DNA of 39,066 bases from Oligoflexales bacterium (GTDB lineage: Bacteria; Bdellovibrionota_B; Oligoflexia; Oligoflexales; RGVZ01). Positions 1 to 39,066 of the stretch are shown in pieces. The DNA lies in assembly GCA_947476525.1 (NCBI GenBank), contig CANJQY010000007.1, positions 1-39,066 on the forward strand, given 5' to 3'. Every line of letters begins with the position of its first letter. Within the stretch, counting starts at the first letter, position 1. Position numbers and translations under genes: made by a program. The notes below the pieces were generated by a model. The model was not told where the DNA came from, did not search any database, and was given only the letters and a program-made list of their open reading frames with translations.

Positions 1-149
1 CTTAGGTCAGTTTCCTAATTTAATTGAATTTTTGGTTACTGTCTTCGGCTGATGAAGGTTACGCCACCTTTCTTCTCAAACACAAGATTTAGATATATCT
101 TCAGATTTTCTTAATTAGTGGTATTATTTCCTGCACGGCCCCAAAGGAA

Positions 150-2066
150 TTGAATCATCTCCTCTCAAACAAGGTGAATAGACAAGTGAGTCAACCCATT
201 TCTTCAAGTAAAAATCATATTACTCTTACAATCGCAGCTTTAGGAGTTGTATTTGGCGATATTGGCACGAGCCCGCTCTATGCAATGCGTGAATGCTTTT
301 CTGGAGCCCACGGTGTGGCATTGACGCCAAGCAACATTTTAGGAGTACTGTCGCTCATTCTCTGGTCTTTAATATTCATTGTATCAATCAAGTATTTACT
401 TTTTGTCATGCGCGCAGACAATAAAGGCGAAGGTGGAATCCTTTCGTTGATGGCTCTTTTGATTCCAAAGGAGACCAAGGTCAGAAGGTTTATCGATCCG
501 GTAGTTGCGATGGGTCTATTAGGAGCTGTTTTGCTTTACGGCGATGGTATCATTACACCAGCCATCACCATTCTCAGCGCAATCGAGGGTTTGAAAGTTT
601 TGACCCCGCTGTTTGAGCCTTACATAATTCTAGTATCCCTTGCAATTATTTGCATCTTATTTTTATTTCAGCACAAGGGTACCGCACACATCGGTAAAGT
701 GTTTGGTCCGATCATTTTGGTTTGGTTTTTCGTGTTGACTGCCATGGGAGTGCTGGGAGTCGCTAAGAATTTAGGAGTATTTTCTGCCTTGAATCCAATT
801 CACGGATTTCATTTTTTATTGGACAACGGATTTCACGGTTTCGTGGTATTAGGCAGCGTTTTTCTGGTCGTAACCGGTGGAGAAGCTCTGTACGCCGATA
901 TGGGCCATTTTGGTTTGGTGCCTATTCGACTTGGATGGTTTTATGTCGCGCTTCCTGCGTTGATGATAAATTATTTTGGACAAGGAGCCCTTCTATTGAG
1001 CGATCCTTCTGCGATCAAAAACCCCTTCTTTGCACTCGCCCCGAACTCGCTGCTGTACCCACTCGTGGGCTTGTCCACTGCTGCGGCTGTGATTGCGTCT
1101 CAAGCTCTTATCACAGGTGCGTTCTCGCTGACTCAGCAAGCGGTGAACCTCGGTTTTTTGCCGCGCTTGCAGATCAGACATACATCTGCTGACGAAAGGG
1201 GACAAATTTATATCCCAATCGTCAACTGGGCTCTAATGATCGGAACCATTTTTGTAGTTTTGATGTTTAAGAGTTCTAGTGCACTGGCATCTGCCTACGG
1301 AATCGCTGTCACAGGAACAATGGCCATTACATCGATACTAACTTGCATTGTGGCGCGCAAACTCTGGCACTGGAATCTTGCGGTAGTAGTGTCGATAGGT
1401 ACAGCATTTATTTTGGTCGATCTTGCGTTTCTAGGCGCCAATGCACTTAAGATCGTCGAAGGTGGCTGGTTTCCATTGTTGCTGGGTGCTGTTTTATTCA
1501 CAGTAATGACAACATGGAAACGAGGCCGTCAAATCCTCACAAATAGACTTGTGATGGCGACAAAACCCATCGAACGATTTGTGGCTGAAACAGCTCCCTT
1601 GGCAAGACTCCGAGTTCCTGGCGTTGCTGTTATATTGACAGGAAAATCTGAAGGCACTCCGCTACCATTGATTCATAATTTCAAAATTAATAGTGTGATC
1701 CATGAACATGTCATCCTTCTGACGATAGTCACTGATGAAGTGGCACATACGGATTTAGCAGAGCAGATGTCAGTTGAGTCGTTAGGAGCCAATTTCTACC
1801 GAGTCATTGCGAAGTACGGTTTCATGGATTCACCAAATGTCCCCGAAGTCCTGCGCAAATGTAAAGACAAAGATATCCCCGTGGATCCCACATCCGCTAT
1901 TTACATTATCGGCAGAGAGACGCTCATCGCTACCGAAGTCCCAGGAATGGCTCTGTGGCGCGAACACCTGTTTGCCTTCATGACACGCAACGCTCAGGGC
2001 GCCATGGCCTATTTCCATTTACCACCCAAACAGGTCATTGAAATTGGGGTCCAGGTCAGACTTTAA
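150..2066 (+). CDS. kup: KUP-family potassium uptake protein
   Basis: 638 aa; N-terminal ALGVVFGDIGTSPLYA and GEGGILSLMALL / YGDGIITPAITILSAIEGL motifs typical of Kup; TTG start preceded by AAAGGA. Confidence 0.95.
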   Translation: MNHLLSNKVNRQVSQPISSSKNHITLTIAALGVVFGDIGTSPLYAMRECFSGAHGVALTPSNILGVLSLILWSLIFIVSIKYLLFVMRADNKGEGGILSLMALLIPKETKVRRFIDPVVAMGLLGAVLLYGDGIITPAITILSAIEGLKVLTPLFEPYIILVSLAIICILFLFQHKGTAHIGKVFGPIILVWFFVLTAMGVLGVAKNLGVFSALNPIHGFHFLLDNGFHGFVVLGSVFLVVTGGEALYADMGHFGLVPIRLGWFYVALPALMINYFGQGALLLSDPSAIKNPFFALAPNSLLYPLVGLSTAAAVIASQALITGAFSLTQQAVNLGFLPRLQIRHTSADERGQIYIPIVNWALMIGTIFVVLMFKSSSALASAYGIAVTGTMAITSILTCIVARKLWHWNLAVVVSIGTAFILVDLAFLGANALKIVEGGWFPLLLGAVLFTVMTTWKRGRQILTNRLVMATKPIERFVAETAPLARLRVPGVAVILTGKSEGTPLPLIHNFKINSVIHEHVILLTIVTDEVAHTDLAEQMSVESLGANFYRVIAKYGFMDSPNVPEVLRKCKDKDIPVDPTSAIYIIGRETLIATEVPGMALWREHLFAFMTRNAQGAMAYFHLPPKQVIEIGVQVRL

Positions 2067-2081
2067 TTTACTGACTAATTT

Positions 2082-3290
2082 TTACGGTGTCAAAAAAGAG
2101 GTCACCTTAAACTCGACATCATCTGCAGATTTTAAATACACTTGGGCATTTGCTTGCTCAGTTGACACGACATTTATCATACCGTTTGCGACAACTTGAA
2201 TTGATTTTTTCTCGTGATAATTTCTCACCACTCCGGGAGCTTCTACGGCTTCATCCCAAGCCTTTTTTGCCTTTGCGGAAATGGCCATAAATATTTCCCC
2301 AAACGAATCATCACTGGTAGAAGCGCTTGGAAAGAATGTCATATTGCGCCCAACGCCGTTACCGTCGACGACACGTACCGCATAGACATCGACAGATATT
2401 GCTGGACTTTTATCAAACTTAACCAAATGCCCCACCACAGCACGCGTAGTCCCATGGCAATTAATCAGTGGATCTACGATTGTAATTGCCTGTTCGAAGT
2501 TTTCATCCGTTTGAAAATGGGGTGGTCTCCCCTCTTTTCCTTGAACCACACGAACATTGACATCGACGATGTCACCTTTAAAAAGACCTTTAGCGACTGC
2601 GGAATGTTTGCTTCTCACGGCAATTGGCATCATGAAGTTGTCTTTTTCAAGTACGATTGCATAGCCATAGGTCTCAGATGCTACGAGGGCATGAATTTGA
2701 CCAAACACGCGAAAATTTTTGACGCCTTTTAATGTCGCCGCATCAAAACTATATTCGTTGTCAGTCGACTTATCATAAGGTGTCAGAATGGTGATTTCAG
2801 AAATAATCAGGTGTTTAATCGGGCTTTTGTTATCTAAAAGAGTTCCTCTAAGGCGCACCTTATCATGGCGATTTAGTGTTTCAAATTGCTTCCAAATTTC
2901 TGGGGTTGCGCCAACTAGCGAGAATTGTTCCGCCTGAAAAAATGCCATAGGATTACCGGGTTCCACTTTGCGGTAGGTAAACAGATACTGTTTGTAGGAT
3001 GGCACGGCTCCGTGAATCCACCCAACAAAACCGTCGGCACTGGCGAGTTTGTCACTAATGAACTTATCTTCAAAGGTATAAGGGGGAGTAGGATCTTGCG
3101 CGGTTGCAGGGCGCACGTCGCCACAATATTTTGATTTTGAATAGTCGGACGCATCCACAGACAAATTAAGGCCCATCGGCTTTGTGACGATGTCGCGAAC
3201 TGGCTCTTTCGCCTTACGAAATTTACCACAGCCGACTGAGGCTGCCACTACGGATACTGACACGAGGATTTGAGCTATATTAATACGCAT
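2082..3290 (-). CDS. hypothetical lipoprotein
   Basis: 402 aa; signal peptide with lipobox-like VAASVGC; no family recognised. Confidence 0.75.
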   Translation of the reverse strand: MRINIAQILVSVSVVAASVGCGKFRKAKEPVRDIVTKPMGLNLSVDASDYSKSKYCGDVRPATAQDPTPPYTFEDKFISDKLASADGFVGWIHGAVPSYKQYLFTYRKVEPGNPMAFFQAEQFSLVGATPEIWKQFETLNRHDKVRLRGTLLDNKSPIKHLIISEITILTPYDKSTDNEYSFDAATLKGVKNFRVFGQIHALVASETYGYAIVLEKDNFMMPIAVRSKHSAVAKGLFKGDIVDVNVRVVQGKEGRPPHFQTDENFEQAITIVDPLINCHGTTRAVVGHLVKFDKSPAISVDVYAVRVVDGNGVGRNMTFFPSASTSDDSFGEIFMAISAKAKKAWDEAVEAPGVVRNYHEKKSIQVVANGMINVVSTEQANAQVYLKSADDVEFKVTSFLTP

Positions 3291-3552
3291 AAAATCTCCA
3301 AAAATTGTTCGTTCGGTCCATTTAAATTTTCCATACTCACAGCAATGTTTAGGAGAGTTATCATCATCCCTAGCAACTTACAAGAAACAAGGTGCAATTA
3401 CTTCTAGAACTATCGCTTGGTGCGTGATTTAATACTAATTTGGTGGCAAGCTACAAGTTTTTATGGATATCACACACCTCGGACACACCATCCACCTTCG
3501 TCTCGATGATATCTATTTTTTGCCTTGAGTTAATTTAGAAAGTGTTGTTTCG

Positions 3553-4053
3553 ATGCCTAATAAAAATCTCAATAGAAAAATACTCCTTCGCGATCTTTTG
3601 CTTGCAGCCCTCGACGAAAATTGCGCCATGTTAGATTTGACGGTTTGTGCTGCCGTCGATGCGGCGACCAACACAGAAAGTAAACCTGAAAACAAGTACG
3701 ATACGCGCGCTCTTGAAGCCTCCTACCTCGCTGGGGCTCAGCGCGAACGCCTCAATGAAGCCAAGGGAATGCGCCGAGTCCTCGCTTCCACTGAACTGAG
3801 ATCTTTTGACGAAGGTACGCCCATTGCCTCCACCGCCGTGGTTGAATTGGAGTGCGACGGCATTCATTCATCGTGTTTCCTACTGCCGTTTGCGGCAGGC
3901 TTCAGTCTGCCGCAAGACTCCACCACGACAGTCCACACAGTGTCGCTTCAATCCCCACTCGGCCAGGGCCTTGTTGGCAAATTTATAGGAGACTCGTTCA
4001 CTATTTCAATTGCTGGCAAAGATAAAATTTACGAAATTATTTTCTGTTATTAG
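3553..4053 (+). CDS. GreA/GreB C-terminal-domain-like protein
   Basis: 166 aa; C-terminal half has TPIASTAVVEL...QSPLGQGLVGKFIGDSFTI, resembling the FKBP-like GreA/B C-domain (SPLGxALLGKxxGD). Confidence 0.6.
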   Translation: MPNKNLNRKILLRDLLLAALDENCAMLDLTVCAAVDAATNTESKPENKYDTRALEASYLAGAQRERLNEAKGMRRVLASTELRSFDEGTPIASTAVVELECDGIHSSCFLLPFAAGFSLPQDSTTTVHTVSLQSPLGQGLVGKFIGDSFTISIAGKDKIYEIIFCY

Positions 4054-4109
4054 AGACAATGATCCGTCGCCGGAGACCGATCTCCTGACCGGAACCATCT
4101 CACCATTAC

Positions 4110-4128
4110 CTGTCAGGTAAATTGACAG
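4110..4128. promoter_or_regulatory. putative sigma-54 upstream activator site, CTGTCA-N7-TGACAG
   Basis: Perfect 6-bp arm inverted repeat CTGTCA GGTAAAT TGACAG, about 103 bp upstream of the -24 element at 4222; same arms and spacing recur at 14746-14764. Confidence 0.5.
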
Positions 4129-4219
4129 TTTGTACGGAAGTCCAACCATAATCCAGCGCATCGTCTGTTTAACAGCCCTATATTACAGGCATTTTAAATG
4201 CATTTGCATCCACCCCGCC

Positions 4220-4237
4220 TTGGCACGGCTCGTGCAT
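4220..4237 (+). promoter_or_regulatory. putative sigma-54 (-24/-12) promoter
   Basis: TTGGCACGGCTCGTGCAT: GG and GC separated by exactly 10 nt, TGGCACG perfect -24 box. Confidence 0.65.
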
Positions 4238-4249
4238 ATTGGAACTCAT

Positions 4250-4266
4250 CTAATCTTTCAGATTAG
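4250..4266 (+). other. hairpin at predicted 5' end of the sigma-54 transcript
   Basis: CTAATCT TTC AGATTAG perfect inverted repeat starting a few nt after the predicted start site (about 4247). Confidence 0.45.
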
Positions 4267-4304
4267 TGAAGTAGTTCGGCGGTTTTCACTTTGAATCAAT
4301 AAAA

Positions 4305-4484
4305 ATGACATCCTTTGAAACAGTCAAATTTAGATTCATCTCTTTTCCCCTTTGTTGCCCTTCTGTTGCCGCTCACCCCGCTCCCGTCACTAATCAGCCG
4401 GGCTACTTTCCTCCTCCCTCTCGTCGTCGGTCCATTGTTGGTCCCGACTATTGCCTGCCTAGAGCTTCGGCGAAACACTTCTAA
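4305..4484 (+). CDS. possible small ORF (59 aa) or non-coding transcript downstream of the sigma-54 promoter
   Basis: ATG ACA TCC TTT ... TTC TAA, MTSFETVKFRFISFPLCCPSVAAHPAPVTNQPGYFPPPSRRRSIVGPDYCLPRASAKHF; falls under the 60-aa ORF cut-off; no clear Shine-Dalgarno. Confidence 0.25.
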   Translation: MTSFETVKFRFISFPLCCPSVAAHPAPVTNQPGYFPPPSRRRSIVGPDYCLPRASAKHF

Positions 4485-6528
4485 TAACATCCGCAAAACT
4501 TTGCTTTAAGCCATCATGATCACTTGCCCCGGAAAACGAAGCAAAACTTAGGACTATCGTATCTCCATGAGTTCTCGCAAGCACCATCGTCGGTGCATTT
4601 TTTGCGTCTGGCCATGATTTTATTATCGCCACGGCTGATGCTCCAAGCGCCGCGGAAATTGGTGTCCAGGTGGCCTCGTCAGCTGTTTTTTCAGCGAAAA
4701 TCTGTGCCGACTTTAGATCAATTCCCGCAGGAATCTGAGCCTCGCTCGTCGGTCCATCGCCCGCTTGTTGCCACAGTATTCCCTTTGAAAGTTTTCCACC
4801 CTTAATGCTAACTATAGCTCCGGAGCTAATGCCAACTTTTGCCGATACTTCGGCAATCCGCTGCAATGCTTTTTCCGGATCACTCGTCATTTGCATTTGA
4901 ACTAATGCGCGGTTTAACACTGTAATACCTGCGTGGGCGGATACTACTGCTGCTGGCTGAGCGATTGGAGCGATTGGAGCGATTGAAGCTTTTGCAACTT
5001 CAGCAGCACCAGGAACATCATCCATTGGGGTATCTTCTTGCATACCTAATGGTTCGTTATCGAGGCTTGGCAGCATCGAGGCGTCTGAGTCTTCTTGCAA
5101 GCCAGAAAAGTCTAAGGTTGGTTCATCGCCATCTGCTTTCATTTCATCCTCAAAAGCAGGTTGCTCGCCTGAAGCACCAAGACCAAGACCATCAATTCTC
5201 GGTTCATCTGGCTCGAAAAGGTCATCCTCTGATGGGACTTCTAACCCAACGTCTTCCACCCCACCCATGAGATCGTCACCGTCAAGCGCTAAGTTTTCAC
5301 TTGCGCCATCCAAAGCGGTGGTTGGCGTTTCATCATCCATTCCTGCCATGGATTCAAGAGAATTATCCGGCTCAGGATCTGCTTGAATTCCGAGGTCGAT
5401 GTCATCATCAAGTCCATCTGGAAGCGCACTTACAGCGCCAGCTACGCTTATTCCTGGATCAACGTCCACGTCCACGTCTACGTATTCTCCTAGATCGGCA
5501 CTTGCCGCAACGGCTCCGTCCAGACCACCTTCTAGGCCTCCGCCGATATCACTTTCAAGGCCACTGGCAATGTCATCAACGGGAAGTTCGGCAACAGAGA
5601 CTTCAACTTCCGATTCGTCATTTGCAACTGCTGGGGCTGCTACCGCTTTTGGAATCTCATTTCCGTCGTCGTCTAAATCAAAATCGATGGAGTTATCAAT
5701 TCCTGAAAAATCTTCCTCAGGTAAAGCCGCTTTCTGATAGGATACTGCACCTTGCGATTCGTCTTTTACAAACGCTGGTGTTGCTTCCTCTTTGGGGATC
5801 TCATTTCTATCGTCGTCTATATCAAAATCTTGGGAGTGATCAGGCTCAGATGCGGCCGCAGAATCGACCCATTCATCCTCGGAAGATCCTGACTCCTCCG
5901 CTCCACTATTCAACGATTGTTGAACTTCTATTTCTCCAACTTCGTTGGCACCGTCATCAGTATCTTCGGCCAAATCAGTTCCGTCAAAAGTGAATTCATA
6001 CTCTGATTCGTCATTCATGTTACGTTGTACTGGTTTTTGTTTCGTTTGGGACATTCGGCCATGGGTTTTAATAAACGACTCGAATCGGCTGTCGGCAATT
6101 TTCACGACTGCGCCAATCTCTTTTAATCCAAAATTGATCTGTGATTGGGTTGCAATGACAGGTCTAATTTGATAACCCGTAAAAAAGACCATTTGACTTA
6201 TGGCGTCCAGATCCGTGGGATCAACCATTGCTAAAACCAATGTTCCATCCTTTATGTGAAGAGGAAGAACCTCTAGCCAGGAGAGCACATGAAGTGGAGC
6301 AACATCCATAATTCTCAGGTCCAATTCTTGGAGAATATCTTTTTCTGCCTGACGGTAAGAAGTGTTCGACGTAAAAAGTGCGCTAAGTTCGACCTCATCC
6401 AAAAGGCCTAGCGCAAGAATACTTCGCGCAAAACTCCCATGGTGGTTGGCGCTTTCGCGTTTAATTAATTGCCGATCTGACGCCGATAGAATTCCCTCGC
6501 GCACCAACAATGAACCAAGACGAGACAT
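4459..6528 (-). CDS. MshEN (GspE N-terminal) domain protein with long acidic linker and GAF-like C-terminal region, no ATPase domain
   Basis: N-terminus MSRLGSLLVREGILSASDRQLIKRE matches the RLGxLLVxxGxL MshEN signature; acidic repeats; start at 6528 preferred over 6570. Confidence 0.75.
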   Translation of the reverse strand: MSRLGSLLVREGILSASDRQLIKRESANHHGSFARSILALGLLDEVELSALFTSNTSYRQAEKDILQELDLRIMDVAPLHVLSWLEVLPLHIKDGTLVLAMVDPTDLDAISQMVFFTGYQIRPVIATQSQINFGLKEIGAVVKIADSRFESFIKTHGRMSQTKQKPVQRNMNDESEYEFTFDGTDLAEDTDDGANEVGEIEVQQSLNSGAEESGSSEDEWVDSAAASEPDHSQDFDIDDDRNEIPKEEATPAFVKDESQGAVSYQKAALPEEDFSGIDNSIDFDLDDDGNEIPKAVAAPAVANDESEVEVSVAELPVDDIASGLESDIGGGLEGGLDGAVAASADLGEYVDVDVDVDPGISVAGAVSALPDGLDDDIDLGIQADPEPDNSLESMAGMDDETPTTALDGASENLALDGDDLMGGVEDVGLEVPSEDDLFEPDEPRIDGLGLGASGEQPAFEDEMKADGDEPTLDFSGLQEDSDASMLPSLDNEPLGMQEDTPMDDVPGAAEVAKASIAPIAPIAQPAAVVSAHAGITVLNRALVQMQMTSDPEKALQRIAEVSAKVGISSGAIVSIKGGKLSKGILWQQAGDGPTSEAQIPAGIDLKSAQIFAEKTADEATWTPISAALGASAVAIIKSWPDAKNAPTMVLARTHGDTIVLSFASFSGASDHDGLKQSFADVIRSVSPKL

Positions 6529-6532
6529 GTTG

Positions 6533-6542
6533 CCCCCCCCCC
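6533..6542 (-). repeat. G10 homopolymer at the ribosome-binding site of the MshEN gene
   Basis: + strand TTGCCCCCCCCCCTTAC; on the minus strand GGGGGGGGGG-CAAC-ATG. Confidence 0.9.
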
Positions 6543-6601
6543 TTACTAAATTTGACTGCAAATTAGGCAATACCTGCTATTTGTTTAATTTTATCACATT
6601 G

Positions 6602-6629
6602 TTGGTCAAAGCTGCTGTTTCTGTATAAA
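6602..6629 (+). promoter_or_regulatory. possible sigma-70 promoter for the yfgM/bamB-like pair
   Basis: TTGGTC-N16-TATAAA upstream of the CDS at 6732. Confidence 0.35.
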
Positions 6630-6656
6630 AGTTGTTGTGAATCAGATCATTGACTG

Positions 6657-6691
6657 GCACCATGAAACGGTGCAGCGTCAAAGTACGCTGC
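6657..6691 (+). other. tandem hairpins in 5' UTR
   Basis: GCACC-ATGAAAC-GGTGC (6657-6673) and GCAGCGT-CAAAGT-ACGCTGC (6672-6691). Confidence 0.5.
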
Positions 6692-6731
6692 TGAATCTAT
6701 TAGTATTTTAATTTATTTTTGAGGTTTCATC

Positions 6732-7559
6732 ATGGCTGGACACAAACAAATTGAACAAGCGCTCAAACGCCCCGACAACTTTCAGGACAACATCCTAAGG
6801 GCCATAGCTTATGTCAAAGAAAATAAGCAGCGAGCCTTTATGATCATGTCACCTCTGCTAGCAGTATGTATCGTTGGATATGCGGTATTCTCATGGAGCA
6901 GCCGGCAGGCGGCGAATCGACGTGGTGAAGTATCTAAAATAGGCGCCGTGCAAGCAAAAGAAGTCGCAAGTTTGGACAAAGCACGCGCAGACCTTCAAAA
7001 ACAAATTGACGATCTGCGCGCGACAAAGCCTAGTGCTGACGGCAAAAAAACTGAGATCTCTGCGGAAGATCTAGTGACCGTTACGAAATTGGAATTGCAA
7101 ATCTCTACCCTCAAACCGGACAAATCAAAATCCACAGCTGAATATAAAAAATTCTACGACGCAAACACATTGAATCAAGAAGGTTGGATGGCTGGACTTT
7201 CTTGGGCCGGCGTACAATTGGAGGAAGGTAAGGCTGCAGACGCACGCACTGTAGCTGAAGCCATTTCAAAAGCCAGCACTTCAAATAATTTCTATCAAAC
7301 CGTGTCACGCATGATGCTTATTGGAATTATGGAAGATGCTTCTGAGTTCGATGCTGCGATTAAAGAAAGCGACGTAATTATTAGCCTAGCCTCTGATGAA
7401 ACTAAACCAATGGCGCTGTTGGCGAAGGGCCGCCTTCAGTATTTTAAAAAGTCTTTTCCTGAAGCTCGCCTGGCGTTGAAAGAACTGATCGAAAAATTCG
7501 CCACCTCGTCCGAAGCCTCGACAGCGCGCAGCCTCATAGCGGCGATGGGTCCCGCTTAA
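6732..7559 (+). CDS. YfgM-like TPR membrane-anchored protein
   Basis: 275 aa; single N-terminal TM segment then coiled-coil/TPR-like C-terminus; immediately upstream of a BamB-like gene, as in yfgM-bamB. Confidence 0.6.
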   Translation: MAGHKQIEQALKRPDNFQDNILRAIAYVKENKQRAFMIMSPLLAVCIVGYAVFSWSSRQAANRRGEVSKIGAVQAKEVASLDKARADLQKQIDDLRATKPSADGKKTEISAEDLVTVTKLELQISTLKPDKSKSTAEYKKFYDANTLNQEGWMAGLSWAGVQLEEGKAADARTVAEAISKASTSNNFYQTVSRMMLIGIMEDASEFDAAIKESDVIISLASDETKPMALLAKGRLQYFKKSFPEARLALKELIEKFATSSEASTARSLIAAMGPA

Positions 7560-7588
7560 GGTCTTTCAACAGTATACTTGGAGCTAAA

Positions 7589-8707
7589 ATGCTTAGGCCA
7601 AAACACATGCACACGATCGCACTTATGATGATAAACCTCTGTTTATCATCATCGCAAAGTGTACTGGGTGCGCCACTGCCGCTTAAGCCGTTTCGGCTTG
7701 GAGTGATCGCCATGAATCGCGAACTGAACCAAGTTAAGCCGCTTGCAGAATCGGACCCAGGTGGCTTTGTCCTTCAAGGCAGCGTCGTCATAGGAAGCTA
7801 CAACGCCTCGACAATTCGCGCTTACAACATCGATTCTCGAAAAAATAAATGGTGGTTTGCCACCGACGGAGAAATGACCGCTCCGCCATTAGTTATCGAA
7901 AACACTCTATTTTTTGCGACTCGGTCTGGCCAATTATCGGCCCTAAACATTAGCACTGGCAAAGCTATTTGGAATACCGAACTTGAATCATACATCGATC
8001 GTCCTTTGACTTTTTCCAATGGAGTTATTTACGCCGTGACCACCGGACAGGTCGCCTACGCCGTCGATGGGCTCACAGGAAAACGTCTTTGGGTACACGA
8101 TGCGGGATTTCCTGACAAGATAACCGTGCGACGGGCCCCGGCCGCGATCGTCCAAGACGGTCGGTTAATCATCGGCCTGACCTCTGGCGACATCCTTGCT
8201 TTAAAACTTGAGGACGGTAAACAAGTTTGGAAGTATAATCCTTTTTATCAAGAAACTCGCTTCAATGACTTTGTCGGTGAATTGATTGTTCACAATGGAA
8301 AGCTGCTTATAAGCCGCTACGACGGCCTCATTGCGCTCGTATCCGTCGGCCAAGAACGTCAGGTTATTTGGCAAGACCGGCAGACATCGGCTTCAACATC
8401 TACGTTTCGGGCAGGGCGATATTACGTCGGTCTAACGAACGGGGAAATCATCGCTTACGACGCAACGTCTGGCCGTGTTAGCTGGCGAACTCAATTGGCG
8501 ACGACACCTGCATTCATGGTAGCTAGTGAAACCGGAGTTTATGTTATCGGTAACAGCGGCCGCATTTCGGCGTTAGACATCGCCACTGGAGTGGCCCTCT
8601 GGTATGACGATCTCGGTAGCCGAATTGCAACCGCACCAATTATTTCTGGGAATAAAATGTTTGTAGCCAGTGGGTTACATAATCTTTACGGTTACTTGAT
8701 TAAATAA
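7589..8707 (+). CDS. BamB-like PQQ beta-propeller protein
   Basis: 372 aa with repeated PQQ-type blades (ALNISTGKAIWNTEL, ALKLEDGKQVWKYN, AYDATSGRVSWRTQL, ALDIATGVALWYDDL). Confidence 0.8.
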   Translation: MLRPKHMHTIALMMINLCLSSSQSVLGAPLPLKPFRLGVIAMNRELNQVKPLAESDPGGFVLQGSVVIGSYNASTIRAYNIDSRKNKWWFATDGEMTAPPLVIENTLFFATRSGQLSALNISTGKAIWNTELESYIDRPLTFSNGVIYAVTTGQVAYAVDGLTGKRLWVHDAGFPDKITVRRAPAAIVQDGRLIIGLTSGDILALKLEDGKQVWKYNPFYQETRFNDFVGELIVHNGKLLISRYDGLIALVSVGQERQVIWQDRQTSASTSTFRAGRYYVGLTNGEIIAYDATSGRVSWRTQLATTPAFMVASETGVYVIGNSGRISALDIATGVALWYDDLGSRIATAPIISGNKMFVASGLHNLYGYLIK

Positions 8708-8737
8708 TTAGTCTCTGCCGCGAAAGCGCCAGAGACG
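8703..8737. repeat. 35-bp exact dispersed repeat containing a GNRA-capped hairpin (copy 1)
   Basis: AATAATTAGTCTCTGCCGCGAAAGCGCCAGAGACG; identical copy at 9972-10006; GTCTCTG-C-CGC-GAAA-GCG-C-CAGAGAC. Confidence 0.85.
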
Positions 8738-8935
8738 TGTCCTGAGCCGAAGGCGAAGGATCTCGGCCGATCACCACAGATGCGTAACAAGACATTCGGG
8801 AAATTGGTCGGCCATCATTGGCCGCACTATTTTCCCAAGCTTTGCTGAACCTTTTGAACAATAACCAGAAAAGTCTGTCCAGTAGCTTGATTTTTGGTTT
8901 CGGTTGCTTTCTTTGGTAAACAGCGAGCTGCTACC

Positions 8936-8958
8936 TCAAGCCCAAGTTTTCGGCTTGA
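8936..8958. other. inverted repeat
   Basis: TCAAGCC ... GGCTTGA. Confidence 0.45.
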
Positions 8959-8988
8959 AGTCTAAAAATGCTTCTCACCAACATGTGT

Positions 8989-9014
8989 GCCCCCTTTTTT
9001 CGGAAGAAGGGGGC
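8989..9014. terminator. strong hairpin between convergent genes
   Basis: GCCCCCTT-N10-AAGGGGGC; lies between CDS ends at 8707 (+) and 9184 (-). Confidence 0.5.
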
Positions 9015-9183
9015 GACAATAGCACAAAAACGCCCAGGATTCACCGACGACAAATGAGTGAATAATTTAAAATTGAATGCATCTTCATTAAGAAATTGAA
9101 TTGCTTTGATAGTCGTGGCAATAATTGACGAAGGCGATGAATTCTGTTTGAGCCTTCGTTTGTTACTGTCGGCGAGTGCAATT

Positions 9184-9819
9184 TTACCGTGGATTTAAAC
9201 AGTCCGTCCGCTCTTTGTCACATCCAGTAGTATCTGCAGCACATCTTTTTTCCTCCTCTTTCGCTTTCTTTTCGGCGGCATCGCGCTTTTCAAATATTAT
9301 CTTAAGCTGCTCTGCGTTTTTATCCTCGCACTTTTTAATTCCTGGTTCCTCACATTTAGCACGAATCGCCGGTAATGTTTTTACACAAGTTTTATTCAAT
9401 TCGCTTAAGCAGTCAACTTTAAGCTTGGCGGGTTTGGCGGGTTTTCTGTCGCAAGCAGGTCGACCATCTTCAATACATTTTTCTCGCGCAGTATATACCG
9501 TTGAGTGACAAGCTGCTTTTGCTACTTGAATACATGTTCGCTTTTCTTCTCCTGCCACATTGACTTCTGCAGTCGACATCATTGTCTCGACCCCTGTATT
9601 TGAAATTCGGCAGAGACGTGGACGTGCTTCTATGCATCCAGTATAATGTTCTTGGCACATAGCTTGCCTTATCTCGGGGCGCATCGTCGTGGTCGAGGGG
9701 GGGGGCGGCGTTGTTGGTTGGCTTGGATTTGTTGACGGATTGAATGGCATTGGGGGTTGAGCATATAAGTAGGGTGTGGCCGCACCTAGGCTAATAAACA
9801 ACAGTAAAGATCGGTTCAT
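9184..9819 (-). CDS. secreted cysteine-rich hypothetical protein
   Basis: 211 aa; signal peptide MNRSLLLFISLGAATPYLYA; Pro/Thr-rich linker; 14 Cys in the rest. Confidence 0.7.
   Translation of the reverse strand: MNRSLLLFISLGAATPYLYAQPPMPFNPSTNPSQPTTPPPPSTTTMRPEIRQAMCQEHYTGCIEARPRLCRISNTGVETMMSTAEVNVAGEEKRTCIQVAKAACHSTVYTAREKCIEDGRPACDRKPAKPAKLKVDCLSELNKTCVKTLPAIRAKCEEPGIKKCEDKNAEQLKIIFEKRDAAEKKAKEEEKRCAADTTGCDKERTDCLNPR
9697..9705 (-). repeat. C9 homopolymer in coding region
   Basis: + strand CGAGGGGGGGGGCGG; encodes the TTPPPPST linker on the minus strand. Confidence 0.9.
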
Positions 9820-9971
9820 TGGAACTCCTTTTCATAGATTCAACTTAAAATCTGACATTCAGTATCCCACTATTATCCATATCAAAATAGATTCCGCTAT
9901 CGGAAATTTTAAATCCAAATAATATACAATATCATCGCCTTACGGGCATCTCGTCTGCCCTAATTCACCAC

Positions 9972-10006
9972 AATAATTAGTCTCTGCCGCGAAAGCGCCA
10001 GAGACG
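9972..10006. repeat. 35-bp exact dispersed repeat (copy 2)
   Basis: Identical to 8703-8737, same orientation. Confidence 0.85.
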
Positions 10007-10288
10007 GTGGTATGGACCTGCTCCCCTCAACGGTTTCTCTATCCATCATTGACAAATAGAGCCAGAATGGATCTTGTTACAAATTTCATTCAAGAGAAGG
10101 AGCGGTCCAAAATAAGATATTTACAACCATGCTCACCAGGAAACGCCTTGCGGAATTGCTGGGTAATCCAGGAAGCATCTGGATTTAAAGTGGCGTTTAC
10201 GTGGCACTGAGATGATTTACTATTTAGGAGGCACAAGATTCAATTATTCTGAAAAAGGCCGAACTCCGCGTTGTTCGTCGCGGCAAAA

Positions 10289-11386
10289 CTAGATCAAATC
10301 ACTGCGGCCAGACTCCTTTAAGCGATCCACAATCAATTTAACATCCTGCGCGCGACTTTTTGGGCAAACCAAAATAGCACCTTTGGCATGAACAACCACA
10401 AGGTCTCTAACGCCAAGCAAAGCCGTCAGGGGGCCGTCCGTATCTACAGTGCATCCATGGGAATCAATTAACAAGGCATCACCTTGAACAAAATTTCCAG
10501 CACTATCTGTTTTAAAACATTGGGATAACGCGTCCCAAGTACCGACATCCTGCCAGCCAATATCAGCCTCCACGACGCTGACGCGCTTAGATACCTCTAG
10601 TACCGCATGATCAATAGATATCCGCGGAAGCACAGCATATGCACCGGCGAATTTTTCGCTGTCAATCGAAGAAAACGAGGAGGAATCCCCCAACACCTTG
10701 CGCAGACATTGTACGGTTACCGGCAATTTCGCCTCAAGCTCTTGAATCAACGTGGGGACGTGGAACACGAAAATTCCTGCGTTCCAATAGAATTTTCGAC
10801 TCGCCACAAATTCCTCAGCGAGTTTTAGCTCAGGCTTTTCGCGGAATGACGCGACTTTGAAAGCACCCTTTTCAGCTCGCGCGTTGCCCCGCTCAATATA
10901 ACCGTAGCCGGTTTCTGCATACTTGGGAACGATCCCCACTAAACAAATTTCTTTCCCTGCAGCAACCTCTACTGCCGTGCGAATGCTCTCTCGAAACATG
11001 CTCAATTTTTCAATCACATGATCGGCGTGGAGGCTGATCATGATGGCATCGTCCCCCGTCCCTTTTTGGGATATTTCAAGTGCGGCCAATGCCAACGCAT
11101 TAGCTGTATTTCGCGCTTCAGGCTCTGCGATCACGATGGAACATCGGTTACCAACAATTTTTTTTGTGGCCTCTGCTTGATCTTTATGGGTCACAATAAT
11201 GCGCCTAGCAACAGGGACAAATCCATCCAAGCGTCCCAAGGTTGTTTCTAACATTGTCTCGCTGCTTCCACCTAATTCACACAGCTGCTTAGGCCATTTT
11301 TGACGAGATTTCGGCCAAAAACGCGTTCCACTGCCGCCAGCTAAAATAACCGCATAGACATTTAATGGTAGCTCTTGAATGGACAT
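10289..11386 (-). CDS. mannose-1-phosphate guanylyltransferase
   Basis: VYAVILAGGSGTRFWPKSRQKWPKQL nucleotidyltransferase motif, FREKPELKLAEEFV, DIGWQDVGTWDAL; ATG at 11386 with SD GAGGTG. Confidence 0.9.
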   Translation of the reverse strand: MSIQELPLNVYAVILAGGSGTRFWPKSRQKWPKQLCELGGSSETMLETTLGRLDGFVPVARRIIVTHKDQAEATKKIVGNRCSIVIAEPEARNTANALALAALEISQKGTGDDAIMISLHADHVIEKLSMFRESIRTAVEVAAGKEICLVGIVPKYAETGYGYIERGNARAEKGAFKVASFREKPELKLAEEFVASRKFYWNAGIFVFHVPTLIQELEAKLPVTVQCLRKVLGDSSSFSSIDSEKFAGAYAVLPRISIDHAVLEVSKRVSVVEADIGWQDVGTWDALSQCFKTDSAGNFVQGDALLIDSHGCTVDTDGPLTALLGVRDLVVVHAKGAILVCPKSRAQDVKLIVDRLKESGRSDLI

Positions 11387-11492
11387 TTTTCTGCACCTCA
11401 CAACCAAATAAATAAACAAACAAATAAATAAAACAAACGTATAAAATTATTGTACCTTGACGGTTTTATCCAACAAGCATTTTAGTCACCAC

Positions 11493-12815
11493 TCAATTTT
11501 TGGGATCCCCTTGCCAGAAACCAATGGCCTGCAGGTATCCGGGAGCACCCACACTTGCGCTAAGGGACTTGCCCATCTCGGCGCCAAGTTCAATAAACGC
11601 TTTTTTCTCTTTTGAGTCCACTTCTGCGACTGCAGCTGCGTCCTCGTAAAACATTGACAGCCCTAGTATCGCATATGGTGCAAGCACCGATTTAAGGTTT
11701 GCCGCCGTAAAATCTTGCCACTCAAGCACCCGTTTTTCCCAATCACCGCCCAAAGGCATTGCTAACCATGCCTTTTGCAACGCACTTCCCGCCCCATCCT
11801 GGATAACGGTCATCGAACCTAAAAACTCGGTGTCATGAAATATCGTGTTTTTTGCGACCTCGGCAGGTGGTTGAATATGTTTGATGGATTTATCAAGAAT
11901 AAAAACGTGGAGATTTTTAGGCTGAAAAAACGTTTTGGGGTTCAGCTTTTGTTGCCTAGCCGGAACCATGAAAACGCCGACCTGTGGTGGATTTGTCGCG
12001 CTAACAAAAGAAAGAGCAAGGTACAGTGAATTATGCGCCGAGTTCGGGCCCATGATTGCTTGCTGCTGTTCAAGGGTAAAGAGTTCTTCAGTTTCATCCG
12101 TAAGCAAATCCCACACGTAGAGGCCGTCGGTGTAGCGAGAACTGTGGCTGGCCGTAAACACAATTTTTTGTTGGTTTGGAAGCCAAAAAAACTCCTCTAC
12201 ACGGTCATGAATTGCAACCATATATAGATTTTTCTGCCTCTCGCTGCGGACCACCAGGCGTTTTGTCCCTGTTTGCGGTTCAAGAAAAATCTTAGCCGTC
12301 CATTTTTCCTCATCATCACTCGCTCCAGCCAACAATACCGCCGACGGGCGGCGATGCTCTGCCGCAGCCTGGGAATTATATTTGAGCCCCCGCTCTCCGT
12401 CTGGCCCCCAATGTAGAACGCTGATGTCAGGGGTCTCATTTGGACGATTTTGGACGCCGTCTGCGGCAAAACTTCTAAGGGAGTAATTCTCGCGATCAAG
12501 AGGTAAGTATTCTATCCGCTCTCCCCAAGCGTCATACGCATTCATTCGCTGTCCAAGCTTACGCGCGTGCAAACGCAATTCATTTTGATTTCGTGGCAAC
12601 TCGCGCCACTCCTGCAGAAAATTTTGCACCACAGCATCATCGGCCAAAAGCATTTCCCTGGTGCGTTCGTCTTGGGAGCGTGTCGTGAGGTTGAATTCGA
12701 ACGCAACAATACTAAGCGCTACCGTAGCGGTCGCTGCAACAGGCCCATACAAGAATGCTTTTATGGAGACAGGTGGCAATCTACCACCCCAAAAAATACG
12801 CCGACTAACTTTCAT
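11493..12815 (-). CDS. hypothetical membrane-anchored protein with pseudopilin GspG-like segment and beta-propeller-like region
   Basis: N-terminal TM; NAYDAWGERIEYLPLDRENYSLRSFAADG...DISVLHWGPDG resembles the GspG C-terminal region; following NQQKIVFTASHSSRYTDGLYVWDLLTDE is TolB/WD-like. Confidence 0.55.
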   Translation of the reverse strand: MKVSRRIFWGGRLPPVSIKAFLYGPVAATATVALSIVAFEFNLTTRSQDERTREMLLADDAVVQNFLQEWRELPRNQNELRLHARKLGQRMNAYDAWGERIEYLPLDRENYSLRSFAADGVQNRPNETPDISVLHWGPDGERGLKYNSQAAAEHRRPSAVLLAGASDDEEKWTAKIFLEPQTGTKRLVVRSERQKNLYMVAIHDRVEEFFWLPNQQKIVFTASHSSRYTDGLYVWDLLTDETEELFTLEQQQAIMGPNSAHNSLYLALSFVSATNPPQVGVFMVPARQQKLNPKTFFQPKNLHVFILDKSIKHIQPPAEVAKNTIFHDTEFLGSMTVIQDGAGSALQKAWLAMPLGGDWEKRVLEWQDFTAANLKSVLAPYAILGLSMFYEDAAAVAEVDSKEKKAFIELGAEMGKSLSASVGAPGYLQAIGFWQGDPKN

Positions 12816-13071
12816 CAAATTTATCAAAGCGGCGAACCTTTAGTTAAGTCAGGTAGAAACTGGTCGAATAGACCAATTTAAACCTTTTGGTTATTTCCAA
12901 ATTCTACCATATTTTACAGATACAATCATATAGATAGGTCTTGGCCAACAAAAAATCGCGAGTAAATTTTTTGGCAAACAAGCACAAATTAATTAGACCA
13001 TGGTAAAATAATACACAAACTACTAGTTCTAAACATTGAGTTACAGAATCACAAGAATTCGGAGGATATTA

Positions 13072-13659
13072 ATGATGCGTTGTCCTAGACTCACACTTTT
13101 GCAGGCATTTCTCGTCGCTCTTTTTCCGTCGATTGTAATGGGTGGCGCATCTAGCAGCCTCAGCGCAGTAGCGGCTCAAGGGTATTCAAGGGCACCCCAA
13201 GAAGTTTCTGAAACTAAAACGACTCAAAGAGTCAGAATTCCGGTTACGCTTAAGACCTGGCAGCAGGTTTCGGCAGTTGACAGCACTGGTCGAGAAACCA
13301 CCAGCCGAATTGTCGGACAGCCCGTTAGCCAAATTCTGCGAGCTCGGATTGAGCGTAGTAATGAATTCTACTTGGGAAACTTGCGTGTTAAAACTGTGCC
13401 CATGCGTTGGCTGAAAAACAGTCATCAATACCAAGTCCGCCTCGAAGTGTTTCAAAGTGCCGGCCAATCAAAGCAAGCTGAAGAAAGCCTCGGCTCCGTC
13501 ATTTTGACGGGCAACATCAAAAAACAACCCGATGGCCTCTACATCCTAACCGGCACCGCACGCCGATTGTTCCGCAGTAAGTCTGGAGAACCAATTCTAG
13601 ATTTTACGGCAGGACAGCCGCCGGTCGAGGCCAAGTCAACAGATATTTCTCGATTATAA
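13072..13659 (+). CDS. hypothetical secreted protein
   Basis: ATG at 13072 preceded by GGAGGATATTA; signal peptide MMRCPRLTLLQAFLVALFPSIVMGG. Confidence 0.65.
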   Translation: MMRCPRLTLLQAFLVALFPSIVMGGASSSLSAVAAQGYSRAPQEVSETKTTQRVRIPVTLKTWQQVSAVDSTGRETTSRIVGQPVSQILRARIERSNEFYLGNLRVKTVPMRWLKNSHQYQVRLEVFQSAGQSKQAEESLGSVILTGNIKKQPDGLYILTGTARRLFRSKSGEPILDFTAGQPPVEAKSTDISRL

Positions 13660-13702
13660 TGTTCGGGCACTTCCACTGGGCCCAACGGCTCGCCCGAGAA
13701 AT

Positions 13703-14587
13703 TTAATTCATCCTATCGAAGTTGGCGAGCATTTCCCGAAGGCGATCAAATGAGATTGTATAGTGTCTTCCACAAAAGTCGCAGCGAATTTTCGAGCTTT
13801 CAGACTTTGCAATCATTTCTTTAATCTCTTCACGTCCAAGCATATTGATTGAACGCTCTGCACGATCCTGATTGCAACGACATGAATATTTTAAATCAAA
13901 CGGATGTTCCGACGGATTCATCGGAATGGATCCAGTAAGATTTTTGAGTAATTGAATGGCGTTACTGCCGGCAACTAGCATTTCAGCAAGTGGTTTTGCG
14001 GCAGTTACTGCGGCTTCAAGATCGCCAATGGTCGACTCCGTGGCCCCCGGCATTAACTCAATGAGCACGCCGCCGGCGACTTCAACCTGGCCTTGAGAAT
14101 CTAGGACTACGCCTAGAGCAATGACTGATGATGTTTGATGGCTCTGCTGCATGTAATAGGCGATATCGTCGCCAATTTCACTCGTGACAAGCTCCACGGT
14201 TCCGACATGGGGAGCTTTTTCGAATGGTTGACTCCGAATAACATTCAAGAGCCCGATACCGAGCCCTGCCGCCACGTCAATTCGTCCATCTTTAAAAGGG
14301 ACACTCGCATTTGGCTGGTCGCACCATCCGCGGCACTCCCCTTCATAAGAGGCTTCTGCGTACACGGAGCCGAGGGGACCGTTCCCCCGAAAGTGCAAAG
14401 CCACCACTTGTTTGTCACGAAGTTGAGCTGCCATCAATACCGCCCCGGTAACGGCTCGTCCGAGAGCCATCGCCGCGAGGGGGCCTGCCTTTTGAATCGT
14501 ACACATTTCTCGTACAACATCCGTTGATATCACGGCGGTTGCACGCAAAAAAAGATTATCACTATAAAATCGGTGAACACGCTTCAA
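13703..14587 (-). CDS. hslO: Hsp33 family redox-regulated chaperone
   Basis: 294 aa; HFRGNGPLGSVYAEA, C-terminal CRC...CDFCGRHY zinc motif (CxC-Xn-CxxC). Confidence 0.93.
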   Translation of the reverse strand: MKRVHRFYSDNLFLRATAVISTDVVREMCTIQKAGPLAAMALGRAVTGAVLMAAQLRDKQVVALHFRGNGPLGSVYAEASYEGECRGWCDQPNASVPFKDGRIDVAAGLGIGLLNVIRSQPFEKAPHVGTVELVTSEIGDDIAYYMQQSHQTSSVIALGVVLDSQGQVEVAGGVLIELMPGATESTIGDLEAAVTAAKPLAEMLVAGSNAIQLLKNLTGSIPMNPSEHPFDLKYSCRCNQDRAERSINMLGREEIKEMIAKSESSKIRCDFCGRHYTISFDRLREMLANFDRMN

Positions 14588-14661
14588 ACCTAAAAACCTC
14601 CGCTTGCTAAAAAGACTCCAAGTTCGGATCCCCCGTCAATAGAACCGCACCTCGTAATCTC

Positions 14662-14683
14662 GACTGTAGGCCCACTTACAGTC
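14662..14683. promoter_or_regulatory. inverted repeat GACTGTA-N8-TACAGTC
   Basis: Perfect 7-bp arms in the divergent intergenic region upstream of 14924. Confidence 0.4.
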
Positions 14684-14744
14684 TCGCACACGTACGCTGG
14701 GTCATCAACGCAAATAAGGGAAGGATTGTCTCGATCTGTAGACT

Positions 14745-14765
14745 ACTGTCAATACTTTTGACAGT
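14745..14765. promoter_or_regulatory. putative sigma-54 upstream activator site ACTGTCAA-N5-TTGACAGT
   Basis: Perfect 8-bp arms; core CTGTCA-N7-TGACAG identical in arms and spacing to 4110-4128; about 74 bp upstream of the -24 element. Confidence 0.6.
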
Positions 14766-14826
14766 CGTGGGTGCTTAATACAACTCGTAAACCACCGTAT
14801 TTATGACCAATATCAGCCATCCCCCC

Positions 14827-14844
14827 TTGGCACACAATTTGCTT
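14827..14844 (+). promoter_or_regulatory. putative sigma-54 (-24/-12) promoter
   Basis: TTGGCACACAATTTGCTT: GG-N10-GC; near-perfect consensus TGGCACRN4TTGCW; upstream of the CDS at 14924. Confidence 0.8.
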
Positions 14845-14923
14845 GAAGGGGGTATGGAGATATGTACGACCCTTGTATTTTAAACGCTAAAAGTCAACCT
14901 TCCAAACCCTGCATGGAGAAAAT

Positions 14924-15613
14924 GTGATGTCGAACATGATAAAAACAATGATTAAAATAACCCAACTTTTGGTGACCTTCGGAGCACTATCAATTGGACT
15001 TCATTCGCCCACGGCGTTTGGTCAACCAGGGGCATCCCACAACCTGGTTAACTCATACCGGTCGAGTGCGATCACCCATATTTTCATCTCACAATCAGTT
15101 GAGGGTGAGTTTGGCAATTATGAATTGAGCTCGAATCGAGGTTCAATGGGCCTAACATCAGGTACAGGTAACTCGAAACAGACTAGCAAATGGAAGGGCT
15201 ATAACATTTCGCAGACGTTTGGACTTGAATTACTTAAATTTGTTCAATTTGATGCATCGCACAGTATGATGAATATGCGCTCCGTCAATTCAAGTCTAGA
15301 ACATCTTGGCGGCAGTCGATTTACAGTTGGATCGCGCCTTGTTTTTCTTGCGCCCGTTGCGAATCTTGAAGTCGGAGGCGGGGTTATTGGCAGTCGCTAT
15401 GACTACCAGTACAATCTTAGTACCACTGATTTTTACGGTAGTGGTGTCTATTACACCTTGGGCATCAATTACTTCTTGAGCGAACGTGTCTCATTATTTG
15501 GGCAATTAAAATCAATCGACGAGCACTCAGTCCGGTCTGGCGGCAATAGCGAAACGTCCAGCATAACAGCAAAGACTTCGAATATAGGAACAGGCTTCTC
15601 GCTTTGGCTTTAA
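14924..15613 (+). CDS. hypothetical secreted protein, possible small outer-membrane beta-barrel
   Basis: 229 aa; signal peptide ending AFG-QPGA; Ser/Gly/aromatic alternating pattern; ends ...GTGFSLWL. Confidence 0.65.
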   Translation: MMSNMIKTMIKITQLLVTFGALSIGLHSPTAFGQPGASHNLVNSYRSSAITHIFISQSVEGEFGNYELSSNRGSMGLTSGTGNSKQTSKWKGYNISQTFGLELLKFVQFDASHSMMNMRSVNSSLEHLGGSRFTVGSRLVFLAPVANLEVGGGVIGSRYDYQYNLSTTDFYGSGVYYTLGINYFLSERVSLFGQLKSIDEHSVRSGGNSETSSITAKTSNIGTGFSLWL

Positions 15614-15663
15614 GCACGAATAGAGGAATAGAGGAATATAGAACTAAACGAATATGACACCCT

Positions 15664-15715
15664 GTAGTGCCGCAATAATCAATGAATTCATAAACATTGA
15701 ATATTGCGGTACTAC
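15664..15715. terminator. long near-perfect hairpin between convergent genes
   Basis: GTAGTGCCGCAATAATCAATG / CATTGAATATTGCGGTACTAC, 21-nt arms with one wobble and one mismatch. Confidence 0.7.
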
Positions 15716-15721
15716 ACTTCA

Positions 15722-18307
15722 TTAATTTTCGCTCAACAACTGGCTCACACTCTCACGCAACGCGCCACGCGTCGCGAGCCATGAGACAAAAAGAGATAGA
15801 GGCACAATTAGAAAAGTCCAACTTGAAATCATAGTGTCAGTGACGTTCCACGGCGCATCAAATACAAATCGAGCGACCGCTATGCTTTCGAGAATCCCAA
15901 GAAACACGCCAAAAATGACTGCTGCGCTGGAAATCATCAGGTACTCAACTAAGACGCTAAGGGCCGCGTCGGTCACTGAACCACCTAGGGCCATCACCAG
16001 CGCCATATCCCAACGTCGTTGCGTCGATCTTGCATAGGCAATTGCATAAAGCACACCGGCGCCACCCATTAACGCTAACCATGCCACAACACTGATGGCA
16101 ACTCCTACTTTATCGATAAACAAGAGCAGTCGCGACACGGCCGCTTTGATATCGATCACACTGACATTGGAAAACTGGCGGACCAACTCCATTTGAATCT
16201 GGTCCACTTTATCAGAGCCAACACCGCCTGCGCTTGCAACCCAAATTTTCGGTGCATCATTTAATGCACCTGGCTGCACAAGGATCATGAAATTCGGGGC
16301 AAACGACGTCCATCTCACTTTACGGATACTGGTAACGTTTCCCTCAAACTCAACCCCACTGATATCAAAACGCATCTGGTCGCCAATTTTCAAATTCAGT
16401 CTTTTAGCAAAGCCCTCCTCGATCGATAGCCCTGGTACTCCCTGTCCAGAAAATTCCTTACTAAAAAATGCGCCATCAATGATGCTTTCAGCACTACTAA
16501 GTTCACGGCGGTAAGAAAGATTTTGCGTGCGCGCCTGCAAAGCCTCTCGTTGTTTCTGCTCCCGCTCACCCTCAAAATCAACATCTCGCTGATCGATCGG
16601 CAGTCCATTGACGCGCTCCAGCCTAGCCCGCACCATTGGGGCTAAACCGCTCAGGTTTGCGCCAATGGATTGCATATAGGTCTTGAGCGGCACAACCTGT
16701 TCATCTTGGATATCGAACATGAATAATTGCGGAATGATACTTTCTGGTCGTGCCACTTCCTGGGAGACGACTCTTTGCAGCTGCGGAATCAGGCTGATCA
16801 AGGACGCACCAATCGCCAATGCGAGAAAAGTACTAACCGTCGGTACTGGATTGCGACTTAACTGACGGACCGCTAGCCTTCTTGTCCAATGCATCGGTAA
16901 CCAAACCGCAGACCATCTTGCGGCACGCAAAAGCGGCAAGGTCAGAGCCGTGAGTGCAAGCGCTATCACCAAAAAAACCAAAGCAAATGCCGTGCCAGTC
17001 GTCCACGACTTAGACTCGTGCACAGAAGTCAACCACCACAAAAGTAATGCTGGCAAATAATACACCATACCGCGCCACGAGACCCATGACGAAACATCCG
17101 GACCTCCGCGCAGAAGGATTACAGGCTTCACCAGCATCAATTGTCGCAATCTTGGTAGCGACAAGGCCAGCCCACTTAAAACGGCGACTAGTGATGCCCG
17201 CCCAATGGTTTGCCATGGAATCCAAAGTGCTTTAACTGCGCCGGCTACGGGAATCATTGCACGGGCGAGAAATGGCATTCCAAGGTTTCCAAGCATCGCT
17301 GCGATCAAACTCGCACCAAACCCCAAGATCATACATTGCAACACAAACACAAGCGGCCCAATCCAAGGCGGAGCACCGAGTGAGGACAAAATAGCAAATT
17401 CTTTTGTTGTGCGTGAAAGCTGACCATCCATGAGGTAACTTGTACCAACAGCCGCGAGAAATAGTGCGACCAACGCGATCAAAGAAAGGTAATCATTTAG
17501 GTATCCCTGGATTCTCGAAAGATCCTCAGAAACTTCTTTGTGAGAGCGCACGCGAATATCAGCGGACTGATCGCCTGCAGTCAAAGAGCGCCTCAGCACC
17601 TTCAACTCATCGGAGGCAATCTCCGAAGGGTTACTCGAACGAAATCGCTCGATATATAAAACACGGCTACCTAATCCGATTAGATTTGTTCTCTGCAAGT
17701 TGTCCAGCCGCGCGAATATACGCGGCGCAAATGAAAAACCACCGACTCCCGTCGTGGGGTCATCGATCACGACATCTGCAACCGTGAACACGCTATCGCC
17801 AATTTTCAAACGAGATCCAATTTCGATCCCCAGCTGTAGGCGCAGCTCACGAAAAATCCAGACGTCACCGCTCTTAAGCTTGGCCGCATAACCGGTGGCT
17901 ATCGGCCCACCATTTCCGAGAGTGATACCGGGATACAACGGAAACAAATCGTCAATAAACCTAGCTTCTACAAGTCTGGTACCCGAATCGCTAGAGGCCA
18001 TCGTGACAACACTGACCTCAGATGATCTTGAAGATATCTGCAAGCGATCGGATGCGAATTGACTCACGATTTTTTTTTGAGCTTCTGACCAGGCCTGCCT
18101 AGAACTTACGATCATGTCGGCAGAGGCAATTTGCTTGGTCTTAGCTGCTATCTCACGTAAAAAAACACCATTAAATCCATCGACCACCATATAGCCAATG
18201 AGTCCCAGAGCCATATTCACCATCATCGCGACGGTAAATACTCGGTTGAGCCAAAGTTGACGCCATGAGAGTCGAAAGGAAAGTCTTAAATAGTCTGTAT
18301 TGTTCAT
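15722..18307 (-). CDS. FtsX/MacB-like ABC transporter permease (YbbP-like)
   Basis: Duplicated permease architecture with TM clusters; ATG at 18307 overlaps the upstream ATPase stop (ATGA). Confidence 0.85.
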   Translation of the reverse strand: MNNTDYLRLSFRLSWRQLWLNRVFTVAMMVNMALGLIGYMVVDGFNGVFLREIAAKTKQIASADMIVSSRQAWSEAQKKIVSQFASDRLQISSRSSEVSVVTMASSDSGTRLVEARFIDDLFPLYPGITLGNGGPIATGYAAKLKSGDVWIFRELRLQLGIEIGSRLKIGDSVFTVADVVIDDPTTGVGGFSFAPRIFARLDNLQRTNLIGLGSRVLYIERFRSSNPSEIASDELKVLRRSLTAGDQSADIRVRSHKEVSEDLSRIQGYLNDYLSLIALVALFLAAVGTSYLMDGQLSRTTKEFAILSSLGAPPWIGPLVFVLQCMILGFGASLIAAMLGNLGMPFLARAMIPVAGAVKALWIPWQTIGRASLVAVLSGLALSLPRLRQLMLVKPVILLRGGPDVSSWVSWRGMVYYLPALLLWWLTSVHESKSWTTGTAFALVFLVIALALTALTLPLLRAARWSAVWLPMHWTRRLAVRQLSRNPVPTVSTFLALAIGASLISLIPQLQRVVSQEVARPESIIPQLFMFDIQDEQVVPLKTYMQSIGANLSGLAPMVRARLERVNGLPIDQRDVDFEGEREQKQREALQARTQNLSYRRELSSAESIIDGAFFSKEFSGQGVPGLSIEEGFAKRLNLKIGDQMRFDISGVEFEGNVTSIRKVRWTSFAPNFMILVQPGALNDAPKIWVASAGGVGSDKVDQIQMELVRQFSNVSVIDIKAAVSRLLLFIDKVGVAISVVAWLALMGGAGVLYAIAYARSTQRRWDMALVMALGGSVTDAALSVLVEYLMISSAAVIFGVFLGILESIAVARFVFDAPWNVTDTMISSWTFLIVPLSLFVSWLATRGALRESVSQLLSEN
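16981..16998 (-). promoter_or_regulatory. intragenic sigma-54-like site
   Basis: Minus strand CTGGCACGGCATTTGCTT, perfect TGGCACG-N4-TTGCTT inside the permease CDS, same orientation as the gene. Confidence 0.35.
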
Positions 18308-18996
18308 GAAATCGTCTCTAAAAGTCCATGATTCATTCGCAGAATGCGCTGGCAACGACGCGCAATCTCGGGATTATGTGTGACTAGAATCATGGACATT
18401 TTCAATGTTTGCACCATCTCAAAAAGCAAATTTGTGACCTGGTCGCCAGTCTGGGGATCAAGACTTCCACTCGGCTCATCCGCCAGAAGGAGCGAAGGCT
18501 TTGTCACGAGAGCGCGGGCAATGGCAACCCTCTGACACTCCCCACCACTCAGCGCACCAGGGAGATGATTCAATCGGTGATCCATTCCAACGTCACAAAG
18601 GGCCTTTTTCGCCAATGAACTTGCATCGCTTGTGCCGGCAATTTCCAGTGGTAAACTCACATTCTCCAACGCTGTCAATGACGGCATCAAATGAAACTGC
18701 TGAAAAATAATTCCAAGTGACTTACCACGCCACCGAGCCAATTCTTTGTCCGTGAGACTGGTTGTTTGCATTCCATCAATAACTAACGAGCCTGATGTAG
18801 GACGATCCAAAGTTGCAAGCAACGTCAGCAACGTGGATTTTCCAGAACCACTAGGGCCAACAATCGCAACACTTTCTCCAAGCTTTAGGTCAATGTCCAC
18901 ACCGCGTAGCACTTCGATGTCGCCGCTTGGCACCGGCCATAATTTTCGAAGACCTCGGGCGCTTAATATTAATGATGTCGACTGGGAATTTGTCAT
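18304..18996 (-). CDS. ABC transporter ATP-binding protein (YbbA/LolD-like)
   Basis: Walker A GPSGSGKSTLL, signature LSGGECQRVAIARAL, Walker B LLLADEPSGSLD. Confidence 0.93.
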   Translation of the reverse strand: MTNSQSTSLILSARGLRKLWPVPSGDIEVLRGVDIDLKLGESVAIVGPSGSGKSTLLTLLATLDRPTSGSLVIDGMQTTSLTDKELARWRGKSLGIIFQQFHLMPSLTALENVSLPLEIAGTSDASSLAKKALCDVGMDHRLNHLPGALSGGECQRVAIARALVTKPSLLLADEPSGSLDPQTGDQVTNLLFEMVQTLKMSMILVTHNPEIARRCQRILRMNHGLLETIS

Positions 18997-19604
18997 AACT
19001 GAGCCTCGATGAATTGAGCAATTTTTTCGGCCATGATTTTGTGGCCCTCAACATTCGGATGAACCGCATCAGGCAGATTATATTTAGGGTCGGCCGCCAC
19101 GCCATCCAACAAAAATGGATAAAAAATCAGGTGCATTTTTTTTGCAAGGCGGGGAAACATTGAATCAAAATCGGCTGTGTATGCTTTTCCAAGACTCGGC
19201 GGAGCCTTAATTCCAGCTAAAATAATTTTTTTGATTCCTCCGGATTTAGCCATTTCAATCGTCCTCTCAAGGCTTTTTTGTGCCGCTTTGACATCTTGAC
19301 CGCGCAGTCCATCGTTTGCTCCGAGCGCAAGGAATAACAAGTCAATCCTGGTGCTTGACTTTAAATGCCATGCCATACGCGAAGGTGCACTGGCTGTCGT
19401 TGATCCGCTAATACCTGCATTGATAAACGTAACATCATGCTTTTTACCCCGCAGGATTTTTTCAGCAACGGTCGGCCATGCTGCTTCTTTGGAAACGCCA
19501 AACCCTTCCGTCAGTGAATCACCTAAGCACAAGATCGTGATTGCATGAGCCTGGCTGGCTAGGGCCAGCGAGAGGGCCATGATTAAATTCTTCGACATAG
19601 GCAC
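18993..19604 (-). CDS. SGNH/GDSL esterase, TesA-like arylesterase
   Basis: ILCLGDSLTEGFG block I, GANDGLRG block III, DAVHPNVEGH block V. Confidence 0.9.
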   Translation of the reverse strand: MPMSKNLIMALSLALASQAHAITILCLGDSLTEGFGVSKEAAWPTVAEKILRGKKHDVTFINAGISGSTTASAPSRMAWHLKSSTRIDLLFLALGANDGLRGQDVKAAQKSLERTIEMAKSGGIKKIILAGIKAPPSLGKAYTADFDSMFPRLAKKMHLIFYPFLLDGVAADPKYNLPDAVHPNVEGHKIMAEKIAQFIEAQL

Positions 19605-19631
19605 CCTTCAGAATAGTTTTAAGCATTTATA

Positions 19632-19653
19632 AACATTGATTATTGCGGCAATA
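19632..19653. repeat. copy of the 21-nt element shared with the 15664-15715 hairpin arm, with central palindrome
   Basis: Reverse complement GTATTGCCGCAATAATCAATG matches GTAGTGCCGCAATAATCAATG at 20/21; contains palindrome TATTGC-G-GCAATA. Confidence 0.7.
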
Positions 19654-19671
19654 CAGTTATTTCTACTACAC

Positions 19672-20475
19672 CTAGACAGCCCCAAAGAGCCGAGTGTAAT
19701 TATCGTAGACTCGTTTTTTAGTGTCCTCATCCGCCCATCCGCGAATCTTGGCCAGTCGCTGGACCGTACCCACAACATTTGCCGGTTCATTGCGTTGCCC
19801 CTTTACGGGCGGCAAATAGGGGGCGTCGGTCTCGGTGAGAATCTGATCGGGCGGAAGCACACTCAACATCTTCTGAAAGGCTTCATTGACGGAGCAATTA
19901 GCGGGAATCGAAAACCACCATCCATACTTTTCGGCCAATTCTTTGGCAAGACTAACACGGCCGCCAAAACAGTGAAAATTCACTTTTTTGATGCCGTGCG
20001 CCGCAAGTATTTCGCCAGCTCGCCGCTCACATTTTCTGGTGTGAATAATAATAGGTAGATTACATTCAATGGCAACGCCAATAAGCGCCTCGAACACCTT
20101 CTCTTGCCCTGGAAGGTACTCCGGCCCGAGATAGTGGCCGTCCAGTCCGCACTCCCCAATGGCCGCCAATCGCCCTGCTAGAGCCTCGCTGCGAATAAAA
20201 GCAATCTCTTCGAAAACGTCAAATTTGTGCACCTCAAAAGGAAAATCCTTAGGAATGCTTTGACACACAGCGTCGAGAGGATAAATGCCTAGGGCCGGCT
20301 TTATGAGTGTATCTGCCTTGGCCATTTCCAAAATCATTCGGTTACTTTTAGGCTCAAGACCGTTGACCACAATGGCTCCGAGTCCAGCGGCTCTAGCCCG
20401 GCTAATGACCTGGTTGCGATCGACGGCAAAATCGTCGTGGGTTAAGTGAGTGTGAACATCAACAAAAAAAGTCAT
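19672..20475 (-). CDS. TatD family hydrolase
   Basis: VDVHTHLTHDDF, AIGECGLDGHY, PIIIHTRKCE, NFHCFGG, LTETDAPYLPP. Confidence 0.93.
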   Translation of the reverse strand: MTFFVDVHTHLTHDDFAVDRNQVISRARAAGLGAIVVNGLEPKSNRMILEMAKADTLIKPALGIYPLDAVCQSIPKDFPFEVHKFDVFEEIAFIRSEALAGRLAAIGECGLDGHYLGPEYLPGQEKVFEALIGVAIECNLPIIIHTRKCERRAGEILAAHGIKKVNFHCFGGRVSLAKELAEKYGWWFSIPANCSVNEAFQKMLSVLPPDQILTETDAPYLPPVKGQRNEPANVVGTVQRLAKIRGWADEDTKKRVYDNYTRLFGAV

Positions 20476-20523
20476 GGAGGATACCCGTCTTTAACATTAA
20501 GAGGATTGACCGGTTAGACCGCA

Positions 20524-21771
20524 TTAATGCGATTCAATGCCCAATTCTTGTTGTTCGTTTGCGGGAACGAACTCAGCCTCGTCCAAGTTCGGAGATGAGG
20601 AGGACTGATTAACAAGTGATTTTATGGCCACGAATGAACCTATTTTTTTTATGTCCCACGACGAATTGAGAACCCGCCATTCTACCACGGAAATGCCAGC
20701 TTGCGCAGCCATTTTATTCGTCATGGTCAGGGCCTCTTTCACAAAATTTTTGGTGTGAAGCAAATCTTCGACGTTAAAAATAATTGGGATTCTAACCACG
20801 CGAGCTTGGTTTTTTGCGGTTTCTAGGGCCTTTTTTATCAGTGATAGTGCTCCGTCCATGTCGCCAATTTCCGCTTGGATTCCATACCGTACGCCGTCAA
20901 GAACGAGCCCCTGGCTTGCGACCTCTTGGAGATTCTGCCATGGATGCTCGAGCAAATTATGCTCATTTTCTATAAACAAGGGAAGCTTCCCCATCATGTC
21001 CTTAAACTGTGTAAGCTCTGCCCCAGACCAATCTTGAGTCAACCCGACCTCTACAGCGGACGCACGAATTTTGCTGTCGACGATACCCTCATCAAAATAG
21101 GCCGCTTTGGGGTCGCCAAAACCAGAATCGAATAAAGCCTTTTTCGCACTAGTGATAACGGCCTTGGTCTCAACGGGCGTAAACGCTCTAAAACTCAAAT
21201 CAAGGCCACAGTCAATGGCACACTCCAGATCCGAGAGCGGGGAACCTAGGGCGGTTGGCTCAAACTTAAAGGGCACTCCAGCCACTCCTGTGAGGCTTTT
21301 CCACGGGGCCAAGTGCATGAGAATGTCGTCGGCCGGGTCTGCACCTTGAGAAAACTCCGTTTGAAATTTTTGGCGCGACTCTTCACCTCGAACGATGAGC
21401 GCTGCGTCAACGGCATGAGCCATGCGGATGCCCGGAAATAACGAACGGATTTCGTGAAGGCTCTCAACCTCATTGGCACGTTCAAATTGACCGAGCCACA
21501 CAGCGATCGGGACTATTTCAATCCCTGCATTTGCAAATAAAGGCGCCGTTGCAAAACAAAAAGAGAGTAATGCCCACGAGACAACGACCCACTGACGGGA
21601 CGTGACTGCTTTCAAAGTATTATATAGCTTCGCGCACACGAATCGTATTCCTTTCTGGAGTCTGCACACACCCGGTGTTTCGGAAGACTTTTCGGATTTA
21701 TAGATAGAAACTAAAGCATCCCCACCTGAATGAGGGCTAACAGGGTCACCAAACCGACTGCAACCTGTCAA
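20524..21771 (-). CDS. hypothetical protein (possibly secreted; start uncertain)
   Basis: 415 aa ORF; internal signal-like segment WALLSFCFATAPLFANA suggests a downstream start. Confidence 0.6.
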   Translation of the reverse strand: MTGCSRFGDPVSPHSGGDALVSIYKSEKSSETPGVCRLQKGIRFVCAKLYNTLKAVTSRQWVVVSWALLSFCFATAPLFANAGIEIVPIAVWLGQFERANEVESLHEIRSLFPGIRMAHAVDAALIVRGEESRQKFQTEFSQGADPADDILMHLAPWKSLTGVAGVPFKFEPTALGSPLSDLECAIDCGLDLSFRAFTPVETKAVITSAKKALFDSGFGDPKAAYFDEGIVDSKIRASAVEVGLTQDWSGAELTQFKDMMGKLPLFIENEHNLLEHPWQNLQEVASQGLVLDGVRYGIQAEIGDMDGALSLIKKALETAKNQARVVRIPIIFNVEDLLHTKNFVKEALTMTNKMAAQAGISVVEWRVLNSSWDIKKIGSFVAIKSLVNQSSSSPNLDEAEFVPANEQQELGIESH

Positions 21772-21795
21772 TTGGGCTTAGCTTTATCGAGATTT

Positions 21796-23784
21796 TTATT
21801 TTTTTGGAACCTTTACCACTACTAGGCGCCGGCTCCGAAGAATCTGGACTGCCACCGGCAGCAGCAACGCAATTACAATCCAAACTGACGACGCTATCGA
21901 GCTCGATTGGGAACCGATGGAACACATCCCAAGAAAAGACTTCTTTTTAGTCGACGATGTGACTGGCGCAGAAGGCGCGCTGGTCTCCGTTGATTTTATT
22001 CCATTAATAGAGGCAACGTCAATCCCAAGAGTGGTCACGCTCATACCTCGTACGTCTGCGGCAGCAAGAATCACAGGCTGATAGGCTTTCGCATAGAGTG
22101 CGAAATCGGCATCCAAAACTCCCACAATCAAATCCTTTATACCCGCGGTAGATGGTAAAAAAGTAATCGCACTGATTAGCAATTTATTTAATTCGGCATC
22201 AGGAATTTTTCCACCTTTGTGGAGGTCCCAAAAAAATCCAGATACGACCTGACCCTGCAAATGGGGAGAAGACTTAAGATCGCTAAAACTCTTTTCACCA
22301 TATTTTATTGTGTTTTCGGCGGTGCGTAAACATTTACCGCTGACCTGGCACAAACCACTCGCCGCAGGGCAAATAGATTCGCCGAGGCACGCATCATTTG
22401 TCCTCAAAAAAGTGAGCGTGTCGGCTAATCCTTCGTGCAAAACGAGGGACTCACCCGCCGTGGTTGTGATGGAGCCAAACACCACGTGATGACCGAATTC
22501 ATGGCTAACAACATCGCTATCTACGGGCAAATTTTTAAGGGTAACGCCATCACCATCCCCAATTTGAATGAACGGGCCTGACGTTCCGTCAAACGGCGTA
22601 TACTGTGCATTATTGACTTTCCCGCCGCTGAAAACCACGTGAGTCTTAACGGTCAATGGCTTTGGCCAGTCTGCTGTAGATGGCCAAACGTAGCCATAGG
22701 TCTCAACAAAGTCTCGCTGCTGGTTCACGTGAGTGAAGGAAGATTGTTCCGGAAAGAATGTAGTTCCTGGCGCACCGGTAAAGGTGTTTGTCGCCGAGTT
22801 GGAGCGACCGATAGGTGTGGCGCTCATGTCGGCTGTTGTAAAATAGGAATTTGTTAAATAGCCATCACCGTTTAACTTAATCGTATAATCTTTGAGAGTC
22901 CCAGAGGTAGGATTTGAGTCATAAGCACGAATTGTGCCGTCAACCGAATCAAAGGACATAATATCTCCCTCGATAACGCCGGTTGGACCAACGTAAAGCA
23001 CATAGGGCGATGTTCCGGCCCGAAGTACAATTTTCCATGTGGGCTGCAGTTCGCCTTGAACAGGAAAAATGCATTTCATTAGTTTCGTTGCGACAATTCC
23101 CTGCACATTCACGCCAGCTTGTAGCATTGACTCCGTGGCCAAATCAATCGCCGAAATTGGCGACGACCATGCGTCATCAGTCATCGCAAAAACGTCGTCT
23201 ACGTTTGGAGCCACTCCCAAAACAAAGGCGTCACCTGCCGGAGTTTCGACCAGTCTAATAGACGATTTACAAACCTCATATTTGCCGGCACGGAGGGTAT
23301 AATTCGTCACTTTTAAAATAGAGTTATTGACTAGACCTACCCCAGTTGGGGACGATTGTCCCACAAGGGAAATTAATGGATGTAGGCCTTGGCTGCGGAG
23401 GTAACCGCGCAGGGCATCGGCAGGAGAATTTTGCCCCAATTGAAAAGGCGCACCGCTACGAATGGATTCCATCATTAGACGAGTGGACCTCAAAACTGAG
23501 TGGGATTCCCACTCTTGTTCAATATATTCTGGTAAACTAGAAAACATGGGACCGGCTAAAACTCGTTGGGCCGGCATTATTGAAGCAAAAATTGAAGCAA
23601 AAACCGAAACAAGAATTGAAATAGGAATGGACGTAAGAGCCGAGGAATGAATTGCCGCAAGAACTCTACTATGACTGCTCGCCACGATCGTGGATGAACT
23701 AGTTACATTCTTTAAAAGAACCATGGGCATAGAAAAATTGCTCCGCGGCCCATTCAACTTTTTTTGCAGACGCCTAAACGCCAT
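21796..23784 (-). CDS. M4/M36-like zinc metalloprotease with C-terminal Cys-TM-Arg sorting-like tail
   Basis: DSDVVSHEFGHHVVFGSITT...ESLVLHEGLADTL (HExxH + downstream Glu); C-term CSIGSQSSSIASSVWIVIALLLPVAVQILRSRR. Confidence 0.75.
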   Translation of the reverse strand: MAFRRLQKKLNGPRSNFSMPMVLLKNVTSSSTIVASSHSRVLAAIHSSALTSIPISILVSVFASIFASIMPAQRVLAGPMFSSLPEYIEQEWESHSVLRSTRLMMESIRSGAPFQLGQNSPADALRGYLRSQGLHPLISLVGQSSPTGVGLVNNSILKVTNYTLRAGKYEVCKSSIRLVETPAGDAFVLGVAPNVDDVFAMTDDAWSSPISAIDLATESMLQAGVNVQGIVATKLMKCIFPVQGELQPTWKIVLRAGTSPYVLYVGPTGVIEGDIMSFDSVDGTIRAYDSNPTSGTLKDYTIKLNGDGYLTNSYFTTADMSATPIGRSNSATNTFTGAPGTTFFPEQSSFTHVNQQRDFVETYGYVWPSTADWPKPLTVKTHVVFSGGKVNNAQYTPFDGTSGPFIQIGDGDGVTLKNLPVDSDVVSHEFGHHVVFGSITTTAGESLVLHEGLADTLTFLRTNDACLGESICPAASGLCQVSGKCLRTAENTIKYGEKSFSDLKSSPHLQGQVVSGFFWDLHKGGKIPDAELNKLLISAITFLPSTAGIKDLIVGVLDADFALYAKAYQPVILAAADVRGMSVTTLGIDVASINGIKSTETSAPSAPVTSSTKKKSFLGMCSIGSQSSSIASSVWIVIALLLPVAVQILRSRRLVVVKVPKK

Positions 23785-24374
23785 AACTTTGACCTCTTAA
23801 CCCAAGGGCTTTCAAGGCCATCCTTGACCCCCCTGCGCCTATAAGGTACATCGGCAAAATGTGCCTAATACTTGAGATAAAATTTCAAAGTAACAACACA
23901 ACGTGCTGTTTAAATAGACATATTATATTTTCAAGGGCTCCCCCATAGGGGGGGACATCAAAGACCTTAGTTGATTTAACTGCCTCCACCCTAAAAAAAT
24001 CTACGGGCCGAGGCGCACAGAATGAACATCGAGAAAATTTCATCCACAGAGTTTGTGAACAATGTGGGTCGTGATCTGATTCAATGCCGCGACTAGCAAG
24101 CTTTTCACCGATATGCATAGTCATTAGACAACTATCAAACAATGAGCACTGATTGCGATCGTTGCGAATTCGAAGTGACTGACTTTTTACCAGTAATCTT
24201 TCTTTTTTTTTTTGAACAAAAAAAAATATATTTTGTTGAACAAATAATAATTTTTTGCCAATATCTCGTGTTTTGTTGTTAGTTTCCCATGACAATTTGT
24301 TTTAAATTTACTTTTACAGCTTTGTTAAATATTCGAAACTTTCCGGCATCGGCCAAAGAATGGAACGAACTTGA

Positions 24375-25292
24375 ATGTCTGAAGTCACCGTGACAGCTAT
24401 CGAAGGCAATCGTCAAAAACTTGACGGCGGTGCGATGTTTGGCAACGCGCCTCGCTCCGTTTGGAGCCAATGGATCCAACCAGACGAAAAAAATAGAATT
24501 CCTCTTCACTGCCGAACCATGCTGTTAGAAATTGATGGCAAGAAAATCTTGTGTGAAACCGGTATCGGAGCATTTTTTGAACCAAAACTTGCAGATCGGT
24601 ACGGGGTTTTCGAGACAACTCATAAATTGCTCGAAAACCTGGCAGCAATCCACCTATCAGATTCCGATATCGACTACGTCATTTTGTCACATTTACATTT
24701 TGACCATGCTGGAGGACTGCTCGCCGCTTGGACTGGTCAGCCTGAGCAAAGTCTAAGCCTGTTGTTCCCCAAGGCGAAATATGTTGTTGGCCGTGTCGCT
24801 TTTGAACGCGCAAAAAAACCACATCCACGTGATCGAGCGTCGTTTATTTCCGGCATGCCTGAACTACTTGAGTCCAGCGGCCGCTTGATTCTCGTGGACA
24901 AAGAGCGCCACAAGGACGTCCTCCCCCACGCACTATCTTTTGTCTACACCGACGGTCACACGCCAGGTCAGATGCACACCGTCGCCACCAGCATCCCCGC
25001 AGGTGGCGAGTCTAACGTGACTCCGCACTCTAAAATAGTGTTCGCTGGCGACTTGGTTCCAGGACGGCACTGGGTGCACCTCCCGATCACGATGGGCTAC
25101 GACCGTTTTCCGGAATGTGTGATTGATGAAAAAAAGTCTTTTTACGATCAATTTGCGAACAAACACTCTTGGGTTTTCTATACCCACGACCACGAAGTGG
25201 CTATGAGCCGCATTACATGCGATGACAAGGGCCGGTATCAAATTTACGATGCGGTCCCGACGCCTTCCGCCTTTCAATTAAGCTCAAACTAG
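24375..25292 (+). CDS. MBL-fold metallo-hydrolase
   Basis: ILSHLHFDHAGGL metal motif, YTDGHTPGQMHT, VFAGDLVPG. Confidence 0.9.
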   Translation: MSEVTVTAIEGNRQKLDGGAMFGNAPRSVWSQWIQPDEKNRIPLHCRTMLLEIDGKKILCETGIGAFFEPKLADRYGVFETTHKLLENLAAIHLSDSDIDYVILSHLHFDHAGGLLAAWTGQPEQSLSLLFPKAKYVVGRVAFERAKKPHPRDRASFISGMPELLESSGRLILVDKERHKDVLPHALSFVYTDGHTPGQMHTVATSIPAGGESNVTPHSKIVFAGDLVPGRHWVHLPITMGYDRFPECVIDEKKSFYDQFANKHSWVFYTHDHEVAMSRITCDDKGRYQIYDAVPTPSAFQLSSN

Positions 25293-25310
25293 GATTCGCG
25301 TCACCACGGA

Positions 25311-27458
25311 TTAATGCCCTGCCGCTTCCGTGTCATCAGACTCGGGATCGAGCTCAACCTCTTTTTGTCCGGGGGACACTAGAACACCACACGCACTCTG
25401 TCGCTCGACGTCCGAAAACTTTATCGTTTCTGAGGCCGCTTTGGCATAATTTTCTGAGGATATTCTACCGAGACTCAGCATGCGGTCGAGAATCTGTTTG
25501 ACTATTCTTTCATAATTTTTGGTCAATTTTCCATCACAAAAATAGCGATATCTCGGCACGGGTGCCGGCAACAGGGACGCCAGATATACCGACTCCTTGA
25601 GTGTCAATTGCTGAGGTGTTTTACCAAAAAATCTTTGGCTGGCTTGCCCTATTCCGTACAAGCCTGGTCCCAATTCAACCATATTTAAATAGATTTCCAA
25701 AATGCGCTCTTTGGCAACAATTCGCTCAATGTGCCAAGCGAGAAACACTTCTTGAACCTTTCTAGAAATGGTTTTGTCACGAGACAAATACAAATTCTTG
25801 ACCGTTTGCATTGTGATGGTCGACCCCCCGACAACAGCTCGCCCTGCCTCGGAATTTCTCTGAGCTGCGCCGACGATCGACGACATTTCGACACCTTTAT
25901 GCTGATAAAAGCCACTGTCTTCACTCGCCACGAAGGCTGCCCGAGTTTGAGCTGGGATATCGGAATAGGCTGCAAAGTATGGCCGTTGAGGATCCACAGG
26001 AATGTGAATTGGACCGGTATCTGATTCACGCTCAATAATAAATGGCGCATCTAGGTACACTGCTGAATACAACTCAGGAGCCGACAATACCAAACAATCA
26101 AATCCAGCCGAATGAATCGAAATCGTCGAAACACCACTGGCAAACCGCATGTCTCCCTCTAATGAAGCCGTACCTTTGAGCTCAAATTTTCCAAGATCAG
26201 GAATGAAGGATGCGGGAATAGCGCGATAGGCTTCAGCACAATCAACCTCGTGAATTTTCATTTTCATCGCCCCTGTGGGAACTTGCGAACCACCCTCTCT
26301 AGTTTCAAGGGCACCATCCACTTCAATTTGAATCGGAATTCCGCGATCTTCCTCTCGAAGCATACTCATTTCCGACAGCACTACGATCCAAGATTTTGCC
26401 ATTTTTAAAGATTTTTTTTCAAAGTTTACTTGAGCCTCACTGGCTATTTGAACCTTTAGCGGCCCAAATCTTGAGACCGCAAGGGTCGGGTTATTAATAA
26501 CCACATTACTAAATTCTCCTTTCACTCCAACCATCACTCCCGTCTTCAACGATGGAGCTGTAAGTGGTGACAGAGTGATCTCACCGCGAAATCCTGGGGC
26601 AAAATCGGCGCCAAGACGCGGCGTAACCATTCGACTTACTGAGGGGGGAATTTTTTTAGCATCTATTTGGCACACCGCAGATTTTTTAGGAATTTCAAAG
26701 GTACAAAAAGCACTCCATATTGGAATTCCCACGAAATTCGGGCCACTTTGAAGTGACAAGATCGGATTCGCCTTTTTGGGAATTTCGAGCGTCCCCTGGA
26801 CAAAGGTTTCATCTATCCGGTCTAGGACCATTAGGTGCGCAAACTGCAGATTTATCGTGCGTTGAGAAATATTTCCTGACAAACTAATTTTTTCACCGAG
26901 AATTTTGGTTTTTTTGTTGTCAACGAATTCAATTCTAGCTGCGAAAATCTCAAACGCCTCCGGCAACAAACGGCTCCGAGAATTCGCCTCCCCGTCACCA
27001 TCCCCCACGTTCCCGTTTAGCCTCTTCGTGATCAAATCCATTAGGATTGTCATTTCGGCAGGTCTTTTTTCCCGCTGCCACGGAGCTTTTACCACCAGCT
27101 CTCCGATACTTATATTTGTAAGTCGCAAGAAATCGCGCCAGGGAACCAGGGATACCTCGATCTGAACTCGGTCAATCACCGCCCAGCCAGAATGTCCAAT
27201 CGAAACTTGATTCAAGGATATGGAACCTAGGCCCGTACTAAGGGAACCCACAGAAATTGCTATTCCGTATTTGGTCTCTAGAGCTACTAGAGCTAATTTG
27301 ACCCTGCGGTTCATTTCTTGCTCAATGACTTGCGATAAATAGATACCGAACGCGAACATGACCCCACATAAAATGACGATAATGGGAGCCATCAGCAATT
27401 TTTTTTCGTTTCGATGTCGACGCAAATAGTCGATATCAAGCTTTAATTTTGGCCACAT
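25311..27458 (-). CDS. monofunctional GT51 peptidoglycan transglycosylase with AsmA-like N-terminal region
   Basis: C-terminal AFVASEDSGFYQHKGVE, GGSTITMQTVKNLYLSRDKTISRKVQEVFLAWHIE, ERILEIYLNMVELGPGLYGIGQAS; about 450-aa N-terminal region after one TM. Confidence 0.88.
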   Translation of the reverse strand: MWPKLKLDIDYLRRHRNEKKLLMAPIIVILCGVMFAFGIYLSQVIEQEMNRRVKLALVALETKYGIAISVGSLSTGLGSISLNQVSIGHSGWAVIDRVQIEVSLVPWRDFLRLTNISIGELVVKAPWQREKRPAEMTILMDLITKRLNGNVGDGDGEANSRSRLLPEAFEIFAARIEFVDNKKTKILGEKISLSGNISQRTINLQFAHLMVLDRIDETFVQGTLEIPKKANPILSLQSGPNFVGIPIWSAFCTFEIPKKSAVCQIDAKKIPPSVSRMVTPRLGADFAPGFRGEITLSPLTAPSLKTGVMVGVKGEFSNVVINNPTLAVSRFGPLKVQIASEAQVNFEKKSLKMAKSWIVVLSEMSMLREEDRGIPIQIEVDGALETREGGSQVPTGAMKMKIHEVDCAEAYRAIPASFIPDLGKFELKGTASLEGDMRFASGVSTISIHSAGFDCLVLSAPELYSAVYLDAPFIIERESDTGPIHIPVDPQRPYFAAYSDIPAQTRAAFVASEDSGFYQHKGVEMSSIVGAAQRNSEAGRAVVGGSTITMQTVKNLYLSRDKTISRKVQEVFLAWHIERIVAKERILEIYLNMVELGPGLYGIGQASQRFFGKTPQQLTLKESVYLASLLPAPVPRYRYFCDGKLTKNYERIVKQILDRMLSLGRISSENYAKAASETIKFSDVERQSACGVLVSPGQKEVELDPESDDTEAAGH

Positions 27459-27657
27459 ACCAGAAAACTCCTTGAACGTTTCAATACGCCAATGCCGTCA
27501 CGGCGCAAAAAACACCACGCGCCAACACATCGCAGTCCTTCCACTACGATTCCTACTCTTTATTTTAAACCTGACGATGTTTGCTGATAACAGGCAAAGT
27601 CTGCCTACGATCCAGCCCCCTATGTTTTAATTTGGGAGCACTATTTTGGTGCGAAGA

Positions 27658-28503
27658 CTATAAAAATGAGTCTTGAGCCATAATGTGAGTCAAATAGCTA
27701 ATAAAAAAATCAACTATTAGAATGGTAACAAGAGAAAGTACAACCGCCTCCGTCGTCGCCCGTCCAACGCCTTTTGCACCGCCACGTGCAAAAAAACCCT
27801 TGTAACAACCAAGCGAGGAGAAAATTAGACCAAAAATCATCGCCTTCTTCCATCCTTCCCATATATGTCGCGGCTTAACTATCCACTGAATTTTATCGAA
27901 AAAAACGGCCAAGTCGACGTTGTAAATGACGACTCCGATAATGAACGAACAAAAGACTCCAGAGGCAATAAAAATGATCGTTAATAGGGGCATCATGACC
28001 ACGCTCGCCCAGATTCGTGGAGCTACCAGATAATTGTAAGGATTCACAGCCATCACTCGCATCGCATCAATTTGCTCGTTAACCCTCATAGTTGCAATCT
28101 CCGCAGCCATGGAACTCCCAGATCTAGCCGTCACCAGGAACGATCCGATAACGGGAGCCAACTCTTTGCTTAACGCATATCCGGCCGCCGCACCGATCAT
28201 GCCTTCGGCGCCAAAAATTCGAAAAATTTCGCCAAATTGCAGTCCAAAAACGGCACCGATCATCATCCCTGCTAAAATCATGACAAGGATACTTTGGTTG
28301 CCAACGAACTCACATTGTTTGATGAATAGGGAAAAGGACATCCTAGGACGCACGGTACGAAGTAGTGTATTTCCAATAAACATCATAATAGAGCCGCCAA
28401 AGGTCACGGGCTCTATTATGGCTCCGCTAAGGCCGCCAAAACTGTTTGCTTTATTAGTTACGCCACGCTTATTTGTCACGCCATGCCTCTCACTAATTTG
28501 CAA
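27658..28503 (-). CDS. MlaE-family ABC transporter permease
   Basis: SGAIIEPVTFGGSIMMFIGN, ELAPVIGSFLVTARSGSSMAAEIATMRVNEQIDAMRVMAVNPYNYLVAPRI. Confidence 0.9.
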   Translation of the reverse strand: MQISERHGVTNKRGVTNKANSFGGLSGAIIEPVTFGGSIMMFIGNTLLRTVRPRMSFSLFIKQCEFVGNQSILVMILAGMMIGAVFGLQFGEIFRIFGAEGMIGAAAGYALSKELAPVIGSFLVTARSGSSMAAEIATMRVNEQIDAMRVMAVNPYNYLVAPRIWASVVMMPLLTIIFIASGVFCSFIIGVVIYNVDLAVFFDKIQWIVKPRHIWEGWKKAMIFGLIFSSLGCYKGFFARGGAKGVGRATTEAVVLSLVTILIVDFFISYLTHIMAQDSFL

Positions 28504-28506
28504 TTT

Positions 28507-29187
28507 CTAGTTTTCTGGCGCAGCTTCTGGTGAGCCTTCTTCTGGCATTGCTTCAGGCGCAGCTTCTGGCGCAGCTTCTGGCGCAGCTTCTGGCGTAGCA
28601 TAGACCGATTTTGGTGGCGCATGACTCGTAGCAGCTGGATCCTGTTTTTTTGCGACGGCTGCCTTTTTTTCTTTGTGGCGCGTAACAGATACTCCGCGAG
28701 GACCCGACCATGCTGCCGCCGGTTTTGCTCGTCCTACTCCTTTAGAGCTCAGATTTTTCATGGAAATAAATTTTCCATCGTCGGTTCTTGCCCAATCACC
28801 TTCGACATTTACCAGCATGTGGTCACCTTTTTTAAGCTTTCCGACCACAGACCCGCCACCGGCTTTATCGAAAATTTTTGCACCACCAACTTTGACGTAA
28901 AGCACTCGTCGCGATGAGTTCATTGGTTGTTGCATAGACGGTGATTCCGATGGTGCCCCTACTCCTGATCCTCCGCCTGGAGGTGCTTCTGGAGCCGGTG
29001 CAGCGGCAGAATCAGGCGCTGGAGGGGCGGATGAGTCCGCATGTGTCGCAGCGGCCGCATCAGACGCAGTCTCCTCGCTGCCCTCCTGCTCAGCCGGCGT
29101 CGAAGCGCATGCGGAAATCAATACTGCACTTAAACCTGCAAATAAAATGCTGAGGCATAATTTTTGATAAAAATTGACAAGCTGCAT
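28507..29187 (-). CDS. lipoprotein with SH3-like domain and C-terminal Ala-Pro-Glu repeats
   Basis: Lipobox LISAC; VLYVKVGGAKIFDKAGGGSVVGKLKKGDHMLV...DWARTDDGKFISMKNL; EAAPEAAPEAAPEA tail. Confidence 0.75.
   Translation of the reverse strand: MQLVNFYQKLCLSILFAGLSAVLISACASTPAEQEGSEETASDAAAATHADSSAPPAPDSAAAPAPEAPPGGGSGVGAPSESPSMQQPMNSSRRVLYVKVGGAKIFDKAGGGSVVGKLKKGDHMLVNVEGDWARTDDGKFISMKNLSSKGVGRAKPAAAWSGPRGVSVTRHKEKKAAVAKKQDPAATSHAPPKSVYATPEAAPEAAPEAAPEAMPEEGSPEAAPEN
28550..28597. repeat. 12-bp tandem repeat (GCGCAGCTTCTG), about 3-4 copies
   Basis: caggcgcagcttctggcgcagcttctggcgcagcttctggcg. Confidence 0.8.
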
Positions 29188-29461
29188 GAACCCACTCCCT
29201 TTACTGTTATATTCCGAATTAACCTTAATATTTATTTTAACAAACTTTGCTCTAGGACGTGAGGATTGGGCGCAATAATATTGAAATCCATTAGGCGGGC
29301 GGGCTCAAATGTTTCAGGTGTCGATAATTAAGTTATAAAAACTTAGTGTTATCATATAGATGCAAATGACGGCTCATTTTTTCGGTAGGGCGACCGAATA
29401 CTCTGATCTGGAAATGGCCTCTTGGCCGTTTAACCACATAACTTACTGGAGGACCGCATCT

Positions 29462-30631
29462 ATGGACACACGACACCTATTATTTTTACGAATTTTCATG
29501 GCTGTCAATTTACTATTGCCGTTTACGAGCTGTGGCAGCAAGGCCAATTTCAATTCTGGCGGCAGCACACGGCCAACAGCAAACGGCACCGCAAAAACTG
29601 GCTATTATGGACAAAAAGTAGATAAACTAACTTGGTTTTGGCAATGTGACAGCGCGCCGGCCCCCCCGCCAGAAACCGCCGGCGGTAGTGTGGTTGTCTC
29701 TGGTGCTGGTGATCACAACTTCAAATCAGCATCGTTCAACAAAACGCCGCTTATTTTTAGTGGAAAAGTTTGCCCTCCTGTCACCTACCCTCGCGATATT
29801 ATATTTGTGATCGACGTATCCGGGTCCATGACAGGTGCAGACCCTATTGCAAACGGCTCTTGCGGCCGATTAAAAGCAGTAGAAACCATCATTAATGACA
29901 TCGTGAGTCGAGGTGGAGACACGCGGTTTGGAATCGTCACTTTCTCGTCAGGTTTAGTAGCACGGTCTTCAATGCTCTTTGGTGACCGCACAAATCTTTT
30001 CGCCGACGTAGCAAGGGGGAGCACGATCTCTGATACCATTTGTCGCGCCAGTGGCGGCACGAACTACGGCTCTGCTCTTAGTGGAGCGGAATCTATATTT
30101 ACAGGAAGTCGCGCCCAAGCGATCAAAGAACTTTACTTCGTCTCCGACGGGGCACCAGAAGACACCGCAGGTCCTGCATTAGCCTCTCGCATGAAAAATC
30201 CAGGCATCAGCATTGGTGGCAAAGCCATTCCTGTGACGATTGCGACGGCGATGTTAGGGGCTGGTGATGACTCCGTGCTAAAAAAAGACATTGCAAGTAA
30301 AGACAATAGTGGCGTTGCGCTGCACGTTGGATCGGTGGCAGCATCTCAATTGGCAACCACGCTTAGCAAGCTTGCCGCAAATGAAATTTTAGATAGCGTC
30401 ATGAAATACAGAGCCGTCGGCACAGAGGCCTGGACAGAAATAAATTTGACCGCATCAATAATAGACTATAGTTTCTCAGTTCCTTCAATTACAATTGACA
30501 AATCGGTCGCACCAGAAGGATTAGAGGTACATTTCGAATACCTCGACCAGCACAACAATAAGTACATTAGCGAGGGAAAAATACTGTGGCAAGCAAGCAC
30601 ACCTCAACAAAACACCCCAGCCACAAAATAG
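29462..30631 (+). CDS. von Willebrand factor A domain lipoprotein
   Basis: ATG at 29462 with GGAGG upstream; lipobox PFTSC; MIDAS DVSGS: DIIFVIDVSGSMTGADP. Confidence 0.85.
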   Translation: MDTRHLLFLRIFMAVNLLLPFTSCGSKANFNSGGSTRPTANGTAKTGYYGQKVDKLTWFWQCDSAPAPPPETAGGSVVVSGAGDHNFKSASFNKTPLIFSGKVCPPVTYPRDIIFVIDVSGSMTGADPIANGSCGRLKAVETIINDIVSRGGDTRFGIVTFSSGLVARSSMLFGDRTNLFADVARGSTISDTICRASGGTNYGSALSGAESIFTGSRAQAIKELYFVSDGAPEDTAGPALASRMKNPGISIGGKAIPVTIATAMLGAGDDSVLKKDIASKDNSGVALHVGSVAASQLATTLSKLAANEILDSVMKYRAVGTEAWTEINLTASIIDYSFSVPSITIDKSVAPEGLEVHFEYLDQHNNKYISEGKILWQASTPQQNTPATK

Positions 30632-31584
30632 CCTTTGCGGCTAAATTTGGCCTTATCGCGACCGCATTCCTGCTGAGCGCACCAGGTATATCGCAGGACA
30701 CTTGCGTCGAGTTAATTAAGGGAAATATCGTTATTGACGTATCATCTTGTGTCTCGTTTACTCCTGCCGCCTTTGACCGCAGTCAACCGGCATTTAAATT
30801 CATTAACAATTTAGACGCCGCAGCCCGACAAAGTCTCTATAAATCTTACAGCGGACTTATCGTAAAGGGTACAATCGTCCATAGCGATGCCGTTCGAACG
30901 GGCCTAAGCACAACCAAAGGAGCTCTCCGAGGTCAAAAGGAGTCTTTTTTTATTAGCGCAGGCTTGACCACATGCGAAGTCATCAAAACAAAAAGAATAT
31001 TCGCATTACTTTCCGAGCAATGCTGCAACGGTAACGCCGATGTCCCCTGTTTACTTGAGTCAGGATATGTTTTGACCAACCTAAAAATGGCGGGTGCGGC
31101 CATAATGGGAAGTTCAAGTCCATCCATTGCTCCTTCGAAAACCCACTCTCAATTATATATCGATGCTGATAAAAAATATTCGGAGCAAAAATACCAGGAC
31201 GCAATCAACCTCTACGAAAAAGCAGAGGCGGAGGGTGACGTCGACATTAACAGTCTTTTCCATATAGGTTTTGCCTATCGTTCCATTGAAAATTGTGCAA
31301 AGGCGATCCCCCCACTAGAAAAAATTTGGGCTAGAAAACAGGCCAATAAAATTTGGACGAATGACGATTTAATTGCACGCCGAGGAGTTTTTTTGTTAGC
31401 ACGCTGTCATGCAAAATCCGGGCACCCGGCAGAAGCCATTTACTATTTAAATTCTTTTCTGCTTGACCCTAAAAAATACCGAAACGAACTTCAACAGTCC
31501 ATATCCCACAAGGATTTTGGCTGGATCCACTCTTCTAAGGAATATATCGAGTACAAGGCCCTTGCAGAACGCCGCCTAAAATAA
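30586..31584 (+). CDS. TPR-containing hypothetical protein
   Basis: GTG start overlapping the VWA gene by 46 nt; signal peptide; ADKKYSEQKYQDAINLYEKAEAEGDVDINSLFHIGFAYRSIENCAKAIPPLEK. Confidence 0.65.
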   Translation: MASKHTSTKHPSHKIAFAAKFGLIATAFLLSAPGISQDTCVELIKGNIVIDVSSCVSFTPAAFDRSQPAFKFINNLDAAARQSLYKSYSGLIVKGTIVHSDAVRTGLSTTKGALRGQKESFFISAGLTTCEVIKTKRIFALLSEQCCNGNADVPCLLESGYVLTNLKMAGAAIMGSSSPSIAPSKTHSQLYIDADKKYSEQKYQDAINLYEKAEAEGDVDINSLFHIGFAYRSIENCAKAIPPLEKIWARKQANKIWTNDDLIARRGVFLLARCHAKSGHPAEAIYYLNSFLLDPKKYRNELQQSISHKDFGWIHSSKEYIEYKALAERRLK

Positions 31585-31645
31585 TGAGTGGTGAATCGTT
31601 ACAAATTTAGTGTACAATCCTTTATCTAAAGGGAGGTCACTTGTT

Positions 31646-32830
31646 ATGTTTTTAAACCAATTTCCGCCAATGGGGGTTTACGAAACCCTATTCAACTTTC
31701 AAGAAGCCACGGGTTTATACATGGGCGATGAGGGCACTCGCCCTTGGGCCCAAGGATTCCCTTTGACCACGCAGATTCCGGGGGGGCCGCCAATGCCTTC
31801 TTCGATCGAATTTGGCCCCAGTGACCTCAAATATCCTGCTGCAACTGGCAATCAACCTCTCAGAAAAGCGATTGCTGATTACTACAATAAATTTTACGGT
31901 TCCTCTATTTCAGAGGAGAATGTCGCAGTCTTTGCCGGCGGTCGTCCAGCTATTTTTGCAGCACTGCTGCACCTTCAATCCGACGTTCACATTTTAATTG
32001 AAGAGACCGAATACACTCCCTATTACGACATGCTTAAAAATTTGAAGCGAGCTCACAGCCTAATTCCAAGCAATCCCACCAACAATTTCCGACCGCAATT
32101 AGCGGACTATGACCTCACTCGAATGAAAACCTCGGACCGCACCTTGATCATTAAAAGCAATCCATGCAACCCTACCGGCGTAACTTGGTCCGGACAGAAA
32201 CTCTCCGATTTAGTGACGTTCGCAAGCCAACAAAAACACGCGGCTATGTTTGACGAGGCCTATGAATTTTTCCATAAAGATGGCCCGATTAGCGCCATGA
32301 AATACATTAAGGACATCGACTCCACAAACATGTTTGTGGTCGGCGCAGCCACAAAAGGCCTGCAAGCTCCAGGCCTCCGCACTGGCTGGATAGTTGCCGC
32401 CCAAAAACACATCGAAATATTCCGAAATTTCTCCTCCATTGCGATGGGCGGCGTGTCGAGACCAGCACAAATTTGCGTGACCAATCTCTTAGATCACGCT
32501 CGCGTGGCCCTCGCCAGAACGGCTGTTGCAGAATTTTACAACAAGCAGCGAGATGCCTACGAACGCGGGCTTTCAAAATGTGGTATCGAACTTTGCACCG
32601 GAGACGGCGGGTTTTATCACTGGGGGCGACTTCCACGAGGCTTGTCGGCCCTTGAATTCAACCAACGTCTTTTCAAGCACAAAGCGGCCATCTTGCCCGG
32701 CACTCTATGCGACATGAATCGCCTGGGAGAAAAGGGCCCGCACGCTAAATTCATTCGATTTTCGTTTGGACCGCTCAGTCCCGAAACAAACGCCGAGAAT
32801 CTCCAAATTATCGAGGCTTGTGTCAAATGA
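31646..32830 (+). CDS. PLP-dependent class I/II aminotransferase
   Basis: ATG at 31646 with GGGAGG; LRKAIADYYN, KSNPCNPTGVTWS, DEAYEFFH, GAATKGLQAPGLRTGW. Confidence 0.9.
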   Translation: MFLNQFPPMGVYETLFNFQEATGLYMGDEGTRPWAQGFPLTTQIPGGPPMPSSIEFGPSDLKYPAATGNQPLRKAIADYYNKFYGSSISEENVAVFAGGRPAIFAALLHLQSDVHILIEETEYTPYYDMLKNLKRAHSLIPSNPTNNFRPQLADYDLTRMKTSDRTLIIKSNPCNPTGVTWSGQKLSDLVTFASQQKHAAMFDEAYEFFHKDGPISAMKYIKDIDSTNMFVVGAATKGLQAPGLRTGWIVAAQKHIEIFRNFSSIAMGGVSRPAQICVTNLLDHARVALARTAVAEFYNKQRDAYERGLSKCGIELCTGDGGFYHWGRLPRGLSALEFNQRLFKHKAAILPGTLCDMNRLGEKGPHAKFIRFSFGPLSPETNAENLQIIEACVK

Positions 32831-34197
32831 AATTAGCGGCCGATATTCCACGCCATTCAGACGTTCTCATCATTAAAGCCACGATCATCACCGGAGCTTT
32901 TTTGCCAGTGCTGGCCGACGGCGCAATTCTTGTTCGTGCAGGTAAGATCATGGCTACTGGGTCATCAGACGAACTTCTCACCCAGTTTCCTGACGTGAAA
33001 ACACTTGATGCCAGTGGTTATATCATTATGCCGGGACTTTTTAACACCCATACCCATGTCGCGTTAGGTTTTTTCCGAGGACTTGGCCACGGAAAATCTA
33101 ATATGATTGAGTCTTTTTTATTTCCTGCTGAAAAGAGCCTCACCCCAGAACTTTTGGAGCCATTATCACACTCGTATATTTTCGATGGCCTGCGTGCAGG
33201 AGTTACCTCGTTTGTCGATCATTATTATTTCAGTGAGGGAATTGGCCATGCCTTCGAAAAATTCGGGGTTCGCGGTTGGATTGGTGAAACAATTGCCGAT
33301 CTCGGCGGCGCCTTTTCTGGGCGCGATAGTTGGGACAGAGCCAAAAATTTGATCGAAAAATCGTCTTTCGGACCGCTCATTCGCCACGTGGTCTCACCAC
33401 ATGCCGCAGATACGGTATCACCAGCCCTCCTCAAGGAGTGTGCAGATTACGCGAAGGCTAATAATCTAACGTTGCACATGCATCTTTCCCAAACCCAGGG
33501 CGAATTCGACCGAGTCCAAGCAAGGGACCACGTCACCCCTGTGGAAGCTGCCCAAAGGGCTGGAGCCCTTGGCCCGAGATCACTGGTCGTGCACCTCACT
33601 AGTGCGACGAAAAAGGATTTAAAAATCATCAAAGAATCTGGCGCCACCATTGGGTATTGCCCAACCTCAACATTGCTCTATGACCGGCTTGCCGATATTC
33701 AAACAATTCACGACCTAGATATTCCGCTTGCCATCGGCACCGACTGTGCCGCTAGCCACGACTCTGCAGATTCATTGGGAGAGATAAAAATCGCAGGTCT
33801 ATTGGCCCGCCATCAAGGTGTGGCCATAAGCCAATTAAGTCCCGATCATTTACTAGCGATGGCTACGACCATTCCTGCAGCCGTCCTCGGAGTTTCCGCA
33901 GAGCTCGGTACCCTGGAAGTCGGAAAACAAGCCGATCTCATCTTCTTAAAAGAGAGCCTTAGTAGCGAGCCGAAGAAAAACCCACTGGCCAACGTCATAT
34001 ATTCCATGGGGGCACGCGATGTGACTCACGTCATGATCAACGGCAACTGGACTTTATGGAACCGAAACCTGCCAAACCTCGACCACGATGAACTAACGTC
34101 TCAATACCTCGCAGCTGTGAATGAAATTCAAAAACGCATAAGGCACTCCAAACAACCCAACGATGGCAAACCCAACGGAGACAAACTAAACCGATGA
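32827..34197 (+). CDS. amidohydrolase of the ATZ/TRZ (TrzN/MtaD-like) family
   Basis: GLFNTHTHVALGFFRGLG, LHMHLSQTQGEF, GTDCAASHDSADSLGEIKIAG; ATGA overlap with the aminotransferase stop. Confidence 0.88.
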   Translation: MKLAADIPRHSDVLIIKATIITGAFLPVLADGAILVRAGKIMATGSSDELLTQFPDVKTLDASGYIIMPGLFNTHTHVALGFFRGLGHGKSNMIESFLFPAEKSLTPELLEPLSHSYIFDGLRAGVTSFVDHYYFSEGIGHAFEKFGVRGWIGETIADLGGAFSGRDSWDRAKNLIEKSSFGPLIRHVVSPHAADTVSPALLKECADYAKANNLTLHMHLSQTQGEFDRVQARDHVTPVEAAQRAGALGPRSLVVHLTSATKKDLKIIKESGATIGYCPTSTLLYDRLADIQTIHDLDIPLAIGTDCAASHDSADSLGEIKIAGLLARHQGVAISQLSPDHLLAMATTIPAAVLGVSAELGTLEVGKQADLIFLKESLSSEPKKNPLANVIYSMGARDVTHVMINGNWTLWNRNLPNLDHDELTSQYLAAVNEIQKRIRHSKQPNDGKPNGDKLNR

Positions 34198-34811
34198 CCT
34201 ACTGGGATATATCACCCATTATTTCTCCGCGCCTCGCGGTATGGCCGGGCGACACGCCGGTTAGTCGTGAACTCTTGCTCGATATAAGTCACGGCGCCAA
34301 TATTGATCTATCCACGTTACGCACCACCGTGCACGTTGGCGCCCATGCTGATGCGCCTCATCACTATCACCAGCATGGTTTGTCTGTCGAGACTCTGGAC
34401 TTAAATGTTTACATGGGTGAATGTTTTGTCCATACGGTTGCAAATAAGCCATTGATTATGGCCGAAGATTGCAAAGTGCCAATATCTACCGGTACAAAGA
34501 GAGTTCTATTTCGAACAAACAGCTATCCCGACCCAAATTATTTCAACAAAGACTTCTCGGCGTTTCATCCCGAAGCGGTTGCCGCCTTAGGTCAAGCTGG
34601 AGTTATCCTTCTCGGAATTGACACGCCATCGGTCGACCCATTCTCGTCAAAAGACCTGCCGTCCCATCAAAATTTATTTCAGTACAAAATAGCCAATCTC
34701 GAAGGCCTGGTTTTATCCGAGGTTTCTGATGGCCGCTATGAATTAATTGCATTGCCTTTGCGCCTCGAAGGCTTTGATGCGAGCCCTGTAAGGGCGATTT
34801 TGCGCCGTTGA
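34194..34811 (+). CDS. cyclase family protein, kynurenine formamidase (KynB)-like
   Basis: YWDISPIISPRLAVWPGDTP, TTVHVGAHADAPHHY, ILLGIDTPSVDPFSSKDLPSH. Confidence 0.87.
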   Translation: MTYWDISPIISPRLAVWPGDTPVSRELLLDISHGANIDLSTLRTTVHVGAHADAPHHYHQHGLSVETLDLNVYMGECFVHTVANKPLIMAEDCKVPISTGTKRVLFRTNSYPDPNYFNKDFSAFHPEAVAALGQAGVILLGIDTPSVDPFSSKDLPSHQNLFQYKIANLEGLVLSEVSDGRYELIALPLRLEGFDASPVRAILRR

Positions 34812-34828
34812 ATCACCGCGCGCCAAAT

Positions 34829-35395
34829 TTAAGGTATGGAAGCCACCGCACGACGCTTGACCAAAAGCTCACGGCCAGCTAAGTCATACTGCCGGCCAGA
34901 GAATTTCGCAAAACCGCCGCTCAAATTTCTTTGCATAATAATAACTCGGCGATCCGTGCATGCAAATCTCAACGTGTTTCCACGCTGCGATTTATTTTTG
35001 ATGAAACACGCATATTTTTTACTCAAAACTTGCACCATGGGCCAATAGAGCCGATCAAAAGTACCAATATCCGCCTCCCTAGCCACAAACACCGTAGCGT
35101 TTCCAATTTTCCCATAAACCCCGACGTCCAAAATTTCTGGACGCTCGATATCAAAACCCAAAGCTATGTTTGCCCGTCCCGCGTCCCTGCGTAGCTCAGA
35201 GTTTAGGTTGCTTGTGGACCGATCGGTAATATGCTCAGGGACATAATGCAGCCACGAGAGGTCGGAGCGCGCAGTAGGCGATTGCAACGAGTCAGCGCTC
35301 TTATTGCCTCGTAGAAAAATTGAACCACATCCGCAGATTATCGATAAAAACGACAATATGAACACGGCTCGTCTTATTGCAGTTAGATGGATCAT
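34829..35395 (-). CDS. hypothetical lipoprotein
   Basis: ATG at 35395 (MIHLTAIRRAVFILSFLSIICGC lipobox) overlapping the cyclase stop by ATGA. Confidence 0.7.
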   Translation of the reverse strand: MIHLTAIRRAVFILSFLSIICGCGSIFLRGNKSADSLQSPTARSDLSWLHYVPEHITDRSTSNLNSELRRDAGRANIALGFDIERPEILDVGVYGKIGNATVFVAREADIGTFDRLYWPMVQVLSKKYACFIKNKSQRGNTLRFACTDRRVIIMQRNLSGGFAKFSGRQYDLAGRELLVKRRAVASIP

Positions 35396-37779
35396 AGACC
35401 ACTCACCTTTTGCATTGGATGATTTAAAAACGCATATTCCGTCAATATTTTCACAAAATATAGTTGCTGCGATTCCGACATTTTGGTGAATTTTAATCCG
35501 TGTGCGAACGCCGATCCGGATGCATAGTTCCAGCAAACATTGGCTTCAATATTCTCAATATTTTTCTCCTTCAACCTTTCTGCCAGCCCCGGCACAAGGC
35601 TTTCGAAATTCACCACCAGGACCTTTGAGATTGCAAGTTTCCGATCGAATAAAACATTGATGCCAGTGGAACTGAAATTAATAATCGAGACGCCTCCTTC
35701 CGACGTCGTGACAATAAGATTCGTGTAATCGGACACCACGATGCGCCCATTACTCCTCCGATATAGTTCCCGTGAGGCCAGAGCCATGGCGACTTCATCC
35801 GTCTCCGTTTTTCTTTTGATAAAGGGATTCAGCTCCCACACCTTGACTGGCTCTGAATAGTGCTTAATTTGAATACTTTTATCCCTCATTGCCGCATCTC
35901 CAAATGAAATGCCATGTAAGAGGCCGGCAGTGGTCGCGCCGATCATCACGCAATTCGTTTCACAAGACGCTTCAAGTCGTTTCGCAAAATTAACACCGTT
36001 GCCAACCACTGTAAATTCGACTCGGTTTCCAAAACCGAGGTTTCCCAAATAGCAAGACGCGGTATTAATTCCAATTCGCAGCGGGTATATTGGTGCAGAT
36101 GTGCGTGCGGCAATCACATTTTCCAAAATCATTGTTTGTTGAATTTCGATCCCACAGCGAACCGCCATTTCAGAGTGTTCCGACAAGGTAACATCCGAAT
36201 CGAAGCGGTAGCCAAAATAGCACAGCAAACCATCTCCAAGCGTTTTATCGACGATTCCCCCGTGTGCGTGCACGATGGCCGACATCTTCCCAAGAAGGTC
36301 CTTCAAACAATCGAAAGCGGCACGCGGAACCATAGACTCAGTCGACATCGAGAATCCTACAATATCGATGAACATGACCGTGACGATTCGCTCTCTCGTA
36401 TCGAAATTTGCCCGTTCTGGACTTCGCAAAACATCATTCATCTGCCCTGGCGAGATAGCGCCGTCGAGCGCAGCGTGCAAAGCGACGGATTTAATCTCTT
36501 CCTTTTGACGACTCATGAGAAATATGCTTGCCCCGGCAATGCCACCTGCGGCCAGTGGTAGCAGGTACGGAACAACAAGCCCGCCGTATGCAAACATGGC
36601 TTGAACCGCAAGGAAATAGGTTGCGCAGGCCGCCGCGAAAAAAAGTAGGTATTGACGCGAATTGTAGGAGAATGCGACGAGTGCAAAAATTGTGGTGAAT
36701 ATCACTATCAGAGCCTCTTCGACCATGACCGGCTGCAACCAATTTCCCGAAATGACGCTATTGACCATGCTTACTATATAAAGCCCTCCGGGAATAAATC
36801 CATAGGCGCTCGGGCGCACATCAACATTTCCAGTGAAGTAAAGTGGAAGGAACACCACCGTATCACCGGCTTCGATTTTTTCGAGGGCATTTGGGCGCGA
36901 AGATTTTTCGATTAATTTTATCATCGGCCATTTGGTGATATTGTCAGGCCGCACAAAATTTACCGGTGTTTCACCGTTGGCACCTAGCGCCACGCGCCGG
37001 CCATTGACCACGAGGCTCTTTTCAAAAAACTTGATTGAATCCGCGGCATACATCGACACATGGGGAACGACCACCTTGTCACTAAGACGAAGAAATGGCT
37101 CAATTTTGTTTTCCGAGAACAGCTGAAAGTGCCCAACATGGTCAAAAATATTTTGGTACAATTGGCTCGGCCCGTATAGATTTCCCCCGCTGCGGTCGCT
37201 CCAACTCGGCATCTGCCGTGCCTGCATCTGCCGGTCCTGGCCTACCAACCTGGAATCGACATAGCTTTCCGCCGCGTATTGGGCACCTGTAGTCTCCCAT
37301 TTAAATCTATTGGCAAGCTCACCATCCTTGACAAAGGATCCGGTCACTACGGGAACGTTAAACTGTTGGAAGTGCGCAAAATATTTTCGCGCTGCCGGTG
37401 AAATGGGGGCGGAATTGTCGCTAAACATGCCATCAATGAGGATTACTTTAGGTTTTTTGGAAGCCACAGCATCAATGACCTCGGTCCATGTGTCAAACGA
37501 GATCTGACCAGCTCCGTACTGAGAAAATGACTTATCGTCGAATGCGAAGACTTTGATCCTAGAGTCCAACTTTTGAGTTTTCCCGACCATGTCCCGCAAT
37601 TTGAAATTGATCGGCTCGGCGATCTTTGCATTTAAGTAGTTACCAATCTCGCCCCTAGAGGCAAAGAGAAAGCACGCCGCGCAAATCACGCCAGCACTGA
37701 AAGCGCTCCAACCGCTTAACCTATAGGAGGTCAGCCAGTGTTTATTTTCACTCGATTTATTTGGAGCTGCATCGTGCAT
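35392..37779 (-). CDS. CHASE2 - class III adenylate/guanylate cyclase - PilZ-like C-terminal domain fusion
   Basis: CHASE2 region with VKVFAFDDKSF...PKVILIDGMF; cyclase VTVMFIDIVGFS, KTLGDGLLCYFG, RVEFTVVGNGVNFAKRLE; C-terminal RSNGR...NFSSTG. Confidence 0.85.
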   Translation of the reverse strand: MHDAAPNKSSENKHWLTSYRLSGWSAFSAGVICAACFLFASRGEIGNYLNAKIAEPINFKLRDMVGKTQKLDSRIKVFAFDDKSFSQYGAGQISFDTWTEVIDAVASKKPKVILIDGMFSDNSAPISPAARKYFAHFQQFNVPVVTGSFVKDGELANRFKWETTGAQYAAESYVDSRLVGQDRQMQARQMPSWSDRSGGNLYGPSQLYQNIFDHVGHFQLFSENKIEPFLRLSDKVVVPHVSMYAADSIKFFEKSLVVNGRRVALGANGETPVNFVRPDNITKWPMIKLIEKSSRPNALEKIEAGDTVVFLPLYFTGNVDVRPSAYGFIPGGLYIVSMVNSVISGNWLQPVMVEEALIVIFTTIFALVAFSYNSRQYLLFFAAACATYFLAVQAMFAYGGLVVPYLLPLAAGGIAGASIFLMSRQKEEIKSVALHAALDGAISPGQMNDVLRSPERANFDTRERIVTVMFIDIVGFSMSTESMVPRAAFDCLKDLLGKMSAIVHAHGGIVDKTLGDGLLCYFGYRFDSDVTLSEHSEMAVRCGIEIQQTMILENVIAARTSAPIYPLRIGINTASCYLGNLGFGNRVEFTVVGNGVNFAKRLEASCETNCVMIGATTAGLLHGISFGDAAMRDKSIQIKHYSEPVKVWELNPFIKRKTETDEVAMALASRELYRRSNGRIVVSDYTNLIVTTSEGGVSIINFSSTGINVLFDRKLAISKVLVVNFESLVPGLAERLKEKNIENIEANVCWNYASGSAFAHGLKFTKMSESQQLYFVKILTEYAFLNHPMQKVSGL

Positions 37780-37989
37780 CAGATGTTTTCCGCGTTGGTT
37801 TTTGAAGCGCCCGGGTTTTGGGTTTCTAGCACGGGGTTCGTATCGTCATTTTTCTGAAGATCTAGACTGCCAAAATTTGACATTTTGTAAAAAAAATGAA
37901 CAGTTCGTCGATTAATCAGCAGCCTGAGTGATTCTATAACTACCTGTATTATATAGATATACTCGTGATTTTGACCTTTCTTCCCGCAG

Positions 37990-38007
37990 TGGCACGATCC
38001 TTGCTTA
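37990..38007 (+). promoter_or_regulatory. putative sigma-54 (-24/-12) promoter
   Basis: TGGCACGATCCTTGCTTA: perfect TGGCACG-N4-TTGCTT, about 63 bp upstream of the ATG at 38054. Confidence 0.85.
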
Positions 38008-38053
38008 GTTATTTACATACTTAATGCCTGCCGGCCCAAAAGGAGAATTTAAT

Positions 38054-39066
38054 ATGAAAACCAGAATTGTTGCGACTTTGCTTTCAGGACTCATTACCAG
38101 CAGCTGTGTAGTGAAAGTTCAAGTAAAAAAAGAAAATAAGGCCAGTCAATTAAAGAGCACGCCAGCAGATTCTTCGGTGAGTATCGCTGGTCAGGAAGAT
38201 TTTTTAAAGCACTTAGACGGCTTGCGCACTACAGCTGCCGACCTCCTAATCAAAGAATTGGCGCAGCGTGACTATGTAGGTACATTTCGCTCTTCGATTA
38301 GAAAATACCGAGATTTCATCATCGCTAAATCTGGTAAACGAATTATCCTTGCCGACAGCTTCTACAGTGACAGCGCAAACTACTGCCGCAAAACAGGTGT
38401 AGACCTCAACGGTGACAACAGCAGTGAAACCTTAGGGATTTTATTAAAGACTGTTGTCCTTGCAAAACTTAGTGAGACGGACCTTGGAAAAATCAACTCA
38501 TCCTTAGCTAAAGAAGCCCAGTCCGTTGCCCAATTGATCACTAAAGAACTCGGCCTTGAAATCGTTGGCACTAGCACTATGACTGACGAAAACGGACTAC
38601 GCGTCACCAAAGGCAGCGTAACCATCCACCTGACCCCAATCGCTGGCGAAGCGATTGACGAGGCCATGAAGCACCGTGACTCCGTTGAAATTCTATCTCT
38701 CGACTTCGAGCGTACCCTTGGCGCCAATTCAGTTGGTTCCTTTGCATCGACGGTCGCACTTCCCTACGAAAAAGGCACTGACACCTTAGACGCGACTGGA
38801 TCGATTACGGTAAGCCGAGTTAAAGACGGTCTCGACCATGTTCATGAATTACAGATACTATTTGGAACGACTGGTGCAGATCCATCTTACAGCCGTGCAT
38901 TAATTGTTCGTGAAGATCACAGTCAATCTTCTAAGTTCGAAGTCACCGAAATTTTCAACGTCGGATCGAGCAAAGAATCCAGCCACAAGTCTTTCATCGA
39001 TCTAAAGGCGGGAACCCAGTGCAAGGGCTCTGGCACGCCACCAGCTGGAGATCCAGTTGTTTACAC
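38054..39066 (+). CDS. lipoprotein, truncated by window end (not in the ORF track because it has no stop)
   Basis: AAGGAGAATTTAAT-ATG; MKTRIVATLLSGLITSSCVVKVQVKKENKASQ... lipobox ITSSC; frame open to the last base. Confidence 0.85.
   Translation, partial: MKTRIVATLLSGLITSSCVVKVQVKKENKASQLKSTPADSSVSIAGQEDFLKHLDGLRTTAADLLIKELAQRDYVGTFRSSIRKYRDFIIAKSGKRIILADSFYSDSANYCRKTGVDLNGDNSSETLGILLKTVVLAKLSETDLGKINSSLAKEAQSVAQLITKELGLEIVGTSTMTDENGLRVTKGSVTIHLTPIAGEAIDEAMKHRDSVEILSLDFERTLGANSVGSFASTVALPYEKGTDTLDATGSITVSRVKDGLDHVHELQILFGTTGADPSYSRALIVREDHSQSSKFEVTEIFNVGSSKESSHKSFIDLKAGTQCKGSGTPPAGDPVVY

Follow-up and report, generated by a model that had tools for sequence, protein, structure and literature searches.

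The window (the whole stretch of DNA analysed, 39,066 nt) carries an upstream palindrome (UAS), CTGTCAGGTAAATTGACAG, at 4110–4128 (+), in the neighbourhood of genes for Mrp and for a convergent MshEN protein (ending at 4459). The palindrome has the arrangement CTGTCA-N7-TGACAG with the core TGTC-N9-GACA, and lies 92 bp upstream of the -24 element of a sigma-54 -24/-12 promoter, TTGGCACGGCTCGTGC, at 4220–4235 (+), which has an exact GG-N10-GC. Both elements were present where the original prediction had placed them, as was its hairpin CTAATCT-TTC-AGATTAG, located at 4250–4266. The claim that no + strand gene precedes the convergent MshEN gene was also borne out, as neither an ORF of note nor a sigma-70 promoter was found on the + strand between 4053 and 4459. 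The interval first proposed for the element, 4110–4266, was too narrow, as the element runs on to about 4410. Nor had the original prediction recognised TGTC-N9-GACA as the core of the palindrome, or the envelope character of its regulon.

Within the whole 2.74-Mb assembly (176 contigs), CTGTCA-N7-TGACAG occurs at exactly two sites, both inside the window and both closely 5′ of -24/-12 elements (at 4221 and 14828), with a chance expectation of ca. 0.16 sites for 12 fixed bases; the reversed pattern has no site in the same genome. The second site, retrieved by genome pattern search at 14746–14764 (+), is 64 bp before an exact TGGCAC-N5-TTGC, and accounts for the recurrence of the same arms and spacing about 10 kb away that the original prediction had noted. 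Taken by itself, the -24/-12 consensus does not significantly exceed chance in the window (at two mismatches or fewer, 45 matches versus 41 expected), and thus the promoter case rests on the combination of UAS and -24/-12 element. The comparative evidence below supports a palindromic UAS and a sigma-54 promoter that putatively drive a non-coding transcript. A further exact TGGCAC-N5-TTGC at 9653–9667 (+) is situated within an opposite-strand ORF (9184–9819) without the UAS composite, and is probably a chance occurrence.

The promoter at 4220–4235 appears to give rise to a structured non-coding RNA about 170 bases in length. The predicted small RNA (sRNA; 4247–4418, +, about 165–172 nt) was delimited as conserved DNA without a conserved ORF and by covariance-model matches; its start was set at 4247, 12 nt after the GC of the -12 element, and its 3′ end, which is uncertain, was placed shortly after helix P2. 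The 5′ hairpin P1 (4250–4266) is followed by the 5′ arm (4268–4285) of the long-range closing helix P2, of which the 3′ arm (4392–4409) completes 18 bp. P2 encloses an inner hairpin, P3 (4292–4338), with arms TGAATC (4292–4297) and GATTCA (4333–4338), and a pyrimidine-rich stretch with repeated UGUUGC (4339–4391), unpaired in the consensus and a candidate interaction region. The hairpin of the original prediction, P1, is thus no more than the opening helix of a larger conserved structure. No terminator of standard form was found after P2 in the window copy; terminator-like hairpins were seen by eye straight after P2 in four of the homologous loci (L046, L049–L051).

Folded singly, the window copy was energetically no better than shuffled sequences (z −0.62), and the structure claim therefore rests on covariation. 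In the covariance-model alignment of 19 distinct sequences, compensatory changes were found in 29 of 31 pairs (P1 7/7, P2 16/18), and 93.8% of the cells were paired, versus 65.2% after shuffling and 25–43% with the helices slid; the 29/31 and 93.8% figures lean towards structure, because this alignment was fitted to the model. A four-sequence MAFFT alignment, which was not model-fitted, gave P1, P2 and P3 on a smaller scale, with both-side changes in six pairs. In P1, two pairs are altered on both sides already inside genus g1. P3 shows no variation among the four g1 sequences, and is formed instead by GUUUGU/ACAAAC in other families, while unpaired sequence of the CUGUUGCU type is retained across families. 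MAFFT realignment of the non-g1 RNAs shifted the helices, and the iterated covariance model R3 was used instead.

A protein scan with the MshEN neighbour placed the close relatives among Oligoflexales MAGs (Bdellovibrionota, Oligoflexia). A DNA search of 38 relatives recovered 4221–4410 at 71–73% conservation in G001 and G003. The conserved block opens at the initial T of TGGCAC and stops shortly beyond the 3′ arm of P2, and the flanking genes differ. A short-pattern search added a homologue in G005. The first covariance model (R1), built on four sequences of the RNA without its promoter, gave full-length matches in G004, G007 and four genomes of family f8. Its iterated versions R2 and R3 returned an identical set of 19 loci in 18 of the 58 genomes of the phylum (families f1, f5, f6 and f8), many of which had served to train the later models; outside R2 training were G008, G013, G014, G025, G029, G032 and both G035 loci, and G009 entered only via the identical copy L042. 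Judging from isolate labels, the 18 sRNA-bearing bacteria are presumably of freshwater origin. No match to R2 or R3 was obtained in the sister group f13. The sRNA had no Rfam match at gathering thresholds, and when these were relaxed to E = 5 it gave one chance-level match to another family; the phage collection gave no match. Candidate L035 (G038, E 0.04), in which no promoter or helix was seen, was lost with the better models and was rejected.

At all 19 loci, TGGCA-N7-TGC lies 6–31 nt 5′ of the model start, though the promoter was excluded from the models. Within the 170 bp before each locus, TGTC-N9-GACA is exact in nine of the 19, a number that rises to 12 if one mismatch is allowed; none of the spacings N7, N8, N10, N11 and N12 gave an exact site at these promoters. 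A good UAS is absent at seven of the 19 promoters, including all three of genus g2. UAS and -24/-12 element are retained in close relatives when the homologous loci are compared, as one of the proposed checks had asked. In two f8 genomes (L032, L033), whose promoters are also counted among the seven, CTGAC-N9-GTCAG stands upstream of the RNA in place of CTGTC-N9-GACAG, possibly a variant activator site.

An upstream Mrp gene, a convergent downstream gene for the acidic MshEN protein, or both, are found again in f1, f5, f6 and f8, which supports orthology of the loci. G035 carries two tandem sRNA copies downstream of mrp, each with its own sigma-54 promoter (L044/L051, G035:C13:22401-22962). 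The sole g1 genome without an sRNA match is G002. Its MshEN contig, which at 77,485 bases is as long as the contig of L036, ends in the MshEN gene, so that the sRNA site was probably lost to a gap in the assembly. Five genomes of genus g19 (f6; G041, G036, G033, G030 and G042) contain UAS and sigma-54 composites and no detectable sRNA.

The composite of TGTC-N9-GACA followed 50–110 bp on by TGGCA-N7-TGC was matched 67 times in 43 Oligoflexales genomes, compared to eight matches with N10 and one for the reversed pattern. The palindrome is thus enriched before other -24/-12 sites, as another of the proposed checks had asked. In the 40 regions read, most genes downstream of the composites start with apparent signal peptides or lipoprotein signals. 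Besides outer-membrane beta-barrel proteins and lipoproteins, they encode M14-like and OmpA-like proteins, and some are glycosyltransferase loci; all were assigned by reading the sequences, except for the beta-barrels, which were tested by phmmer.

In the window, the second UAS (14746–14764) and its -24/-12 promoter (14827–14842, +, with the exact TGGCAC-N5-TTGC at 14828–14842) precede a gene (14927–15613, +) for a secreted, probably outer-membrane beta-barrel protein without a Pfam family. Homologues of this protein stand behind a UAS and sigma-54 composite in G002, G003, G004, G010 and G035. A third sigma-54 promoter (37989–38004, +, element at 37990) precedes a lipoprotein gene (38054–39066, +; orthologues L085, L089 and L095) that is cut by the window end. 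Its UAS has decayed to the half site TTTGACA in the window copy, and the counterparts in G001, G003 and G005 carry the full TGTC-N9-GACA, so that the lipoprotein gene probably belongs to the regulon. The shared elements suggest that the sRNA is apparently switched on together with outer-membrane protein and lipoprotein genes.

Eight strong Sigma54_activat matches were found in the source genome. One of them, a PocR-AAA+-HTH_8 (Fis) enhancer-binding protein (EBP), is encoded on contig C90 next to the gene for LolA, the outer-membrane lipoprotein carrier (G000:C90, L006:889-2448 and 29-634), with TGTC-N9-GACA 122 bp upstream of its gene start. The other seven full EBPs had no such site in their fetched flanks. 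Orthologues of the PocR-EBP occur throughout the class; an exact site precedes the gene in nine of ten f1 genomes, when the chance of an exact match is about 0.4% per 260-bp stretch, and a one-mismatch site at −199/−200 precedes it in all six g9 genomes (f8). The recurrence of TGTC-N9-GACA upstream of its own gene points to autoregulation and makes the PocR-EBP the best candidate, and we favour it, with some reserve, as the putative activator of the sRNA. It is a less probable, though realistic, alternative that a different EBP binds the palindrome and merely has the PocR-EBP gene under its control, as the PocR-EBP occurs also in groups that yielded no composite (f11) or no sRNA (f13). Against this stand the fetched flanks of the other seven EBPs, which lack TGTC-N9-GACA, and the persistence of this palindrome before the PocR-EBP gene in g1, where its position varies.

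Taken together, 4110–4418 is likely an autonomous sRNA gene, presumably driven by the PocR-EBP and sigma-54, which would form the post-transcriptional arm of an envelope regulon. In the established sigma-54 mechanism, an EBP loops onto the sigma-54 polymerase. As applied here, the PocR-type EBP, with its sensor engaged, would bind TGTC-N9-GACA (centre at about −128) and loop to sigma-54 RNA polymerase at the -24/-12 element, and transcription would begin near 4247. The RNA would then fold into the 5′ hairpin and the 18-bp closing helix around the inner hairpin and the single-stranded pyrimidine-rich UGUUGC stretch. The same EBP would control its own gene and the lipoprotein and outer-membrane genes, including the one at 14927 and probably that at 38054, while the exposed pyrimidine-rich stretch may pair with purine-rich ribosome-binding regions of mRNAs. 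The promoter, the UAS, the structure, its conservation and the regulon are established at the level of sequence; transcription of the sRNA is very probable, and action by base-pairing is a plausible but tentative proposal.

Other readings of the transcript were weighed against this sRNA gene. The original prediction had left open whether the promoter makes a small mRNA or an sRNA. Of these, the sRNA stood and the small mRNA did not, because conservation extends from the promoter to about 4410, compensatory changes are strong, and the reading frame is not conserved. Short ORFs of 11–54 codons can be found in every copy, but they are not conserved between families, a 62–65-codon frame of G001 and G003 is broken by TAG in the window, and the compensatory changes and indels ignore codons, which makes a small protein encoded at the locus extremely improbable. 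That the transcript is instead a leader of the next gene (5′ UTR, attenuator or riboswitch) is suggested by the co-directional C39-like peptidase gene about 100 bp downstream in g9 (f8) and by ParA, co-directional in G001 and G003. The next gene, however, is convergent in the window, G004, G005, genus g2, G013 and G025, downstream genes vary between genera, and several members have the terminator-like hairpins after P2; we thus regard a leader as highly unlikely. Least remote from the sRNA gene is a reading in which the same RNA acts on protein, titrating or scaffolding an RNA-binding protein in the manner of a GlmY-like decoy or an RsmZ-like sponge. It would agree with a structure held by compensatory change as the sequence diverges, with a closing helix whose 18 bp would be uncommon in an sRNA working by antisense pairing only, and with the outcome of a duplex screen, in which the pyrimidine-rich stretch gave no signal against a limited set made up of the genes of the window, two from the regulon and that of the EBP. 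The conservation in sequence of the CUGUUGCU-type unpaired stretch across families speaks against it, and action on protein is considered possible but rather unlikely.

The predicted sRNA represents a novel family within an established class, the sigma-54-dependent sRNAs, and its likeness to GlrR-GlmY is confined to the logic. In keeping with that class, the 19 loci combine a -24/-12 element at the RNA 5′ end and a conserved RNA structure that lacks coding capacity, and up to 12 of them also have a candidate activator-binding inverted repeat of the kind expected 80–200 bp upstream. As far as can be read from the genomes, the family would be known along with the promoter and activator site that serve it, its likely activator and the protein regulon. 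It presents a parallel, apparently independent case in which a small RNA is tied to a sigma-54 regulon of the envelope. Sigma-54 has been proposed to control centrally the bacterial exterior (PMC3162934), and the Oligoflexales case agrees with this proposal. TGTC-N9-GACA combined with the -24/-12 element also provides a clean DNA word for mapping the envelope regulon. A more far-reaching reading, which we hold to be doubtful as a whole, would have the RNA family order-wide and vertically inherited, the non-coding effector of an undescribed sigma-54 envelope regulon under the PocR-EBP encoded beside LolA. Oligoflexales would then have invented the GlrR-GlmY logic independently, and the RNA would work by way of a protein partner and not as a simple antisense RNA.

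In the open-licence literature, no report of a matching RNA and none of an Oligoflexales sRNA was found, and attack-phase sRNAs of Bdellovibrio are described as having no significant homology outside B. bacteriovorus (PMC3627812). The closest known parallel in logic is the enterobacterial GlmY/GlmZ-GlrR (QseF) system, with which the locus has in common a sigma-54 promoter, an upstream TGTC...GACA palindrome, a free structured sRNA and an envelope-linked regulon. In one report, glmY and rpoE are linked to GlrR, sigma-54, palindromic TGTC...GACA sites and the envelope (PMC6075780). GlrR sites are given as TGTC-N10-GACA (PMC8745638), and three such sites were located upstream of E. coli glmY, whereas the Oligoflexales sites are strongly N9 (67 versus eight composites, and no exact N10 at the 19 promoters). 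GlrR has a response-regulator receiver and is encoded in the same cluster, whereas the candidate here has a PocR sensor and is encoded on another contig beside LolA; the sRNA has no Rfam sequence or structure match to GlmY/GlmZ. Because site spacing, activator architecture and RNA all differ, the Oligoflexales sRNA is not a member of the GlmY/GlmZ-GlrR system.

The Qrr sRNAs of Vibrio, activated by the EBP LuxO, are sigma-54-dependent and alike in EBP/sigma-54 logic; the Oligoflexales RNA has no Rfam match. Pxr of Myxococcus xanthus, an sRNA of about 108 nt with a reported sigma-54 promoter (PMC5568312), is comparable in that respect, but consists of two or three adjacent stem-loops beside nla19. 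The Oligoflexales RNA has its core inside one long-range helix and lies next to Mrp and MshEN, and identity with Pxr was excluded on this architecture and neighbourhood. The 6S RNA shares the similar length and the long closing helix. Identity with 6S was rejected, as the window had no RF00013 match and the genome holds a separate 6S locus at G000:C26:24267-24446 (L152; RF00013, E 6.6e-16), and across the order 36 of 41 genomes carry a 6S RNA.
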